From Rhodomicrobium sp. R_RK_3 (GTDB taxonomy: Bacteria > Pseudomonadota > Alphaproteobacteria > Rhizobiales > Rhodomicrobiaceae), in assembly GCF_002198715.1 (NCBI RefSeq), contig NZ_MWLK01000008.1, positions 208,983 through 272,982 on the forward strand: DNA of 64,000 nt. Reading direction: 5' to 3'. Position numbers and translations under genes: made by a program. Of this stretch, positions 1 through 64,000 are shown piece after piece. Below the pieces are notes generated by a model, which saw only the letters and a program-made list of their open reading frames with translations, had not been told where the DNA came from and ran no database searches. Numbering within the stretch: position 1 is the stretch's first letter; the number at the start of each line of letters is the position of its first letter.

Positions 1-462
1 GGCGGTGAGGCCGCGCGAATGCAGGAAGGAGGGCACATTGGTGATGCGCACCTCCTCGACATATTGGCCCTCCTGCCGGTATTCGGCGACCACCAGCCCG
101 GCCGGCGTATCCAGCCGCAGCACGCCCGGCGTCTTCGGCGTAACGAGGCCGTGCTCGATGGCCATGGTCACGGTGCCGATGGTGCCGTGGCCGCACATCG
201 GCAGGCAGCCCGAGGTCTCGATGAACAGGATGGCGATGTCGCAATCGGGCCGTGTCGGCGGGTAGAGGATGGAGCCGGACATCATGTCGTGGCCGCGCGG
301 CTCGAACATCAGGCCGGTGCGGATCCAGTCATATTCGGCAAGAAAATGCGCGCGCTTCTCGATCATGTCGGCGCCCACGAGGTTCGGGCCGCCGCCGGCC
401 ACCAGCCGCACCGGATTTCCGCAGGTGTGGCCGTCTATGCAGAAGAAACTGTGTCGCGCCAT
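1..462 (-). CDS. 4-hydroxyproline 2-epimerase / proline racemase family (3' part cut by window)
   Basis: Partial gene: the first 154 codons read in frame to the window edge, so the C-terminal half is missing. The visible half contains the family active-site motif MCGHGTIG (about residues 89-96), whose Cys is one of the two catalytic thiols of proline racemase/hydroxyproline epimerases, and the N-terminal FxIDGHTxGNPxR pattern. The family inverts C-alpha of proline or trans-4-hydroxy-L-proline. Hydroxyproline epimerase is favoured over proline racemase because the next genes are an FAD dehydrogenase and a dihydrodipicolinate-synthase-like deaminase, the next two steps of hydroxyproline breakdown. 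ATG start at 462, 16 bases after the dehydrogenase stop, so it is likely the last or late gene of the same operon. The second catalytic Cys lies outside the window. Confidence 0.88.
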   Translation of the reverse strand, partial: MARHSFFCIDGHTCGNPVRLVAGGGPNLVGADMIEKRAHFLAEYDWIRTGLMFEPRGHDMMSGSILYPPTRPDCDIAILFIETSGCLPMCGHGTIGTVTMAIEHGLVTPKTPGVLRLDTPAGLVVAEYRQEGQYVEEVRITNVPSFLHSRGLTA

Positions 463-478
463 GAGGAAGGTCTCCAGA

Positions 479-1726
479 TCAGAAGCGGGCGGGCCGGAAG
501 GGGGCGAGCGGGATTGCGGAGGGACGTCCGGCCAGCAGGTCGGCGATGAGCTGGGCCGTTGCGGCGCATTGGGTCAGGCCGGAATGACCATGGCCGAAGG
601 CGTAGAGGATGCGGTCCGATGCTTTGGACGCGCCGATCACCGGCAGGGTGTCGGGCAGCGATGGCCGGAAGCCCATCCATTGCTTGCCGCCGCCGGTTTT
701 CAGTCCCGGCAGGAAGGCGGCGGCTTTCTCCAGCATGATCTGCGAGCGGGCAAAATTGGGCGGACGCTTCAGGCCGCCGAGCTCGACCGCGCCGCCGATC
801 CGGATTCCCGTCGCAAGCGGCGTGATGACGAAACCGTGGCCGCCGAAGGTGAGCTGGCGGCGCAGATCGAAGGCGCCGGGCGGCAGCGTGGTGTTATAGC
901 CGCGCTCGGTCTCCAGCGGGATGCGCTCGCGGAGCTGGTCGCAGAGCTTGCGCGACCAGGCGCCGGCGGCGATCACCGCCGCGCCGGCGGGGCTGGCGCT
1001 CCCATCGCTGAAACGCAGCTCGGCGCCGCCCTCGCTTGGGACGGCCTCCGTCACCTCGCCGCGGATAAGGCGCGCACCCTGTGCCGTGACCTTGTCGAAC
1101 AGGGCAAGCGCAAAGAGATGGGGATCGTCGACCGTCTGCCAGTGCGGGGTGAAACTGCCTACGACGAAGCGCGGCGACAGGCCCGGCTGCAACCCGGCGA
1201 GCCGGGCGCCGCGCACATGTTCGAAGGGGATGCCCTCGCGCTCGCGCGCCTGCCAGCCGGGCAGCGAGGCGCTGAATTCGGCCTCGCTCTCATAGAGCTG
1301 GAGATTGCCGTCGCTGCGCACATGTCCGGAAAGCCCGGCATCGGCGATCATGCGGTCCATGGCGCGCGAGGAGAGGCGCATCAACGCGCATTGCGCGGCG
1401 ATGCTGGCGCGATAGCGGTCGGGCAGGCTCGCGCGCCAGAAGCGCAGCAGCCAGGGCGCGATTGTCGGCAGATAGGCGGGCGGGATGGACAGCGGCCCGA
1501 GCGGATCGAGCAACCAGCCGGGCGCCTTGCGCATGATGCCGGGCGAGGCGAGCGGCAGCACGTCGGAAAAGGCGAGCGCGCCCGCATTGCCGTAGCTCGC
1601 GCCCTCCGCCACGCCGCCGCGTTCGATGAGCACGACCTTGCGGCCCTCGCGCTGCAGATGGAACGCGATGGCGAGGCCGATGATCCCGGCCCCGACGACA
1701 GCGATTTCGTCCGGTGTGGTGGTCAA
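479..1726 (-). CDS. FAD-dependent D-amino acid / D-hydroxyproline dehydrogenase (DadA-like)
   Basis: 415 residues, DAO/GlpO fold. The N-terminus carries the Rossmann dinucleotide motif VGAGIIG (residues 10-16) followed by an acidic end of strand 2 (LIERG), and the C-terminus has the FAD-contacting GHGHSGLT segment. Family members oxidise D-amino acids to imino acids and pass electrons to quinones. Between an epimerase and a pyrroline-hydroxycarboxylate deaminase-like gene, the inferred substrate is cis-4-hydroxy-D-proline. The start must be TTG at 1726: an in-frame stop lies eight codons upstream and no ATG or GTG occurs before the Rossmann motif. The ribosome site is weak, which may keep expression low. 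Confidence 0.85.
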   Translation of the reverse strand: MTTTPDEIAVVGAGIIGLAIAFHLQREGRKVVLIERGGVAEGASYGNAGALAFSDVLPLASPGIMRKAPGWLLDPLGPLSIPPAYLPTIAPWLLRFWRASLPDRYRASIAAQCALMRLSSRAMDRMIADAGLSGHVRSDGNLQLYESEAEFSASLPGWQAREREGIPFEHVRGARLAGLQPGLSPRFVVGSFTPHWQTVDDPHLFALALFDKVTAQGARLIRGEVTEAVPSEGGAELRFSDGSASPAGAAVIAAGAWSRKLCDQLRERIPLETERGYNTTLPPGAFDLRRQLTFGGHGFVITPLATGIRIGGAVELGGLKRPPNFARSQIMLEKAAAFLPGLKTGGGKQWMGFRPSLPDTLPVIGASKASDRILYAFGHGHSGLTQCAATAQLIADLLAGRPSAIPLAPFRPARF

Positions 1727-1806
1727 ATCTGGTATCCGGCGCTATCCGCCTCTGGTTCCGGGGCACGCGGCGCTCTCGCAAGCGCCGCATGGCTTTTGGG
1801 TCGTGA

Positions 1807-2703
1807 TTACGCCACCTTAGGCAAAGACGGGCGGTTGGCCAAAGCTTCGCGCACGATGCGGTCGACCTTGGCGCGCTGTTCGCCGTCCAGCGGCAGGCGC
1901 GGCGCGCGCACGCGCTCCGTGGTGTCGATCACCAGGACCTCGACCAGTTTCAGGTTCTGCACGAGGTAGGTGGACACATCCAGGTCGAGCAGCGGGCGGA
2001 ACCATTTGTAGATGGCCAGCGCCTCGTCATAGCGCTTGGCCTTGATGAGCCGATAGATCGCCACCGTCTCATGCGGGAAGGCCGTGACGAGACCGGCGAC
2101 CCAGCCGACCGCCCCGAGCGTCAGCGCCTCAAATGCGAGGTTATCGACGCCGGTGAACACGTCGTAGCGGTCACCGAGCCGGTTGAAGATTTCCAGCGTG
2201 CGCCTGACGTCGTCGGACGATTCCTTCACCGCCACGAAGCGCTTGTCGGAAGCAAGCTCCTCCATGACGTCGACGGTGACATCGACGCGGTAGGCGAGGC
2301 GGTTGGAGTAGATCATCACCGGCAAATCGGCCGCCTCAGCGACCGCGCGCAGTGTCGCGACCGTCTCCTTCGGGTTGGTGTGATAGACGAGGCTGGGCAC
2401 CACCATCAGGCCGTCGGCCCCTGCTTTAGCGGCGCGGCGGCCGAGTTCGGCGGCATCGCGCGTGGCGGCCTCGGCGATGGTCATCAGCACCGGCTTGCCG
2501 CCCGCGACGGAGCGGGCGATCCGCAGCGCTTCGAGGCGCTCGTCATGCGACAGCATCGGCCCTTCGCCCAGCGAGCCGTTGACGATCAGCCCGTCGACGC
2601 CGGCCTCGACCTGGAAGGCGAAACACCGCTCCATCTCCTTGATGTCGAGCGTGTCGTCGTCGTTGAATTTGGCGGTGAGGGCAGGATAGACACCAGACCA
2701 CAT
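1807..2703 (-). CDS. Dihydrodipicolinate synthase family protein (probable pyrroline-4-hydroxy-2-carboxylate deaminase)
   Basis: 298 residues, the usual length of the DapA/NAL TIM-barrel family. It has the N-terminal GSLGEG substrate loop (family GTTGE), the YSNR segment containing the conserved Tyr, and the Schiff-base Lys in FVAVKESS. The family forms an imine with a 2-oxo acid or imino acid. In hydroxyproline operons a member converts 1-pyrroline-4-hydroxy-2-carboxylate to 2-ketoglutarate semialdehyde plus ammonia, which fits the neighbours here. True DapA is less likely in this catabolic context. ATG at 2703 is preceded by AGGAG. The 2-ketoglutarate semialdehyde dehydrogenase that would finish the pathway is not in the window. 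Confidence 0.82.
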   Translation of the reverse strand: MWSGVYPALTAKFNDDDTLDIKEMERCFAFQVEAGVDGLIVNGSLGEGPMLSHDERLEALRIARSVAGGKPVLMTIAEAATRDAAELGRRAAKAGADGLMVVPSLVYHTNPKETVATLRAVAEAADLPVMIYSNRLAYRVDVTVDVMEELASDKRFVAVKESSDDVRRTLEIFNRLGDRYDVFTGVDNLAFEALTLGAVGWVAGLVTAFPHETVAIYRLIKAKRYDEALAIYKWFRPLLDLDVSTYLVQNLKLVEVLVIDTTERVRAPRLPLDGEQRAKVDRIVREALANRPSLPKVA

Positions 2704-2749
2704 AGGGTTTGACTCCTTTTGAGCGTTTCCGCCTGCTTGGCAGGCACTG

Positions 2750-3475
2750 TCAGAGGACGGATTTCAGGAAGGCGACGGTTTCCGGCTTTTGCGGATTGCC
2801 GATCACCTGCGACGGCGGCCCGATCTCGTGGATCCGGCCCTGGTGGAAGAAAGCGACGCGGTTCGACACCTCGCGGGCGAAGGCGATCTCGTGGGTGACG
2901 ACGATCATGGTCATCCCCTCCGACGAGAGCAGCCGCAGCGTATCCAGCACCTCGCCGACAAGCTGCGGGTCGAGGGCCGACGTCACCTCGTCGAACAGCA
3001 TGTAATGCGGCGACATGGCAAGGGCGCGGGCGATGGCCATGCGCTGCTGCTGGCCACCGGAGAGTTTTGACGGATAGACCTTCAGCTTCTCCGCGAGGCC
3101 CACATGAGTCAGCTTTTCGACCGCGATGGCCTCGGCCTCGGCCTTCGGCTTGCCGAGCACCTTGCGCGGGGCGAGCATGACATTCTCCAGCACGGTCAAA
3201 TGCGGGAAGGCATTCCATTGCTGGAAGACGATGCCGATCCTGCGCCGGAGCTTGTTGAGGTCGGTGCGGCGGTCATGCACGTCGGTGCCGTCGATCAGGA
3301 CGCGGCCGGAATTGATCGGCTCCAGGCCGTTGACGCACATCAGCAGCGTCGACTTGCCGGAGCCGGAGCCGCCGATCACCGACACCACCTCGCCGGGGGC
3401 GACCGTCATGCTCACGCCCTTGATCACTTCCAGCGGACCGAAGGACTTATGGACGTCGTTGATCTCGATTGACAT
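2750..3475 (-). CDS. Polar amino acid ABC transporter, ATP-binding protein
   Basis: 241 residues. Walker A GGSGSGKST (about 35-43), Q-loop FQQWNAF, signature LSGGQQQR, Walker B MLFDEVTSALD and the switch His in VTHE are all present, so it should be an active ATPase of the GlnQ/HisP type. It energises uptake through the two permeases encoded immediately upstream in the same strand (10 bases from the next gene). Within this cluster it probably imports hydroxyproline or a related amino acid. A small hairpin (2731-2745) lies in the 46-base gap before the deaminase-like gene. Confidence 0.93.
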   Translation of the reverse strand: MSIEINDVHKSFGPLEVIKGVSMTVAPGEVVSVIGGSGSGKSTLLMCVNGLEPINSGRVLIDGTDVHDRRTDLNKLRRRIGIVFQQWNAFPHLTVLENVMLAPRKVLGKPKAEAEAIAVEKLTHVGLAEKLKVYPSKLSGGQQQRMAIARALAMSPHYMLFDEVTSALDPQLVGEVLDTLRLLSSEGMTMIVVTHEIAFAREVSNRVAFFHQGRIHEIGPPSQVIGNPQKPETVAFLKSVL

Positions 3476-3484
3476 TCAGCGTTC

Positions 3485-4150
3485 TCAGTCGTTTTCGTGC
3501 CAGCGCCGCTCCAGCCGCGCGCCGAGGCGGGCGATGGGGAAGCTCATCAGGAAATAGATCAGTCCGGCGATCGAGAGCACGAGCAGCGGCTCCTGGATGC
3601 GGGTGACGATCACCTGCGAGGACCGCAACAGCTCGACGACGCCGATCCACCACACCATGGCCGTGTCCTTCATGACGCCGAGCGTCAGCCCGATCCAGCT
3701 CGGCAGGGCGACCCGCAAGGCGATGGGGAAGACGATCTCCGTGAGGTCCTGGCTCCAGCTCATGCCGAGCGAGCGGGCCGCGCGCCGGGTGGTTGCGGGC
3801 ACGGCAAGAAACCCGCCGCGCACGATCTCGGTGCAATAGGCCGACATGTAGAGCGCCAGCACCACGCAGCCCACGGTAAAGGACGACCAGTTGAGGCCGA
3901 TCATCGGCTTGAAGGCGTTAGCCAGCACGAGCTGGATCAGCAGCGGCACCGAGCGGAAGATATCGAGCACGAAGCCGATCGGCGCGTTGACCCACCAGGG
4001 CGCGGTGGCGCGCACCACGCCGAGGACGAGGCCGAGCAGCGTGCCGGCCAGCACCGCCCAGAAGGTGACTGCCAGCGTCACGCCCGCGCCTTTGAGCATG
4101 AACCACAGGTCGTTCAGGCTAAAGGAGGTGTCGATCAGCGAGGAGAACAT
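3485..4150 (-). CDS. Polar amino acid ABC transporter, permease
   Basis: 221 residues, HisM/GlnP-type inner membrane subunit with several hydrophobic helices and the EAA-like cytoplasmic loop RRAARSLGMSWSQ that docks on the ATPase. Start ATG at 4150 follows a GGAGG ribosome site. It pairs with the next permease gene, 13 bases upstream, to form the heterodimeric channel. Gene order SBP-permease-permease-ATPase is standard for this transporter class. Confidence 0.92.
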   Translation of the reverse strand: MFSSLIDTSFSLNDLWFMLKGAGVTLAVTFWAVLAGTLLGLVLGVVRATAPWWVNAPIGFVLDIFRSVPLLIQLVLANAFKPMIGLNWSSFTVGCVVLALYMSAYCTEIVRGGFLAVPATTRRAARSLGMSWSQDLTEIVFPIALRVALPSWIGLTLGVMKDTAMVWWIGVVELLRSSQVIVTRIQEPLLVLSIAGLIYFLMSFPIARLGARLERRWHEND

Positions 4151-4163
4151 CGGCGCGGCCTCC

Positions 4164-4826
4164 TCAGTAGCGGAACAGCCGCCACGCGATCAGGCGTGCG
4201 GACAGGGTGACGGTTTTGGCGATCAGGTAATAGATCACCGCGGCAAGGGCGAAATATTCGAAGGTGCGGAACGAGCGGACATTCAGCTCCTGCGTGACGC
4301 CGGTGAGGTCGTTGTTCAGCCCGACGACGACGCCGAGCGAGGTCATCAGGATCGCCCAGACCATCTGGTTGGTCATCGGATAATAGACGACGCGGAAAAG
4401 CTGCGGCAGCACGATCAGCCGGAACGCCTGGATCTGGCCCATGCCGAGCGAGCGGGCCGCCCGCATCTGGGTGTCGGGCACGGCGCGCATTCCGCCGCGA
4501 AAGGTCTCGGCGAGATAGCCGGCATTGTTGAAGGTGATGCCGGCGAGCAGCGCCGGGAAGCTGTCGATATAGATGCCGAACGAGCCCAGGCCGAAATAGG
4601 CCATGTAAATCTGGAACAGCGCCGGTGTGTTGCGCGCAAGCTCGACCCAGCTCGTGGCGAAGGCGCGCAGGATCCATATCCGGGACTGGCTTGCGAGCGC
4701 CAGAAGCACGGCGAAGACCACGCCGAGCAGCATGGACAGCACGGCCACTTCGAGCGTCACCAGCGCACCCCACAGCATGTCGGGCAAGGCTCGAAGCGCG
4801 GGCAGCCAATGGAACGTGTACTTCAT
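4164..4826 (-). CDS. Polar amino acid ABC transporter, permease
   Basis: 220 residues from ATG 4826. The open frame extends to 4901, but the extra 25 residues are polar, Cys/His-rich and unlike the family, whereas MKYTFHWLP fits the usual N-terminus, so the shorter start is chosen. It has family transmembrane helices and the EAA loop MRAARSLGMGQIQA. It is the second membrane half of the importer, downstream of the binding-protein gene by about 93 bases. Confidence 0.92.
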   Translation of the reverse strand: MKYTFHWLPALRALPDMLWGALVTLEVAVLSMLLGVVFAVLLALASQSRIWILRAFATSWVELARNTPALFQIYMAYFGLGSFGIYIDSFPALLAGITFNNAGYLAETFRGGMRAVPDTQMRAARSLGMGQIQAFRLIVLPQLFRVVYYPMTNQMVWAILMTSLGVVVGLNNDLTGVTQELNVRSFRTFEYFALAAVIYYLIAKTVTLSARLIAWRLFRY

Positions 4827-4919
4827 CGCTTGCTCGTGTCGGCGGCACTGAGGGCAGTAGTGCGCGGAAGTGCACGCCATGGCGGAAGTGAACCCGGCCA
4901 TGGCGTTTCATCACGAAGC

Positions 4920-5735
4920 TTAGCGGTAGACGCCCGAGATGCTCAGGTTCGGAGCCTCGCCGCCGCCGATCCACTTTTCATAGAGCGCCTTGTAGCGGCC
5001 GGTGCGGACCTGCTGGTTGATGAACAGGTTCAGGTAGTTCAGCAGGCCCTGTTCCTGGCGCGGCGCGATCAGCGCCACATAGTCGATGTCATAGGGCGCA
5101 TCGCCGCCCATGATCAGGCCCTTGTACTTGCCTTCCTTGACGATGGCGGAGGCGACTGTGGAGGTCACGACGGTCGCCTCGATCTGCCCCTGCGCAAGCG
5201 CCAGGAACACGTCCGCCTGGTTCTGATAGCCGCGGAAGCTGGTGCCGCCGCCCCAGGCCTTCACGTCCTTTTCGAGCGCGATGGCCTCGAAGGTGCCCGA
5301 GACCGAGCCGGTCTTCTTGCCCTTCAGGCTGGCGTAATCCTTGATACCGGCGCCGTCCTTGGTCAGCACGACCATCTTGAAGGCGAAATAGGGGATGGTG
5401 AAGCCGGCGGTCTTGGCGCGCTCCAGCGTATCGGAGGTCGAGGCGACGCCGACATCGACGCGGCCGGAGACGAGGGCGGGGATGCGGTCCGGAAAGGGCG
5501 TCTCGACAACCTCGGCCTTCACCCCCAGCGCTTTGGCGAGATCGTTGCAGTAGTCGACGTCGAAGCCGATCGGATTGTTGCTGGCATCGCGCGACCCCAT
5601 GGGCGGAAAGTCGAGCACGACCGCGCAGCGGAGGGTGCCGGAGGCGATGATGTCGTCGAGCTTGTCCGCTTGCGCGGGCATCGCGGCCAGGATGGTCATG
5701 AACGCCGCGGTCAGAACGCCGATTCCCTTAGCCAT
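4920..5735 (-). CDS. Polar amino acid ABC transporter, periplasmic substrate-binding protein
   Basis: 271 residues, with a Sec signal peptide (residues 1-23, cleavage after AQA) and the SBP family 3 fold (start ...LDDIIASGTLRCAV, later GFDVDYCNDLAKALG and DVGVASTSDT). It captures the substrate in the periplasm for the permeases. It is the first gene of the minus-strand cluster, facing the divergent GntR gene, so its promoter should lie in 5736-6007 with the candidate operator. The substrate cannot be read from sequence; hydroxyproline or another imino acid is inferred from the enzymes downstream. Confidence 0.92.
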   Translation of the reverse strand: MAKGIGVLTAAFMTILAAMPAQADKLDDIIASGTLRCAVVLDFPPMGSRDASNNPIGFDVDYCNDLAKALGVKAEVVETPFPDRIPALVSGRVDVGVASTSDTLERAKTAGFTIPYFAFKMVVLTKDGAGIKDYASLKGKKTGSVSGTFEAIALEKDVKAWGGGTSFRGYQNQADVFLALAQGQIEATVVTSTVASAIVKEGKYKGLIMGGDAPYDIDYVALIAPRQEQGLLNYLNLFINQQVRTGRYKALYEKWIGGGEAPNLSISGVYR

Positions 5736-5828
5736 AGAGATCTTCCCCTACTCAAAACTGATGGTTTCTTAGGCAGTCGTCGGCGCTGTTCAAACTCACG
5801 CCATTAAGCGACAATTAACCATCTGTTT

Positions 5829-5840
5829 TTTGGATCCAAT
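5829..5840. promoter_or_regulatory. Candidate GntR (FCD) operator palindrome
   Basis: The divergent region contains TTTGGATCCAAT, whose inner ten bases TTGGATCCAA are a perfect palindrome. It lies about 94 bases before the binding-protein start and 168 before the GntR gene. FCD-type GntR regulators recognise short palindromes of this kind; the VanR operator of Caulobacter is, from memory, ATTGGATCCAAT, one base different. Assigning it to the neighbouring regulator is inference. Confidence 0.45.
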
Positions 5841-6007
5841 TTGCAATATCCTTTTTTTGAAGGTTGGCAATTATTCGCTCGCCGCGCTAATTGGGGCTGT
5901 AAAGGTCGGCTCAATGCGTCGTTGGACACGCGGGGACCGCCCGCGCGCGGCGGCTTGCCTGATCGCGGACGTTGAACGTCCGCCTCTGGATTTCTGGGAG
6001 TGCAGAC

Positions 6008-6700
6008 GTGAAAGTGAGGACTACGGACATCGCCCAGATGGCGTCGGCGTCCGACGTGATCTTCGACGCCCTGCGGGAGGCGATCAACAAGGGCGACCTG
6101 ACCGAGGGGCAGGTGCTGCGCCAGGACCAGATCGCAAAGATGTTCAACGTCAGCCGCATCCCTGTGCGCGAGGCGCTGATGCGGCTGGAGGAGCAGGGGC
6201 TGGTATCGACGCAGCGCTATCGCGGCGCTGTCGTGACGACCCTCTCGACCGACGAGATCCGGGAGATTTTCGAGTTCCGCGCGGTGCTCGAGCCGGAAGT
6301 GCTGCGCTATTCGGTCGAGCGCATGTCGGAGGAGGCGCTCGCCAATGCGAAGCGTTTCGCCGACGCCTTCGCCACCGAGACCGATTCATCTCACTGGGGC
6401 GAGCTGAACCGCCGCTTCCATTACAGCCTCTACGAGCCGGCGGAACGTCCCTATTACCTGCAGACCATCAAAGCCGCGCTCGACCGCGTCGACCGCTATT
6501 TGCGCGCCCAGCTCGTGCTGACCGACGGCATGGCCCGGGCCGAGCGCGAGCACCAGGGCATTTTGCAAGCCTGCATCGACCGCGATCCGGAGCGGGCGGC
6601 CCAACTCACCCGCGACCATATTCTCGGCGCCAGCGCTTCGCTGATCGCCTTCATCGAGCGCACCCGCGCCGAGCATAAGGCCGCCAGCGAGAGGCGCTGA
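6008..6700 (+). CDS. GntR-family transcriptional regulator (FCD subfamily)
   Basis: 230 residues from GTG 6008, chosen because GGGAG lies 7 bases before it; a longer frame starting at TTG 5972 has no ribosome site. The N-terminal winged helix-turn-helix has the GntR signature (LRQDQIAKMFNVSRIPVREAL, about 40-60), followed by a C-terminal all-helical FCD ligand domain with the expected metal-binding residues (RRFHYSLY, HQGIL, DHI). It is divergent from the hydroxyproline/ABC cluster and is the likely repressor of that cluster, responding to a substrate or intermediate. It runs convergently into the kinase gene with only 32 bases between. Confidence 0.9.
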   Translation: MKVRTTDIAQMASASDVIFDALREAINKGDLTEGQVLRQDQIAKMFNVSRIPVREALMRLEEQGLVSTQRYRGAVVTTLSTDEIREIFEFRAVLEPEVLRYSVERMSEEALANAKRFADAFATETDSSHWGELNRRFHYSLYEPAERPYYLQTIKAALDRVDRYLRAQLVLTDGMARAEREHQGILQACIDRDPERAAQLTRDHILGASASLIAFIERTRAEHKAASERR

Positions 6701-6702
6701 CG

Positions 6703-6732
6703 CGCGGGGACGCTCTCCGCCCCGGCCCCGCG
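6703..6732. terminator. GC-rich hairpin between convergent genes
   Basis: CGCGGGG and CCCCGCG arms (7 bp) enclose a 16-base loop in the 32-base gap between the GntR gene and the convergent kinase gene. There is no T-run on either side, so intrinsic termination is uncertain; position alone suggests a shared terminator. Confidence 0.3.
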
Positions 6733-8130
6733 TTACGGCCTGCCGGTGGCCGCGCCCTCTGCTTCGACCGGGACGATGATCGTGCAATGAACGCCGTCGG
6801 GCGTGAAGAGGAACCGGGTCTCGGTCTTGAGCTGGTAGGGCAGCGCCCGTTCGATCAGTTCGGTGCCATAGCCCCTGCGCTTCGGGGCGGTGGGATCGGG
6901 CATGACGACGCCGCTCTCGCGCCATTCCAGCACGACTTGCCGGCCGGCACCGGCTGGCTCGACCGCCCAACGCACCGACAGCCGCGCGCCCTCCTGACCG
7001 ATGGCCCCGTATTTCACCGCGTTTGTCACCAGCTCGTGCAGCGCGAGCGCGAGCGTTTGAATCTGCGACATCGGCAGTTCGACCTCGGGTCCGTCGACGC
7101 TGATCGCGCCGGCGCCGTTTCCGCCATGGGCGAGCAGTTCCGCGTCGATGACGCTGCGCAAATCGACTGTCTCGCGCGAGCAGCTCGAGACGAGCCTCTG
7201 CACCCGCGACAAGGCCAGCAGCCGGCCCTCGAACTCCGCGCTGAATGCCTCGAGCGTTGGGCTGCTGCGGAGCGTCTGCCGCGTCATCGCATGCACGACG
7301 GCGAGGAGGTTGCGGGAGCGATGCTGCAATTCCGCGAGCAGCACCTCCTGGCGGTCCTGCAGGGCGCGAAGATCGTGGATGTCGTTGGACGTGCCGACCC
7401 ACTCGGCGTCGATGCCGGTCTCGGGGACCGGCTCGGATCGGGTCTGGTGCCAGCGATATTCGCCGTCGGACGCGCGCCGGATGCGGTGTTCGACGTCGCA
7501 GCCGCGCAGCTCGACCGCCCGCGACCAGGCCGCGAGCGTCGGCTTGCGGTCTTCGGGATGAATGGCTTCGAGCCAGCCGAAATCGCGGCTCGCCGCCTCG
7601 GAGAGCCCGGTGTAACTCTCCCATTGAGGGCTGTGCCACAGGCGCTCGCCATTGGCGTGCGTGCGGAATATGAGCTGGGGGATGTTCATGACCAGGCCGC
7701 GGAAGCGCTCCTCGCTTCGGGCAAGGCGCTCCTCCGCGAGGCGGCGCGCCGTCTGATCGCGCATGATCTTGACGAAGCCCTCCGCGCCCGACCCCAGCGA
7801 CATCATCAGGCCGGAGCCCCAGAATTGCGAACCGTCCTTGCGCTGGTGCCAGCGTTCGTCTTCGGCGCGGCCGGAGTCCAGAGCGGTCGCCATTTCGAAT
7901 TCGGGAATCCGGTTGGCGCGATCCTCGGGCGTAAAGATGATGGCGGCACTCTTGCCGAGGATTTCGTCCTCGGCAAAGCCGAGCAGGCGCTCGGCGCCGG
8001 TGTTCCAAGTGCTGACGGCGCCCGCCGGATCGAGCGTGAAAATGGCAAAGCCGGTCGCGCTCTCGATGACATGGCGAAAGAGCCGATCGTTATTGGATGG
8101 GTTTTCCGGATCGTCTGGCCGCTCGGCCAT
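6733..8130 (-). CDS. PAS-domain HWE-family sensor histidine kinase
   Basis: 465 residues from ATG 8130, which has GGAGG 8 bases upstream; the longer frame to 8187 would need a TTG. Two PAS domains (about 15-130 and 140-260) precede an HWE dimerisation/phosphoacceptor box LLAELQHRSRNLLAVV (His about 270), an N-box LALHELVTNAVKYG (Asn about 370) and the WRE-type motif LEWRESG that defines the family. No transmembrane segment is seen, so it is probably cytosolic. HWE kinases in alphaproteobacteria often sense light, redox or feed the general stress response; the PAS domains lack an obvious NCRFL flavin motif, so the input is unknown. No response regulator gene is adjacent. Confidence 0.9.
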   Translation of the reverse strand: MAERPDDPENPSNNDRLFRHVIESATGFAIFTLDPAGAVSTWNTGAERLLGFAEDEILGKSAAIIFTPEDRANRIPEFEMATALDSGRAEDERWHQRKDGSQFWGSGLMMSLGSGAEGFVKIMRDQTARRLAEERLARSEERFRGLVMNIPQLIFRTHANGERLWHSPQWESYTGLSEAASRDFGWLEAIHPEDRKPTLAAWSRAVELRGCDVEHRIRRASDGEYRWHQTRSEPVPETGIDAEWVGTSNDIHDLRALQDRQEVLLAELQHRSRNLLAVVHAMTRQTLRSSPTLEAFSAEFEGRLLALSRVQRLVSSCSRETVDLRSVIDAELLAHGGNGAGAISVDGPEVELPMSQIQTLALALHELVTNAVKYGAIGQEGARLSVRWAVEPAGAGRQVVLEWRESGVVMPDPTAPKRRGYGTELIERALPYQLKTETRFLFTPDGVHCTIIVPVEAEGAATGRP

Positions 8131-8304
8131 GCCGCATGCCTCCGCTGTGTCGGGAGGTAAGCGATCATGAAGGCGGTAGAGTTCCAAGCGGAGTGGCGGC
8201 CCGGATGCCGCAGCCCGGCCCCTCGCAGTGGAGATGGGCTACGGATCTTGTGGGCGGCGCGCTCATGGTCCGTCTCACGTCGCCCCGCTTTCGGCTGGCA
8301 GTAC

Positions 8305-10068
8305 TCAGTAGCTCGCCACCGCGCCGTCCGCCGCGCGCGGATCGGAGGCGCCGAACAGCATGGCGCGCGCGCGCATCACCGAATTGGCCCGGCCGAGAAC
8401 GCGGTGAACGATCTTGCCGTCCGGCCCCTTCGGCAGGATGAAGCCGCGCGCCTCCAGCAGCCGCAGCGTATCCGGCGAGATGCCGCGCTCGGTAATGACA
8501 TTGTCCGGCATCCATTGATGATGCACGCGCGGCCAGGCCGTCGCCTCGGCGATGTTCATGTCGAATTCGAGCACGTTGAGCAGCACCTGCAATACCACGG
8601 TGATGATGGTGCTGCCGCCCGGCGAGCCGGTTGCGAGAAATGCCCGGCCGTCCTTCATCACGATGGTCGGCGTCATCGAGGAGAGCGGGCGCTTGCCGGG
8701 CGCGATGGCGTTGGCGTCGCCGCCGGTCAGGCCGAAGGCGTTCGGCGCGCCGGGCTTGGCGGCGAAATCGTCCATCTCGTTGTTGAGCAGGAACCCGGCG
8801 CCGTCGACCGAATAGCCGCTGCCGAAGGTGAAATTCAGCGTCGTGGTGTTGGAGACCGTGTTGCCGTCCTTGTCCATCACCGAGAAATGCGTGGTCTGCG
8901 GCCCTTCGGCGGCGGGCGGCGTGCCGGCGGAAATATCGGCCGATTTCGACGCCTTGGCCGGATCGATGCCCGCGCGCAGCTTGGCGGCATAGCTCTTGCT
9001 GGTCAGCCCTGCGACCGGCACTTTCCAGAAATCGGGATCGCCCATGTGGGTGGCGCGGTCGGCATAGGCGCGCCGCATCGCCTCGACCATAAGGCCGATA
9101 TAGTCGGCGCTGTTGAGCCCCGCCGCCTTGAGGTCGTAGCCCTCCAGGATGTTCAGCATCTCGACCAGATGCACGCCGCCGGAGGAGGGCGGCGGCATCG
9201 AATAGATCTCGGCGCCGCGATATTCTCCGCGCACCGGCTCGCGCTCGGCGACGCGGTAGGATTTCAGATCCTCGCGCGTGATTAGGCCGCCGCCGGCCTC
9301 CATCTCGGCCACGATCTTGTCGGCGACCCAGCCTTCGTAAAAGCCGCGCGTCCCGTCGCCGGCGATCGCGCGCAGGGTTTTGGCGAGATCGGGCTGCTTG
9401 AGGGTTTCGCCCGCCGCATAGGCCTGGCCGTCGGGGCGGAAGAAATAGGCGATGGATGACGGGTCCTTCTCGAAGCGCCTGCGGTTCTGCTCCAGCGCAT
9501 AGGCCAGCCCCCACGGCACCGCGATGCCGTTCTCGGCAAGCCGGATCGCCGGTTCGAGCACCTGGGCCAGACTCATCGTGCCGTATGTCTCCAGCGCGTG
9601 GATCAGCCCGGCGACGGTCCCCGGCACCCCGGCGGCGGCGCGGCTATAGCGCGACCTGGCATTATCCACCTCGCCATCGGCGCCGATATACATGTCGCGG
9701 GTCGCGGCGGCTGGCGCCATTTCGCGATAGTCGATGGCGACCACCTTCCCGGTCTTGGCGAGTGCGATCAGCATGAAGCCGCCGCCCGCCAGATTGCCGG
9801 CCTGCGGATGGCTGACCGCCATGGCAAAGCCCGTCGCGACGGCGGCGTCGACCGCGTTGCCGCCCTGGCGCAGGATCTCGACGCCGACCTCGGCGGCCAG
9901 CCCATCCTCCGCCGAGATCATGCCGTTCTGCGCCATGACCGGGTAGAACAGCGCATCGCGCGCGATCACCGAGGCGGCGGCCGGATCGTCGGCGCGCTGG
10001 GCGGCGGCGGGACCGGCGAACGCAAGCATCGCCGCCAGCGCGCAAGCGCGCCAAATCTGCATTCTCAT
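8305..10068 (-). CDS. ggt: Gamma-glutamyltransferase / glutathione hydrolase
   Basis: 587 residues from ATG 10068 (AAAGG about 8 bases upstream; the frame extends to 10197 but the added 43 residues are not signal-like). A signal peptide ends near GPAAAQ, so the enzyme is periplasmic. It belongs to the N-terminal nucleophile hydrolases: the self-cleavage and nucleophile motif TTHFSVMDKDGN starts at about residue 392, the oxyanion/binding motif GSPGGSTII is present near 480, and the donor-site segment GNAVDAAVA near 70. It hydrolyses or transfers the gamma-glutamyl group of glutathione. Typical length for an unprocessed precursor. No operon partner is evident. Confidence 0.93.
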   Translation of the reverse strand: MRMQIWRACALAAMLAFAGPAAAQRADDPAAASVIARDALFYPVMAQNGMISAEDGLAAEVGVEILRQGGNAVDAAVATGFAMAVSHPQAGNLAGGGFMLIALAKTGKVVAIDYREMAPAAATRDMYIGADGEVDNARSRYSRAAAGVPGTVAGLIHALETYGTMSLAQVLEPAIRLAENGIAVPWGLAYALEQNRRRFEKDPSSIAYFFRPDGQAYAAGETLKQPDLAKTLRAIAGDGTRGFYEGWVADKIVAEMEAGGGLITREDLKSYRVAEREPVRGEYRGAEIYSMPPPSSGGVHLVEMLNILEGYDLKAAGLNSADYIGLMVEAMRRAYADRATHMGDPDFWKVPVAGLTSKSYAAKLRAGIDPAKASKSADISAGTPPAAEGPQTTHFSVMDKDGNTVSNTTTLNFTFGSGYSVDGAGFLLNNEMDDFAAKPGAPNAFGLTGGDANAIAPGKRPLSSMTPTIVMKDGRAFLATGSPGGSTIITVVLQVLLNVLEFDMNIAEATAWPRVHHQWMPDNVITERGISPDTLRLLEARGFILPKGPDGKIVHRVLGRANSVMRARAMLFGASDPRAADGAVASY

Positions 10069-10361
10069 TCGTTCCGCCTTTCCACCGTCTCGCCCGGTCC
10101 ATTCTGCCGCCTCGCCGGCTCGGTGGAAACCCGCCAAATCCGCGAGCTCCGCACGCTTGAGTTGCGCAAATACCGCAAGCCCCCCGAAACCGCGCAAATT
10201 ATCGTTGAGGAATTCAGAATCTGGACAACTTTAAGGCGAGTAAATTGTACAGTGCACCTGCTGTCCCGCCCCGCCGGATCCCGTGGCGTATGCGTTTGAT
10301 AACGACCCCGGCGAGGGAAGACGGCCTGTTTCGTTCAGTCGTGTCAACGTGTGAGATAAGT

Positions 10362-11138
10362 ATGCGGAAGTGTGTGTTTGTGGCGTCGCGTATTGCGTTC
10401 GCGTTCGCCTTTACGGTCACCGCCTGGGGCCCGGCCAGTGCGGCGGATCTTCAGAATTACCGACGAAGCTATAAGGATTACGGGGAACCGATCGATGTGC
10501 CCCCATCCTTTTCCTGGGAAGGCCCCTATATCGGGGCCACCCTCGGCTATGGCTGGGGGGAGTCGAAATCCTTCAACAGGGAAGACGACGTGCCCGGTTC
10601 CGCCTTCGACGGCGGCAACGGCCTGTCCAACGACCCGACCGGATGGCTGGGCGGCATCACGCTCGGCTATAATTGGCAGTTCGACGCCTTCGTCTTCGGC
10701 ATCGAAGGGGATCTCGGCTTTCTCGGCGCGGAGGACAGCCGCAGCAACGGCTTCGCCTTCTCCGAAACCGAATATGGCGGCTACGGCACCATCACGGCGC
10801 GGCTCGGCTTCGCCTATGATCGCTGGCTGTTCTACGGCAAGGGCGGCGGCGCCTTCGCCGACATCGAGAATCGCGCCGGCGATCTGGATGGCGGCTTCAT
10901 CGACCAGTCGGACTTCACCCGGCTGCAGGAGGTGCGCGCCGGCTGGGCGCTCGGCGGCGGCGTCGAATTCGCCTTCCAGCGCAACATGTCTATGAAGATC
11001 GAATATCTCTACATGGATTTCGGCGAGGACACGTCCCGGAATTTCGACGACGATGTGTTCAATCACGAAAACACCATCAGCACGGTGAAGGTCGGCTTGA
11101 ATTACAGCCTCGAGCCGGATTTCGTGCCGCTCAGATAG
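10362..11138 (+). CDS. Outer-membrane beta-barrel protein (Omp25/Omp31-like)
   Basis: 258 residues from ATG 10362, the start that gives a clean signal peptide (RKCVFVASR..., cleavage after ASAAD). The frame is open back to 10245 but those residues are not secretory. The mature part has alternating aromatic/hydrophobic strands, the family opening WEGPYIGATLGYGWG, an internal LGYNWQFDAFVFGIEGDLG strand pair, and the closing VKVGLNYSLEPDFVPLR. Such barrels are abundant surface proteins in Hyphomicrobiales, with structural or porin-like roles. The gene is divergent from ggt; the 293 bases between contain no confident promoter motif. Confidence 0.85.
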   Translation: MRKCVFVASRIAFAFAFTVTAWGPASAADLQNYRRSYKDYGEPIDVPPSFSWEGPYIGATLGYGWGESKSFNREDDVPGSAFDGGNGLSNDPTGWLGGITLGYNWQFDAFVFGIEGDLGFLGAEDSRSNGFAFSETEYGGYGTITARLGFAYDRWLFYGKGGGAFADIENRAGDLDGGFIDQSDFTRLQEVRAGWALGGGVEFAFQRNMSMKIEYLYMDFGEDTSRNFDDDVFNHENTISTVKVGLNYSLEPDFVPLR

Positions 11139-11583
11139 AGGCGCTATGACGAGGAAGCGCGGCGCCGCGCTTCCTCCGCTTTGCCGGCCGATAGCGTGTG
11201 ACCGCTCCGCGGGCCATTAGAATCCGCCGCTAACGCTCTCCTAATCCTAGCCCGCCATACTTGCCACAGGTCAAAACCGGCACGGTAGAGTTGCGGTGTC
11301 CGTTGTTTCACTCCGGGTGGCATCGGATGCGGGAGAATGAGGAGACGCGCCGCGATGCCCTTGGCGGTCCCGGACCATTCAGAGCAAACGGCAAGGCCCA
11401 AGGAAGTGGCGCGCGCCACTTCCGAGGCTGGCGACCATCGCCGCGCGTCGCCCGTCACCGCCTTCCCGCCGAACGGCTTCGGCGTCCACGACATGATCGG
11501 CAATGTCGGCCGCCATCCCGATAGGGAAGCCGCGCCTTAATCCCGAAGCCGCGCCTGCACGGCGCATGTCCAAGGATGCAACC
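11139..11583. other. Intergenic region, 445 bases
   Basis: Apart from the palindrome at 11151-11176, no gene or repeat is recognised here. Short frames are present on both strands but have no family resemblance and no good ribosome sites. The promoter of the DUF1254 gene presumably lies in the right half. Confidence 0.5.
11151..11176. terminator. Perfect 26-base palindrome after the barrel gene
   Basis: Two perfectly complementary 13-base arms (GAGGAAGCGCGGC and its complement) start 13 bases after the barrel-protein stop. This would form a very stable hairpin. No T-run follows, so it may act as a transcript-end stabiliser rather than a classical terminator. Confidence 0.5.
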
Positions 11584-13119
11584 ATGTTCGCTTTACCGAG
11601 ATCCATGCAATGCGCCGCCCTGATCGCCGCAATGGGCGCCGCGATCCCAGCGGCTCGAGCGCAGGAACCGCAACAGCAGCAACAGCCGCAACAGCCGCAA
11701 CAGCAGCAGCAGCAGCAGCCGTCACCGCAGCAGCCGTCGCCGCAGCAGGCCGCCGTGTCCCCCGAGACGGCGCCGGTCTCCGCCGACGAGGCGCGCGACA
11801 TCGCCATCGAGGCCTATATCTACGCCTATCCGATGGTCATCATGGCGCTGACCCAGGAGATGGCGACCAATGCCGAGACCGCCGACGGCAGCACCATGCG
11901 CGCGCCCGTCAATCAATTCGCCAATGCGCGCCGGTTCCCCGACGCGGATTTCACCGAGGTCGTCCGCCCGAATGCCGACACGCTGTATTCCGCCCTCTGG
12001 TTCGATCTGTCGCGCGAGCCGCTCATCATCCATGTGCCCAATTCCGGCGGCCGCTATTACCTGCTGGAGATGATGGACATGTGGTCGGATGTGTTCGCCG
12101 CGCCGGGCAAGCGCACGACGGGCACGGATGAGCAGATCATCGCGCTGGTCGGACCGGGCTGGGAAGAGGATCTGCCGCCCGAAATCGAAGTCATCCGCAG
12201 CCCGACCAGCGCCGGCTGGATCATCGGCCGCACCCAGACCAACGGCGTCGCCGACTACGACAATGTACACAAGTTCCAGGATGGGCTGGTCGCCACGCCG
12301 CTCAGCGCCCTGGGCAGCAGCGAGCCGCCGCCGAGGGGCACCGTCGATGCCAATATCGACATGACCGTGCCGCCGGTGGCGCAGGTCGAAAAGCTCGGCC
12401 CCGAGGAGTTCTTCTCGATCTTCGGCGAACTCACCGAGGACAACCCGCCCCACGCCAACGACTATCCGATGCTGCACCGCATGGCGCGGATCGGCCTCGA
12501 GCCGGGCACGCCCTTCTCGCTCGATGACGCCTCGCCGGAAGTGAGGGCGGCGATCGAGCAGGCGCCCGCCGCCGCACTGAAGAAGATCAAGGAGAAATTC
12601 GCAACCGCCGGTGTCTCGCACGATGGCTGGCGCACCAATCTCGTCGATATCGGCACTTACGGCACCGACTATCTCGCCCGCGCCGGCGTCGCTTATGCCG
12701 GTCTCGGCGCCAACACCGTCGAGGACGCCATCTATCCGACCGCCCTCACCGATCCGGAGGGCAAGCCCTTCAGCAGCGACCGCGCCTATGTCGTGCATTT
12801 CGACAAGGACCAGGTCCCGCCGGTGCGCGCCTTCTGGTCGCTGACCATGTACAATGACAAGCAGCTCTTCGCCGCCAATCCGCTCAACCGCTATACCCTC
12901 GGCGACCGCGACAGGCTGACCTTCAACCCGGACGGCTCGCTCGACATCTACGTCCAGCGCGACAATCCCGGCCCGGAAAAGGAGGCCAATTGGCTGCCCG
13001 CCCCGGCGAGCGGCGATTTCACGATGAATTTGCGGCTCTACTGGCCGAAGCCCGCCGCGCTCGACGGAAGCTGGACGCCGCCCGCCGTGCGCCCGGTGAC
13101 GGATCCGAAAAGCGGGTGA
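11584..13119 (+). CDS. DUF1254/DUF1214 exported protein with Gln/Pro-rich N-terminal linker
   Basis: 511 residues from ATG 11584 (AAGGA 7 bases upstream; longer frame to 11503 rejected). A signal peptide ends at AARAQ, then comes a 30-residue Gln/Pro tract, then DUF1254 (about 65-230; IAIEAYIYAYPMVIM and VRPNADTLYSALWFDLS are typical) and DUF1214 at the C-terminus (about 385-490; FWSLTMYNDKQLF, NRYTLGDR). Members are secreted or periplasmic with no established activity. The Q/P linker is unusual for the family and is encoded by a CAG-rich near-repeat. No operon is evident; the next gene starts 165 bases later. Confidence 0.85.
   Translation: MFALPRSMQCAALIAAMGAAIPAARAQEPQQQQQPQQPQQQQQQQPSPQQPSPQQAAVSPETAPVSADEARDIAIEAYIYAYPMVIMALTQEMATNAETADGSTMRAPVNQFANARRFPDADFTEVVRPNADTLYSALWFDLSREPLIIHVPNSGGRYYLLEMMDMWSDVFAAPGKRTTGTDEQIIALVGPGWEEDLPPEIEVIRSPTSAGWIIGRTQTNGVADYDNVHKFQDGLVATPLSALGSSEPPPRGTVDANIDMTVPPVAQVEKLGPEEFFSIFGELTEDNPPHANDYPMLHRMARIGLEPGTPFSLDDASPEVRAAIEQAPAAALKKIKEKFATAGVSHDGWRTNLVDIGTYGTDYLARAGVAYAGLGANTVEDAIYPTALTDPEGKPFSSDRAYVVHFDKDQVPPVRAFWSLTMYNDKQLFAANPLNRYTLGDRDRLTFNPDGSLDIYVQRDNPGPEKEANWLPAPASGDFTMNLRLYWPKPAALDGSWTPPAVRPVTDPKSG
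11662..11749 (+). repeat. CAG/CAA-rich microsatellite encoding the Gln/Pro linker
   Basis: A stretch dominated by CAG, CAA and CCG codons, including a run of seven CAG/CAA units, encodes Q-rich then PQQPSPQQ segments just after the signal peptide of the DUF1254 protein. Tracts like this can change length by slippage. Confidence 0.7.
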
Positions 13120-13284
13120 CGGCGCTTTCCAGTAAAGCGCAATATTGACGCGAGCATCTTGCGATAAATGCAACCATAGTTGAGTACTGAACGCCCCGCT
13201 TGCGGGGAAATGACAAAAACGGTGTGAATGAAACCCATCGTGCGCTAGCATCGGAGCCTTCGCCATTGCAACGAGGACTTCCCG

Positions 13285-13788
13285 ATGTTCCGATCCGCTT
13301 CGCCCGTTTTCCTTGCCGCGGTCCTGCTCAATGCGGCGGCTCCCGCCCGCGCCGAGGTCCCGGAGGCGATCGCGGTGTCGGGCGCAACGCTGGTCGCCAC
13401 GCTGCACGCCGAAGGCGCGCAGATCTACCAGTGCAAGGCCGACGCGGCGGGCAAGCTGGTCTGGCAATTCCGCGAGCCGATCGCCGCCTTGCTGCAGGGC
13501 GACAAGACGGTCGGCCGCCATTTTGCCGGGCCGAGCTGGGAGCTGGAGGATGGCGGCGCCATCAGCGGCAAGGTGGCGGGACGCGCGCCCGGAGCCTCGC
13601 CCGCCGACATCCCCTTGCTCAAGCTCGACGTGGTCGCCCAACGGGGCAGTGGCCAGCTCACCGGCGTCACCGCCATTCAGCGGCTGAACACGAAGGGCGG
13701 CGCCGCCGACGGCCCATGCGAGAGCGCCGGCGCCTTCCTCAGCGTGCCCTATTCCGCGGATTACGCCTTCTTCCGCAAGGGTACCTGA
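13285..13788 (+). CDS. DUF3455 exported protein
   Basis: 167 residues. ATG 13285 follows GAGGA, and a signal peptide ends at APARAE. The body matches the DUF3455 pattern: ...GAQIYQCK..., WQFREPIA, VGRHFAGPSWEL, an LKLDVV strand and a Cys near the end (GPCESAG), which may pair with the earlier Cys. Function is not established for the family. Short separate transcription unit between DUF1254 and the oxidoreductase. Confidence 0.8.
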   Translation: MFRSASPVFLAAVLLNAAAPARAEVPEAIAVSGATLVATLHAEGAQIYQCKADAAGKLVWQFREPIAALLQGDKTVGRHFAGPSWELEDGGAISGKVAGRAPGASPADIPLLKLDVVAQRGSGQLTGVTAIQRLNTKGGAADGPCESAGAFLSVPYSADYAFFRKGT

Positions 13789-13893
13789 CCTTTCGGACGG
13801 TATGCTTTTCGGCACTATGGGCGTTTTATGTGCGTTCTTGCGGGCTGAATGCATAGGCGTCATCTGTGATGCCTGACAACATAGGAGACCGCC

Positions 13894-14913
13894 ATGCGCG
13901 CCATAGGATTCCAGACGCCCGGGCCGATCGACCGCCCCGACGCGCTGGCCGACATCGAATTGCCGAAGCCCGAAGCAACCGGCCGCGACCTGCTCGTCGA
14001 GATCAAGGCGGTCTCGGTCAATCCGGTCGACACCAAAATCCGCATGCGGGTCGCGCCGGATGCGGGCGGCTGGAAGGTGCTCGGCTGGGACGCGGCCGGC
14101 ATCGTCGCCGCCGTTGGGCCCGATGCGACGCTGTTCAAGCCGGGCGACGAAGTGTATTACGCCGGCTCGCGCCTTCGCCAGGGGACCAACGCCGAATTCC
14201 ATCTCGTCGATGAGCGCATCGTCGGGCACAAGCCCAAGACGCTCGGCTGGGCCGAGGCGGCAGCCTTGCCGCTGACGGCGATCACAGCCTGGGAAGCGCT
14301 GTTCGACCGGCTCGACGTGAGGAAGCCGGTGCCGGGTATCGCGCCCTCCATCCTCATCATCGGCGGCGCGGGCGGCGTCGGCTCGATCGCGGTGCAACTG
14401 GCGCGCAAGCTCACCGACCTCACCGTCATCGCCACCGCCTCGCGGCCGGAAACCCAAAGCTGGGTCGGCGAACTCGGCGCCCATCATGTCATCGACCACG
14501 CCAAGCCACTGGCGGCGGAGGTCGCAAGGCTTGGCCTTGGCGCGCCCGGCGTCGTCTTCTCCACCACCCACACCGACCGTCACCTCGCCGAAATCGTCGA
14601 GCTGATCGCGCCGCAGGGCCGCTTCGGCCTTATCGACGACCCGGAGGTGCTGAACGTCGTGCCTTTCAAGGGCAAATCCGTGTCGGTGCATTGGGAGCTG
14701 ATGTTCACCCGCTCGGCGTTCCAGACCGCCGACATGGGCCAGCAGGGCGTCATCCTGAACGAGGTGGCGCGGCTCGTCGACGAGGGCACGCTGCGCACGA
14801 CGCTTGGCGAGCATTTCGGCCCGATCGACGCGGCGAACCTGAAGCGGGCCCATGCGCTGATCGAAAGCCACCGCGCCAAGGGCAAGATCGTGCTCGAGGG
14901 TTTCGCCGGCTGA
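13894..14913 (+). CDS. Zinc-type alcohol dehydrogenase-like / quinone oxidoreductase family
   Basis: 339 residues, medium-chain dehydrogenase/reductase fold. It has the GroES-like N-terminus (VSVNPVDTKIRMR, GWDAAGIVAAVG) and the nucleotide-binding IIGGAGGVGSIAVQLA near 150-165. The catalytic zinc ligands of true alcohol dehydrogenases are absent, which places it in the zinc-independent NADPH:quinone oxidoreductase-like branch (ZADH). It probably reduces quinones or enones with NADPH in the cytosol. ATG 13894 preceded by AGGAG. Its neighbours Ohr and GST suggest a loose detoxification group, though they are separate units. Confidence 0.87.
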   Translation: MRAIGFQTPGPIDRPDALADIELPKPEATGRDLLVEIKAVSVNPVDTKIRMRVAPDAGGWKVLGWDAAGIVAAVGPDATLFKPGDEVYYAGSRLRQGTNAEFHLVDERIVGHKPKTLGWAEAAALPLTAITAWEALFDRLDVRKPVPGIAPSILIIGGAGGVGSIAVQLARKLTDLTVIATASRPETQSWVGELGAHHVIDHAKPLAAEVARLGLGAPGVVFSTTHTDRHLAEIVELIAPQGRFGLIDDPEVLNVVPFKGKSVSVHWELMFTRSAFQTADMGQQGVILNEVARLVDEGTLRTTLGEHFGPIDAANLKRAHALIESHRAKGKIVLEGFAG

Positions 14914-15010
14914 TCGGCCTCACGCCGAATTGAGAGGGCTGGCCTTACGGGAGCAAACAGCCGATATGAAATCCCTCTAAGCTCATTCCGTTCAACAAGA
15001 GGATCCGACC

Positions 15011-15436
15011 ATGCCCGTGAATGTTCTTTACACCACATCGGCCCGCGCGACCGGCGGCCGCGACGGCCGCTCCGGCACCACCGACGGCAAGTTCGAGGTC
15101 ACCATGGCAACGCCGAAGGAACTTGGCGGCGGCGGCGGCGAGGGCGTCAATCCCGAGCAGCTTTTCGCGACAGGCTATGCGGCCTGCTTCCTGGGCGCGT
15201 TGAAGGCGGCGGCGGCCAAGGGCGGGCCGAAGGTCCCCGCCGATACGACGGTCACCTCGACGGTCGGGATTGGGCCGCGCTCGGAAGGCGGGTTCGGCCT
15301 GACCATCGCGCTGGCGATTTCGCTGCCTGGCATCGAGAAGGAAGCGGCGGAAGCGCTGGTCGCCCAGGCGCATCAGATCTGCCCCTATTCGAACGCCACC
15401 CGCAACAATATCGACGTCCAGCTCAGCGTCGTCTGA
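15011..15436 (+). CDS. ohr: Organic hydroperoxide resistance protein (Ohr/OsmC family)
   Basis: 141 residues, the normal Ohr length. Both redox-active cysteines are present in family context (GYAACFLGAL near 59 and ICPYSNATRNN near 124). Ohr reduces organic peroxides using lipoyl or thiol donors in the cytosol. AAGAGG lies before ATG 15011. No ohrR regulator gene and no clear OhrR operator palindrome are seen nearby. Confidence 0.95.
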   Translation: MPVNVLYTTSARATGGRDGRSGTTDGKFEVTMATPKELGGGGGEGVNPEQLFATGYAACFLGALKAAAAKGGPKVPADTTVTSTVGIGPRSEGGFGLTIALAISLPGIEKEAAEALVAQAHQICPYSNATRNNIDVQLSVV

Positions 15437-15486
15437 GACCGAGGTCACGCTCCCGGCGCGGCGTTTCGCGCAGCGCCGGGAGCGGA

Positions 15487-16161
15487 TTACGGCCTCGTGA
15501 AGCCGATTGTGCCGGCGCTCACCTTGTTCGCCAGATCGCAATAGGTCCCGTTTGCGGCGTTCCATCCCGGGCGTTGCCGCAGCCGGTCGAGCCAGTTCCG
15601 CACATTGGGGTAGGGCGAGAAATCGAAATTGACGATGAAGCCGAGCGACACCAGCGCCGACCCCAGATAATCGGCGATGGTGATGTCGTCGCCCCAGACA
15701 TATTTCATGCCGGCGAGGAAATTGCGGTCGAGCACCGTCATGAAACGGCGGGTGCCCTCCTCGCCCACGCGGGCCAGATCGGCCCGGCTCTGCGGGCCCA
15801 GGCCGCGGAATTCCGGCACGGTTTTCTGGTAGACGCCGAAGACGCAGTAATAGATCCGGAAATTGGTATCCAGCCAGGACATCGTCTCGTCCACCCTCGC
15901 GCGCCGTTTCAGGTCGGGCGGGTAGGCGGCGCCGGTCTTTTCGGCGAGATAGCGCAGGATCGCGCTGCTCTCGGTCAAAATGAAATTGCCGTCCTGCAGC
16001 ACCGGCACCTGGCCGCTCGGATTGAGAGCGAGGAAGGACGCCTCCTTATGCTGCTGCAGGTTCAGATCGATGATCACCTCTTCGAACGCGATCCCCTGGT
16101 CGTAGAGAAAAAACGTCACCGCGCGGGATGAGCTCGATAGCGGATCAAAATAGAGTTTCAT
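15487..16161 (-). CDS. Glutathione S-transferase family protein
   Basis: 224 residues from ATG 16161 (AAGG upstream; the frame to 16224 adds an unrelated N-terminus). N-terminal thioredoxin-like domain with MKLYFDPLSSSSRAV, the cis-Pro in SGQVPVLQDG and the glutathione-binding ES pair in LTESSAILRYL, then an all-helical C-terminal domain with the ITIADYLGSA capping box. It conjugates or reduces substrates with glutathione. Converges with ohr and diverges from the P450 gene. Confidence 0.92.
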   Translation of the reverse strand: MKLYFDPLSSSSRAVTFFLYDQGIAFEEVIIDLNLQQHKEASFLALNPSGQVPVLQDGNFILTESSAILRYLAEKTGAAYPPDLKRRARVDETMSWLDTNFRIYYCVFGVYQKTVPEFRGLGPQSRADLARVGEEGTRRFMTVLDRNFLAGMKYVWGDDITIADYLGSALVSLGFIVNFDFSPYPNVRNWLDRLRQRPGWNAANGTYCDLANKVSAGTIGFTRP

Positions 16162-16779
16162 GCGACCTTGGCCGGTGTGATTGATTGCGCTGGCAGGACG
16201 GCTGCGCGGCGCTTGCCTCGTCAAACGGACCGGGCGGGGCTGCCCCAGACGTGCCTTGCCATGCCGGCCGGCATCCGGGCGTCAGCGGCATGGACCAAAA
16301 TGCGGCGCAGTTCCCCGCCGTCGCCGATGCCGGAGGCGGCTCCGATGACACTCGCGACGTGATGACTGCGGCAATGGCTCTGCATGTGTTTTCCTCGCGG
16401 AGACTTTGAATTTGCGCTCGTGGTCTCTCGAAATTTGCCATAAGTCTGAGCGCTTGGCGTTTTGAGGCCGGAGAATGCCAGGGCTTTGCTACGAGTACAT
16501 TTCAGGCCGAACCCGGCGCATTTCCGTTGCAACGCAACTCAGCACAATGTTGCGTTTCCGTTCGCCACCTCTCACCCGGCTCGGATATCGGCCGGACGCA
16601 CCGGCTCACGCCGCCCGTTACCGTCGTAACCCATTCCGCCAAAGTCGAAATCGGTTCGTAGCCTGCCTTTTGCAAGCTGCATAGGCCTGCCGGATCGTAT
16701 GAGCCGCCTCGGACTCTAACCCGGCCGAAACGGCTCGTCACCTGCAAGGCAGGCGGGCAACAGACGTTGGAGCAAGTTC
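16162..16779. other. Divergent intergenic region, 618 bases, between GST and P450 genes
   Basis: Holds the promoters of the GST gene (minus) and the P450 gene (plus) and one possible 54-codon ORF (16221-16385, minus). No tRNA, insertion sequence or CRISPR repeat was found here. The GC content is slightly lower than in the genes. Confidence 0.5.
16221..16385 (-). CDS. Possible small protein, 54 residues
   Basis: Not recognised. The ATG at 16385 has a good ribosome site (GAGGAAAACAC directly before it), which is the main reason to list it. The product is His/Cys-rich at the start (MQSHCRSHH) with a short ASVIGAASGIG segment. It would be transcribed towards the GST gene, ending 59 bases before that start, so it could be a leader ORF. 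Could equally be chance. Confidence 0.25.
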   Translation of the reverse strand: MQSHCRSHHVASVIGAASGIGDGGELRRILVHAADARMPAGMARHVWGSPARSV

Positions 16780-18018
16780 GTGACCATCGATGCCACCCAC
16801 GCCGTGAAGCCGGCGGCTGCCCGGATCATCCCGACGGTTGAAATCGCCGAGCTCGACCGCGATCCGCATGCCGTCTTTCGCCGCTACCGCCCGGAAACGC
16901 CGGTGGTGCGGCGCGTCGATGGCAGCCTCATCGCCATGCGGGCAGCCGATTTCGAGCGCTTGCTGGCCGATCCGCGCACGCGCCAGATGGAGACCGAGCT
17001 GTTTGAGCTGCGCGGCATCGTCGATGGACCGCTCTACGATATCTTTCAATATTCGATGCTGTTTTCCAACGAGCCGGAGCATCGCCGCCGCCGCGCGCCG
17101 CTGTCGCGGGCCTTCGCCTTCCGCATGATCGCGGCGCTGCGGCCGGGCATTCGCGCCGCCGCCACCGCCATTCTCGACCGCGTGGCGCCCGATGGCGAGA
17201 TGAACCTTCTGGACGATTTCGCCGCGCAGGTTCCGGCGCGCACCATCGCCACCATCGTCGGGCTGCCCGAGGCCGATATTCCCGATTTCACCCGTTGGGT
17301 CTACGACGTCTCGCTGGGCGCAAGCTTTTCCTTCAACGCCGATGATATCGGGCGGATGCAGCAATCCGCCGGCCATATCACCGACTATCTGGCGCAAATG
17401 CTTGCGGACCGCCGCGCCGCGCCGCGCGATGATTTTCTGACCGATTTCGTCAAAGCGGTGGACGAGGGGGGCGAGCTGACGCCCATCGAAGCGCTGGCTC
17501 AGCTCATCACCATCGTCGCCGCCGGCAGCGATACCACCCGCGCTTCCATGACCATCCAGACCGCGCTGCTGCTGGGGCACCGGGAACAATGGGATGCGGT
17601 TTGCCAGAATCCGGAGCTGATTCCGGGCGCGGTTCTGGAAGCCCTGCGCTTCGAGCCTTCCATCGGCGGCGCGCCCCGCTTCACCCTGGAAGATATCGAG
17701 CTCGACGGCGTCATCCTCCCCGCCGGGCGCATTCTCTCGCTCTCGGCGATCGCGGCCATGCGCGATCCGGCCGTTTACGCCGAGCCCGACCGCTTCAACA
17801 TCTACCGCAAGGACCATCCGCGCTGGCATTACGTGTTCGGCGGCGGCGCGCATCGCTGTCTCGGCGAGGCGCTGGCCAAGGCCGAGCTGGAAGAGGGGCT
17901 GGCCGCGCTCGCCGCCCGGTTCCCGACGCTCGAGGTCGTCGGCGAGCCGCTGCGCGTCACGGGCCACAGCGGCGTTCGCCGGGTGAGCAGCCTGCGCGTC
18001 GCGTGGCCGCAGCCATGA
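16780..18018 (+). CDS. Cytochrome P450
   Basis: 412 residues, typical of soluble bacterial class I P450s. All hallmarks are present: the I-helix oxygen-activation motif AAGSDTT (247-253), ExxR as E287-x-x-R290, and the haem-thiolate loop FGGGAHRCLG with Cys360. GTG start at 16780 has GGAG 7 bases upstream. No ferredoxin or ferredoxin reductase gene is adjacent, so redox partners must be encoded elsewhere. Substrate unknown. It ends 118 bases before the first Cascade gene on the same strand; whether the two are cotranscribed cannot be read from sequence, as no terminator is obvious between them. Confidence 0.95.
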   Translation: MTIDATHAVKPAAARIIPTVEIAELDRDPHAVFRRYRPETPVVRRVDGSLIAMRAADFERLLADPRTRQMETELFELRGIVDGPLYDIFQYSMLFSNEPEHRRRRAPLSRAFAFRMIAALRPGIRAAATAILDRVAPDGEMNLLDDFAAQVPARTIATIVGLPEADIPDFTRWVYDVSLGASFSFNADDIGRMQQSAGHITDYLAQMLADRRAAPRDDFLTDFVKAVDEGGELTPIEALAQLITIVAAGSDTTRASMTIQTALLLGHREQWDAVCQNPELIPGAVLEALRFEPSIGGAPRFTLEDIELDGVILPAGRILSLSAIAAMRDPAVYAEPDRFNIYRKDHPRWHYVFGGGAHRCLGEALAKAELEEGLAALAARFPTLEVVGEPLRVTGHSGVRRVSSLRVAWPQP

Positions 18019-18136
18019 TCGGGCCGACGCTTTCGCGCATCGCAGGGCGGAACGAACGGCCTCGCGCCGGGGCGGCGACTTGCCCGCCCGGCGCATCGCC
18101 GCGCATCCCCTCCCATTCATAGAACGAGCACAGATC

Positions 18137-19789
18137 ATGTCGGAGCCTTATTCGCTTTTGCGGCGCGCTTGGCTACCCGTCGCCCTGGCCGACGGCAGAC
18201 GTGCCTTCATCCGCCCCTCGGACATCAGCTCCGAGATCGACGGCAAGCGGATCATCCGTATCGCTTCGGGACGGCCGGATTGCGACGTCTGCCTGACCGA
18301 ATTCCTGATCGGCCTGCTGGCGGTGGCGCTGCCGCCCGCCGATGCCGCCGACTGGCATCGCCGCTATCGCGAGCCGCCCCGGAACGCCGAATTGCAGGCC
18401 AGTTTCGCCGCCTTCTCGAACGCGCTGGAACTCGACCGCGAGGGCCAGCAATTCTTCCAGGAGAGCGAAGCGCTGGCGGGAACGCCGCGGCCGGTCGCCA
18501 GCCTGCTGATCGATGCGCCGGGCGAAAAGACCATCCGCGACAACGCCGATCATTTCGTCAAGCGGGGCCGGGTGCGGGCGCTCTCCCGCGCCGGGGCGGC
18601 CATGGCGCTGGCGACCTTGCAGACCAGCGCGCCCTCCGGCGGGGCCGGCCATCGCACCTCGCTGCGCGGCGGCGGGCCGCTCTCGACGCTGGTGGTGCCC
18701 GGCACGTCCGGCCTCGGCGAGCCCTCGCTCTGGCAGCGGCTCTGGGCGAATGTCCCCTCCGGCTTCGGCGGCCTCGCCAAGGACGCCCCGCGCATCTTCC
18801 CGTGGCTCGCGGGCGCGCCCGTGGCGGCCACCCCGGCGGACGCCCACCCGGCGCAAGCCTTCTTCGCCATGCCGCGCCGCATCCGGCTCGTCTTCGAGCC
18901 CAATCCCGGCGGCCTCCCCTGCGACCTGCTCGGCATCGTCGACGACGTCATCGTCACCGGCTATGTCACCCAGCCCTGGGGGCGCGACTATTCGGGCTGG
19001 AGCGGCGCGCATCCGCTCAGCCCCTATTACCGGCCGAAGGGCGAGGGCGCCGGCCTCCGCCCGCTGCATTCGAAGGGCTCGCGGCCCGGCTACCGGCAAT
19101 GGCTCGGCGCGACCTTGAAGAGCGGCGACGGCAGGGTTCAGCCCGCCCGCTGCGTGGAGGAATTCTTCGAGCGCGCCGGGCAGTTTCCGGCGGCGGAGCG
19201 CCATGTCCTCGACCGGGCGCGGCTGCTGTTCGCGGGCTACGCCATGGACAAGATGAAGCCGCTCGATTTCAGCGAGGCGCTGCTTCCCCTCATCATCACC
19301 GGCGACCGGGCCGGCGACGAGGCCATCCGCCGCCTCGCCGAGCGCTGGGTCTCCGCCGCCGACAGCGTCTCGCTGCAATTGCTGTCCTGCGTGCGGCTCG
19401 GCCTGTTCAGCGGCCGGGTCGAGCCGGGCAGCGCCGTGCTGGAGGCGGTGCAGACCTGCTTCTGGGGCGAGACCGAGCATGGCTTCTACGCCGGCCTGCA
19501 CCAGGTGGCGGAGGCGATCACGGCGCGCCAGGACGAGGCCGAATTGGCCCGCGTCGAGGCCAATGCCGGGGCGGCGTGGCTGCGCTGCCTGCGGCGCGCG
19601 GCGCTCACCCTTTATGACGACGCCGTGCCCGTCGGGCGCGCCATCGGCCGCATCAAGAATGTCATCGACGGCCGGCGCATCCTCGGCCTTGCCCTCAGCG
19701 GCTACGGCCGGGGCGGCGAGGCACTGTTCGGAATGCTCGACCAGCCGCTGCCCCGCCACGCGGAAGAAGCCGAGAGGCAGGCGTCATGA
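18137..19789 (+). CDS. casA: Type I-E CRISPR Cascade large subunit Cse1 (CasA/Cas8e)
   Basis: 550 residues, slightly longer than E. coli CasA (about 500). Family landmarks include LLRRAWLPVALADG at the N-terminus, FIRPSDISS, TEFLIGLLAVAL, the RGGGPLSTLVV and LWQRLWANV region, and TGYVTQPWGRDYSGW(S). The C-terminal helical bundle is present. Cse1 reads the PAM and recruits Cas3 in characterised systems. No HNH or other nuclease insertion is visible. ATG 18137 is chosen over the longer frame at 18080 because the family N-terminus begins at MSEPYSLL; its ribosome site is weak. The stop overlaps the casB start (ATGA). Confidence 0.95.
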   Translation: MSEPYSLLRRAWLPVALADGRRAFIRPSDISSEIDGKRIIRIASGRPDCDVCLTEFLIGLLAVALPPADAADWHRRYREPPRNAELQASFAAFSNALELDREGQQFFQESEALAGTPRPVASLLIDAPGEKTIRDNADHFVKRGRVRALSRAGAAMALATLQTSAPSGGAGHRTSLRGGGPLSTLVVPGTSGLGEPSLWQRLWANVPSGFGGLAKDAPRIFPWLAGAPVAATPADAHPAQAFFAMPRRIRLVFEPNPGGLPCDLLGIVDDVIVTGYVTQPWGRDYSGWSGAHPLSPYYRPKGEGAGLRPLHSKGSRPGYRQWLGATLKSGDGRVQPARCVEEFFERAGQFPAAERHVLDRARLLFAGYAMDKMKPLDFSEALLPLIITGDRAGDEAIRRLAERWVSAADSVSLQLLSCVRLGLFSGRVEPGSAVLEAVQTCFWGETEHGFYAGLHQVAEAITARQDEAELARVEANAGAAWLRCLRRAALTLYDDAVPVGRAIGRIKNVIDGRRILGLALSGYGRGGEALFGMLDQPLPRHAEEAERQAS

Positions 19790-20364
19790 GGATGCATGTG
19801 CTCGACAATGAGGCTGAGATCGCCCGGGCCTGGTGGTCCAGGATGCAGCCGCATCATGGCCGCGACGGGCGCAGCGCCGCTAGCCGGCGCGCCTCCATCG
19901 CCAGGCTGCGCCACGCCTCCTCGTTGATGAAGGCCGCCTGCGAGCCCGCCACCGCCGATCTCTATGACGGCCTCGCCTGCAGCTTCCCCGCGAGCGACCT
20001 GCCGCGCGTGGCGCTGGTCGCCGGCGTGCTCGCCCATATCCGACGCGACAGCCACCTCTCGATCGCCGAGGCGCTCGGCCGGCCGCATGGCAGGCTGCCC
20101 GGGCCGCTGCTCAGCCCCTTGCGCTTCCGCCGCCTCGTCGCCGCCAGCGAGCCGGAGAGTCTGCTGGTCGCCTTCCGCCGGGTCGCCGAGATGCTGCGCG
20201 GCGAGATGAACGTCAAGGACGCCGCTGGCCTGCTGATGGCCTGGACCGACCCGCGCTACGCCGAGACCGCCCGCACCGCCTTCGCCTTCGACTATCACGG
20301 CGCCGGGTTCAAATTGCCGCCCGCCGCCGCTGCTCTCCATGCCGAGATCGCCGAGGCCCAATGA
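19786..20364 (+). CDS. casB: Type I-E Cascade small subunit Cse2 (CasB)
   Basis: 192 residues, mostly helical, Arg-rich, beginning EIARAWWSRMQP and containing the RASIARLRHASS basic stretch typical of Cse2. Two copies form the belly of Cascade and hold the displaced strand. Somewhat longer than E. coli Cse2 (160). Overlaps casA and casC by four bases at each end, so translation is coupled. Confidence 0.9.
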   Translation: MRMHVLDNEAEIARAWWSRMQPHHGRDGRSAASRRASIARLRHASSLMKAACEPATADLYDGLACSFPASDLPRVALVAGVLAHIRRDSHLSIAEALGRPHGRLPGPLLSPLRFRRLVAASEPESLLVAFRRVAEMLRGEMNVKDAAGLLMAWTDPRYAETARTAFAFDYHGAGFKLPPAAAALHAEIAEAQ

Positions 20365-21443
20365 CGCGCTTCATCCAACTCCACGCGCTGACCGTCTACC
20401 CGCCGTCGAACCCCAACCGGGACGATATCGGCCGCCCGAAGACCGCCAGCTTCGGCGGCGTCGAGCGGCTGCGCATCTCGTCCCAGGCGATGAAGCGGGC
20501 GATCCGCACCAGCCGCGCCTTCAAGGACCGCGTCGGCGCCCATCGCGGCGACCGCACCCAGCGGCTGGGTCAGATGATCGCCGACTATCTGACCTCCGCC
20601 GGGCTGGAGCCGCCCCAGGCGGTGGAAGGCGCGCGCTCGATCTGCGAGGTGTTCGGCAAGCCGAAGGACGCCCGCGACAAGCACCCGGTCTATATCGAGC
20701 AGCTTGCCTTCATCTCGCCGGAGGAGCGCGAGGCGGCCTTCCGCATGGCGGACCGAATCGTCGCCGGAGAGGGATTGCCCGACAAGGGCGTGCTCGTCGC
20801 CGAGGTGCTGCGCAAGACGGACACCGCGACCGACATCGCCATGTTCGGCCGCATGATGGCCGACAATCCGGACTTCAACCGCGAGGCCGCCGTGCAGGTG
20901 GCCCATGCGATCACCACCCACCGCGTCGACATCGAGGAGGATTTCTTCACCGCCGTCGACGACCTGAAGCGCCCCTCCGAGGATGCCGGGGCGGGCTTCA
21001 TCGGCGAGCTGGGCTTCGGCTCCGGCGTCTTCTATGTCTATTGCTGCATCGATCAGGGCCTGCTGGTCGCCAATCTCGGCGGCGACGAGGGCCTCGCCCG
21101 CGCCGCCATCGCCGGGCTGATCGAAGGGCTCGCCACCGCCGCCCCGACCGGCAAGCAGGCCAGTTTCGCGAGCCGCGTCCATGCCAGCTTTCTGCGCATC
21201 GAAAAGGGGCCGCAGCAGCCGAGGAGCCTCGCCGCGGCCTTCCTGAAGCCCATCCGGGCCGACGATCTGCTCGGCGCATCCATCGCCGCCATCGAGGGCG
21301 ACGGCACGGATCGCCTGCCCGGACTTGCCGCCGCGATGAACCGCGCCTACGGCTCCTGCTTCGACACGCATTACGTGATGAATGTCACCGCAGGCGCGGG
21401 ATCGCTCGCCGACGCCATCGCCTTTGCCGGGGATGAGCGATGA
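20361..21443 (+). CDS. casC: Type I-E Cascade backbone subunit Cas7e (CasC)
   Basis: 360 residues, almost the same length as E. coli CasC. The N-terminus FIQLHALTVYPPSNPNRDD and the RLRISSQAMKRAIRTS segment are strongly conserved in the family, and GFGSGVFYVYCCID marks the palm. Six copies coat the crRNA. ATGA overlaps at both ends. The reading frame is intact throughout. Confidence 0.95.
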   Translation: MTRFIQLHALTVYPPSNPNRDDIGRPKTASFGGVERLRISSQAMKRAIRTSRAFKDRVGAHRGDRTQRLGQMIADYLTSAGLEPPQAVEGARSICEVFGKPKDARDKHPVYIEQLAFISPEEREAAFRMADRIVAGEGLPDKGVLVAEVLRKTDTATDIAMFGRMMADNPDFNREAAVQVAHAITTHRVDIEEDFFTAVDDLKRPSEDAGAGFIGELGFGSGVFYVYCCIDQGLLVANLGGDEGLARAAIAGLIEGLATAAPTGKQASFASRVHASFLRIEKGPQQPRSLAAAFLKPIRADDLLGASIAAIEGDGTDRLPGLAAAMNRAYGSCFDTHYVMNVTAGAGSLADAIAFAGDER

Positions 21444-22225
21444 TGCATTTCCTCCTCTTCACCCTGGCGGCCCCGTTCGCCTCGTTCGGCGCCGTCGCCG
21501 TCGGCGGACGCCGGCCGAGCTGGGACCGCCCCGCCAAAAGCCAGGTGATCGGCCTGCTCGCCGCCGCGCTCGGCATTCCGCGCATCGACGAGGAACGCCA
21601 GCTCTCCCTCGCCGGCGATCTCGAATTCGCGGTCCGGGTGGATGACCCCGGCCGCGCCGCCACCGACTTCCAGACCGCCCAGGCGCCGAGCGAAGTCTCG
21701 ATGCGGCGGCGCGCCAAGACCGCCGGACCGATCCGCACGCGCGGCGATGAACTGGACTGCGACGAGTTGAAGACCATCCTGTCGCGGCGCGAGTACCGCC
21801 TAGGCAGCCATCACACCATCGCCATCTGGCGGCGCGCGGGCGAGGAGCCGTCGCTGACCGCGCTCGCCGCCGCGCTGCGGCGTCCCGCTTTCACGCCCTA
21901 TGCGGGCCGCAAGGCGCACCCGCTGATGTGGCCGATGGCGCCCGCCCTGATCGAGGCGGAGGGCCTGCGCGAAGCCTTCGCCGCCTTCGATGCCGCCTCG
22001 CCGGAACGGCTGGCGCTATGGCGCGATTTCGGCGTGCGGCATGACGCGCAACGCCCGATCTTTACCGACCTGTCCGCCCTCCCGGCGGCGGACCAGCGAA
22101 CGGCCATCGCCCGGCTCGATGAGCGCCGCGACGAGCCGGAAAACCGTGCGCAATGGCGGTTCGGTCTGCGGACCGAGGCCATGCTGCAACCGATACAGCC
22201 GCAGCAGCGGGATGACATGCCATGA
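21440..22225 (+). CDS. casD: Type I-E Cascade subunit Cas5e (CasD)
   Basis: 261 residues, a RAMP protein that caps the crRNA 5' handle. Family landmarks are LFTLAAPFASFGAVAVGGRR, then KSQVIGLLAAALGIPR, and TDFQTAQAP; also LSRREYRLG. Longer than E. coli CasD (224), but no extra recognised domain (in particular no HNH His-Asn-His pattern) is inserted. ATGA overlaps at both ends. Confidence 0.93.
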   Translation: MMHFLLFTLAAPFASFGAVAVGGRRPSWDRPAKSQVIGLLAAALGIPRIDEERQLSLAGDLEFAVRVDDPGRAATDFQTAQAPSEVSMRRRAKTAGPIRTRGDELDCDELKTILSRREYRLGSHHTIAIWRRAGEEPSLTALAAALRRPAFTPYAGRKAHPLMWPMAPALIEAEGLREAFAAFDAASPERLALWRDFGVRHDAQRPIFTDLSALPAADQRTAIARLDERRDEPENRAQWRFGLRTEAMLQPIQPQQRDDMP

Positions 22226-22929
22226 CCCAGCTTTTCCTATCCAAGGCCCGCCTTAAATCCGCCCAGGGCGAAGCTCTATCGGCGATCGCGCCGCTGCTCC
22301 TGCCGCAGGGCCGCGACCGGCAGGTCGGCCACGCGCACCGCATCCTCTGGCTGCTGTTCCAGAACGACGCCGACACCACGCGCGACTTTCTCTGGCGCGA
22401 CGAGGGCCGCGGCATCTACCTGATCCTGTCGCGGCGCCAGCCGACCGACCCGCACGGGCTGTTCGAGCTGGAAACCTCCAGTTTCGAGCCCAATCTGGCC
22501 GTCGGCGACACGCTCCGCTTCGTGCTGCGCGCCAATGCCATCGTCGCCAGCAAAAGCGCGCTCGGCGAAGATGAGGAGGCTGCCCGGCGGCGCGGCAAGC
22601 GCGTCGACATCGTCATGCATGTGCTCTACGACATGCCGCGCTCCGAACGCGCCGTGCAGCGCGAGCGGGTGGTGGTCGAGGAGGGGCGGAAATGGCTGGC
22701 CGGGCAGGGCAGCCGCGCCGGCTTCGAGGTCTGCCGCCCGGCGGGCGTCAGCGGCTACCGGCAGGTCGCCATCGAACGCCGCAACGGGCGCCCGGCCGGC
22801 TTTTCGGTGCTCGATTTCGAAGGCGAGATCCGCTTGACCGACCCGGCCGCCTTCATGGCCCGGCTGGCGATCGGCTTCGGCTCGGCCAAGGCTTTCGGCA
22901 ACGGCCTGATGCTGATCCGGCGGCTCTGA
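22222..22929 (+). CDS. casE: Type I-E crRNA endoribonuclease Cas6e (CasE)
   Basis: 235 residues. Contains the N-terminal HAHRILWLLF segment carrying the candidate catalytic His and the C-terminal glycine-rich loop GFGSAKAFGNGLMLIRRL, both diagnostic of Cas6e. It cleaves pre-crRNA in the repeat hairpin and stays bound as the Cascade head. In normal loci cas1 and cas2 follow, but here the gene is followed by 596 bases without a gene and then by an unrelated transporter on the other strand. Confidence 0.95.
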   Translation: MTQLFLSKARLKSAQGEALSAIAPLLLPQGRDRQVGHAHRILWLLFQNDADTTRDFLWRDEGRGIYLILSRRQPTDPHGLFELETSSFEPNLAVGDTLRFVLRANAIVASKSALGEDEEAARRRGKRVDIVMHVLYDMPRSERAVQRERVVVEEGRKWLAGQGSRAGFEVCRPAGVSGYRQVAIERRNGRPAGFSVLDFEGEIRLTDPAAFMARLAIGFGSAKAFGNGLMLIRRL

Positions 22930-22946
22930 GCCATCCGCGAACAGCC

Positions 22947-22974
22947 TTGACCAATTGAATTCACGCTCCATACT
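22947..22974 (+). promoter_or_regulatory. Promoter-like segment in leader position after cas6e
   Basis: TTGACC and CATACT are separated by 16 bases in an AT-richer patch, resembling sigma-70 -35 and -10 boxes. A transcript would start at about 22981, exactly at the first repeat-like fragment, as in the leader of an active array. Chance matches of this quality are common. Confidence 0.3.
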
Positions 22975-22979
22975 TACAA

Positions 22980-23067
22980 GGATCCCGGCACCGGCCGGGC
23001 TGAACCGGCGGATCGCGAATTGCCGTTCCCCGTAACTGCTGGTCTCCGCATTTGCGGAGCTCTTTCG
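22980..23067 (+). repeat. Two degenerate type I-E CRISPR repeat-like units with one 33-base spacer
   Basis: Unit 1 (22980-23007) has CCCGG/CCGGG arms and ends CTGAACCG, close to the ATGAACCG 5' handle of type I-E crRNAs. Unit 2 (23041-23067) has a perfect CTCCGCA/TGCGGAG hairpin but a changed 3' end. They match at about 16 of 27 aligned positions and are 33 bases apart, the type I-E spacer length. No further regular copies follow, so this is at best a remnant. Confidence 0.3.
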
Positions 23068-23127
23068 CCGCGGAATTGCCGCTCCATCGGAGAGCATGGC
23101 GCGCAAAACGTGCCGATCATTCTCCTC

Positions 23128-23235
23128 CGTCGTCCCGGGCGGCCGTCAGGCCGGACCGGGACCAATCATATATCCGCGAATGCTGCGGCAAGAGGTGAGG
23201 CGAGTGGGCCCCGGCTCTGCCGGCCGGGGCGACGG
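23128..23235 (+). repeat. Dispersed 108-base intergenic repeat, copy 1
   Basis: Begins CGTCGTCCCGGGCGGCCGTC and ends CCGGGGCGACGG. Same length and clear similarity, strongest at both ends, to 38591-38698, and similar in the opposite orientation to 42272-42381. Both ends are palindromic (CCCGGGC..., CCCCGGCTC...GCCGGGG), so each copy could fold into two hairpins. Confidence 0.8.
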
Positions 23236-23349
23236 AATTTGAAAGGTTTGCCGTGGGAGAGGGGCGGCTGCGGCAAGGGGGCAGCGCCGATTTCCGTACT
23301 AAGCCCAGGATTACGAAAACGTGTCTGCGCGCGGGCGATTCGCGCGCTA

Positions 23350-23377
23350 ATTTGTGTCTGGCGCCGCGGGGCTGAAC
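23350..23377 (+). repeat. Isolated type I-E repeat-like fragment
   Basis: Ends GCGGGGCTGAACCGGCAGA, matching 22996-23013 at 15 of 16 positions across GGGCTGAACCGGCxGA and resembling the 3' half of type I-E repeats. The 5' arm is broken (TCTGGCG instead of a complementary CCCCGC), so it could not form the usual hairpin. Possible array debris; chance is not excluded. Confidence 0.25.
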
Positions 23378-23525
23378 CGGCAGACAGACTGGCATCCAGG
23401 CTGACCGCAAAGGCGTTCCCCGCGATGCGCCGAGGACGCTCCCGCCCGCCGTCGCCTTGCAGAAAATGGTCCCCGCGAATGCCGGGATCTCGGGGCGGCG
23501 GCGGGCCGCGCCGCGCGCCCCTAAC

Positions 23526-24248
<723 letters not shown>

Positions 24249-24259
24249 GGCGTTCTCCT

Positions 24260-26242
24260 TCAGGCTGCGGCGTCGGCGGGGGCGCCGAGATAGGCTTCGA
24301 TGACGCGCGGATCGCTCTGCACGCGGGAGGGCACGTCCTCGGCGATCTTCTGGCCGAAATCGAGCACCGTCACCGTGTCGCAGATCTTCATCACCACATC
24401 CATGTGGTGCTCGATCAGGATCAGCGTGATGCCCTCCGAGCGGATGCGCTCGATGATGCGCATCAGTTCCTTGATGTCGGGCGCGGTGAGGCCGGCGGCG
24501 GGCTCGTCGAGCAGCAGCAGCACCGGATCGAGCGCCAGCGCGCGGGCGATTTCCAGGAGGCGCTGCTGGCCATAGGCGAGGTTGCGCGCCTGCTCGTCGG
24601 CGACTTTGGCGAGGCCGACGAAATCGAGGATCGAGAGCGCGCGCTTGCGCGCTTCCTGTTCCTCGTGGCGCGAGGCGGCGGTGTTCAGCATCACGCCGGC
24701 CATCGAGGTTTCATAGGTGTGATGCAGGCCGACCAGCACGTTTTCCAGCGCGGTCATCTCGCCGAAAAGCTGGACGTTCTGGAAGGTGCGGGCGATGCCG
24801 AGGCTGGCGATGGCGGAGGGCGTGCGCCCGGCGATCTCCTCGCCGAGAAGCTGGACCGAGCCGGCGGTCGGCTGATAGACGCCGGAGAGCACGTTCATCA
24901 TCGTGCTCTTGCCGGAGCCGTTCGGGCCGATCAGCCCATGCACCGTCGCCCGCTTGACGAGGATATCGACGTTGTTCAGCGCCTTCAGGCCGCCGAACTG
25001 CATCAGGATGCCCTTGACGTTGAGCAGCACCCCGTCCGGCGCCTCGAATTCGCGCGGCTTCCAGACGGTCGAGGCATCGACGACCACCTCGCCGGTGTCG
25101 GCGGCCTCGCGCTTGGGACGCAGGGCGGCGAAGGTCTTGGTCAGGTAGCCGATGATGCCGTCGGGCAGGTAGTAGACGACGAACAGGATCATCAGGCCGA
25201 AGATCGTCAGCCGGTAGTCGGTGACCGATTCCAGCGTCATGGCGAAGGGGAAGAACGCCACGCACAGCGCGCCGGGGATGAGGCGGTTATACTTGTCCGG
25301 CGCGTTGCGGATGAAGGCCGACGCCACGATGACGATGGCGAGCGCCGCGATGAAAGCCGTGAGCACCCGGAACAGGAAGATGTCGCTGAGCAGGTTCGGC
25401 AGATAGACGATGATCGCCGCGCCGACGATCGGCCCGAGCCGCGATTTGCGCCCGCCGAGGATGACGCCGAGCAGGAACAGGATGGTCAGCTCGAAGGAAT
25501 AGGTGTTCGGCGAGATATACTGCTCCGAATAGGTATAGAGCGCGCCGGCGAGACCGGCGAGGGCCGCGCTCACCACCACGGCATAGACCTTGTATCGGTA
25601 GACGTTGACGGCCATGCAGTCCGAGGCGATCGGGCTGTCGCGCAGGGCTTCGAAGGCGCGGCCGAAATGGCTGCGCACGATGCGGTTGATGACCAGCACC
25701 GACAAAGCCGCGCAGATCAGCACGACATAGTAGAACTGCACGTCGCGCGTCGCGTCGACCAGCCCCTTGGCGCCGAACATGGCGAGGAAATCCGGCTTCC
25801 GGAGCGCGATGCCGAGCGGTCCGTTGGTGAGGAAATCCATTTCGTTGATGAGGATCTGCACGATGGTGCCGAAGGCGAGCGTCACCATGGCGAGATACGG
25901 GCCGGTCACCTGCAGGGCGGGCAAGGCGAGCAGCAGCCCGAACAGCGCCGTCACCGCGATGGCCATCGGCACGAGCAGGAAAAAGCCCCAGCTCTTGATC
26001 CAGGGCGCGGCGTCGCCGAACTGGAAGATCATCACGCCCGCCGTGTAGCAGCCGATGCCGAACAGCGCCGCATGGCCGAGCGACACCTCGCCGACATAGC
26101 CGACGACGATGTCGAGGCCGAGCAGCACGATGGCATAGATGCCGATGACGATCAGCAGATGCAGGTAATAGGGGTTCTTGATGACGAGGGGAAAGGCGGC
26201 GAGCGCGGCTAAGACTACGATGGCTCCGATGGCATTGCGCAT
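24260..26242 (-). CDS. Fused LivM permease - LivG ATPase of a branched-chain amino acid type ABC transporter
   Basis: 660 residues in one frame. Residues 1-345 form a LivM-type permease with 8-10 hydrophobic helices (GYVGEVSLGHAALFGIG, the cytoplasmic loop FGRAFEALRDSPIASDCM). After a linker of about 65 residues (with a short further hydrophobic pair) comes a LivG ATPase domain (about 410-655): Walker A GPNGSGKST, LAYGQQRLLEIARAL, Walker B LLLLDEPAAGL, IEHHMD. Start ATG 26242 follows directly after livH (7-base gap); the frame open to 26335 is rejected because it overlaps livH. The fusion enforces 1:1 permease:ATPase stoichiometry. Confidence 0.93.
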   Translation of the reverse strand: MRNAIGAIVVLAALAAFPLVIKNPYYLHLLIVIGIYAIVLLGLDIVVGYVGEVSLGHAALFGIGCYTAGVMIFQFGDAAPWIKSWGFFLLVPMAIAVTALFGLLLALPALQVTGPYLAMVTLAFGTIVQILINEMDFLTNGPLGIALRKPDFLAMFGAKGLVDATRDVQFYYVVLICAALSVLVINRIVRSHFGRAFEALRDSPIASDCMAVNVYRYKVYAVVVSAALAGLAGALYTYSEQYISPNTYSFELTILFLLGVILGGRKSRLGPIVGAAIIVYLPNLLSDIFLFRVLTAFIAALAIVIVASAFIRNAPDKYNRLIPGALCVAFFPFAMTLESVTDYRLTIFGLMILFVVYYLPDGIIGYLTKTFAALRPKREAADTGEVVVDASTVWKPREFEAPDGVLLNVKGILMQFGGLKALNNVDILVKRATVHGLIGPNGSGKSTMMNVLSGVYQPTAGSVQLLGEEIAGRTPSAIASLGIARTFQNVQLFGEMTALENVLVGLHHTYETSMAGVMLNTAASRHEEQEARKRALSILDFVGLAKVADEQARNLAYGQQRLLEIARALALDPVLLLLDEPAAGLTAPDIKELMRIIERIRSEGITLILIEHHMDVVMKICDTVTVLDFGQKIAEDVPSRVQSDPRVIEAYLGAPADAAA

Positions 26243-26249
26243 GATCGTC

Positions 26250-27125
26250 TCAGACCTTCTTGATCGCGGTTTTGCCGAACAGCCCTGCGGGCTTGAGGGC
26301 CAGGACGATGAGCAGCAGCACGAGGCCCGGCACATCCTTATAGCCGGTGGCGATATAAAAACCGGTGAGCGTTTCGATGACGCCCAGCAGCAATCCGCCG
26401 ACGATGGCGCCGAGCGCGCTGTCCAGCCCGCCGATGATGGCGACGGCGAAAGCCTTTAGCGCCAGTACCGAGCCCATCGTCGCGCCGGTCAGCGTAACGG
26501 GGGCGACGAGGATGCCGGCGAAGGCGGCGGTCATCGACGACATCGCGTAGGACAGCGAGATCATCAGATTGGTGTTGATGCCCATCAGGCCGGCGGCGTC
26601 GCGGTCGTTCGAGGTAGCGATCACGGCCTTGCCGTAGATGGACTTGCGGTTGAAGAACTCGACGGCGGCCATCATCGCCAGCGCGCCGATGACGACGAAG
26701 ATCTCCATCGGCAGCACGCGGACGGCGCCGAATTGCAGCGGCACTTCGCTCACCGGCGAGGGAAATTTCAGATCGTCGCGGCCCCAGATGTTCTCCGCCA
26801 TGTTGCGGAAGATGATGCCGAGCGCGATGGTCGCCATGATCCAGCCGAATTCCGACTTGATGCGCATGGCGGGGCGCACCGCCAGCCGCTCGACCACGAG
26901 GCCCTGCGCGAGGCCGAACAGCAGCACGAAGGGGATCATCAAGAGATAGGGCACGCCCATCAAGACCAGCGTCAGCCCGACCATGGCGCCGAGCATCAGC
27001 GCCTCGCCCTGGCCGAAATTGAGCGTGCGCGAGGTGGCGAAGGTGAGCTGGTAGCCGAAGGCGATGGTCGCGTAGATCATGCCGAGGGCGACGCCGCTGA
27101 CGACGAGTTGCAGGAAAATTTCCAT
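26250..27125 (-). CDS. livH: Branched-chain amino acid type ABC transporter, permease LivH
   Basis: 291 residues, multi-spanning. Family motifs: N-terminal LQLVVSGVALGMIYATIAFG, TLNFGQGEALMLGA and the cytoplasmic GKAVIATSNDRDAAGLMGI loop. It pairs with the LivM domain of the fused downstream protein. Separated from livK by a strong hairpin at 27156-27195, the usual arrangement for making binding protein in excess. Confidence 0.95.
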   Translation of the reverse strand: MEIFLQLVVSGVALGMIYATIAFGYQLTFATSRTLNFGQGEALMLGAMVGLTLVLMGVPYLLMIPFVLLFGLAQGLVVERLAVRPAMRIKSEFGWIMATIALGIIFRNMAENIWGRDDLKFPSPVSEVPLQFGAVRVLPMEIFVVIGALAMMAAVEFFNRKSIYGKAVIATSNDRDAAGLMGINTNLMISLSYAMSSMTAAFAGILVAPVTLTGATMGSVLALKAFAVAIIGGLDSALGAIVGGLLLGVIETLTGFYIATGYKDVPGLVLLLIVLALKPAGLFGKTAIKKV

Positions 27126-27155
27126 CGGAAAGCCTTTTGGCGGAAATGGCGGTTC

Positions 27156-27195
27156 GGCGGCGCGCCCGGCAAAATCTGCCGCCGGGCGCGCCGCC
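27156..27195 (-). terminator. Strong hairpin between livK and livH
   Basis: Perfect 15-base arms (GGCGGCGCGCCCGGC and its complement) around a 10-base loop, in the 86-base gap downstream of livK and upstream of livH. No T-run follows. It probably attenuates read-through or protects the livK transcript end from decay. Confidence 0.6.
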
Positions 27196-27211
27196 TTCTC
27201 CGTTCGGAAAC

Positions 27212-28417
27212 TTACTGCTTCAGCTTGGACGGCAGCTTCGAGGACGCCGTCTTGTCGTCGTCATAGGCGTAGACGACGCGGCCGCCCTTGACTTCGCCGA
27301 ACACCGGAATGTTCGAGGTCACCGCCTCATGGTCGGTGGCGGAGAAGGGCTTGTCGTAGAGCTGCACGACGCCTTCGAGCTTCTCGTTCAGGTTCTCCAG
27401 CGCGAGGCGGATCTTGTCGCCATCGGTCGAGCCGGCCTGCTTGATGGCGGCGGCGAGCAGGAACACCGAGTCGTAGCCCTGCGCGGCCGAGACCGGCGAC
27501 AGCATACGGTCGATATTGTACTTCTTCTGATAGGCGGCGATGAACGCCTTGCGCTTATCGGTGCTCGGGGACTGGATGAAGGTCTGCGGCATGCGCGCGC
27601 CTTCCGAGTTCGGCCCGGCATTGTCGATGAAGCTGGCCATCGACAGCGTCCAGCTTCCGATCAGCGGCACCTTCCAGCCGAGCTTCGACATGCCATTGGC
27701 GATCTGGGCCAGTTCCGGCCCGATGCCATAGGTGAGGATCGCTTCGGCTCCGGCTTCCTTGGCCTTGAGGAGCTGCGCGGTCATGTCGACGTCTTTGATG
27801 TTGAACTTCTCGACGGCGACCGGGGTGATGCCCTTCGCCTTCAGGGCGGCTTCCAGGTCGGCGCGGCCGAGCTGGCCGTAATTGGTCGAGTCGGCGAGGA
27901 TGGCGACCTTCTTGAAGCCGCGCTTATCGACGGCCTCGTCGGTGATCATCTTGGCCTGGATCGAATCGGGCGCCGAGATGCGGAACACGAAATTGGCGTC
28001 GTAATCGGGCGCCTTGAATTGCTGCGTGATCGCGGTGCCGGTCGCGACATTGGTGATGACCGGAATCTTGGCGTCCTGGAAGAAGCGCTGCGCGGCCAGC
28101 GCCACGCCGGTATTGATATAGCCGAGCTGGGCGACGACGCCTTCCTTGTTGATCATTTCCTGCGCGATCTGCACGCCGAGTTCGTTCTTGGCCTCGTCAT
28201 CGCGCTCGATCAGCACGAGCTTCTTGCCGTCGACGCCGCCGGCCGCGTTGATCTCCTCGACCGCCAGGCGCGCGCCGTCGCGCATGCTGACGCCCATCGA
28301 GGACGAACCGCCGGTATAAGGGCCGGACAGGCCGATCTTGATGTCCTCGGCTTTGGCCGCGAGCGTGGTTGCCAGCACCGCTGCTGTGGCGATTGCCACA
28401 AATCTTGAGCTCTTCAT
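27212..28417 (-). CDS. livK: Branched-chain amino acid type ABC transporter, periplasmic binding protein
   Basis: 401 residues with a signal peptide ending at AKAE and the type I periplasmic-binding fold (IKIGLSGPYTGGSSSMGVSMRDGARLAVEEINAAGG...). ATG 28417 has GGAGGAG upstream. First gene of the cluster; its promoter is expected in the AT-rich part of 28418-28500. Ligand not predictable: such proteins bind branched-chain or aromatic amino acids, amides or aromatic acids. Confidence 0.93.
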   Translation of the reverse strand: MKSSRFVAIATAAVLATTLAAKAEDIKIGLSGPYTGGSSSMGVSMRDGARLAVEEINAAGGVDGKKLVLIERDDEAKNELGVQIAQEMINKEGVVAQLGYINTGVALAAQRFFQDAKIPVITNVATGTAITQQFKAPDYDANFVFRISAPDSIQAKMITDEAVDKRGFKKVAILADSTNYGQLGRADLEAALKAKGITPVAVEKFNIKDVDMTAQLLKAKEAGAEAILTYGIGPELAQIANGMSKLGWKVPLIGSWTLSMASFIDNAGPNSEGARMPQTFIQSPSTDKRKAFIAAYQKKYNIDRMLSPVSAAQGYDSVFLLAAAIKQAGSTDGDKIRLALENLNEKLEGVVQLYDKPFSATDHEAVTSNIPVFGEVKGGRVVYAYDDDKTASSKLPSKLKQ

Positions 28418-28867
28418 GAGACTCCTCCGCTGATTTATTGTTTTAGCTGGGGCTTATAATCATCTGAAATTACCACAAAATACCAAATTCTGCGATAATC
28501 CCGTGCGGAGCCCGCCTGGCCCATTATGGCAAGCGGGCCTGCGAGGAAGGATTGTCGCAACAGCTCCGGTGCGAAAGGCATACTTTCGCTGGGGGCGTTC
28601 AGGGAGTTCTTCACCAATATCCGCATCCAAGGCGGAAGAATGCGCGCTGCCGGGCCATGATGGAGGCGATGCTGACACAAGGCGGGCAGGCAGAAGAGCC
28701 GGCCAGGGCGTGTCGCAAGCGGGCCTTCCACGCGCCGATCAATTTTCGGTGAGCGCCCGCGACGGGTGTCCCGAGGCAGGCGCGGAAGGCCCCCGAATGT
28801 GGCCGCTGCCTTGGATAAAACGAGATTCGGTGGCCAGGCTGACGCCGGGCGATTGAGGGAAGGGACG
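28418..28867. other. Divergent intergenic region, 450 bases
   Basis: Separates livK (minus) from the deacetylase gene (plus). The first 80 bases beside livK are AT-rich and probably hold its promoter. A GCCCGC/GCGGGC dyad lies at about 28508-28536. No gene, tRNA or known repeat is recognised in the remainder. Confidence 0.5.
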
Positions 28868-29983
28868 ATGACGCAGCCGGTTGATTTCGCCGCGCGCCGA
28901 TATCCGGTCGGGGCCTTGCTGTTTGCCTTGGCGGTCTTCGGCCCGGCCGGCGCGAATGCCGCGGGCGGGGAGGCGGCGCAATGCTGGTCCGATGCCGCGC
29001 TGCACCACCGCGCCGGCGACGAGCGCATCCAGCATAATGTCGCGGCTGCCGTGATCGCGCCGCCAAAGGGTCAGATCACGCCGCGCCCCGCCGCCGGCGA
29101 TGCTGGTCTCGGCGCGGTGCGCCGGGTCGAGCTGCCGCCGGGATCGAAGAAGATCGCGATCACCTTCGATCTCTGCGAGCAGCCGCACGAAATCGCGGGC
29201 TACCAGGGCGCGCTGGTCGATCTGCTGCGCGAGCAGAACGTCAAGGCGACCTTCTTTGCCGGCGGCAAATGGATGCTCAGCCATTCCGAGCGCGCCCAGC
29301 AATTGATGTCCGATCCCCTGTTCGAACTCGGCAATCACTCCTGGGAGCACCGCAATCTGCGCGTCACCCCGGCCGATGTGATGGCGAACGAGATCACCGC
29401 GCCGCAGCTCGCCTATCGCGCGGTGCGCGCCGATCTGGCCGCCAAGCGCTGCACCCGGCCCGGCGACGATGTGCTCGCCGACAAGCGCGCGCCGAAGGAG
29501 ATCAAGCTGTTCCGCTTCCCCTATGGCGCCTGCAATCCGGCCTCGCTGAACGCCGTCGCCGAGCGCGGGCTGACCGCGATCCAGTGGGACGTCTCGGCCG
29601 GCGATCCCTGGCCGAAGATGATGGCGCCGATGATGGTGAAAGCGGTGGTGGCGGGCGTCCGGCCCGGCTCGATCGTGATCTTCCACGCCAATGGCCGCGG
29701 CTGGCACACGCAGGAAGCGCTGCCCGAAATCATCGCCAAGCTGAAGGCCAAAGGCTTTGAATTCGTGACGGTTTCGGAATTGCTTGCCGCCGGCAAGCCG
29801 GTGGTCGACGCGCGCTGCTACAATGCCAAGCCCGGCGACACGGACCGCTACGACATGGTTGGCCTCAATCTGGGCAAGCGCGGCGGCAAACGCCCTGCCA
29901 CCGCCGACCCGTTCGGCCTCGATCCGGACGCAGCGCCGGCCAACCCGCAGACGGGCTGGAAAGCCCGCGCCGAGCCTTATTGA
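28868..29983 (+). CDS. Secreted polysaccharide deacetylase (NodB fold) family protein with altered catalytic motif
   Basis: 371 residues from ATG 28868 (AGGGA upstream; the longer frame to 28766 is not secretory). A signal peptide ends near GANA. The NodB-homology motifs are: motif 1 TFDLCEQ at about 99 (canonical TFDD; the second Asp, a metal ligand, is replaced by Leu), motif 2 HSWEH at 157-161 (both zinc His present) and motif 3 FRFPYGACN at about 216. The C-terminal DCP is followed by a basic tail. The substrate is probably a peptidoglycan or exopolysaccharide amide. Its stop overlaps the GNAT start by one base, so the two are cotranscribed. Confidence 0.85.
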   Translation: MTQPVDFAARRYPVGALLFALAVFGPAGANAAGGEAAQCWSDAALHHRAGDERIQHNVAAAVIAPPKGQITPRPAAGDAGLGAVRRVELPPGSKKIAITFDLCEQPHEIAGYQGALVDLLREQNVKATFFAGGKWMLSHSERAQQLMSDPLFELGNHSWEHRNLRVTPADVMANEITAPQLAYRAVRADLAAKRCTRPGDDVLADKRAPKEIKLFRFPYGACNPASLNAVAERGLTAIQWDVSAGDPWPKMMAPMMVKAVVAGVRPGSIVIFHANGRGWHTQEALPEIIAKLKAKGFEFVTVSELLAAGKPVVDARCYNAKPGDTDRYDMVGLNLGKRGGKRPATADPFGLDPDAAPANPQTGWKARAEPY

Positions 29984-30492
29984 TGGCTGCCGGTCCGGCT
30001 TATGGCCGCGCGCAATATCGACTCGAGGACCGGCCCGAGCTGGAGCTGCGGCTGATGCAGCCGGCCGCCGCCGAAAGCCTCGGCGGCGACCTCGCCGCGA
30101 TGGTGCCCTGGGCGCGCCTCGGCACCAGCCGCGATCAACTGACCGGCTTCCTCTCCGCTTCGGACGACAACAAGCGCAGCTTTTCCATCATCGCGGACGG
30201 CGGCCTCGCGGGGGTGATCGTGGTGCGTTTCCCCTGGCTGTCGGGGCCGTATCTCAATTTGCTCGCCGTGCTCGACGGCCAACGGTCCAAGGGCGTTGGA
30301 CGCGCCGCGCTCGGGTGGTTCGAAGCCGAAGCGCGGGCCGCGGGGGCGCGGAACGCCTTCCTGTGCGTTTCGGCGTTTAACGCGCCGGCTATCGCCTTCT
30401 ACCGCCGCAACGGCTACAGCCAGGCCACAGTACTGGAAGACCTCATAAAAGATGGCGAGGATGAGTTTTTGATGCGGAAAAGGTTGCGGTAA
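29983..30492 (+). CDS. GNAT-family N-acetyltransferase
   Basis: 169 residues from ATG 29983, overlapping the deacetylase stop by one base. Acetyl-CoA binding motif A is visible as LLAVLDGQRSKGVGRAALGWFE, followed by motif B NAFLCVSAFNAPAIAFYRRNGY. Acceptor unknown. Coupling to a polysaccharide deacetylase-like gene suggests opposing or sequential modification of an amino group, but the acetyltransferase has no export signal and would act in the cytosol. Confidence 0.88.
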   Translation: MAAGPAYGRAQYRLEDRPELELRLMQPAAAESLGGDLAAMVPWARLGTSRDQLTGFLSASDDNKRSFSIIADGGLAGVIVVRFPWLSGPYLNLLAVLDGQRSKGVGRAALGWFEAEARAAGARNAFLCVSAFNAPAIAFYRRNGYSQATVLEDLIKDGEDEFLMRKRLR

Positions 30493-30665
30493 GGAGAGGT
30501 TGAGGAAGCAACGCTTAAAAAGGCGAGCCGGCGCAACAGCCTAGCGAGCCCACATGATTTTTTCCGCGAAGGTGGCTTTCAACATTGCGGCTAGCGGCAG
30601 GATTCCCCACATTCAACGCTCATTCAGCTTTAAAATGCAGTATTGTTTCATTCGAGGAGATTGCC

Positions 30666-30761
30666 ATGCGCTTCATTATAGCCACCTTGATGACGAATCT
30701 GATCCTTGCGCTGCTGATTGCCGATGCAATTGCGGGCGACAAACTGGTTTCGCCTCCATGA
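30666..30761 (+). CDS. Possible 31-residue membrane or leader peptide
   Basis: The ATG at 30666 follows a strong ribosome site (CGAGGAGATTGCC). The product MRFIIATLMTNLILALLIA continues to a short polar tail ending VSPP, and so consists of one hydrophobic helix or an uncleaved signal sequence. It lies in the AT-richer island just before the unrecognised membrane protein gene and is convergent with it. Not recognised; small size limits confidence. Confidence 0.4.
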   Translation: MRFIIATLMTNLILALLIADAIAGDKLVSPP

Positions 30762-30786
30762 TCGGCGCATCGCTCCATTGATATGG

Positions 30787-32643
30787 TCATAGCCAGCACT
30801 GAAGATTGAAATCGTTCAATTGCTTTTCGATGCTGTCCTGACGCAACCTGAGCTGGTCCATCCGCGCGTTCCAGCTCGCCTCGTCATAATCCTGGTCTTT
30901 GCGGGTTTCGCCGTGTTTCGCGAGCGCTTCGTCGATGCGCGATTGAGCTTTGCAGAGATGGGGCTTCTTTTTCAGTCTGTCTCGCTTCAAGGATGCGAGG
31001 CGGATCTCGATGGCCGCTCCGGTATCGAGAAAGATAATCCGAGACTTGTTTAGCGCCTCGGCCGTGATGGGCGACTCGGAGTCCGGGGCCGACGGGTGCT
31101 CGAGGCAGTTATATCTTACGCCTGATAAAAGATTCCCCCATTTCTCGAGCTGCTTGGCGAGCTTTTCGCGTCCGACATAGTCCAAATGCTCGGTGAGCTT
31201 GAATGCCATGCCATTCATCGTCTCCAGGTAAACGATCATGAAACGCTTGAAATGAAAGCTCATTTGGCTGCCGCAACTGCTTTCGCCAAATTCCAGATCC
31301 CACATCGATCGCGGCAGGATGATGGCTTTGCGCTGCTGCTGCCAGGACTCAGATCCGCCGAGACGGTATTGGCTCTCTAGAAGCTGGTTTCCCAGATCGA
31401 TCGCGCCGCGATAACCGGCAATCAGTTCGAACACCGACGACCCGCCTTGACCTGCCTGCGCAAGGATAAAGTTCCTCAGCCATTTGACCCTGTAAATGGC
31501 AACCTTGAGAAACGGGCTGGGATTGGTGCCCTGTTCTTTTTCCCAGCTGTTCAAATCCTTCAATGCTGCGGTGGTTTGACCGGAGGCATACAGCAGGAGC
31601 GTTGAGAGTAATGTACCGTAGGGTAGGTGACGGTCGAAACGAGGGCCGGCAGGGTCCGATTCGCTGGGCAGATTAAAATAAGACAGCGCATCCTCTTGCT
31701 CTTGCTCGCAGCTTTTTTTATCCTTTTCAGATTTTATACTGTGGATTTGATCGAGTAACCGTTCCGCATCGCAAATGCGCGTCCAAATATTTATCAAATG
31801 GTCGCGAGCGCTTCCCATGACGGTTCCAGTTAAAGCCGTGCTGCGTTCCGCGGGCAGTTGCACCATTGACCGGAAGATATCGACAAACTTCAGGTCGGCA
31901 ATAAATTCAATGGTCTCGTAACTCCGGTATTCGTGCAGTTTTAACAGACGTTTTCCAAGCGGAGTCGCTAGGCTCTTGGCAAATTGCAGGTCATTGGCGA
32001 GATGTTCTGCCGTGGCGGCATCGGGGCTGGCGCCGATTTCATCGGCATAACGCTTGTCTCGCTCGATCATTTTGTCCCAAGTGGACATCAGCCTCACCAA
32101 AAAGGTCACACGGTCTGTGCCGGAGCCTGAGGACGTCAACTGGAAAGCTGCATCTGCGACGTCAGGCGACTTAGGGAGGGCGGGCGGTGCAGGAGGGGCA
32201 AACTCCAAGCCGCCGCCGCCGAAAGAGATTTTCTGCAGTCTTGCGAACCAGCCGTAACGTTCTTCCGTCACGGTGAGGGTTACGGCAAGGATGCCGACGC
32301 CAACGCCTATCAGGGCTTGCGTGGTTGAAATCGGTGCCGGATGAGGAGGCGGAGCGGCTGCGGCGGGGCGCGGCGGCGCCATCGGCTCGATGAGGATGTA
32401 GTAAATCCAGAAGCCGAAGCCGATCCCGGCGACCCAGGGTAATATTATTGTCTTCAACACGCCTACCAGGCCCGGACCACCGTCGCCGAGGTCCGAACCC
32501 AGCGGAATCAATAAGCAAACGAAAATTGCCGCAGACAAAAGCAGAAAGATGGCTCGCCGCCACCAAAAGGTTGTTTCCGGTTGATATTTCAAGGATAGCG
32601 CCACCAGCAGCGCCAGCATTATGCCGATCCACAAATGGAACAT
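30787..32643 (-). CDS. Unrecognised membrane-anchored protein, 618 residues
   Basis: No family recognised. Three or four hydrophobic helices lie in the first 125 residues (FHLWIGIMLALLVALSL, AIFLLLSAAIFVCLLIPL, IILPWVAGIGFGFWIYYIL, ALIGVGVGILAVTLTV), separated by a Pro/Ala linker. The remaining ~490 residues are soluble, charged and probably helical, with a predicted coiled-coil-like C-terminus (RMDQLRLRQDSIEKQLNDF). Four cysteines are scattered near the C-terminal half. Base composition is clearly lower in GC than the flanking genes and codon use includes AT-rich codons, suggesting acquisition by transfer. Convergent with the small ORF and isolated from other genes, so no context for function. 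Confidence 0.75.
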   Translation of the reverse strand: MFHLWIGIMLALLVALSLKYQPETTFWWRRAIFLLLSAAIFVCLLIPLGSDLGDGGPGLVGVLKTIILPWVAGIGFGFWIYYILIEPMAPPRPAAAAPPPHPAPISTTQALIGVGVGILAVTLTVTEERYGWFARLQKISFGGGGLEFAPPAPPALPKSPDVADAAFQLTSSGSGTDRVTFLVRLMSTWDKMIERDKRYADEIGASPDAATAEHLANDLQFAKSLATPLGKRLLKLHEYRSYETIEFIADLKFVDIFRSMVQLPAERSTALTGTVMGSARDHLINIWTRICDAERLLDQIHSIKSEKDKKSCEQEQEDALSYFNLPSESDPAGPRFDRHLPYGTLLSTLLLYASGQTTAALKDLNSWEKEQGTNPSPFLKVAIYRVKWLRNFILAQAGQGGSSVFELIAGYRGAIDLGNQLLESQYRLGGSESWQQQRKAIILPRSMWDLEFGESSCGSQMSFHFKRFMIVYLETMNGMAFKLTEHLDYVGREKLAKQLEKWGNLLSGVRYNCLEHPSAPDSESPITAEALNKSRIIFLDTGAAIEIRLASLKRDRLKKKPHLCKAQSRIDEALAKHGETRKDQDYDEASWNARMDQLRLRQDSIEKQLNDFNLQCWL

Positions 32644-32964
32644 CGATCAGCTCGCCAGAGTTAATCTACAATTTTGCTAAACGTAATTAATCCAAAGCTC
32701 ATTCCATCAACGAACAGTCCGGAAGACGCACGAATCATCCGGTCGGGGCGAATATGCCCCGTCGATACGCCGGCGCGCAGCGTAGATGGCAATTTCTGAA
32801 TTGCGAGCGGCCTTAAGCTTGTCGAAGTCTTCTCAACTGCTCGAATGGCAAGATAATATTTTTTGAGATCCTAATCAATATTTACGCAGTTCTCAAGCTG
32901 GATAAATGGGCAGGCGAGCGAAATGCCGCCGACCGCACGGCGCATAACTTCAAGCTCGCGTTAT
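32644..32964. other. Lower-GC intergenic region, 321 bases
   Basis: Upstream of the unrecognised membrane protein gene (to its left on the minus strand's 5' side) and downstream of the dipeptide ATPase gene. It contains AT-rich tracts (for example near 32860) and a small CGGGGC/GCCCCG hairpin at 32744-32761. No gene, integrase, tRNA or direct repeat that would mark island ends was found. Confidence 0.5.
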
Positions 32965-33954
32965 TTAAGCCGCGCCGGCCCGCGCATGGGCCGGATTGCC
33001 CAGCTTCAAGCATCGCGCGCTGTGCTGCGGCGTCACGAAGACGGGCGCGATGTCGCCTTGCACGCAGCTCGTATCCGCCAGCGCGCAGCGCGGGGCGAAG
33101 GGGCAGCCCGGCGGTAGGCGGTCGAGGCGGGGCGGGGCGCCGGGGATGGCGTCGAGGCGTTCGCCGCGCCGGGCGCCGTGGATGGTCGAATGCAGCAGGC
33201 CGCGCGTATAGGGGTGCGAGGGGTTTTTGACCACGTCGCGCAAGCTTCCAGTTTCGACAATGCGGCCGGCATACATCACCGCGATGCGGTCGGAGATCTC
33301 AACCGCCACGCCAATGTCGTGCGTGACGAAGATCACCGCCATGCCCATCTCGCGCTGCAACTCGCGCAGCAGCAGGAGGATCTGGATCTGCACGGTCGCG
33401 TCGAGCGCCGTGGTCGGCTCATCCGCGAGCAGCACTTTCGGTCCGCAGGACAAGGCCAGCGCGATCATCGCGCGCTGCCGCATTCCGCCCGACATTTCAT
33501 GCGGATAGGCTTCCAGCCGCCGCTTGGCCGAGCGGATGCGCACGCCCTCCAGCATCTCCAGCGCGCGCTTGCGGCCATCGGCCCAGCTCACGCCGCGATG
33601 GCGCACCACCGCCTCCGCGATCTGGTCGCCGATGGTGTAGACGGGATCGAGCGCCAGCATCGGCTCTTGGAAGATCATCGAGACGAGGCCGCCGCGATAA
33701 TCCTCCAGCGCCGCCTCGTCCAGCGCCATCACATCGCGGCCCGCCACATGGATCGAGCCGGTCATCCGCGTCCGGCGCGGCGGCAGGAGGCGCAAGAGCG
33801 CCTTCAGCGTCACGCTCTTGCCCGAGCCGGACTCGCCGATCAGACCAAGCACCTCGCCTTCGGCCAGGCTGATGTCGACGCCGTTGAGCGCGTTCACATT
33901 GCGCTCGCCGGTGAAGCAGACGGTCAGGTCGCGGATGGCGATGATGGGGGTCAT
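32965..33954 (-). CDS. Oligo/dipeptide-type ABC transporter, ATPase (DppD-like)
   Basis: 329 residues with Walker A GESGSGKSV, signature MSGGMRQRAMIA, Walker B VLLADEPTTALD, and the C-terminal oligopeptide extension with the Cys-containing PGCPFAPRC...TSC motif found in DppD/OppD. Its start overlaps the amidase stop (ATGA). Partner of the DppF-like ATPase encoded two genes upstream. Last gene of the operon. Confidence 0.93.
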   Translation of the reverse strand: MTPIIAIRDLTVCFTGERNVNALNGVDISLAEGEVLGLIGESGSGKSVTLKALLRLLPPRRTRMTGSIHVAGRDVMALDEAALEDYRGGLVSMIFQEPMLALDPVYTIGDQIAEAVVRHRGVSWADGRKRALEMLEGVRIRSAKRRLEAYPHEMSGGMRQRAMIALALSCGPKVLLADEPTTALDATVQIQILLLLRELQREMGMAVIFVTHDIGVAVEISDRIAVMYAGRIVETGSLRDVVKNPSHPYTRGLLHSTIHGARRGERLDAIPGAPPRLDRLPPGCPFAPRCALADTSCVQGDIAPVFVTPQHSARCLKLGNPAHARAGAA

Positions 33955-35360
33955 GGCAGGGACGGCACCCGCTTGTGGTGGTCGGTGACGGATTGGAAGG
34001 CCGTGCCGAGCGCGGTCAGCGTCTCGTCGCCGAAGGGGCGGCCGATCAGTTGCAGGCCGATGGGCATGCCCGTCTCGCCTTGCCCGGCCGGAACCACCAA
34101 GCCCGGCAAGCCGAGGAAGTTCACCGGCCGCATGAAGCGCGTGATGGCGATGATCGTCGCCTCGGCATTGGGGCCGCCGACATCGGTCGCAGCGATGGTC
34201 GGCGCCACTTCGCGCGAGGCGGGGGCGATGACCGCATCGACGCCCTCGATGGCGGCCAGATGCGCGGCGAGCGCCGGGCCGCGCCAGCGCAGCGCGTCGA
34301 GATATTCGATGGCGCTGTAGGCAAGGCCGTTTTCGAGCCGCGCCCGCACCCAGTCGCCATAGACCTCGGGGCGCTCGCGCAGGCCGGCGATATGCGTGCT
34401 CGTCGCCTCGACCGCCAGGATGATAAGCCCTGCTGAGGCGACCAGCGTCTGGTCGGGCAGGTCCACCTTGACGATGTTGACGCCGAGTTCGGCAAAGGTC
34501 TCCAGCGCCCGGTCGAGCGCGGCCGCGACTTCGGGTTCGAGGTCATCGACGTAATAGCTCGATGGCAGGCCGATGGTCATGCCTTGCGGCGAGCGGGTGG
34601 CCTTGGCGGCGTTCCAGGCCGGCATGCCGTCCGTGGCAGGGTCGAGCGGATCGGAGCCGGACATCGCTGCCATGATCAGCGCGCAATCCTCCGCCGTGCG
34701 CGCGAGCGGGCCGACGGTGTCGAGCGTGAAGGAGAGCGGCAGCGCATTGGCGCGGCTGACGCGGCCGAAGGTGGTTTTCAGCCCGGTGACGCCGCAGAAA
34801 TGCGCGGGCAGCCGGATCGAGCCGCCGGTGTCCGAGCCAAGCGCCGCCGGGGTCAGCCGCGCCGCCACCGCCGCACCGGAGCCCGAGGACGAGCCGCCGG
34901 TGATGCGGGTCCCGTCCCAGGGATTATGGGCATGGCCGAGATAGGGATTGTGGCCGGTCGGGTTGTAGGCGCATTCCGACATATGCAGCGCGCCGAGCCG
35001 GAACGCGCCCGCCGCTTCCAGCCGGGCGATGGCCGTCGAAGTGGTGGAGGCGATCCAGCCTTCGCGCAGCTTGGTGCCGCAGCCGACCGGCTTGCCGGCG
35101 CTGTAGAACATATCCTTATGGGCGAGCGGCACGCCATGCAGCGGCCCCTTCGTCTCGCCGCGCGCCAGCGCTTCGTCGGCGGCGCGCGCGAGGGCCAGCG
35201 CCTCCTCGGCCTCGATACGGACGAAGGCATTGGTCGCGGGCTGCCAGGCGGCGATGCGCTCGAGCAGCGCCTCGGTAATCTCGACGGAGGAGACCTGCTT
35301 GGCGCGGATTGCCGCAGCCAGCTCGGTCAGCGTCAGGAGGGCCGGATCCGATGTCGTCAT
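33951..35360 (-). CDS. Amidase signature enzyme (AtzE-like amidohydrolase)
   Basis: 469 residues from ATG 35360. The amidase-signature triad is visible: Lys in PLAHKDMF, the GGSSSGSGAAVAA glycine/serine loop with the cis-Ser, and the nucleophilic Ser in GSDTGGSIRLPA. AS enzymes hydrolyse amides to acid plus ammonia. The small AtzG-like gene ends one base before this start, the same pairing as AtzG-AtzE of cyanurate catabolism, so a carboxybiuret/ureide-type or other amide substrate is plausible. It is embedded between the two ATPase genes of a peptide-type importer, suggesting that the imported compound is its substrate. Confidence 0.9.
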   Translation of the reverse strand: MTTSDPALLTLTELAAAIRAKQVSSVEITEALLERIAAWQPATNAFVRIEAEEALALARAADEALARGETKGPLHGVPLAHKDMFYSAGKPVGCGTKLREGWIASTTSTAIARLEAAGAFRLGALHMSECAYNPTGHNPYLGHAHNPWDGTRITGGSSSGSGAAVAARLTPAALGSDTGGSIRLPAHFCGVTGLKTTFGRVSRANALPLSFTLDTVGPLARTAEDCALIMAAMSGSDPLDPATDGMPAWNAAKATRSPQGMTIGLPSSYYVDDLEPEVAAALDRALETFAELGVNIVKVDLPDQTLVASAGLIILAVEATSTHIAGLRERPEVYGDWVRARLENGLAYSAIEYLDALRWRGPALAAHLAAIEGVDAVIAPASREVAPTIAATDVGGPNAEATIIAITRFMRPVNFLGLPGLVVPAGQGETGMPIGLQLIGRPFGDETLTALGTAFQSVTDHHKRVPSLP

Positions 35361-35361
35361 C

Positions 35362-35565
35362 TCACTCACCGCCCCGCTCGCCGCGCTGCACCACGAGGAA
35401 GGTCGACGGCTCGACCTCCAGCGGCAAGGCCAGCTTTTCCGCCGTGAAGCGCGTAAACACCGGCGCGACGGCGCGGGCGATGCGGGCGGGCACATCGGCC
35501 CCAAGCGCGACGCGCGCGGCTTCGGCGTTCAGCCGGATGCGTTCGGGGGTGATTTCGTCAGCCAT
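35362..35565 (-). CDS. AtzG-like small amidase partner (DUF4089)
   Basis: 67 residues. The sequence pattern fits the AtzG/DUF4089 family: short, helical, with ...RLNAEAARVALGADVP... then ...LPLEVEPSTFLVV at the end. AtzG holds AtzE in an active hetero-oligomer in the described system. It overlaps the DppF-like gene by 8 bases and abuts the amidase gene, so all are translated from one message. Assignment is from length, context and pattern, not from a search. Confidence 0.72.
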   Translation of the reverse strand: MADEITPERIRLNAEAARVALGADVPARIARAVAPVFTRFTAEKLALPLEVEPSTFLVVQRGERGGE

Positions 35566-36622
35566 TCACTGTCTCCTTGACCTTCGGGGCCACGGCCTTG
35601 CTGTGCCCGGAGCCCGGATCGACCATAAAGCAAGCGGCCAGATGGCGCTCGCCTCCTGTCGCCATGAGCCGGGGCGCGCGGGCGCTGCAAATTGCCTCGG
35701 CATGGGCGCAGCGCGTGTGGAAGCGGCATCCGGGCGGCGGGTCGATCGGGTTGGGCGGGTCGCCGGAAATCGGCGCTTCCTGGGTGCGATTATCCGGATC
35801 GAGCGAGGGCATCGCCGCCAGCAGCGCGCGCGTATAGGGGTGGCGGGCGTCGGTCCAAAGCGCTTCGACCGGGCCGGATTCCACGATCTCGCCGAGATAC
35901 ATCACGATGACGCGGTCGCTGATGAAGCGGACCACGTTGAGGTCGTGCGAGATGAAGAGGTAGGTGAGGCCGAATTCTTCCTTCAGGTCGATCAGCAGAT
36001 TGAGCACCTGCGCCTCGACGGATTTGTCGAGCGCGGATACGGCCTCATCGAGGATGACGAGGCGCGGCGCCAAAGCCAGCGCGCGGGCGATGTTGATGCG
36101 CTGCCTCTGCCCGCCGGACAGCTCATGCGGATAGCGGTCGGCGAACAGCGCCGGGTCTAGGCCGACCTTGCGCAAGAGATCATGCGCGCGGGCGCGGGCC
36201 TGCGGCGGAGCGACGCCATGCACCTTCGGGCCGAAGGCGATGGTGTCCTCGATGGTCAGGCGCGGGTTCAGCGAGGCATAGCTGTCCTGGAACACCATCT
36301 GCACGCGCTGGCGCAATTCGCTCAGCGACAGCACCGGCCCGACCGGCTCGCCGTCGAACAGGATTTTTCCGGCGTCCGACGGCATCAGCCCGATGATGAG
36401 CCGCGCCGTCGTCGACTTGCCGCAGCCGGACTCGCCGACGATGCCGAGCACTTCCCCCTTGGCCACCGAAAAGCTGACATCGTCCACGGCGCGCACCACG
36501 CTCGCCTTGCCGAACAGGCTGGCGTTCAAGGCGAAGTGCTTGCTGAGCCCTTCGACCGTCAGCAGCGGCTGGCACGGCCCGCCGATATCGGCGGCCGGTT
36601 TCAGGGCGTCAATTTCGGACAT
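35558..36622 (-). CDS. Oligo/dipeptide-type ABC transporter, ATPase (DppF-like)
   Basis: 354 residues with Walker A GESGCGKSTT, signature LSGGQRQRINIARAL, Walker B LVILDEAVSALD and the C-terminal PPPGCRFHTRCAHAEAICSARAP oligopeptide extension. The Walker B acidic residue is followed by A rather than P (DEAVSAL), a common variant in this subfamily. Overlaps the permease gene by 14 bases and the AtzG-like gene by 8. Confidence 0.93.
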   Translation of the reverse strand: MSEIDALKPAADIGGPCQPLLTVEGLSKHFALNASLFGKASVVRAVDDVSFSVAKGEVLGIVGESGCGKSTTARLIIGLMPSDAGKILFDGEPVGPVLSLSELRQRVQMVFQDSYASLNPRLTIEDTIAFGPKVHGVAPPQARARAHDLLRKVGLDPALFADRYPHELSGGQRQRINIARALALAPRLVILDEAVSALDKSVEAQVLNLLIDLKEEFGLTYLFISHDLNVVRFISDRVIVMYLGEIVESGPVEALWTDARHPYTRALLAAMPSLDPDNRTQEAPISGDPPNPIDPPPGCRFHTRCAHAEAICSARAPRLMATGGERHLAACFMVDPGSGHSKAVAPKVKETVNG

Positions 36623-37496
36623 CCATCGCGCTCCGCATACCGTCGCTGAGAAGGTTGAAACAGATCGACACGGTGAAGATCATCACGCCCGGCAGCGCCG
36701 CCACCCAGGGATTGACGTAGATCGCCGTGCGCAGCGTGTTGAGCATCAAACCCCATTCTGGCTCCGGCGGCTTGGTGCCGAGGCCGAGGAAGGAGAGGCC
36801 CGCCGCGAGGATCATGCAGACGCTGATGAGGCTGGTCGCATAGACGAAGATCGGCCCCAGCACATTACCAAGGATGTGGACGCGCATGATGGTCAGCGCG
36901 CCCGCGCCCGAGGCCCGCGCGGCATCGACGAAATCGAGCGACCGCACGCCGGTCGTCACGCTCTCGGCGACGCGGACGATGGGCGGGATGAAGACGATGG
37001 TCAGCGACAGCAGCGAGTTGAGAAGGCCGCCGCCCAGCGCGCCGGAGATGGCGATCGCCAAAAGCACCGAGGGGAAGGCGTAGAAGACGTCGACGGTGCG
37101 CATGATGAGCTGGTTGACGACGCCGCCGAGATATCCGGCGATGATTCCGAGCGTCGTGCCGATGAAGAAGGCGAAGACGACCGGCAGCAGCCCGATCAGC
37201 AGCGACAGCCGTCCGCCATGGACCAGCCGGGTGAGCATGTCGCGGCCGAGCTCGTCCGTGCCGAGCGGGTAGCCCGCCGTGCCGATGGGACGCAGGCGCC
37301 GGATCATCGAGCCCAGATACGGGTCGGCGAGACCGAGATAGGGGGCGAAGACCGCCGCCAGCGCGATCAGCAAGAGGATCGCGGCGCAGATCATGCTGAC
37401 CGGATCGCGCAGCAGGCGGCGGCCGACATTGCCCCAATAGCCGCGCGATTTCCGTGTCGCGGCGAGGTCGATGAGATCGTCGGCGAGCACGCTCAT
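36609..37496 (-). CDS. Oligo/dipeptide-type ABC transporter, permease (DppC-like)
   Basis: 295 residues, with the DppC N-terminal cytoplasmic segment and membrane span, followed by GTDELGRDMLTRLVHGGRLSLLIG and the EAA loop FVDAARASGAGALTIMRVHILGNV. Pairs with the DppB-like permease, whose gene ends 3 bases upstream of this start. Confidence 0.94.
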   Translation of the reverse strand: MSVLADDLIDLAATRKSRGYWGNVGRRLLRDPVSMICAAILLLIALAAVFAPYLGLADPYLGSMIRRLRPIGTAGYPLGTDELGRDMLTRLVHGGRLSLLIGLLPVVFAFFIGTTLGIIAGYLGGVVNQLIMRTVDVFYAFPSVLLAIAISGALGGGLLNSLLSLTIVFIPPIVRVAESVTTGVRSLDFVDAARASGAGALTIMRVHILGNVLGPIFVYATSLISVCMILAAGLSFLGLGTKPPEPEWGLMLNTLRTAIYVNPWVAALPGVMIFTVSICFNLLSDGMRSAMDVRN

Positions 37497-37499
37497 GGG

Positions 37500-38444
37500 T
37501 CAGCTTCGCTTGATGCGCGGGTCGATGGCGGCTTGCAGCACGTCGACCATGAGGTTGAGGAAGACGAAGAACAGCGCCAGCACCAGGATGGTGCCTTGCA
37601 AGAGCGGCAGGTCGCGCTGGAAGATGGCGGCGTTCAGCAGGAAGCCGGTGCCGGGCCAGGAAAACACCGTCTCGATCAGGATCGAGCCGCCGAGCAGGTA
37701 GCCGAGCTGCAAACCCATCACGGCGACGGCGGTCGGCGTGGCGTTCTTGGCGACATGGGCGAAGACGCGCCCCTCGCCGAGGCCCTTGGCGCGCAGGGCG
37801 AGCACGAATTCCTGCGAGAGGATGTCGCCGACGAGGGCGCGCACGGTGCGCGTGACGATGCCCATCGGGATGACCGACATGGTGATTGCGGGCAGGATCA
37901 GGAATTGCAGATGCTCCCAGTCCCAGGCCCAGCCGCCCGGTCCCGCGCCGACCGCCGGCAGCCAGCCGAGCTGCACGGAGAAGATGATCACCAGCACCAT
38001 GCCGAGCCAGTAATGCGGCGTGGAAACGCCCGCGATGGAGATGGTGGTGACGAGGCGGTCGACCCAGGTGTCGCGGAAATAGCCGGCGAGGAAGCCGAAC
38101 AGCAGCCCGAAGCTGAAGCCGAGCACCGAGGCGACGGCGGCGAGCCGCAGCGTGTTGCCGACGGCACGCGCGACTTCGTCGGCGACGGCGCGGCCGGTGG
38201 CGATGGAGGTGCCGAGGTCGCCGTGCAGAGCCTTCCAGAGCCAGATGCCGAACTGGACGGGCAGCGGCCGGTCGAAGCCGTAGGCGCGGCGCATCTGCTC
38301 GGCGAGTTCGGCCGAGGCGTCGGGCGGCAGGACGGAGATGAGCGGATCGCCCGGCGCGATGTAGACGAGCAGGAAGCAGACCAGCGACACCGCGAGGACG
38401 ACGGGCAGGACGAGGAGGAGGCGTTTGAGGATGAATGCGAGCAT
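37500..38444 (-). CDS. Oligo/dipeptide-type ABC transporter, permease (DppB-like)
   Basis: 314 residues, beginning MLAFILKRLLLVLPVVLAVS with the typical first membrane span and containing PLPVQFGIWLWKALHGDLGTS and the EAA loop EFVLALRAKGLGEGRVFAHVAKNA. First gene of the tight operon that continues to 32965. The binding-protein gene lies 646 repeat-filled bases upstream. Confidence 0.94.
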   Translation of the reverse strand: MLAFILKRLLLVLPVVLAVSLVCFLLVYIAPGDPLISVLPPDASAELAEQMRRAYGFDRPLPVQFGIWLWKALHGDLGTSIATGRAVADEVARAVGNTLRLAAVASVLGFSFGLLFGFLAGYFRDTWVDRLVTTISIAGVSTPHYWLGMVLVIIFSVQLGWLPAVGAGPGGWAWDWEHLQFLILPAITMSVIPMGIVTRTVRALVGDILSQEFVLALRAKGLGEGRVFAHVAKNATPTAVAVMGLQLGYLLGGSILIETVFSWPGTGFLLNAAIFQRDLPLLQGTILVLALFFVFLNLMVDVLQAAIDPRIKRS

Positions 38445-38590
38445 GGAGGCGCTTCGTTAGCTCCACAGATTGGGGAGGCCGCGTTGCGAAGGGGTGTTGA
38501 TGAGCGGGGGCGGATTGACCGATGGTTCGTGACCGCTCACCCCGGCCCGCCGCCAATGGAGACTTTTGCGTAACGCGGGGCCTATCCCCC

Positions 38591-38698
38591 CGTCGTCCCG
38601 GGCGGCCGTCAGGCCGGACCGGGATCCATTTGCGGAACAGCCGGCACCATGCTTGCGGAGAGGCGAGTAGGCCCCGGCTCTTACGGCCGGGGCGACGG
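38591..38698 (+). repeat. Dispersed 108-base intergenic repeat, copy 2
   Basis: Same length as and clearly similar to 23128-23235; the first 33 bases are identical and the last 40 nearly so, while the middle diverges. The hairpin-forming ends are therefore the conserved part. Confidence 0.8.
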
Positions 38699-38788
38699 CA
38701 TAAATTGTCGCGTTTAGCAAAGCCCGCCAATGGGCGAGGGGACGATCGTGCCGCTTGGCGATCGCTGTGCTCATTGCGTCGGCTCCTT

Positions 38789-38840
38789 TTCCTCTCTCCC
38801 AGGGGGAGAGGGTGGCGCGTCAGCGCCGGGTGAGGGGGTG
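38789..38840. repeat. Palindromic CCCTCTCCC...GAGAGGG repeat, copy a
   Basis: Short copy of the family built from the CCCTCTCCC / GGGAGAGGG palindrome followed by a variable GGCGCG hairpin and GGGTGAGGGGG. Seven more copies are listed below. Confidence 0.75.
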
Positions 38841-38901
38841 AGGACTATCGGTGGTCCGCAGCCTCTCCTCCGTTCCGCTTGGTCTCCCACTGTGCCGGCG
38901 G

Positions 38902-39053
38902 CTCCCCCTCACCCACCCGCCTGACGGCGGGAGCCCTCTCCCTCAAGGGGAGAGGGCAATGGCGCAAGCGGCGAGGTGCCGCCTCTCATCTGGCTCGGGT
39001 CAGCCCTCTCCCCTCGAGGGAGAGGGCGGGCGCGAAGCGACCGGGTGAGGGGG
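38902..39053. repeat. Palindromic CCCTCTCCC...GAGAGGG repeat, copy b (inverted pair)
   Basis: Two units face each other: CCCCTCACCC ... CCCTCTCCCTCAAGGGGAGAGGG, a spacer of about 50 bases, then CCCTCTCCCCTCGAGGGAGAGGG ... GGGTGAGGGGG. The outer and inner parts are each palindromic, like bacterial interspersed mosaic elements. Confidence 0.75.
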
Positions 39054-39090
39054 CTTTGCAGCCCTGCCGCACGCGGGCGGTCGCGGCCCG

Positions 39091-40749
39091 TTACTCCAGC
39101 GTCATCGTCGAAAAATCCACGAACCAGCTTTTGGGCTGCACGAAGCCCTTGATCTTCGGGCTCATCGCGCGCGGGCCGACGTCATGCGCCACCCACAGGA
39201 ACGCCGCCTCGTCCACCGAGCGCTCGTGCAGTGCGGCCAGCGCCTTGTCGCGCGCGGCCGGCTCGAACGCCACCCGCACATCCGCCGCCAGCTTGTCGTA
39301 TTCCGGCTCGTTGATGAAACCCCAATTGTTCGACACCGGCGGCGCCATCTTGGAATCCAGGAAGCGGATCATGGCGAAGAACGGGTCCATCGCCGCATAG
39401 GTCACGTTGGTCGCATTGGCGCCGCGTGCCGAATCGTCCTTGGCGCCCTTGCGCCAGTTGGTGAACAGCGTGTTCCACTCGATCACGTCCAGCTCGACGT
39501 CGAAGAAACATTCCGCAAGGCTCTGCTGGATGAACTCGTTCATCGGGATCGGCAGCATTTGGCCCGAGCCCGAGGCCGAAGTCTGCGTCTTCACCTTCAG
39601 CTTCTTGTCGGCCGAAAAGCCCGCTTCCTGCATCAGCTTGCGCGCCGCATCCGGATCGTACTTGATCGCGAATTTCGGATTGCCGCGCCAGGGATGCCCC
39701 GGCTCGAACGTGCCGGTCGCGGGGACCATCAGGCCGCCGAGCAGGCCGTCCTTCATGCCGTCGCGGTCGATGCAGAGATTGGCGGCCTTGCGGACGCGGA
39801 TGTCGTTCCAGGGCGAGCCCTCGATGCGGCTGAACTGCCAGGGCCAGACATGCGGCTGCTCATTGGCCTGGATCACGAAGCCGCGCTGCTTGATCTGCGG
39901 CAGCGCGTCGGGCGCCGGGTTCTCGATCCACTCGACCTGGCCCGAGAGCAGCGCCGCCGTGCGGGCGTTGGCTTCGGGCATCGGCAGCAGCACCAGCCGG
40001 TCGACCTTGGGCACGCGCTTGGCGTCCCAGTAGCCGGCATTCTTGACCAGCTCCAGCCGCTCGCGCGGCACGAACTTGTCCATCTTCCAGGCCCCGGTGC
40101 CCGAGGCGCTACCGGCAAAGGCCGCCCAGGCCTGCTTGGCGCGCTCCTTCGGGTCGGTGACGCTGGCGGGAACAGCCGCTTCGAGCTTCTTCCACTGGGC
40201 GGGACTGGCCATGAAGAGATTGGCGAGGTTGATCGGGAGCAGGGCGTCGGGAGCCGCCGTCGTCAGCTCGACCGTCATCTTGTCGATGGCCTTGGTGCTG
40301 CGCAGGCTCGGCATGCGCGAGGCCGTCACGCCGACCTGGCTCGGATCGAAATGCGGAGCGTCCTGCTTCAAGACCTTCTCGACGTTCCAGACGACGGCGT
40401 CGGCGTCGAAATCGGAGCCGTCATGGAATTTGACGCCGGGGCGAAGCTTGAACACCCATTTGGTCTTGTCGGCGGCGTCCGGTGCCCATTCGGTCGCGAG
40501 GCCGGGGATGATGACGCTGGGCTTGTCCGCCGAGGACAGGTCCCACAGCGTCAGGCCCTCATACATGGTGTTGCCGGTGAAGCGGTTGCCTTCGAAGCCC
40601 TGGTCGGGCTGGCCGAGCGTGCGCGGGATGTCGGCGGCGGTCATGCCGATGCGGACGACGGACTCGGCCCGGGCGGCGGGCATCGGGCCGGCCAGCATCC
40701 CGGCTAGGAACAGCGCGCCACCGAGGCGCGCCAAATCGGGCTGTCGCAT
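39091..40749 (-). CDS. Oligo/dipeptide-type ABC transporter, periplasmic binding protein
   Basis: 552 residues from ATG 40749, which has a perfect GGAGG site; the frame to 40785 is rejected. A signal peptide ends at AARAE. SBP family 5 features: NTMYEGLTLWD, the WVFKLRPGVKFHDGSDFDADAVVWNVE signature and RVRKAANLCIDRDGM. It delivers a peptide-like or other extended ligand to DppB/DppC. The coexpressed amidase suggests an amide or ureide ligand, which is inference. Confidence 0.93.
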   Translation of the reverse strand: MRQPDLARLGGALFLAGMLAGPMPAARAESVVRIGMTAADIPRTLGQPDQGFEGNRFTGNTMYEGLTLWDLSSADKPSVIIPGLATEWAPDAADKTKWVFKLRPGVKFHDGSDFDADAVVWNVEKVLKQDAPHFDPSQVGVTASRMPSLRSTKAIDKMTVELTTAAPDALLPINLANLFMASPAQWKKLEAAVPASVTDPKERAKQAWAAFAGSASGTGAWKMDKFVPRERLELVKNAGYWDAKRVPKVDRLVLLPMPEANARTAALLSGQVEWIENPAPDALPQIKQRGFVIQANEQPHVWPWQFSRIEGSPWNDIRVRKAANLCIDRDGMKDGLLGGLMVPATGTFEPGHPWRGNPKFAIKYDPDAARKLMQEAGFSADKKLKVKTQTSASGSGQMLPIPMNEFIQQSLAECFFDVELDVIEWNTLFTNWRKGAKDDSARGANATNVTYAAMDPFFAMIRFLDSKMAPPVSNNWGFINEPEYDKLAADVRVAFEPAARDKALAALHERSVDEAAFLWVAHDVGPRAMSPKIKGFVQPKSWFVDFSTMTLE

Positions 40750-40914
40750 ATGTCCCTCCAGTTGATCTGCCGACCCACCTTTCAAGGACCGTGCCAGTCA
40801 AGCGCCGCCGCTCAGCCGAGCAGCGGCGGGAATGCCGCGCTAGGCGGCACGCTTGTATGCAATCCATGCTCAGATTATAGGCAGAATCCCGGGCTGGCAC
40901 GCGAAACCAGTGGC

Positions 40915-41652
40915 TTAGCCCTTGGGCGAAAAGGGCGCGAACAGCCCGGAATAGGGTTTTGCCAGCGGCGAGGCGTAAGCGCGCCGCTTCGAGGTGGCGA
41001 GCCCTTGCGCGGCGAGCGCTTCGGCCAGCGTCACCGCCGCCGCGACGCCGTCGACGACCGGCACGCCGAATTCCGCAGACAGCGAGGCGGCAAGATCGGC
41101 CATGCCGGCGCAGCCCAGCACGATGGCCTCCGCGCCGTCGTCGCCGAGCGCGCGCTCGATCTCGGCGCCGATGCGGGCGCGGGCGTTCGAGGCCGGGTTC
41201 TCCAATTCGAGCACCGGCACATCGGCGGCGCGGACGCGGGCGCAGCGGCGGTCGAGGCCGTAGCGCAGAAGGTTGGTTTCGATGACGGGGATGGAGCGCG
41301 CAAGCGTCGTCACCACGGTGAAGCGATGGGCGATCAGGCTCGCCATGTGGAAGGCCGCTTCGCCGATGCCGACGACGGGCGCCTCGGCCAGGGCGCGCGC
41401 CGCGTCGAGGCCGGTATCGTCGAAGCAAGCGATGACGTGGGCATCGGCGCCGTCCGCCTCGCCCTCGGCGATGCGCGCCAGCAGGCCCGGCACGGCGAAG
41501 GCGTCGTCATAGGCGCCCTCGATGGAGGCCGGGCCGAAGGCGGATTCCACCGCGCGGATGCTGGTGCCGGGACGGGCGACGCGCGCGGCGGCTTCGGCGA
41601 CCGTCCGAGTCATGGCGGCGGTGGTGTTGGGATTGACGATGTTGAGATGCAT
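40915..41652 (-). CDS. Hydantoin racemase / aspartate-glutamate racemase superfamily protein
   Basis: 245 residues from ATG 41652, where the family N-terminus (HLNIVNPNTTAAMT) begins. ATG 41715, 21 codons upstream, has a better ribosome site (GAGG 6 bases before) and cannot be excluded. The two catalytic Cys lie in IACFDDTGLDAA and VLGCAGMADLA. Family members racemise 5-substituted hydantoins or related amino acid derivatives. The hydantoinase and carbamoylase-like genes nearby support a role in hydantoin use. Divergent from ureidoglycolate lyase. Confidence 0.85.
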   Translation of the reverse strand: MHLNIVNPNTTAAMTRTVAEAAARVARPGTSIRAVESAFGPASIEGAYDDAFAVPGLLARIAEGEADGADAHVIACFDDTGLDAARALAEAPVVGIGEAAFHMASLIAHRFTVVTTLARSIPVIETNLLRYGLDRRCARVRAADVPVLELENPASNARARIGAEIERALGDDGAEAIVLGCAGMADLAASLSAEFGVPVVDGVAAAVTLAEALAAQGLATSKRRAYASPLAKPYSGLFAPFSPKG

Positions 41653-41759
41653 GGCGCTTGCCCCGATGCTCCGGTTGCGATCCAAGACCTTGATCGCGCG
41701 TTTCAAATCGATCATGGTCCGCCTCTGATTTTTCCGCACGCTCTTTCGGGACCCAGCCG

Positions 41760-42239
41760 ATGCGCACCATCCTCGCCGAGCCGATCTCAGCCGAAGCCTT
41801 CGCCCCCTTCGGCGAGCTGCTGGTGCCGCCCGCCGCTCCGGGGCGCGACTATTTCGACGCCAGTCTGAGCAACGCCCGGCCGGGCGCGCGGCCAAGCGTG
41901 TCGCTGGCTGTGGCCGAGCCGGTCGCGGTGCCGCTCGACGCCGTGGTGATGGAACGGCACCAATTCTCCTCGCAAAGCTTCGTGCCGGTGGACGCTGACG
42001 GCTACCTCGCCATCGTCGCCCCCCACGCCGCCGATGGCGGCCCGGATGTCGAGCGGGGCCGGGCTTTCCTGGTCCCCGGCGGCCAGGGCATCACCTTCCG
42101 CGCCGATGTCTGGCATCACCCGATGGCCTGCCTCAACCGCCCCTCCACCTTCGCCATCGTCATGTGGCTCGACGGCTCCTCGGCGGATACGGAGCTGGTG
42201 TCGCTGGCGACGCCGTTCCGGGTTGCGCTGGCGGACTGA
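41760..42239 (+). CDS. allA: Ureidoglycolate lyase
   Basis: 159 residues, the usual AllA length. Family pattern includes AFAPFGELLVPP, the VVMERHQFSSQSFVPV metal-binding-like cupin strand, FLVPGGQGITFRADVWHHPM and the final FAIVMWLDGSSADTE. Releases urea from ureidoglycolate giving glyoxylate, the last ureide step of allantoin use. On the plus strand, alone, divergent from the hydantoin racemase gene with 107 bases between. The allantoate amidohydrolase-like gene at 45.6 kb would be the preceding step. Confidence 0.9.
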   Translation: MRTILAEPISAEAFAPFGELLVPPAAPGRDYFDASLSNARPGARPSVSLAVAEPVAVPLDAVVMERHQFSSQSFVPVDADGYLAIVAPHAADGGPDVERGRAFLVPGGQGITFRADVWHHPMACLNRPSTFAIVMWLDGSSADTELVSLATPFRVALAD

Positions 42240-42271
42240 GATCGAGAGGGATTTCGGGCCCACCCCCTATT

Positions 42272-42381
42272 CCGTCGCCCCGGCCGTCAGAGCCGGGGCC
42301 CACTCGCTTCACCTCTTGACGCAGCACTTGTGGTTCGATGATTGGGTCCCGGCTCACCGCTTCGCGGCGTCCGGGACGACG
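42272..42381 (-). repeat. Dispersed 108-base intergenic repeat, copy 3 (inverted)
   Basis: Begins CCGTCGCCCCGGCCGTC and ends CGTCCGGGACGAC, i.e. the reverse of the order seen at 23128-23235 and 38591-38698. About 110 bases long, more divergent than the other two, in the gap between the convergent allA and hydantoinase genes. Confidence 0.7.
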
Positions 42382-42395
42382 AACGCGGGCGATAT

Positions 42396-43823
42396 TCACT
42401 GCGGGACACCCACCGCCGCCGCGAACGGCGACTTATCGCGCGCGACATGCTCGCCGTGGCCCAGCTTGCCGACCAGCTCGCCGTCCCGCGTGACCACACG
42501 CCCGCGCACCATGGTCGTCACCGGCCAGCCCTTCACGGCGATGCCCTCATAGGGCGTGTAGTCCGAGCCGTGATGCAGCAAGTCCTGGCTGATCGTCACC
42601 TCGCGCTCCGGGTCCCAGATGGCGATGTCGGCGTCGCTGCCGATGGCGATGGCGCCTTTGCGCGGCAGGAGGCCGTACATGCGCGCGTGGTTGGTCGAAC
42701 TCAGCGCGACGAACTGGTTCAGCGTGATGCGGCCCCTGCCGACGCCCTCGGAGAAAAGGATCGGCAGCCGCGTCTCAACGCCGGGGATGCCGTTCGGCAC
42801 CCAGCGGAAGCTGGTGCGGCCCTTCGGCGTCAGCTTGCCCTGCGGGTCGTCATAGCGGAACGGGCAGTGGTCGGAGGAGAAGGTCTGAAAGACGCCGGTT
42901 TCGAGGCCCAGCCAGCAGGCTTTCTGGCTCGCCTCGTCGCGCGGCGGCGGGCTGCAGACGAGCTTGGCACCCTCCATGTTTAGGCCGTCGAGATCCTTCG
43001 CCGTGAGGACGAGATATTGCGGACAGGTCTCGCCGAACACCTTTAGCCCCCGGCTCTGCGCCCAGCGGATCTGCTCCATCGCCTCGCCATTGGAGACATG
43101 CACGATCATCACGGGCACATCCGCGATCTCGGCGAGGCTGATGGCGCGGTGCGTCGCCTCGCGCTCGACGGCGATGGGGCGCGAGGTGGCATGAAATTTC
43201 GGTGCGGTCTGCCCGGCGCGCTCGAGCTTTTCCGTGAGGAAGCGGATGGCGTCGTCATTCTCGGCGTGGACCATCACCAGCGCGCCGGTCTCGCGGGCGA
43301 CCGAGAAGACCTCGAGCATCTGGAAGTCGGTTAGCGCCAGGTCGGCATAGGTCATGAACACCTTGAACGAGGTGTAGCCCTCGCCGACGAGGGCCGGCAA
43401 TTCCTGGCCGAGCACTTGCGGCGTCGGGTCTGAGATGACGAGGTGGAAGCTGACGTCGATGTGGCAGCGGCCTTCGGCCTTGGCGTGGTAGTCCTTCAGC
43501 GACTGACGCAGGCCGGTGCCGCGCTCCTGCATACAGAACGGCATGACGAGCGTGTTGCCGCCGAAGGCCGCCGCGCAGGTGCCGCTTTCGAAGTCGTCAG
43601 CCATGACGATGCCGGGGCCACTCGGCTGGGCAAAGTGGACGTGGCTGTCGATGCCGCCGGGCAGGACGAGCTTGCCGCGCGCGTCGATGACGTCGTCGGC
43701 CGCGCCGAGGTCGTCGCCGAGCGCCGCGATGCGCCCCGCGCGGATGCCGACATCGGCGGCAAAGGTCTCGCTGGCGGTCGCGACGGTGCCGCCGCGGATG
43801 ATGGTGTCGAATTTGGCGGCCAT
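42396..43823 (-). CDS. D-hydantoinase / dihydropyrimidinase family cyclic amidohydrolase
   Basis: 475 residues from ATG 43823 (GGGAG 8 bases upstream; frame to 43883 rejected). The binuclear-metal amidohydrolase residues are all visible: HVH in GGIDSHVHFAQPS, the carboxylated Lys in YTSFKVFMTY, His in VHAENDD, His in VIVHVSN, and the catalytic Asp in FSSDHCPF. It opens hydantoins or dihydropyrimidines to N-carbamoyl amino acids. With the hydantoin racemase and carbamoylase-like enzyme it could complete conversion of hydantoins to amino acids. No signal peptide. Confidence 0.93.
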   Translation of the reverse strand: MAAKFDTIIRGGTVATASETFAADVGIRAGRIAALGDDLGAADDVIDARGKLVLPGGIDSHVHFAQPSGPGIVMADDFESGTCAAAFGGNTLVMPFCMQERGTGLRQSLKDYHAKAEGRCHIDVSFHLVISDPTPQVLGQELPALVGEGYTSFKVFMTYADLALTDFQMLEVFSVARETGALVMVHAENDDAIRFLTEKLERAGQTAPKFHATSRPIAVEREATHRAISLAEIADVPVMIVHVSNGEAMEQIRWAQSRGLKVFGETCPQYLVLTAKDLDGLNMEGAKLVCSPPPRDEASQKACWLGLETGVFQTFSSDHCPFRYDDPQGKLTPKGRTSFRWVPNGIPGVETRLPILFSEGVGRGRITLNQFVALSSTNHARMYGLLPRKGAIAIGSDADIAIWDPEREVTISQDLLHHGSDYTPYEGIAVKGWPVTTMVRGRVVTRDGELVGKLGHGEHVARDKSPFAAAVGVPQ

Positions 43824-43872
43824 GGCGTGTTCTCCCGACTTGTCGCTCAGTAGGTCAAGCTGCGGCTTGTGG

Positions 43873-44006
43873 CTCCCCCTCACCCGGTCGCCTGACGGCG
43901 CCCGCCCTCTCCCTCAAGGGGAGAGGGCAAAAACAGGGGCGTCTCGTTCTTCGCCCTCTCCCCTCGAGGGAGAGGGCTCCCGCCGTCAGGCGGGTGGGTG
44001 AGGGGG
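43873..44006. repeat. Palindromic CCCTCTCCC...GAGAGGG repeat, copy c (inverted pair)
   Basis: Same architecture as 38902-39053: CCCCTCACCC outer arm, two inner CCCTCTCCC-TCAAGG-GGAGAGGG type palindromes, GGGTGAGGGGG outer arm. Confidence 0.75.
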
Positions 44007-44071
44007 CTTTTTCAGCCCCAAGGCTCGACAATGTGTTCACCCCGCCCGACCGCGGTGCTCGCGGCCGCGCG

Positions 44072-44150
44072 AAGACTCTTAGTGTTGGCCAGCGCCTCCG
44101 CGCTGGCCGTGTGCCCACTTGGCCGTGGGCCCCGGGGGGGCCTACGCAAA
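44072..44150 (+). repeat. Structured element, left copy of inverted pair
   Basis: Order: AAGACTCTTAG, a 9-bp hairpin GGCCAGCGC-CTCC-GCGCTGGCC (44087-44108), then a conserved 27-base block (44109-44135) that itself contains a GCCCAC/GTGGGC hairpin. The 27-base block is repeated exactly, inverted, at 44246-44272. Confidence 0.7.
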
Positions 44151-44230
44151 TGCTTCGCCAGCGGCTTTGGGCACAATCATTCCCAAGAAACGTCCTGATC
44201 CCATGCAGTGCACACGGCCGCGAGTCCTGC

Positions 44231-44308
44231 GTCTCCGTTGACCCGCCGGGGCCCACGGCCAAGTGGGCACACCATCGGCGCGGATGCGCCGATGCAGCTA
44301 AGACTCTT
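44231..44308 (-). repeat. Structured element, right copy of inverted pair
   Basis: Read on the minus strand: AAGAGTCTTAG, a 9-bp hairpin CATCGGCGC-ATCC-GCGCCGATG (44273-44294), then the same 27-base block as the left copy. The hairpin stem differs from the left copy at four positions and each change is matched by its partner. Confidence 0.7.
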
Positions 44309-44345
44309 GCCGCCAGCACCACGCCCCCGCTGACCCCATCCGGGT

Positions 44346-45599
44346 TCACTCAGCCAGCTGCGGCGACAGCAAATCGAGCACCGCGAGCGCCACGACCTCC
44401 GTCGCCTTATACAGATCATCCAGCTTCAGCTTCTCGTCCGCGCGATGCCCATTCGCCTCGAGCAGCGTGCGCGGCCCCGCGCCGTAAAGCACCGTCGGGA
44501 TGCCCTGCGCCGAGTAGAGCCGCGCATCGGTATAAATCGGCACACCCTTCGTCGCGACGGCCTCGCCGAGCACCTCCTCCGCGCGGCCCTGGATCGCCGC
44601 GATCAACCGCTCCTGCCCCGGCATCGGCACGAAGGGCGCGGCGATCAGGATGCGCCGCATCTGCACGGAAATCCCCGGATAACGCCCGGCCGCCGTCTCG
44701 ATCAGCGCGCGCAGCGCCGCCTCGGCCTCCTCCGCGCCCTCCTCGGGCGTGATGCGGCGGTCGATGCGCATCGTCACCTTGTCCGGCACCACATTCGTAT
44801 TGATGCCGCCCGAAATCAGCCCGACCGTCAGCCCCGGCGCGCCGATGCCGGGCACGGGCGACACCCGCTCGCGCAGGGCATGGCGCAGCTCGTAGAGCGC
44901 GGCCAAAACACCCGTTGCGGCTTCCAGCGCATCGGCCCCGGTCTCCGGCATGGCGGCGTGCGCGGAGCGGCCGACGATCTCCGCCTCCAGATGCAGGCAG
45001 CCATTATGGGCGGTGACGATGTCGTAGGAAAATCCGGCCGAGATGGCGTAATCCGGCTTGGAAATGCCGCGCTCCAGCAAAAAGCCAGGCCCGATCAGGC
45101 CGCCCGCCTCCTCGTCATAGGTCAGATGCAGCTCGACGGTGCCGCCGATGCGCGCGCCGCGCGCCGCCGCATGTTTCAGCGCTAGCAGCGCGAAGCCATA
45201 GGTGGCGAAATCGGATTTCGACACCGCGACGCCCCGCCCATACATGACCCCGTCCGCGATCTCCGCGCCGTAGGGGTCATGCGTCCAGCCGAGGCCGGGC
45301 GGCACCACGTCGCCATGCGCGTTCAGCGCGACCACCGGCCCGTCGCCGAACCGCTCGCGGATGACGAGGTTCGTCGCCGAGATCATGCCGTTCCGCGCGG
45401 CAAGCTCCTCAGGCACATCATGCCGCTCCACGGTGAAGCCGAGCGCTTCCAGCAGGGCGGCGGCCCGCTCGGCATGGGGACGGCAATCGCCCGGCGGATT
45501 GTCCGATGGCACCTTGACCAGCGCGGCCAGGAACGCCGTCTGGTTGTCGCGGGACCATTCCAGGAATTCGCGGATGGCGGCGGTGTCGTCGGAACTCAT
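44346..45599 (-). CDS. M20-family metallopeptidase / ArgE-DapE-type deacylase
   Basis: 417 residues. Di-zinc site residues visible in LNAHGDVVPPG (His, Asp), the bridging/catalytic pair in TYDEEAGG, and GRSAHAAMPETG in the dimerisation lid. It removes an acyl, formyl or carbamoyl group from an amino acid or dipeptide. The ATG overlaps the preceding allantoate amidohydrolase-like gene by four bases (ATGA), so the pair is coupled. Exact substrate unknown. Confidence 0.9.
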   Translation of the reverse strand: MSSDDTAAIREFLEWSRDNQTAFLAALVKVPSDNPPGDCRPHAERAAALLEALGFTVERHDVPEELAARNGMISATNLVIRERFGDGPVVALNAHGDVVPPGLGWTHDPYGAEIADGVMYGRGVAVSKSDFATYGFALLALKHAAARGARIGGTVELHLTYDEEAGGLIGPGFLLERGISKPDYAISAGFSYDIVTAHNGCLHLEAEIVGRSAHAAMPETGADALEAATGVLAALYELRHALRERVSPVPGIGAPGLTVGLISGGINTNVVPDKVTMRIDRRITPEEGAEEAEAALRALIETAAGRYPGISVQMRRILIAAPFVPMPGQERLIAAIQGRAEEVLGEAVATKGVPIYTDARLYSAQGIPTVLYGAGPRTLLEANGHRADEKLKLDDLYKATEVVALAVLDLLSPQLAE

Positions 45600-46852
45600 A
45601 GGCTGGCCTTCGCTTGCGGTCGGAAATTTTCGATGAAACTCAGAAGGATGCGCGCGCCGGACGCGACATCTTCGTCGGGGACATGCTCGTCCGGATGGTG
45701 GCTGACGCCGCCGCGGCAGCGCACGAACAGCATGGCGATGTCGGTGATGTCGATCATGGCCATGCCATCATGACCGGCCCCGCTCGGCAATTCCAGCACC
45801 CGGTGGCCATCCGCCGCGATCGCCTCGCCGAGCTGCGCCCTCAGCCAGGGCGCGCAAAGGGCGGTCCCGTTCTCATGGGTCTTGGCGATGCGCGCCTTCA
45901 GGCGTCGGCGCGAGGCGGTCTCGTCAATAGCGTCGATCACCGCCGAGACGGCTTTCTTGCGCACGCTGTCGTCGGCGGCGCGGATGTCGGCGGTGAAGCG
46001 GACACGGCCGGGGATAACGTTGGTCGCGCCCGGCTCGGCGGCGATCTGGCCGACCGTGCCGACGAGGCGCGGATCGCCGCCGCAGAGTTTTTCGATGGCC
46101 AGCACGCATTCGGCGGCCCCGGCCAGCGCGTCGCGGCGCAGGCGCATCGGCACGGTGCCGGCGTGCCCGGCCATGCCGTCGAGGGTGATGAGGAAGCGGC
46201 TCGCGCCGCTGATGGCCGTCACCACCCCGGCGGGCAGGTTTTCCGCTTCCAGCACCGGCCCCTGCTCAATGTGCAATTCGACATAGGCCAGGATGTCGCC
46301 GCGCCGCCGGGCGGCCTTCTTGATGGCATCGGGGCTGAGGCCGAACGCGGCCATGGCCTCGCGCAGGCTCAAGCCGTCATCCCCCCTGGCTTCCAGCGCG
46401 CCTTCGTCAAAACTGCCCGCGATGGCGCGGCTGCCGAGCAGCGTCGAGGAAAACCGCACCCCCTCCTCGTCCGCGAAGCCGACGACTTCCAGCGCGAAGG
46501 GCAGGCGCAGCCCGCGCCGGGCGATGTCGGCGACGCATTCGAGCGCCGTCAGCACGCCGAGCGGCCCGTCCCATTTGCCTGCGTTCCGAACGGTGTCGTA
46601 ATGCGAGCCGAGCATCAGGCAGGGCAGGCCGGGTGTCCCGCCTTCGTAGCGGCCGACGACATTGCCGATTTCGTCCATGCGCGCGGAGAGTCCGGCCTCG
46701 CCCATCCAGCCGAGGATGAGCTCGGCGGCGCGCCGGTGCTCGTCGGAGAAGCAGATGCGGGTCAGCCCGTCGGGGCTGGCCGAGATGGCGGCCAGTTCAC
46801 CGATACGCCGGACGATCCGCCCGGCCATGCCGGCATCCTGTGTCATGGTCAT
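45596..46852 (-). CDS. Allantoate amidohydrolase / N-carbamoyl-L-amino acid hydrolase family
   Basis: 418 residues, Zn-dependent hydantoinase/carbamoylase family. Metal ligands: GSHYDTV (His), WDGPLGV (Asp), FADEEGVRF (Glu), HIEQGPVLE (His/Glu) and the C-terminal SHHPDEHV. It hydrolyses N-carbamoyl or ureido groups to ammonia, carbon dioxide and an amine. Neighbouring ureidoglycolate lyase favours allantoate, neighbouring hydantoinase favours carbamoyl amino acids; sequence alone does not decide. A second ATG two codons in is also possible. Confidence 0.9.
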   Translation of the reverse strand: MTMTQDAGMAGRIVRRIGELAAISASPDGLTRICFSDEHRRAAELILGWMGEAGLSARMDEIGNVVGRYEGGTPGLPCLMLGSHYDTVRNAGKWDGPLGVLTALECVADIARRGLRLPFALEVVGFADEEGVRFSSTLLGSRAIAGSFDEGALEARGDDGLSLREAMAAFGLSPDAIKKAARRRGDILAYVELHIEQGPVLEAENLPAGVVTAISGASRFLITLDGMAGHAGTVPMRLRRDALAGAAECVLAIEKLCGGDPRLVGTVGQIAAEPGATNVIPGRVRFTADIRAADDSVRKKAVSAVIDAIDETASRRRLKARIAKTHENGTALCAPWLRAQLGEAIAADGHRVLELPSGAGHDGMAMIDITDIAMLFVRCRGGVSHHPDEHVPDEDVASGARILLSFIENFRPQAKASL

Positions 46853-46910
46853 TGCTTTCGCTGCTAACGGTCAGTCGGGTTGGGGCTGGCGGATAGGTCT
46901 GAACGTCCGC

Positions 46911-47063
46911 GCCCCCTCACCCGGCCGCTTCGCGCCCGCCCTCTCCCACGAGGGGAGAGGGCCATGCTGAGCCAGATGAAAGGAGTCACCTCGCCGGTCG
47001 CGCCTCTTTGCCCTCTCCCCTTGAGGGAGAGGGCTCCCGCCGTCAGGCGGGTGGGTGAGGGGG
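46911..47063. repeat. Palindromic CCCTCTCCC...GAGAGGG repeat, copy d (inverted pair)
   Basis: Fills most of the gap between the transporter ATPase gene and the amidohydrolase gene. Same two-unit inverted architecture as copies b and c, with CCCTCTCCCACGAGGGGAGAGGG and CCCTCTCCCCTTGAGGGAGAGGG cores. Confidence 0.75.
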
Positions 47064-47076
47064 CTTTGCCACATCG

Positions 47077-47791
<715 letters not shown>

Positions 47792-47805
<14 letters not shown>

Positions 47806-48442
47806 TCAGGCGGCCCTCCAATCGTTTGGCGTACCAGGACAGCGGGAAGCACAGGCAGAAATAGATCAGCGCCACCAGCGAATAGACCAGGAACGGCCGG
47901 AAGGTGGCGTTGTTGAGCATGGTGCCGGCCTTGGTCAGCTCGACGAAGCCGATGATCGAGGCGAGCGCCGTGCCCTTGATGACCTGCACTGAGAAGCCGA
48001 CGGTCGGGGCGACGGCAATGCGGGCGGCCTGCGGCAGGATCACGTAGCGCATCTGCTCGAAATAGCTCATGGCGAGGGTCGATGACGCCTCCCATTGCCC
48101 GCGCGGGACAGCCTCGACGCAGCCGCGCCAGATTTCCGACAGGAAGGCGCTGGTCCAGAAGGTGAGGGCGAGCCAGGCGGCAACCCACGGGCTGACCTCG
48201 ATGCCGAACAGGGCGACGCCGAAGAAGAACAGGAAGAGCTGCATCAGCAGCGGCGTGCCCTGGAAGAACTCGATATATCCGGCGGTCAGGAGCCGTAGCG
48301 CCCAATGGTCGGAGACGCGGCCGAACAGCACGATCAGCCCGACGATGCCGCCGCTGACGAAGGCGATCAGCGACAGCAGCACCGTCCACCGCGCCGCCCA
48401 GAGCAGGTTGTTGAGGATGACGGAGAAGGTGAAATCGGCCAT
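47792..48442 (-). CDS. Polar amino acid ABC transporter, permease
   Basis: 216 residues, several membrane spans, EAA loop EASSTLAMSYFEQMRYVILPQA. Heterodimer partner of the permease encoded 3 bases upstream. Start ATG 48442. Confidence 0.93.
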
Positions 48443-48445
48443 GGC

Positions 48446-49108
48446 TCAAACCTTCGGGAAGACGAGGCGGCCGATGCCGCGCAGTACGGCGCGCATGGCG
48501 ATGGCCAGCAGCAGATAGAGCAGCGCGACGGCGAAATAGGCTTCGAAGGCGCGGAAATTGCGCGACTGGATAAAATTGGCCGCGTAGGTCAGGTCCTCCG
48601 CCGAGATCTGCGAGACCACCGCCGAGCCGAGCATGACGATGATGATCTGCGAGGACAGCGCCGGGTAGACCTTCATGAAGGCCTGCTTCAGCACGACGTA
48701 GCGAAAGATTTCCCAACGCGACATGGCGAGGCTGAGGCCCGCTTCGATATGGCCCTTCGGCACCGCCTCGATGCCGGCGCGGATGATTTCGGTGGAGTAG
48801 GCGCCGAGATTGATGACCATGGCGAGGAAGGCCGCCTGCGCTTCGGTCAGTTTGACGCCGAGCGCGGGCAGGCCGAAGAAGACGAAGAAGAGCTGCACGA
48901 TGAAAGGCGTGTTGCGGATCAGCTCGACATAGACGCCGACCGCGTAGCCCGCCCATTTCGGCCCGAAGGTCCGCGCCCCCGCCCCCGCCGTGCCGAGGCC
49001 GATGCCGGCGACGGTCGAGACGGCGGTGAGGATGATGGTGAAGGCAAGGCCCCGCGCCAGCACGTCCCAGTAGGGCAGAAGATCGCCGAAGCTGAGCTGG
49101 TAGATCAT
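48446..49108 (-). CDS. Polar amino acid ABC transporter, permease
   Basis: 220 residues, HisM-type membrane protein with NTPFIVQLFFVFFGLPALG and the EAA loop EAGLSLAMSRWEIFRYVVLKQA. ATG 49108. The binding-protein gene lies 358 bases upstream across a repeat-filled gap. Confidence 0.93.
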   Translation of the reverse strand: MIYQLSFGDLLPYWDVLARGLAFTIILTAVSTVAGIGLGTAGAGARTFGPKWAGYAVGVYVELIRNTPFIVQLFFVFFGLPALGVKLTEAQAAFLAMVINLGAYSTEIIRAGIEAVPKGHIEAGLSLAMSRWEIFRYVVLKQAFMKVYPALSSQIIIVMLGSAVVSQISAEDLTYAANFIQSRNFRAFEAYFAVALLYLLLAIAMRAVLRGIGRLVFPKV

Positions 49109-49148
49109 GGCGAGGCCCCCGGGCTGGTGCTGGTCGGCTCAATTTTTT

Positions 49149-49253
49149 CGAAATCCCCGCGCAGGCGGGGATCCAGTAATCACAAACTCAGATCCACTCT
49201 GCCTAACCGCCCATGCTGCGGAGTACTGGGTCCCCGCCTGCGCGGGGATTTCG
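49149..49253. repeat. Inverted pair of 30-base CGAAATCCCCGC-type elements
   Basis: Left arm 49149-49178 and right arm 49224-49253 are reverse complements with one mismatch; each arm also contains its own CCCCGC...GCGGGG palindrome. A single diverged copy of the left arm with part of the inner sequence (GGATCCAGTnATCACAAA) recurs at 63510-63552. Confidence 0.8.
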
Positions 49254-49329
49254 TCTGAGAGTGAGGCGGGCCGTTCCGATAACGATCTCGCCCCGAGCAG
49301 GCCGACCGCTAAGCTGCGCCCCCGCGGCT

Positions 49330-49457
49330 ACCCCTCACCCGGTCGCTGCGCGCCCGCCCTCTCCCTCAAGGGGGGAGGGCTAAAAACGAGAGGCGCCCAC
49401 TTGCTCTCTCCCCTTGAGGGAGAGGGCTCCCGCCGCAAGGCGGGTGGGTGAGGGGGG
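49330..49457. repeat. Palindromic CCCTCTCCC...GAGAGGG repeat, copy e (inverted pair)
   Basis: Same two-unit architecture as copies b-d, with a GGGGGAGGG variant in the left inner arm. Confidence 0.75.
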
Positions 49458-49466
49458 CTCTTGCCC

Positions 49467-50267
49467 TCAAAACCCCGCCGGCAGCGGCGCCTTCAGCCAG
49501 GTCTCCGATAGCTTGGTCAGCGCGCCGGTTTCCTTGGCCTTGGCGATGATCGCGTTGACCTTGGCCAGCAATTCCGGCTCGCCCTTGTTCAAACCGACGA
49601 AGCAGGGGCTGTTCTTGATGACGAATTTCAGCTCGGGCTTGCGCGCCGCGCTCTTGTCCGCGATCGAGGCGGCAACCGTGTTGCCGGTGGCGATCAGATC
49701 GACCTGGCCGGAGATGAATGCCGATATCGTCGCGTTGTTGTCTTCATAGCGCTTGATCGTCGCCGAGGCAGGAGCTGTCTTGGTCAGTTCCTGCTCCTCG
49801 ATGGCGCCGCGCGTCGCGCCGACGGTCTTACCGTCCAGGTCCTCGACCTTGGCGACGGCGACGTCCTTGATGCCGTAGACGCCCGAGAAGAACGGGGCAT
49901 AGGCGCTCGAGAAATCGATGACCTTTTCGCGCTCGGCATTCTTGCCCAGGCTCGAGATGACGAGATCGACCTTCTTGGTCTGCAAGTACGGGATGCGGTT
50001 GGCGCTGGTGACCGGCACGATCTCGGCCTTAACGCCCAATTCGGCGGCGATGTAATTGCCCATGTCGATGTCATAGCCGGCGGGCTTCATGTCGGTGCCG
50101 ACCGAGCCGAAGGGGGCAAAATCCTGCGGCACCGCGATCTTGATGACCTTGGCCTTCATGATGTCGTCGAGCGCGTTGGCGGAGGCGTTTTGTGCGCCGG
50201 ACAGCGCCAGCAGCGCCATGCAGCCGAGCGCGCCAGCCGCCCCTCGGATTTTTTGCAGCGAAGTCAT
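49467..50267 (-). CDS. Polar amino acid ABC transporter, periplasmic binding protein
   Basis: 266 residues from ATG 50267 (AAAGGGA upstream; the frame to 50357 is non-secretory). Signal peptide ending near SANA, SBP family 3 pattern (GYDIDMGNYIAAELGVKAEIV, KKVDLVISSLGKNAEREKVIDFS). First gene of the minus-strand importer; divergent from the LysR gene, which probably controls it. Ligand unknown. Confidence 0.93.
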   Translation of the reverse strand: MTSLQKIRGAAGALGCMALLALSGAQNASANALDDIMKAKVIKIAVPQDFAPFGSVGTDMKPAGYDIDMGNYIAAELGVKAEIVPVTSANRIPYLQTKKVDLVISSLGKNAEREKVIDFSSAYAPFFSGVYGIKDVAVAKVEDLDGKTVGATRGAIEEQELTKTAPASATIKRYEDNNATISAFISGQVDLIATGNTVAASIADKSAARKPELKFVIKNSPCFVGLNKGEPELLAKVNAIIAKAKETGALTKLSETWLKAPLPAGF

Positions 50268-50383
50268 CAATATCCCTTTCACTCGCCAGTTGCAGACCCT
50301 GGCTCCCCTCGGAAGGAGCAAGAACGATGCCAGCCCCGCGCGGCCGACTGAATGCAATGTTGCGGTGCGGGATGCGTTGCGTC

Positions 50384-50415
50384 CAATATATGGTTTGGAT
50401 CGATTGATATGATTG
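50384..50415. promoter_or_regulatory. Imperfect AT-rich dyad, candidate LysR site
   Basis: CAATATAT and ATATGATTG arms flank TTTGGATCG just before the LysR start, in an otherwise GC-rich divergent region. LysR proteins usually bind imperfect AT-rich dyads near their own promoter. Low specificity. Confidence 0.25.
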
Positions 50416-50419
50416 CGCT

Positions 50420-51319
50420 ATGGATCTGCGCCAGCTTCGCTATTTCCTCGTCGTCGCGGACGAGCTGTCCTTCACCCGGGCGGCGCGGCGCCTCAACATA
50501 TCGCAGCCGCCGCTTTCGCAGCAGATTCAGCAGCTGGAGGCGCAGCTCGGCACCAAGCTGCTAAACCGCACCAGCCGCCGCGTCGAGCTGACGGCGGCGG
50601 GCGCGGAGCTTCAGACCCAGGCGCGGGCAATCCTGGCGCAGACCGAACAGGCGCGCCAGCAGGTGCGGTTCATCGGGGCGGGACGGTCGGGCAAGATCGA
50701 CATCGGCGCGACGGGGGCGATCCTGCGCGGCGGGCTGGCGGAGCTGCTCGCCGATTACCGGCGGGGGATGCCCGACGTCCGCACCACCATCCACGAGCAG
50801 GCCCCGGCCCTGCAGGTCAAGGCGGTGATCGAATATCGCACTGATATCAGCTTCAATCGCAGCGTCGCCTCGCAGGAGGAACTGGCGAGCGCGCTGGCCT
50901 GGCGCGAGGAGGTCTGGGTGATCCTGCCGAAGGGCCACCGGCTGGCGCGGCGGTCCGTGGTGCCGCTCGCCGAACTGCGCGACGACGACCATGTGATGCT
51001 GCATCCGGACTCCTCCGAATTCGCGCGGGGCCTGCAGACGGCCTGCGTCGATGCGGGGTTCCTGCCGCGGATTTCCCAGCAGGTGGTGGATTCGCAATCC
51101 ATCCCGAGCCTGATCGCGGCGGGGTTCGGCGTGTCCCTGGTTCCTGCCTCGACGGCGAAGTTCACCAGCAATGACGTGATCTTCCGCCCGGTGAAGCCGG
51201 TGATCGTCGCCGATGTCTATATGGTCTACCGGCGCAACGAGCCCTCGCAGGCCGTGCTGGAATTCGTTCGTTGGGCGCAGGCGGAGATGGCAAAACGCGT
51301 AGGTGGTCCGGGCGGATGA
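50420..51319 (+). CDS. LysR-family transcriptional regulator
   Basis: 299 residues. N-terminal winged helix-turn-helix MDLRQLRYFLVVADELSF...RRLNISQPPLSQQIQQLE, followed by a type 2 periplasmic-binding-like co-inducer domain. Divergent from the amino acid importer with 152 bases between; an imperfect dyad with CAATATAT and ATATGATTG arms (50384-50415) close to its own start is a candidate binding site. It probably activates the importer, and perhaps the amidohydrolase genes, in response to a ligand. Confidence 0.93.
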   Translation: MDLRQLRYFLVVADELSFTRAARRLNISQPPLSQQIQQLEAQLGTKLLNRTSRRVELTAAGAELQTQARAILAQTEQARQQVRFIGAGRSGKIDIGATGAILRGGLAELLADYRRGMPDVRTTIHEQAPALQVKAVIEYRTDISFNRSVASQEELASALAWREEVWVILPKGHRLARRSVVPLAELRDDDHVMLHPDSSEFARGLQTACVDAGFLPRISQQVVDSQSIPSLIAAGFGVSLVPASTAKFTSNDVIFRPVKPVIVADVYMVYRRNEPSQAVLEFVRWAQAEMAKRVGGPGG

Positions 51320-51367
51320 GCGGAGCGACCGGGACAGTGCTCAGCCTTTAACCCAAGCCGCAGCCGA

Positions 51368-51497
51368 ACTCCCTCTCCCATGGGCTGGGGTGAGGGGGTA
51401 ATGCCTATCGGTAGGACGGCGCTTTGCCACACGGAGAGGCATTACCCCCTCACCCGGCACGCTTTCAGCGTGCCACCCTCTCCCCATGGGAGAGGGG
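51368..51497. repeat. Palindromic CCCTCTCCC...GAGAGGG repeat, copy f
   Basis: CCCTCTCCCATGGG-type core at both ends, with an inner inverted pair GGGGGTAATGCCTATCGG / GAGGCATTACCCCCTC. Lies between the convergent LysR and tartrate dehydrogenase-like genes. Confidence 0.75.
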
Positions 51498-51585
51498 AAG
51501 AAGCTGCGGCTTGTGAGGAACGTTGCGGCGGACTTGGGCTGAGAGAAGATCGCCCCCTCCGCCGCCTGCAAACTTGCCCCCGCCT

Positions 51586-52650
51586 TCAGCCCAGCGCGGC
51601 GATCACGGCCCTTGCGCATTCGATCGTCGAGGCCTTGCCGCCGAGATCCCGGGTGCGGCTCGCCGGATCGCGCAGCACTTGCTCGATGGCGGCGTCGATG
51701 GCGCGGGCGGCTTCGGTTTCGCCGAGATGGTCGAGCATCATCGAGCCGCACCAGATCTGCGCGATCGGGTTGGCGATGCCCTTGCCGGCAATGTCCGGCG
51801 CCGAGCCGTGCACCGGCTCGAACATCGAGGGAAACTCGCGCTCCGGATTGAGGTTGGCGGACGGCGCGATGCCGATGCCGCCGACGACCGCCGGGCCGAG
51901 ATCGGAGAGGATGTCGCCGAACAGATTGCTCGCCACCACGACGTCGAACCAGTCCGGATGCTGCACGAAATGCGCAGCCAGGATGTCGATGTGGAACTGG
52001 TCGGTCTTTACATTCGGATGGTGCTTGGCATTGGCCGCGAAGCGCTCGTCCCAGAACGGCATGGTGTGGATGATGCCGTTGGACTTGGTCGCCGAAGTCA
52101 GATGCCCGCGCCGCTTCTCGGCCAGCTTGAAGGCGTAGCTCATGATGCGGTCGACGCCGCGCCGGGTGAACACCGCCTCCTGGATGGCGAATTCGTCCTC
52201 CGTCCCGGCATAGAGCCGGCCGCCCGCCGCCGAATATTCGCCCTCATTGTTTTCGCGCACGATGATGAAGTCGATCTCGCCGGGCTTGCGGTCACGCAAG
52301 GGCGAGGGGACGCCCTCGAACAGCTTGATCGGCCGGACATTGGCATATTGGCGCAATTGGCGGCGCAGCGGGATGAGCAGGCCCCAGAGCGAGACATGGT
52401 CCGGCACGCCGGGATAGCCGACCGCGCCGAGCAGGATCGCGTCGAACGCCTTGGTCTGTTCCACGCCGTCCTCCGGCATCATGCGTCCGGTCTTGCTGTA
52501 GAGCTCGCAGCTCCAGGGGAATTCGGTGAACGCGAAGGAGATGCCGAAGCGGCGTCCGGCGGCCTCCAGCACTTCGACGGCCGCCGGCACCACTTCCTTG
52601 CCGATGCCGTCGCCGGGAATGAGTGCGATCTTGTGCTGGCGGTCCGTCAT
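51586..52650 (-). CDS. Tartrate dehydrogenase/decarboxylase-like (isocitrate/isopropylmalate dehydrogenase family)
   Basis: 354 residues from ATG 52650 (GAGGA 7 bases upstream). Beta-decarboxylating dehydrogenase family: NAD-site IALIPGDGIGKEVV, substrate residues in LLIPLRRQLRQYANVRP, ENNEGEYS, the catalytic Lys/Asp region SNLFGDILSDLGP and EPVHGSAPDIAGKGIANP. The LLIPLRR and NNEGEYS variants and length resemble tartrate/D-malate dehydrogenases rather than LeuB. Acts in the cytosol with NAD. Isolated gene. Confidence 0.88.
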   Translation of the reverse strand: MTDRQHKIALIPGDGIGKEVVPAAVEVLEAAGRRFGISFAFTEFPWSCELYSKTGRMMPEDGVEQTKAFDAILLGAVGYPGVPDHVSLWGLLIPLRRQLRQYANVRPIKLFEGVPSPLRDRKPGEIDFIIVRENNEGEYSAAGGRLYAGTEDEFAIQEAVFTRRGVDRIMSYAFKLAEKRRGHLTSATKSNGIIHTMPFWDERFAANAKHHPNVKTDQFHIDILAAHFVQHPDWFDVVVASNLFGDILSDLGPAVVGGIGIAPSANLNPEREFPSMFEPVHGSAPDIAGKGIANPIAQIWCGSMMLDHLGETEAARAIDAAIEQVLRDPASRTRDLGGKASTIECARAVIAALG

Positions 52651-52879
52651 GCCCTGTTCCTCTGATTGGCGCGCGGGACTGTTTGACGCCATTCTCGGCG
52701 CAAATCAAGCGCAGGTCGAGCAGGGAGCGGCGCGAAGCCGTCATAGCCCTGTCATATGAATCGGGATGAATGCTGGCAACATGGCGGGGATGTGCATCGG
52801 CGCCTGCAAACGCCGAATCCCGGATAACGCGAAGCGCGTTTCCGGGATATCAGGTCCAGTACGGCCGAGGCGCGGCGCT

Positions 52880-53512
52880 TTAGGCGTCGGCGAAATCGTC
52901 CGTGTCGGCCGGGCTGTAGCGCGAGCCCGAGGACGACGAACCGCCGCCGCCACCGCCTCGCTCGCGCGAGGAGTCGCTGCTCATGCGGCAGATCGCCTCT
53001 TCCATGTCCGACAGATCGACAAATTGGTCGGCCTGGCGGCGCAGTTCGTCCGAGACCATCGGCGGCTGCGTGTTCATGGTGGAGACGACGCTGACGCGCT
53101 TGCCCTTGTGCTGAAGCGCTTCCACCAGAGTGCGGAAGTCGCCGTCGCCGGAGAACAGCACGATGTGATCGAGATGCTGGGCCAGTTCCATGGCATCGAC
53201 GGTAAGTTCGATATCCATGTTGCCCTTGATCTTCCGGCGGCCAGAGGCGTCGGTAAACTCCTTCGTCGGCTTGGTCACCATGGTGTAGCCATTGTAATCG
53301 AGCCAATCGATGAGCGGACGGATCGAGGAATATTCCTGATCCTCGGCCAGAGCGGTATAGTAAAGGGCGCGCAACAGGCGTCCTTTAGATCGGAACAGAA
53401 CCAGGAGACGCTTGTAATCGATATCGAATCCCAACGCCTTGGCTGTGGCGTAGAGATTGGCGCCGTCGATAAAAAGCGCTATCCGTTCCGAGGGATAAAA
53501 ATTCATTTGCAT
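52880..53512 (-). CDS. NYN-domain (PIN-like) protein, LabA/DUF88 family
   Basis: 210 residues from ATG 53512 (AAGGG upstream; frame to 53557 would need TTG). Acidic active-site-like residues in ALFIDGANLY, the central D of KGNMDIELTVDAM, and FSGDGDFRTLV match NYN ribonuclease-like domains. A low-complexity Gly/Ser-rich tail (about 180-210) follows. Divergent from folK with 129 bases between. This gene next to folK/rpoZ is a recurrent arrangement in Hyphomicrobiales; RNA processing is the likely role, not proven. Confidence 0.88.
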   Translation of the reverse strand: MQMNFYPSERIALFIDGANLYATAKALGFDIDYKRLLVLFRSKGRLLRALYYTALAEDQEYSSIRPLIDWLDYNGYTMVTKPTKEFTDASGRRKIKGNMDIELTVDAMELAQHLDHIVLFSGDGDFRTLVEALQHKGKRVSVVSTMNTQPPMVSDELRRQADQFVDLSDMEEAICRMSSDSSRERGGGGGGSSSSGSRYSPADTDDFADA

Positions 53513-53641
53513 ATGACCCTTTCTGAGAAGCGAACAGGCCTGTGGTAAATGCCACAAGCCGATCCGATCTTCCAGCAGCTACCCCGAACCCCCGGGGTTC
53601 ATTCACGATGTGAAAACTTGCACGCTAGCACGAAGTTCAAA

Positions 53642-54235
53642 ATGATTATCATAGGTATGGGGTCTAATGTAACCAGTCGGTGGGGCGATTCCTATAGAAC
53701 CATAGCCGAAGGGCTTAACCAGCTTGAGGGGGCTGGCATACCCATTTTGCGGCATTCGCGCTTCTATCGAACCTCTCCACTCGGGCCGGCCGACCAGCCT
53801 GACTATTTCAATGCGGCGGCCATCATAGGTACATCACTCCCAGCGATCGCGCTCCTATCATTGCTCAAAAAAATCGAGACTGCCGCAGGCCGGAGATCCT
53901 CTGTGCGTTGGGGGCCACGGGCGCTGGACATCGATATCCTTGATTACAACCGGCAAATCCTAAATTGGCAAAACCGGCGCTGCCAACGCTTTAAATGTAA
54001 TGAATTCAGACTGATTCTGCCACATCCGGGAATAGAGTCACGCCCCTTTGTGCTTCAGCCGCTCCAGGATATTGCGCCTTATTGGCACCATCCGGTATAC
54101 GGGCTGAACCCGGCTCAGTTTCTGGCAAGGCTGCGCGGGGTCAAAATGGGCCGAATCATCGACACCGTGAGTGATACTTATCCCCTCATACAAAACCTCC
54201 AAAGCTTGCACGAGCCCGAAAAAATCGCTACTTAA
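53642..54235 (+). CDS. folK: 2-amino-4-hydroxy-6-hydroxymethyldihydropteridine pyrophosphokinase
   Basis: 197 residues from ATG 53642. HPPK landmarks: [28 protein letters not shown], the ATP/Mg signature [14 protein letters not shown] and [21 protein letters not shown]. It pyrophosphorylates the pterin in folate synthesis. GC is distinctly lower than in neighbours and the ribosome site is poor. No folP or folB is nearby. A longer frame to 53549 lacks family resemblance. Confidence 0.92.
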
Positions 54236-54276
54236 AGACTAGCGTTTTTCCGGACAAACAAAAGGATACCTCCGCC

Positions 54277-54687
54277 ATGGCCCGCGTGACGGTTGAAGAT
54301 TGCGTCGACAAGGTTCCGAACAGGTTCGAGCTCGTTCTGCTCGCGGCGCACCGCGCCCGCGCGGTTTCGGCCGGCTCGCCTATTACCATCGAACGGGAAA
54401 ACGACAAGAATCCGGTCGTGGCATTGCGCGAGATCGCGGAAAAGACAATTTCCCCGGAAGACATGAAAGAGGATCTGATCCACTCCATGCAGCGCTATGT
54501 GGAAGTGGACGAACCGGAGCCGGATGCAGTGCCGCTGCTCTCCTCCGGGTCATCGGACCGCCCGATCCTGGGCCGCGACGACGTCAATTCCGACCTCGTC
54601 ATCGACCGCATGACCGAGGAAGAGCTTCTGCGCGGCATGGAGCGCAGCATCCCGTCCGATCAGCACCAGAGCAACCGGTCGCGCTAA
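54277..54687 (+). CDS. rpoZ: DNA-directed RNA polymerase omega subunit
   Basis: 136 residues, beginning [28 protein letters not shown], the conserved omega N-terminus with the NRFELV and AHRAR segments that bind beta-prime. A long acidic C-terminal extension is typical of alphaproteobacteria. AAAGGA precedes ATG 54277. The following rsh gene starts 55 bases later, so the two are probably cotranscribed; omega is also part of the (p)ppGpp site on polymerase. Confidence 0.97.
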
Positions 54688-54742
54688 TTCGGGGGCCTCA
54701 TGTCTCCGTTTCCGGCGAAAGGCGGGTTGAGGGCATCCCGTC

Positions 54743-56974
54743 ATGATGCGGCAATATGAGCTTGTCGAAAAAGTTCTCAGCTACGATCCCAACGCGGACG
54801 AGGCGCTGCTGAACCGTGCCTATGTCTATGCGATGAAGGCGCATGGGCATCAGAAGCGAGCATCGGGCGATCCCTATTTCTCGCATCCGCTCGAAGTCGC
54901 GGCGATCCTGACCGAGTTCGAGCTGGACGACGCCACGATCGCGACCGCGCTGCTGCACGACACGATCGAAGACACCGGCACCACCAAGGCCGAGATCGAC
55001 GATCTGTTCGGCGCCGAGATCGGCACGCTGGTCGACGGGCTGACCAAGATCGACAAGCTGAATCTGGTCAGCAAGCGCGCCGAGCAGGCCGAGAATTTCC
55101 GTAAGCTGCTGATCGCCATTTCCAGCGACATCCGCGTGCTGCTGGTGAAGCTCGCCGACCGCCTGCACAATATGCGCACGCTCGAGCATAAGAGCCCCGA
55201 GAGCCGCCGGCGCAACGCGCAGGAGACCATGGACATCTATGCGCCGCTCGCCGGGCGCATGGGTATCCAGGAAATGAAGGACGAGCTTGAGGAGCTGGCC
55301 TTCCGCTGGCTGCACACCCAGGCTTACGACACGCTGGTCGGCCAGCTCGCCGTACTGCGCCAGCGCAACAAGAACATCATCCAGACCATCGAGCAGGAAT
55401 TGCGGGCCAAGCTCGTCGATGCGGGCGTCACCGGCAAGGTTTCCAGCCGCGAGAAGAAGCCCTACTCCATCTGGCGCAAGATGGAGAACAAGCAGATCTC
55501 GCTCGAACAGCTCTCCGACATCTACGGTTTCCGCGTCGTCGTCGACAAGCTCGAGGATTGCTACCGCGTCCTGGGCGCCGTGCACACCACCTGGCGGACG
55601 GTTCCGGGGCGCTTCAAGGACTACATCTCGACGCCGAAATACAACAATTACCAGTCCATCCACACCACCATCGTCGGCCCCGGCCATCAGCGCGTCGAGC
55701 TGCAGATCCGCACCAAGATGATGGAGGAGATCGCCGAATTCGGCGTCGCCGCGCATTCGCTCTACAAGGACGGCGTGATTTCCTCGAACGGCAATCTCAA
55801 GGTCGCCGGCACCGAGGATTCGACGCCCTATCAATGGCTGCGCAAGCTGGTCGCCAATCTGCTCGAAGGCGACAATCCGGAAGAGTTCCTGGAGCACACC
55901 AAGCTCGAGCTGTTCCAGGATCAGGTTTTTTGCTTCACGCCGAAGGGCCGCCTGATCGCCCTGCCGCGCGGCTCGACGCCGATCGACTTCGCCTATGCGG
56001 TGCACACCAAGATCGGCCATAGCTGCGTCGGCGCCAAGGTCAACGGCCGCCACATGCCGCTGATCAGCGAATTGAAGAACGGCGACGAGGTCTCGATCAT
56101 CACCTCGGACGCGCAAACGCCGCCGCCGGCCTGGGAGAATATCGTGCGCACCGGCAAGGCCCGCTCGGCCATCCGCCGCGCGACGCGCGAAGCCGTGCGC
56201 AAGCAATATGGCAATCTCGGCCGCGACATCCTTAAGGCGACCTTCCAGCAGCACGACAAAAGCTATTCCGACGAGGCCGTCGCCATCGCGCTCGGCCGGC
56301 TGCCGCAGAAAACGCTCGACGATGTGCTGGCCGAAGTCGGCCGCGGCGAGATGAACTCCATCGAGGTCTACCGGGCGGTGTTCCCGAAGGAAGTGCTGCC
56401 GGAGGTGCCCAAGCGCAAGGCGATCAAGCGCTCGGACGAGGGCTGGTTCAACCTGCGCCGCGTGACCAACCTGCGCTTCCGCTGGCCGGGCAGCGTGCCG
56501 GAGGAGCATTCGGTGAACGGCGCCAACGGCGTGCCGATCCGGGGCGCGCGCGGCGACCTGCCGATCAAGTTCGCGCCCGGCGGCGCCATTCCCGGCGAGC
56601 GCATCGTCGGCATCCTGGAGCCGGGCGCCGGCATCACCATCTACCCGATCCATTCGCCGCTCTTGCGCGACCATTTCGACCACAATGACCGCTGGATCGA
56701 CGTCACCTGGGACATCGACGAGGCTTCGCAGGAGCGCTTTCCGGTCAAGATCAAGGTGACGGCGGTGAACGAGCCGGGGTCGCTCGCCAAAATCGCCGCC
56801 ATCATCGGCGACAAGAACGGCAATATCGACAAGCTGCAGATGACCGGCCGCCGCGAGGACTACACCGACATGCTGATCGACGTCGAAGTGTGGGACGTGA
56901 AGAATCTGCGCGACATCATGGGTGGGCTGAAGGGGCTTTCGGCGGTCAGTTCGGTCGAGCGGATCATGGCTTGA
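54743..56974 (+). CDS. rsh: Bifunctional (p)ppGpp synthetase/hydrolase (RelA/SpoT homologue)
   Basis: 743 residues, single long RSH typical of alphaproteobacteria. HD hydrolase domain (about 35-180) with SHPLEVA and LLHDTIEDT; synthetase domain (about 235-350) with YGFRVVVD, RFKDYISTPKYNNYQSIHTT and RVELQIRT; TGS domain (about 390-450; CFTPKGRLIALPRGSTPIDFAYAVHT); C-terminal ACT domain (about 665-740). Both catalytic sites look intact. It controls the stringent response in the cytosol/ribosome. Downstream of rpoZ in the usual order. Confidence 0.97.
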   Translation: MMRQYELVEKVLSYDPNADEALLNRAYVYAMKAHGHQKRASGDPYFSHPLEVAAILTEFELDDATIATALLHDTIEDTGTTKAEIDDLFGAEIGTLVDGLTKIDKLNLVSKRAEQAENFRKLLIAISSDIRVLLVKLADRLHNMRTLEHKSPESRRRNAQETMDIYAPLAGRMGIQEMKDELEELAFRWLHTQAYDTLVGQLAVLRQRNKNIIQTIEQELRAKLVDAGVTGKVSSREKKPYSIWRKMENKQISLEQLSDIYGFRVVVDKLEDCYRVLGAVHTTWRTVPGRFKDYISTPKYNNYQSIHTTIVGPGHQRVELQIRTKMMEEIAEFGVAAHSLYKDGVISSNGNLKVAGTEDSTPYQWLRKLVANLLEGDNPEEFLEHTKLELFQDQVFCFTPKGRLIALPRGSTPIDFAYAVHTKIGHSCVGAKVNGRHMPLISELKNGDEVSIITSDAQTPPPAWENIVRTGKARSAIRRATREAVRKQYGNLGRDILKATFQQHDKSYSDEAVAIALGRLPQKTLDDVLAEVGRGEMNSIEVYRAVFPKEVLPEVPKRKAIKRSDEGWFNLRRVTNLRFRWPGSVPEEHSVNGANGVPIRGARGDLPIKFAPGGAIPGERIVGILEPGAGITIYPIHSPLLRDHFDHNDRWIDVTWDIDEASQERFPVKIKVTAVNEPGSLAKIAAIIGDKNGNIDKLQMTGRREDYTDMLIDVEVWDVKNLRDIMGGLKGLSAVSSVERIMA

Positions 56975-57146
56975 GGGCCTGATCCCGTGGCGGACGGCGC
57001 CGAGGCCGATCAAATTTACCTCAAACTGTATAAAAACGGGCGCCGTTCACCCGAGCGGTTGTAAGAACGCCTCTGCCGCATCGGCGGCACCGCGACGGAT
57101 GGCGCGCGCCTGATCGCGGCTGTCCGGGTTTGGGGAGGCGTTCAAA

Positions 57147-58238
57147 ATGCGATTTCTGTCCTTGTTGATTGCCGTCTGCCTGTTGGCCATCGGCGCATTC
57201 GTGCTGCCGGGCGCCTGGGGTGCCGGCCAATATCTGCTGGCCAAGGACGATCCGGCCGCGCTGACCAATCTCGGCCTGCGCGCCAAACTCACGCCCGAGC
57301 TGCTGAACGCCGAAATGACGGCGGCGCTCGACACGCGGAGCCAATATCTGGCCGACAGTTTCATCGTGCTGGCGGAGCAGGAGCGCATCGCGATCCCGGC
57401 CGATCTGCGCAAGCGCCATGACGACCAGTCGGCGAGCTACCTCTTGCCGGTCGAGCTGTTCGCGCAAGGCATCCTGGACGGGCGCTGCACCAGCAATGCC
57501 GGTTTCGCCGGCGCGCGCATCAGCGACATGCTGATCGTCGGCGATCTGCGCGACCTCTACGGCCAGGCCGACAATTATCGCGGCGGCAGGCCGATCGACG
57601 AGATGGTGGTCGGGCTGGCGGCGGTCGGGCTGGTCTCGACGGCGGCGGTTCCCGCGCATACGGCGATCTCGGCGATCAAGGGCGCGGCCAAGGCCGGGCG
57701 GCTGTCGCAGCCCCTGCGCGGCGAGCTGACTGGCATTCTGGCGCGCGCGGTCGATCCGAAAGCCGTGCTCGCGGCGGTCTCGGAAATCGGCATCTGGGAC
57801 TGGATTCCGACGCTGAGCTGGCAGGAGACCATCCCGTCGCTGCGCGTGCCGCTGCTGACCAAGCTGACGGCCGCCGTCGGCGCGCTGGTGCATTACGACG
57901 CGCTGACCTCCTTCACCGACCTGACCGGCGACCTGGTCATCCTCGCCTCCGGCGATACCGGCATTTGCGGCGCCCAGGACGCGCTCGCCGTGATCCACAA
58001 TGGCGGCGAGCTGAAGCGCGTGCTGCGTCTCGCCGAGGCGCGCAAAGGCGCGACGCCGGCGGTGCTGAAGCTGCTCGGCCGCGATGCGCTGGTGCTGCCG
58101 GAGCAGCAGCGCTCGGCCATGCTGGGCTGGGTCGGCGGCGGCGCAGGTTATGTGCTGTTCGGCATCGCGGCGCTCTGGCGGGGGGCGCGCAACGCTAGGC
58201 GCGGCCAGGCTCACGATGTCTCGAGCGGAGCCGCCTAA
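57147..58238 (+). CDS. Unrecognised membrane-anchored protein, 363 residues
   Basis: No family recognised. One N-terminal hydrophobic segment (signal anchor), a mostly helical middle with several Ala/Gly-rich hydrophobic stretches (VVGLAAVGLVSTAAVPAHTA; AAVGALVHYDALTSFTDLTGDLV), and a final hydrophobic helix near 335-350 (GAGYVLFGIAALW) before a basic tail. This suggests two membrane anchors with a periplasmic domain. Lies between rsh and the convergent pyrE gene (24-base gap), starting 172 bases after rsh, so it might be the last gene of that unit. Product unknown. Confidence 0.72.
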   Translation: MRFLSLLIAVCLLAIGAFVLPGAWGAGQYLLAKDDPAALTNLGLRAKLTPELLNAEMTAALDTRSQYLADSFIVLAEQERIAIPADLRKRHDDQSASYLLPVELFAQGILDGRCTSNAGFAGARISDMLIVGDLRDLYGQADNYRGGRPIDEMVVGLAAVGLVSTAAVPAHTAISAIKGAAKAGRLSQPLRGELTGILARAVDPKAVLAAVSEIGIWDWIPTLSWQETIPSLRVPLLTKLTAAVGALVHYDALTSFTDLTGDLVILASGDTGICGAQDALAVIHNGGELKRVLRLAEARKGATPAVLKLLGRDALVLPEQQRSAMLGWVGGGAGYVLFGIAALWRGARNARRGQAHDVSSGAA

Positions 58239-58262
58239 GCCGCTCGCGCCGCGCCGCCGCTG

Positions 58263-58847
58263 CTATTTCAGCGTGCGGCTGCCCGGCTTGGTGGCGGGGA
58301 TCGCGGCCAGTTCGGGCGGCAGGGCGTCGGGCGGATAATTGCCGATGTCGAGCGTCATCAGCGCCGTCAGCGGCACGCCGAGATCGGCCTTGCCGCCGGA
58401 GCGGTTGACGAGACAGGCCGCCGCCACCGTCACGCCGCCCTCGCGGGCGATGGCGTCGATGGTCTCGCGCGAGGAGAGGCCGGTCGTCACCACATCCTCC
58501 ATCATCAGCACGCGCGCGCCGGGCTCGATGGTGAAACCGCGCCGGAGCTGGAAAATGCCCTCGACACGCTCGAAGAAGATCGACGGCAAGCCGAGCTGCC
58601 GCCCCATCTCGTAGCCCGCGACCACGCCGCCCATGGCGGGCGATGCCACCAGATCGAACGGCCCGGCCCCCGAGGCGAGCAGCTTTTCGGCCAGCGCCGC
58701 GCAGAGCCGGCTCGCCCGCGCCGGGTCCATCAGCACCCGCGCGCATTGCAGATAGGCGCCGCTATGCAGCCCGGAGGTCAGGATGAAATGGCCGGTGAGC
58801 AGCGCCCCGGCGTCGCGGAATTCCTGGAGGACATCATCATCGGTCAT
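58263..58847 (-). CDS. pyrE: Orotate phosphoribosyltransferase
   Basis: 194 residues. PRPP-binding motif [16 protein letters not shown] (about 104-119), the N-terminal [17 protein letters not shown] segment and [22 protein letters not shown] are conserved. Makes orotidine monophosphate in pyrimidine synthesis. pyrE following rsh is conserved in alphaproteobacteria. Divergent from an exported-protein gene. Confidence 0.96.
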
Positions 58848-59039
58848 AAAGACGGTTTATGCCCCCGGCAGAGCCGGAGCGCAAGCCGGGCGGTTGCCGG
58901 GCCGCCGCAAATCCTCGCCCGGCATTCACCCGCCGCCACGGCGGGCCCCGACACATCAACGGCATTGTCATCGCCGCCGATCCATCGTATCCCCTGGCCT
59001 CATTCGCCTGGTTTCTCCATGCTATGTCAGGAGTTCTCG

Positions 59040-60044
59040 ATGCGCTTTGCTTCGGCGCTGTCCGCCTGCCTCCTCGCGCTGGCCCTCAGCGTAACCCCCG
59101 CCCTCGCCGCCTCGCTCGACGGCCTCGCGGTCGAGGTGAAGAATGAGAGCGAGCCGGTGCTCTGCGCCGAAAAAGACAATGTCTCCCTCTCCTTCGCCAA
59201 CAAGGACGTGCGCAGCTTCCGCATCGAGGCGGCGCATCCGGTCTACCTGTCCAGCAGCATGCGCGACAATTTCGAGGCCGACTGGACCGCCTGCGACATG
59301 GCGCCGGAGCCCGGCTACAAGGCTCCCGCCCCGCCCCGCAAGGTCACCCTCTACGACGACAACGACCTCTGGGTGGTCGGCTACACCTTTCCGACCTTCT
59401 GGCGTCCGGCCCCGGCCACCGTCCGCATCGGCGACCGCGTCGAGACCGGCATCCACATGCTGCAGATCTGGGTGCTGCGCACGGACGGCTCGGAGGAGGT
59501 GCTGGTGTTCTATCCGCAGGACGGCTATTGGCGGCCGCGCCCGATGGCGCCGAAAGGGTTTCGCAACACCGCCTACGGCTCGTCCTTCCTGGTCGGCCCG
59601 GTCGAGTTCCAGGGCCGTCCGGTGGTGAACATCAAGGAGGTCGCCTTCGACCCCAAGACCCGCACCTTCAAGCTCGACTTCGCCAAGGGCGGCTCGGGCA
59701 CGGTGAAGATCGTGCAAATCGACGCGACCAAGATGGCCCTCGACATCGCCTTCGACCGCGCCATCGAGGGCGGCCCCTTCGCCATGATGCGCTCGATGTA
59801 CATCACCGAGTTCAACAATGACGTGGCGCGCATCGCGGTCCGGGAGAAGGGCGCCAAATCCTGGCGCGAGGAAAACATCATGTCCTTCGGCGGCGGCACC
59901 GCCACCGACATCTGGGCCGGACGCCTGAGCCCGTCGCAGCACAACACGACCTCGGCGGACCTGGTGTTCAACAGCTTCTCCGAGACGCAGGCGCCGAAGC
60001 GCCCCAAGAGCGAGCCGCCGCCCCCCGCGCAGCCGGTAAATTGA
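59040..60044 (+). CDS. Unrecognised exported protein, 334 residues
   Basis: ATG 59040 has AGGAG 6 bases upstream and a clean signal peptide ending at ALAAS; the long frame back to 58746 antisense to pyrE is rejected. The mature protein is rich in beta-type and aromatic residues (DDNDLWVVGYTFPTFWRPAP, VLVFYPQDGYWRPRPMAP) and ends in a Pro-rich tail (SEPPPPAQPVN). Two Cys (VLCAEK, WTACDM) may form a disulfide. No function recognised. Confidence 0.75.
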   Translation: MRFASALSACLLALALSVTPALAASLDGLAVEVKNESEPVLCAEKDNVSLSFANKDVRSFRIEAAHPVYLSSSMRDNFEADWTACDMAPEPGYKAPAPPRKVTLYDDNDLWVVGYTFPTFWRPAPATVRIGDRVETGIHMLQIWVLRTDGSEEVLVFYPQDGYWRPRPMAPKGFRNTAYGSSFLVGPVEFQGRPVVNIKEVAFDPKTRTFKLDFAKGGSGTVKIVQIDATKMALDIAFDRAIEGGPFAMMRSMYITEFNNDVARIAVREKGAKSWREENIMSFGGGTATDIWAGRLSPSQHNTTSADLVFNSFSETQAPKRPKSEPPPPAQPVN

Positions 60045-60104
60045 GGGATCGAGCTTAAAGCCGGACCCCTTGGGTTGGAGCAACGCGCTTCCCTTGCCGC
60101 AGCC

Positions 60105-60215
60105 CAACCCTCTCCGAGGGGAGAGGGTGGCACGCGTCAGCGTGCCGGGTGAGGGGTTGCGGACTCTCAATTGACTCACGAACCCCCCACCCCCGCCCTC
60201 TCCCAAGGGAGAGGG
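60105..60215. repeat. Palindromic CCCTCTCC...GAGAGGG repeat, copy g
   Basis: Two cores (CCCTCTCCGAGGGGAGAGGG and CCCTCTCCCAAGGGAGAGGG) flanking GGCACGCGTCAGCGTGCC, a second hairpin; between convergent genes. Confidence 0.7.
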
Positions 60216-60278
60216 AGTCCGGCTGCGGGGCGCGGGGGGCTCATCCCTATCCGCCTTATCGAGAGCAATCCCACCGTC

Positions 60279-60309
60279 AAAAAGGCGGGACGCCCGGGTG
60301 TCCCGCCTT
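60279..60309 (-). terminator. Intrinsic terminator of the second branched-chain transporter operon
   Basis: On the minus strand: AAGGCGGGAC, an 8-base loop, GTCCCGCCTT, followed by a run of five T. Perfect 10-bp stem plus T-run, 22 bases after the binding-protein stop at 60332. A classical rho-independent terminator. Confidence 0.85.
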
Positions 60310-60331
60310 CGGCGTGTCGGGCCGTTCGTGC

Positions 60332-61546
60332 TCAGCTCGACTCGCCGCTCATCACCGGGCCGAAGCGGTGCCAGCGCTCGCCGTCGAATTTCTGCATCTG
60401 CAATTGCTCGATCGGGGCGAAATCGCTCGGGCTGGTATTGACCTTGATGCCGTCGACCAGCACGCCGATCTCGAAATTCTTCAGATTGGCGGCTTCCTTC
60501 ATGATGTTGGCGCGGCTGAGATCCTTGCCGGCCTGTTTCAGCACCTGCACCATGGTCTGCGCGGCGGCATAGCCGAAGACGGTCGAGCCGTCGAGCTTGT
60601 TGCCGTCGGGATAGTATTTGTCCATGAAGGCCTCCCATTCCTTGAAGGCGGGGCTTTCCTTGTCGGCCGGGTCGGTCGCGTCCTTCAGATAGGCGGTGGA
60701 AAGGATGTCCTTGGCGTTTTCGGGCCCCGCGGGCTTGATGACCGCGCCGACCGAGATGGCGACATTGTTGAGGAAATGCGTCGGCTTCCAGCCGAGTTCG
60801 GCGACCTTGCGGATGACTTGCGCGGCAAATTTCGGCGTCGCGATGGTGACGAGGATGTCGGCCCCGGAGCCCTTGAGCTGCACGATCTGGCTGTCGATGG
60901 TCGGCACCGAGACCTCATAGGGCACCTCGGCGATAATCATCGAAGCCGCCTTCGCGCCGAGCCCGTCCTTCAGGCCCTTTAAGAGATCCTTGCCGTAATC
61001 GTCATTCTGGAAGATCACCCCGACCTTGCCGTTCGGCAGGTTGTCGGCGATGTATTTGCCGTAGATCTTGCCCTCGGTCTGGTAGTTGGGCTGCCAGCCC
61101 ATGGTCCAGGGGAAATTCTTCGGGTCGTTCCACTTGGTGGCGCCGGTGGCGACGAAGAGCTGCGGCACCTGCTTGGAATTCATATATTTCTGGATCGCCG
61201 AATTGGACGGCGTGCCGAGCGGCTGGAAGACGATGGCCACCTCGTCGCTCTCGACGAGCTTGCGGGCCTGCTCCACCGCCTTGGGCGGGCTGTAGCCGTC
61301 GTCGTAGCTGATATAGTTGATCTTGCGCCCGTTGACGCCGCCCTCGGCGTTGATCTTGGCGAAATAGGCGCCGATGGTCTTGCCGATCACGCCATAGGCC
61401 GAGGCGGGGCCGCTATAGGGATTGATGTTGCCGATCTTGATCTCGGTATCGGTAACGCCGGGCGCGGTCTGCGCCATCGCCGGTGCCGCGGCGAGCGCAG
61501 AGGCGCCGACCGCCATTGCCAGCAGGGTGCATGTCCTCAAGGCCAT
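60332..61546 (-). CDS. Branched-chain amino acid type ABC transporter, periplasmic binding protein
   Basis: 404 residues from ATG 61546: AGGAGG lies 8 bases before it, whereas ATG 61552 would be only 2 bases from the same site. Signal peptide ending at AMAQ, then the type I binding fold TDTEIKIGNINPYSGPASAYGVIGKTIGAYFAKINAEGG. Here the binding protein is the last gene of its operon (after livH, livM), and its ribosome site lies within the end of livM. Ligand unknown; the mature protein resembles proteins for hydrophobic or aromatic acids as much as amino acids. Confidence 0.92.
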   Translation of the reverse strand: MALRTCTLLAMAVGASALAAAPAMAQTAPGVTDTEIKIGNINPYSGPASAYGVIGKTIGAYFAKINAEGGVNGRKINYISYDDGYSPPKAVEQARKLVESDEVAIVFQPLGTPSNSAIQKYMNSKQVPQLFVATGATKWNDPKNFPWTMGWQPNYQTEGKIYGKYIADNLPNGKVGVIFQNDDYGKDLLKGLKDGLGAKAASMIIAEVPYEVSVPTIDSQIVQLKGSGADILVTIATPKFAAQVIRKVAELGWKPTHFLNNVAISVGAVIKPAGPENAKDILSTAYLKDATDPADKESPAFKEWEAFMDKYYPDGNKLDGSTVFGYAAAQTMVQVLKQAGKDLSRANIMKEAANLKNFEIGVLVDGIKVNTSPSDFAPIEQLQMQKFDGERWHRFGPVMSGESS

Positions 61547-61548
61547 GT

Positions 61549-62583
61549 TCATTTCCTCCTTCTTGCAAAATAGTCCGCTGTCTTGTGCAGCAGTCCTCCC
61601 ACGCCCGAGGGCGCGATATAGATAATGAGCAGCAGGATGATGCCGTAGACCGCGCCGGACAGGCCCTTCGAAACCCCCTCGGCGATGTTCGGCACGAACA
61701 GGATGAAAGCCCCGCCGATCAGCGAGCCCGGCAGCCAGCCGACGCCGCCGATCACCATGCCGACCAGGAAGGCGACGGCGAGCACCAGCGTGTAGCTGTC
61801 CGGTGCGACGAATTGCACGACGATGGCCGAGAGCGCCCCGGCGACGCCGGTGTAGAAGGCGCTGACGCCGAAGGTCAGTGTTTTGTAGAGCGACAGGTTA
61901 ATGCCCATGGCGCGCGCGGCGATGGGGTTGTCGCGGATGGCCTGGATGGCGCGGCCGGTGCGGCTGGCGATGATGTTGCGCGCGGCCAGATAAAGGCCGA
62001 AGCCGACGCCGAGCGTGAACAGATACAGCCATTGGTCCTGGCTGAGCGGCAAGCCGAACGGTGCGTCGGGCTTCAGGATGACGATGCCTTGGACACCGCC
62101 GGTCCAATGTTCGAAGGGCGTCAGCTTGAGGAATTGCGGCATGGCGACGGCCAGCGCGAAGGTCGCCAAGGCGAGGTAGATCGGCTCCAGCCTGAGCGCG
62201 GGCAGGCCGAACAGGAACCCCGCGACGAAGGCGGTGAGCCCCGCCGCCGGCAGCGTCCAGACATAGGAGACGCCAAAACTCTCCATCAGGATCGCCGCCG
62301 TATAGGCGCCGATGGCGAAGAAGGCGCTGTGGCCGAGCGAGAACTGGCCGTTGAAGCCGGTCAGGATGTTGAGCCCCATGATGGCGATGCCGTAGACCAT
62401 CACCATGGTGAGCTGGAAGACGACGAAGCCCTGGGCCACGAAGGGCAGCACAACCGCCACGGCCAGCAGGCAGAGCGTCACCACCGAGCCGAGGCTGCGG
62501 CTCTTGCCGGTGCCGGCGCCGGTCGCGGCATCGAGGATGCCGTCGAGCTTGGCGTCGTATTTGATGTCTTCATTGACCGACAT
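61549..62583 (-). CDS. livM: Branched-chain amino acid type ABC transporter, permease LivM
   Basis: 344 residues from ATG 62583; the same frame is open to 63300 but that part overlaps livH and has no family resemblance. Multi-spanning with GFNGQFSLGHSAFFAIGAYTAAIL and the cytoplasmic loop GRAIQAIRDNPIAARAMGI. Gap of two bases after livH. Unlike the first cluster, no ATPase is fused to it. Confidence 0.93.
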   Translation of the reverse strand: MSVNEDIKYDAKLDGILDAATGAGTGKSRSLGSVVTLCLLAVAVVLPFVAQGFVVFQLTMVMVYGIAIMGLNILTGFNGQFSLGHSAFFAIGAYTAAILMESFGVSYVWTLPAAGLTAFVAGFLFGLPALRLEPIYLALATFALAVAMPQFLKLTPFEHWTGGVQGIVILKPDAPFGLPLSQDQWLYLFTLGVGFGLYLAARNIIASRTGRAIQAIRDNPIAARAMGINLSLYKTLTFGVSAFYTGVAGALSAIVVQFVAPDSYTLVLAVAFLVGMVIGGVGWLPGSLIGGAFILFVPNIAEGVSKGLSGAVYGIILLLIIYIAPSGVGGLLHKTADYFARRRK

Positions 62584-62585
62584 GA

Positions 62586-63464
62586 TTACACCCGCTGCAC
62601 GGTTCTGCGGCCGAGCAGGCCACTCGGTTTCACCACAAGCACGGCGACGATGAGCACGAGCGCAATGGGCAGCTTCAGCTCCGGCCCGACGACGGGGATG
62701 TAGGTTCCGGCGAGATTTTCGACGACGCCGACGATGAAGCCGCCGAGCACCGCCCCCGCCGGGCTGGTCAGCCCGCCGAGCACCGCGCCGGCGAAGCCGT
62801 AGAGCAGGATGGTGAGCATCATGTTCGGCTCGAGGAAGACCACGGGCGCGATCAGCATCCCCGCGACCGAGCCGATGGCCGAGGCCATGCCCCAGCCGAG
62901 CGCCGTCGTCCAGCCGACGCGGATGCCGACGAGGCGGGCCGACGCCGGGTTCGCCGCCGCCGCCCGCATGGCGAGGCCGGTATTGGTGTAGCGGAAGAAG
63001 AGATAGAGCAGGACCAGCATCACCAGCACCACCGCGATCATGCCGGCCTGATGCGCGCTGAGCAGGCCGTTGCCGAGCACCGGCGCGGTGCCGAACGGCG
63101 TCGGGAAGGGTTTGATGGTGAAGTCCCAGATGAAGCCGGCGGCCGAGTTGAGGATGGTGAACAGCGCGATGAAGACGACGACATGCGTCAGCACCGGCGC
63201 GTGCTCGATCGGCTTCATGACGATGCGCTCGATAGCGACGCCACCGGCGAAGGACAATGCCACCGTCACCGGCAGCGCGGCCCAGAACGGCATCCCCCAT
63301 TGCATGAGCTGCCAGGCGATGAAGGTGGAGAACATCGCCATTTCGCCCTGGGCGAAGTTCAGATGGTGGATGGCCTGATAGATCATGACGATGGCGAGCG
63401 CCACCGAGGCATAGATCGCGCCATTGGCAACGCCCGACAGGACCTGCTGAAGGAAAAGCTCCAT
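62586..63464 (-). CDS. livH: Branched-chain amino acid type ABC transporter, permease LivH
   Basis: 292 residues from ATG 63464 (GGGAG 7 bases upstream). LFLQQVLSGVANGAIYASVALA start, HHLNFAQGEMAMFS and NPASARLVGIRVG loop are family features. Pairs with LivM. The ATPase gene(s) lie further upstream across a repeat-filled gap. Confidence 0.94.
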   Translation of the reverse strand: MELFLQQVLSGVANGAIYASVALAIVMIYQAIHHLNFAQGEMAMFSTFIAWQLMQWGMPFWAALPVTVALSFAGGVAIERIVMKPIEHAPVLTHVVVFIALFTILNSAAGFIWDFTIKPFPTPFGTAPVLGNGLLSAHQAGMIAVVLVMLVLLYLFFRYTNTGLAMRAAAANPASARLVGIRVGWTTALGWGMASAIGSVAGMLIAPVVFLEPNMMLTILLYGFAGAVLGGLTSPAGAVLGGFIVGVVENLAGTYIPVVGPELKLPIALVLIVAVLVVKPSGLLGRRTVQRV

Positions 63465-63850
63465 GCCGACGCTCCCTATGGCCTGATCGTTCGAGGTAAA
63501 CGAAGTGTCCGAAATCCCAGCAGAGGCGGGGATCCAGTCATCACAAAGCCGGAGCCGGCCTCCTCCCCCGAGCGGTAGAGCCTTGGCTGGATACACCAAG
63601 CCAACCACGCGCCGCAGCCAAACTCCCTCTCCCATGGGGAGAGGGGTGGGGTGAGGGGGTAATGCCTCTCGGTGATTTGAGGCCCGTCCAAGATCACCCG
63701 GATGAGGGAGTGTGCCCTACCGACCGTTTGTAACCCCTCACCCGGCACGCTTCGCGCGCCACCCTCTCCCACTGGGAGAGGGAAAGAAGAGCAAAGCCGC
63801 AGCGGTACGTCCGAGGGCAGCAGTTGGCGTGCGCGCATCCGATCCCTCCC
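63465..63850. other. Repeat-filled intergenic region, 386 bases
   Basis: Contains a single diverged CGAAATCCC-type element (63510-63552) and a CCCTCTCCC-type repeat (63624-63785). No gene recognised between livH and livF. Confidence 0.7.
63624..63785. repeat. Palindromic CCCTCTCCC...GAGAGGG repeat, copy h
   Basis: CCCTCTCCCATGGGGAGAGGG at the left and CCCTCTCCCACTGGGAGAGGG at the right end, outer arms GGTGAGGGGGTAATGCC and CCCCTCACCCGGCACGC. Closest in layout to copy f. Confidence 0.7.
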
Positions 63851-64000
63851 CTAATAGCCGAGATAGGATTGGCGGACGCTCTCGTCAGCGCTGATGGCCT
63901 TGGCGGGGCCGGACAGCACGATGTTGCCGGTCTCCAGCAGATAGGCTTCGTCCGCCAGTTCCAGCGCCAGCGAGGCATTCTGCTCCACGATCAGCATCGA
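63851..64000 (-). CDS. livF: Branched-chain amino acid type ABC transporter, ATPase LivF (C-terminal end only)
   Basis: The last 49 codons before a TAG stop, in frame to the window edge. MLIVEQNASLALELADEAYLLETGNIVLSG is the characteristic LivF C-terminus (VEQN H-loop region). Its Walker motifs lie outside the window. It is the ATPase for the LivH/LivM pair downstream. Confidence 0.88.
   Translation of the reverse strand, partial: SMLIVEQNASLALELADEAYLLETGNIVLSGPAKAISADESVRQSYLGY

What the first reader, a model, noticed from the sequence alone, without database searches (positions are those of the whole stretch)
18137..22929. Intact type I-E Cascade operon without cas3, cas1 or cas2
Seen: five complete reading frames (cse1, cse2, cas7, cas5, cas6e), each joined to the next by a four-base ATGA overlap, with no frameshift or stop. 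The genes on both sides are unrelated (P450 upstream, branched-chain transporter on the other strand downstream), so neither the helicase-nuclease nor the adaptation genes are in the locus. Known: type I-E loci normally carry cas3 upstream and cas1-cas2 downstream; Cascade without Cas3 binds DNA but does not cut it. Inference: the retained coupling and open frames suggest continued selection, so this could be a DNA-binding/silencing complex, one that borrows Cas3 or crRNAs encoded elsewhere, or a recent loss.
Basis: partly seen in the sequence, partly recalled or inferred. Interest (0 to 1): 0.75.

Follow-up and report, generated by a model that had tools for sequence, protein, structure and literature searches.

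The report
Orphan Cascade with a decayed guide gene
This bacterium has kept, in working order, all five proteins of a CRISPR complex that finds DNA, but has lost the part that cuts DNA and the parts that record new viruses; next to the genes is a worn-down stretch that still looks able to make one guide RNA, so the complex may now bind DNA rather than destroy it.

Summary
An intact cse1-cse2-cas7-cas5-cas6e operon (18137-22929) lacks cas3, cas1 and cas2. The assembly (5.79 Mb, 39 contigs, 99.5% complete) has no Cas1. Its only Cas3 belongs to a type I-C operon whose cas8c runs into an IS21-type end at a contig end. All 29 related loci read keep cas3 and, where the held DNA reaches it, cas1. New here: degenerate type I-E repeats start 50 bp downstream of cas6e. 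psiR1 (22979-23007), a 31-nt spacer and psiR2 (23039-23067) keep the repeat hairpin through compensatory changes, behind a promoter-like site. psiR1 keeps the handle and psiR2 the hairpin, the asymmetry of CreA-type guide genes. Similar elements with a seed-matched AAG-PAM target lie between cas3 and cse1 in nine related loci. In the window no such target was found, so CreTA addiction is not shown. The subunits show no decay: conserved residues are kept, GC3 matches the host, the branch is not accelerated. Best reading: a stripped I-E effector kept for guide-directed, non-cutting DNA binding. Main rival: a relic of recent loss. Sequence alone cannot separate the two.

The parts
18137..19789 (+). 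cse1/casA (Cas8e), 550 aa, intact
   Evidence: TIGR02547 197 bits, PF09481 4e-84
19786..20364 (+). cse2/casB (Cas11e), 192 aa, intact
   Evidence: TIGR02548 78.5 bits
20361..21443 (+). cas7e/casC, 360 aa, intact
   Evidence: TIGR01869 290.6 bits
21440..22225 (+). cas5e/casD, 261 aa, intact
   Evidence: TIGR01868 135.7 bits
22222..22929 (+). cas6e/casE, 235 aa, intact; conserved His and glycine-rich loop kept
   Evidence: TIGR01907 107.5 bits; alignments with E. coli CasE and with relatives
22947..22974 (+). sigma-70-like promoter TTGACC-16-CATACT, just upstream of psiR1
   Evidence: only promoter-like hit in 17900-23700; 0.3 expected from shuffles; consensus match only
22979..23007 (+). psiR1: degenerate I-E repeat, 22/29 to the nearest relative's repeat, 8-nt handle CTGAACCG 8/8, stem CCCGGC/GCCGGG
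   Evidence: best repeat-profile hit in 64 kb; 1 of 1000 shuffles of the region reaches the score; fold; identities
23008..23038 (+). psiS: 31-nt spacer-like segment; no second match in the genome at up to 3 mismatches over 22 nt
23039..23067 (+). psiR2: degenerate repeat in register, 19/29, stem CTCCGC/GCGGAG intact, handle degraded (4/8)
   Evidence: register and stem identified by inspection, so partly post hoc
23121..23238 (.). about 118-bp dispersed element of this genome lying inside the repeat relic
   Evidence: 76-88% identical copies elsewhere in the own genome
23351..23379 (+). psiR4: repeat relic; last 15 nt CGCGGGGCTGAACCG match the relative's repeat exactly, stem lost
23380..23412 (+). 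33-nt spacer-like segment between psiR4 and psiR5
   Evidence: only TGAACCG-N28-36-GYTCCCC junction in the genome
23413..23441 (+). psiR5: repeat relic; first 12 nt GCGTTCCCCGCG kept, 3' half lost

Best explanation
[quoted passage not shown] cas3, cas1, cas2 and the working array are gone (shown for the assembly, within the limits of the searches; Cas2 was not sought on its own). The five Cascade subunits remain intact (shown). Downstream lies a degenerate mini-array, psiR1-psiS-psiR2, with a promoter-like site directly 5' of it (sequence shown, activity inferred). Inferred mechanism: the mini-array is transcribed; Cas6e cuts at the two retained hairpins and gives an RNA with 5' handle CUGAACCG, a 31-nt guide and a 3' hairpin; Cascade loads it and binds a DNA site without cutting. 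The role would be gene repression of the CreA/CreR or scaRNA kind, not immunity. Relatives of this system carry such guide genes between cas3 and cse1. Because those need only Cascade, they offer a reason why Cascade alone was spared. The target and present-day activity are not shown.
For: Subunits intact and assigned. Near-invariant residues kept: 7 departures in 177 columns, 6 of them conservative by inspection, no worse than complete systems. GC3 0.86-0.90 equals the neighbours, intergenic GC 0.66. Branch lengths match those of the nearest complete system. Neutral drift of only 10% leaves no stop-free operon in 200 simulations, whereas the repeats have drifted about 25-35%. psiR1 is the best repeat hit in the window and its score is reached in 1 of 1000 shuffles. 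The only I-E-like junction in the genome is here. Two of four stems are intact, each with a compensatory change; 3e-5 to 6e-4 under independent drift. Promoter-like site. Handle and hairpin asymmetry 8/8 vs 4/8 and 14/21 vs 15/21, as reported for two-psiR creA genes (PMC8501985). The same kind of element plus seed and AAG target in nine related loci. In Citrobacter rodentium I-E, Cascade genes but not cas3, cas1 or cas2 are needed for such a module (PMC12055562).
Against: No seed-plus-AAG target near the element: the best local seed match is 8/10, the level of shuffled spacers. The two exact AAG+seed sites elsewhere lie in coding sequence, and the degenerate pattern used is not enriched over its control. 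psiR2 was chosen partly because of its hairpin. psiR4 and psiR5 have lost their stems. No expression data. Intact frames would also follow from a recent loss.
Confidence: 0.42

Rival explanations
1. Relic: cas3, cas1-cas2 and most of the array were deleted recently, and the Cascade genes are still open because too little time has passed. The psiR elements are leftover array pieces or an old CreA that has lost its target.
For: No target for either spacer. psiR4 and psiR5 stems are broken. A dispersed element lies inside the relic. The I-C operon in the same genome is also broken, so CRISPR systems seem to be decaying here.
Against: The repeats have diverged far more than a stop-free neutral operon allows, unless they were degenerate before the loss. 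psiR1 and psiR2 stems are kept with compensatory changes.
Confidence: 0.38
2. CreTA addiction: psiR1-psiS-psiR2 is a creA whose Cascade complex represses a toxin, so loss of Cascade is lethal while cas3 and cas1-cas2 are free to go.
For: Repeat asymmetry as in creA. CreTA-like elements with 9-10/10 seed and AAG PAM in nine related I-E loci, seven of them exact. An I-E CreTA is known in C. rodentium.
Against: The defining seed-matched target with PAM next to the element was tested for and not found. No CreT candidate recognised. Relatives have the module upstream of cse1, not downstream of cas6e.
Confidence: 0.1
3. Split system: the I-E Cascade works with the I-C Cas3 encoded on another contig.
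For: The only Cas3 with HD and helicase domains in the assembly is that I-C protein, its ORF open.
Against: The I-C Cas3 belongs with Cas8c rather than Cse1 (general knowledge of the families). Its operon is broken. No usable I-E array found.
Confidence: 0.04
4. Ordinary split system hidden by the draft assembly: cas3e, cas1, cas2 and an array lie in an unassembled gap.
For: 39 contigs, and the I-C locus ends at a contig end; the array search used strict patterns.
Against: The window locus is contiguous on both sides. The genome is 99.5% complete by marker genes, and there is no Cas1 at E up to 1.
Confidence: 0.06

Closest known systems
Complete type I-E CRISPR-Cas (nearest: unnamed same-order genome G390, locus L058)
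   Same: Same order of subunits; Cse1 51-53% identical, Cas6e 63%; repeat ends in the same CTGAACCG handle
   Different: L058 has cas3, cas1 and a regular array of 44 repeats; the window has none of these
CreA/CreTA (type VIII toxin-antitoxin) including the type I-E CreTA of Citrobacter rodentium
   Same: Two divergent repeats flanking one spacer, handle kept in psiR1 and hairpin in psiR2; needs Cascade but not cas3, cas1 or cas2
   Different: No seed-matched PAM target or toxin found; sits downstream of cas6e instead of between cas3 and cse1
CreTA-like elements in the relatives' cas3-cse1 gaps (L044, L045, L046, L068, L071, L072, L077, L078, L080)
   Same: Degenerate repeats, mostly paired, with the same asymmetry
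   Different: They have a 9-10/10 seed match beside an AAG PAM; the window does not
Cas3-less type I effectors: HNH-Cascade (I-F1), Tn7-like CAST, type IV
   Same: Effector without Cas3
   Different: No HNH insertion seen in Cse1 (normal length, full-length Cse1 match); no transposase among the ten flanking genes examined

Membership tests
Type I-E effector complex (Cascade) | Cse1, Cse2, Cas7e, Cas5e and Cas6e encoded together above curated cut-offs | tested here: met
Type I-E effector complex (Cascade) | Cas6e catalytic His and glycine-rich loop kept | tested here: met
   aligned with E. coli CasE and with relatives; identity of the catalytic His from general knowledge
[quoted passage not shown]
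   only a I-C Cas3 found with helicase and HD models
[quoted passage not shown]
   PF01867, no match at E up to 1
[quoted passage not shown]
   no separate search was made
[quoted passage not shown]
   one junction only, the degenerate one at this locus; arrays with unusual repeats would be missed
CreA-type guide gene | Two divergent degenerate repeats around one spacer, psiR1 handle and psiR2 hairpin better kept | tested here: met
   8/8 vs 4/8; 14/21 vs 15/21; psiR1-psiR2 15/29; criterion from PMC8501985
CreA-type guide gene | Spacer seed (nt 1-5, 7-11) matches a nearby site beside a PAM | tested here: not met
   best 8/10 locally, equal to shuffled; met in nine related loci by the same test
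CreTA addiction module | Toxic CreT released when Cascade is lost | not testable with these tools
   needs experiment
Decaying relic | Stops, frameshifts, loss of conserved residues or accelerated branch in the cas genes | tested here: not met
Tn7-like CAST | tnsABC and tniQ beside the effector | tested here: not met
   none among the ten flanking genes scanned with Pfam

The most novel reading that the evidence does not exclude
A natural minimal type I-E system: five-subunit Cascade plus a single dedicated guide-RNA gene with co-varied hairpins and its own promoter, maintained as an RNA-programmed DNA-binding repressor after complete loss of cas3, adaptation genes and the immune array.
Probability: 0.3. 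Interest if true: 0.78.

Novelty: new variant of a known kind. Interest (0 to 1): 0.52.

Why it matters
Known CreTA and CreR-type guides ride on complete CRISPR systems. A genome in which only Cascade and one degenerate guide gene remain would show that the regulatory role alone can preserve the effector after immunity is gone, a prediction of the addiction idea that can be tested directly. It would also be a natural counterpart of the Cas3-deleted Cascade used for gene silencing. Even if this copy is a relic, the relatives give a set of type I-E guide genes with exact seed and PAM targets that can be tested at once.

Tried and rejected
A plain I-E hairpin pattern search of the genome was useless, because the genome carries hundreds of dispersed ATCCCCGC-N4-GCGGGGAT palindromes (872 hits on the two strands). 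Rfam found nothing at the locus. Spacer searches in the own genome and in viral contigs found nothing. The AAG+seed hits elsewhere in the genome are in coding sequence and the pattern is not enriched over its control. The near-repeat GAATTGCCGYTCC in psiS and 56 bp further on was considered as a self-target and rejected, because it leaves the seed unmatched. No I-C array junction was found. Searches for coding remnants of cas3 or cas1 in the flanks gave only chance matches. A plasmid search with the intergenic region found nothing. dN/dS could not be computed: no other genome of the genus is held and the nearest Cse1 is about 53% identical.
Full report
Observation. The window holds five complete, four-base-overlapping reading frames at 18137-22929. 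Curated models assign them to Cse1, Cse2, Cas7e, Cas5e and Cas6e, all above cut-off. The flanks are a P450 gene 118 bp upstream and, on the other strand, a branched-chain amino acid transporter cluster. No recognisable cas3 or cas1 remnant is present in either flank.

Genome. The assembly (5.79 Mb, 39 contigs, 99.49% complete) gives no Cas1 match at E up to 1. Cas3 models find one true Cas3, of type I-C, followed by cas5c and by a cas8c that is cut after about 400 aa. The last bases of that contig match the DNA just upstream of an annotated IS21 istA gene in Bradyrhizobium, so cas8c appears to be interrupted by an IS21-type element. No match to a Cas7 model of the I-B/I-C type was found and no I-C array junction. 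Neither system is complete in this genome. Cas2 was not searched for on its own.

Relatives. Of 397 genomes of the order, 15 including this one encode Cse1. I read 14 of the other loci and 15 named loci from GTDB. Every one has cas3, and every one in which the held DNA reaches that far has cas1; one of them, L044, ends soon after cse2 begins. Regular arrays with a 29-nt repeat were found in most. The window is the only exception in this set. Its closest relative is L058 (Cse1 53% identical; bootstrap 100 in the concatenated tree).

State of the genes. Across alignment columns that are nearly invariant in the other systems, the window departs at 7 of 177. Six of the seven (D to E twice, F to Y, R to H, L to V, L to I) I judge conservative; the seventh is H to Q. 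Complete systems show similar numbers. GC at third positions is 0.86-0.90, like the neighbouring genes, while the intergenic DNA is 0.66. The branch to the window is about as long as that to L058 for every subunit tested (Cse1, Cas7, Cas5, Cas6e). The Cas6e catalytic His and glycine-rich loop are present. So there is no sign of decay. This does not prove present selection if the loss was recent.

The overlooked element. A profile made from the relatives' repeats gives its best hit in the whole window at 22979-23007, 50 bp after cas6e and on the same strand. The best match to its 3' half lies at 23365-23379. One shuffle in 1000 of this intergenic region reaches either score. In the whole genome the only TGAACCG-N28-36-GYTCCCC junction is at 23373-23421, within the same gap. 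Both relic handles read CTGAACCG, with the C that among the relatives' repeats occurs only in L058, the closest relative, and in L076. I take this to be the remains of the system's own repeats. A 118-bp element that is dispersed in this genome lies between the two relic pairs.

The first pair has the anatomy of a guide gene. psiR1 and psiR2 start 60 bp apart, leaving a 31-nt spacer, and both fold into the 6-bp, 4-nt-loop hairpin of the I-E repeat. Their stems differ from the common CCCCGC/GCGGGG by one compensatory pair each, at different places. In simulations of four drifting repeats, two or more intact stems with a compensatory change occur with frequency 3e-5 to 6e-4. psiR2 was recognised partly by its hairpin, so this number flatters the case. 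psiR1 keeps the handle (8/8 against 4/8 in psiR2) and psiR2 keeps the 5' part slightly better (15/21 against 14/21); the two are 15/29 identical. Cheng et al. describe this asymmetry for two-repeat creA genes, with 11-16 of 30 identical positions between the two repeats (PMC8501985). The only promoter-like site in 17900-23700 ends five bases before psiR1.

Context from the relatives. Scanning the relatives for repeats outside arrays showed paired degenerate repeats in the cas3-cse1 gap of L044, L045, L046, L068, L072, L077, L078 and L080, and single ones in several others. In L044, L045, L046, L068, L071, L072 and L080 the ten seed positions (1-5, 7-11) of the spacer all match a site in the same gap directly beside AAG; L077 and L078 match at nine. 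Random 11-mers from the same regions do so in 6 of 14000 trials. These are CreTA- or CreR-like guide genes. An experimentally studied type I-E case is C. rodentium, where Cascade but not cas3, cas1 or cas2 is needed (PMC12055562). Which of the two kinds the relatives' modules are (toxin control or cas autoregulation) I did not resolve. Promoter scans of four of these gaps gave one consensus site.

The same test in the window fails. For psiS the best local seed match is 8/10 without AAG, the level of shuffled spacers, and the second spacer gives no better. Two exact AAG+seed sites exist elsewhere in the genome; both lie in coding sequence, and the degenerate pattern used to find them gives fewer hits than its control. 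I therefore do not file the element as a CreTA. It has the form of a creA, but the defining target was not found.

How it most likely works. The best-supported reading is a stripped effector whose remaining plausible function is guide-directed DNA binding without cutting, with the adjacent element as its guide gene. The steps from transcription to target are inferred. The argument for persistence is that the repeats have diverged by about a quarter to a third, while simulated neutral drift of 10% already puts about nine stops into the operon. This argument fails if the repeats were already degenerate when the rest was lost, as CreA-type repeats are. The relic reading is therefore almost as likely. 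Use of the I-C Cas3, and a hidden complete system in an assembly gap, are unlikely.

Novelty. Incomplete type I loci are common (general knowledge). An intact Cas3-less I-E effector with only a CreA-like guide gene beside it did not turn up in my paper searches, but that library is partial and I read only a few papers.

Noticed in passing
L044 8829-8906; L045 11028-11105; L046 11613-11703; L068 7373-7462; L072 7526-7604; L077 7512-7590; L078 7449-7537; L080 7605-7695: Pairs of degenerate I-E repeats between cas3 and cse1 whose spacer seed (1-5, 7-11) matches a nearby AAG-PAM site at 10/10 (9/10 in L077 and L078); L071 has a single repeat (7458) with a 10/10 target. Likely unreported type I-E CreTA or CreR modules in proteobacteria, including Bordetella ansorpii and Allofranklinella.
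   Followed up: partly
G000 contig C31 271736-276044 (L005 9736-14045): Type I-C cas3-cas5c-cas8c operon in the same genome, with cas8c apparently interrupted by an IS21-type end at the contig end; cas7 and cas1 not found anywhere in the assembly.
   Followed up: yes
own genome, e.g. G000:C1:45877, C8:194455; window near 49150: Hundreds of dispersed ATCCCCGC-N4-GCGGGGAT palindromes, many in pairs about 80 bp apart. They mimic I-E repeat hairpins and would confuse automatic CRISPR finders.
   Followed up: no
window 23121-23238; also 42269-42381 and 38587-38701; L005 1408-1524: A dispersed element of about 118 bp with many 76-88% identical copies in the genome, one of them inside the repeat relic.
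   Followed up: partly
window 23017-23029 and 23073-23085: The 13-nt near-repeat GAATTGCCGYTCC occurs in psiS and again 56 bp further on, after psiR2; unexplained, perhaps an old duplication.
   Followed up: no
window 24260-26335: Branched-chain transporter permease and ATPase domains encoded as one 691-aa open frame.
   Followed up: no
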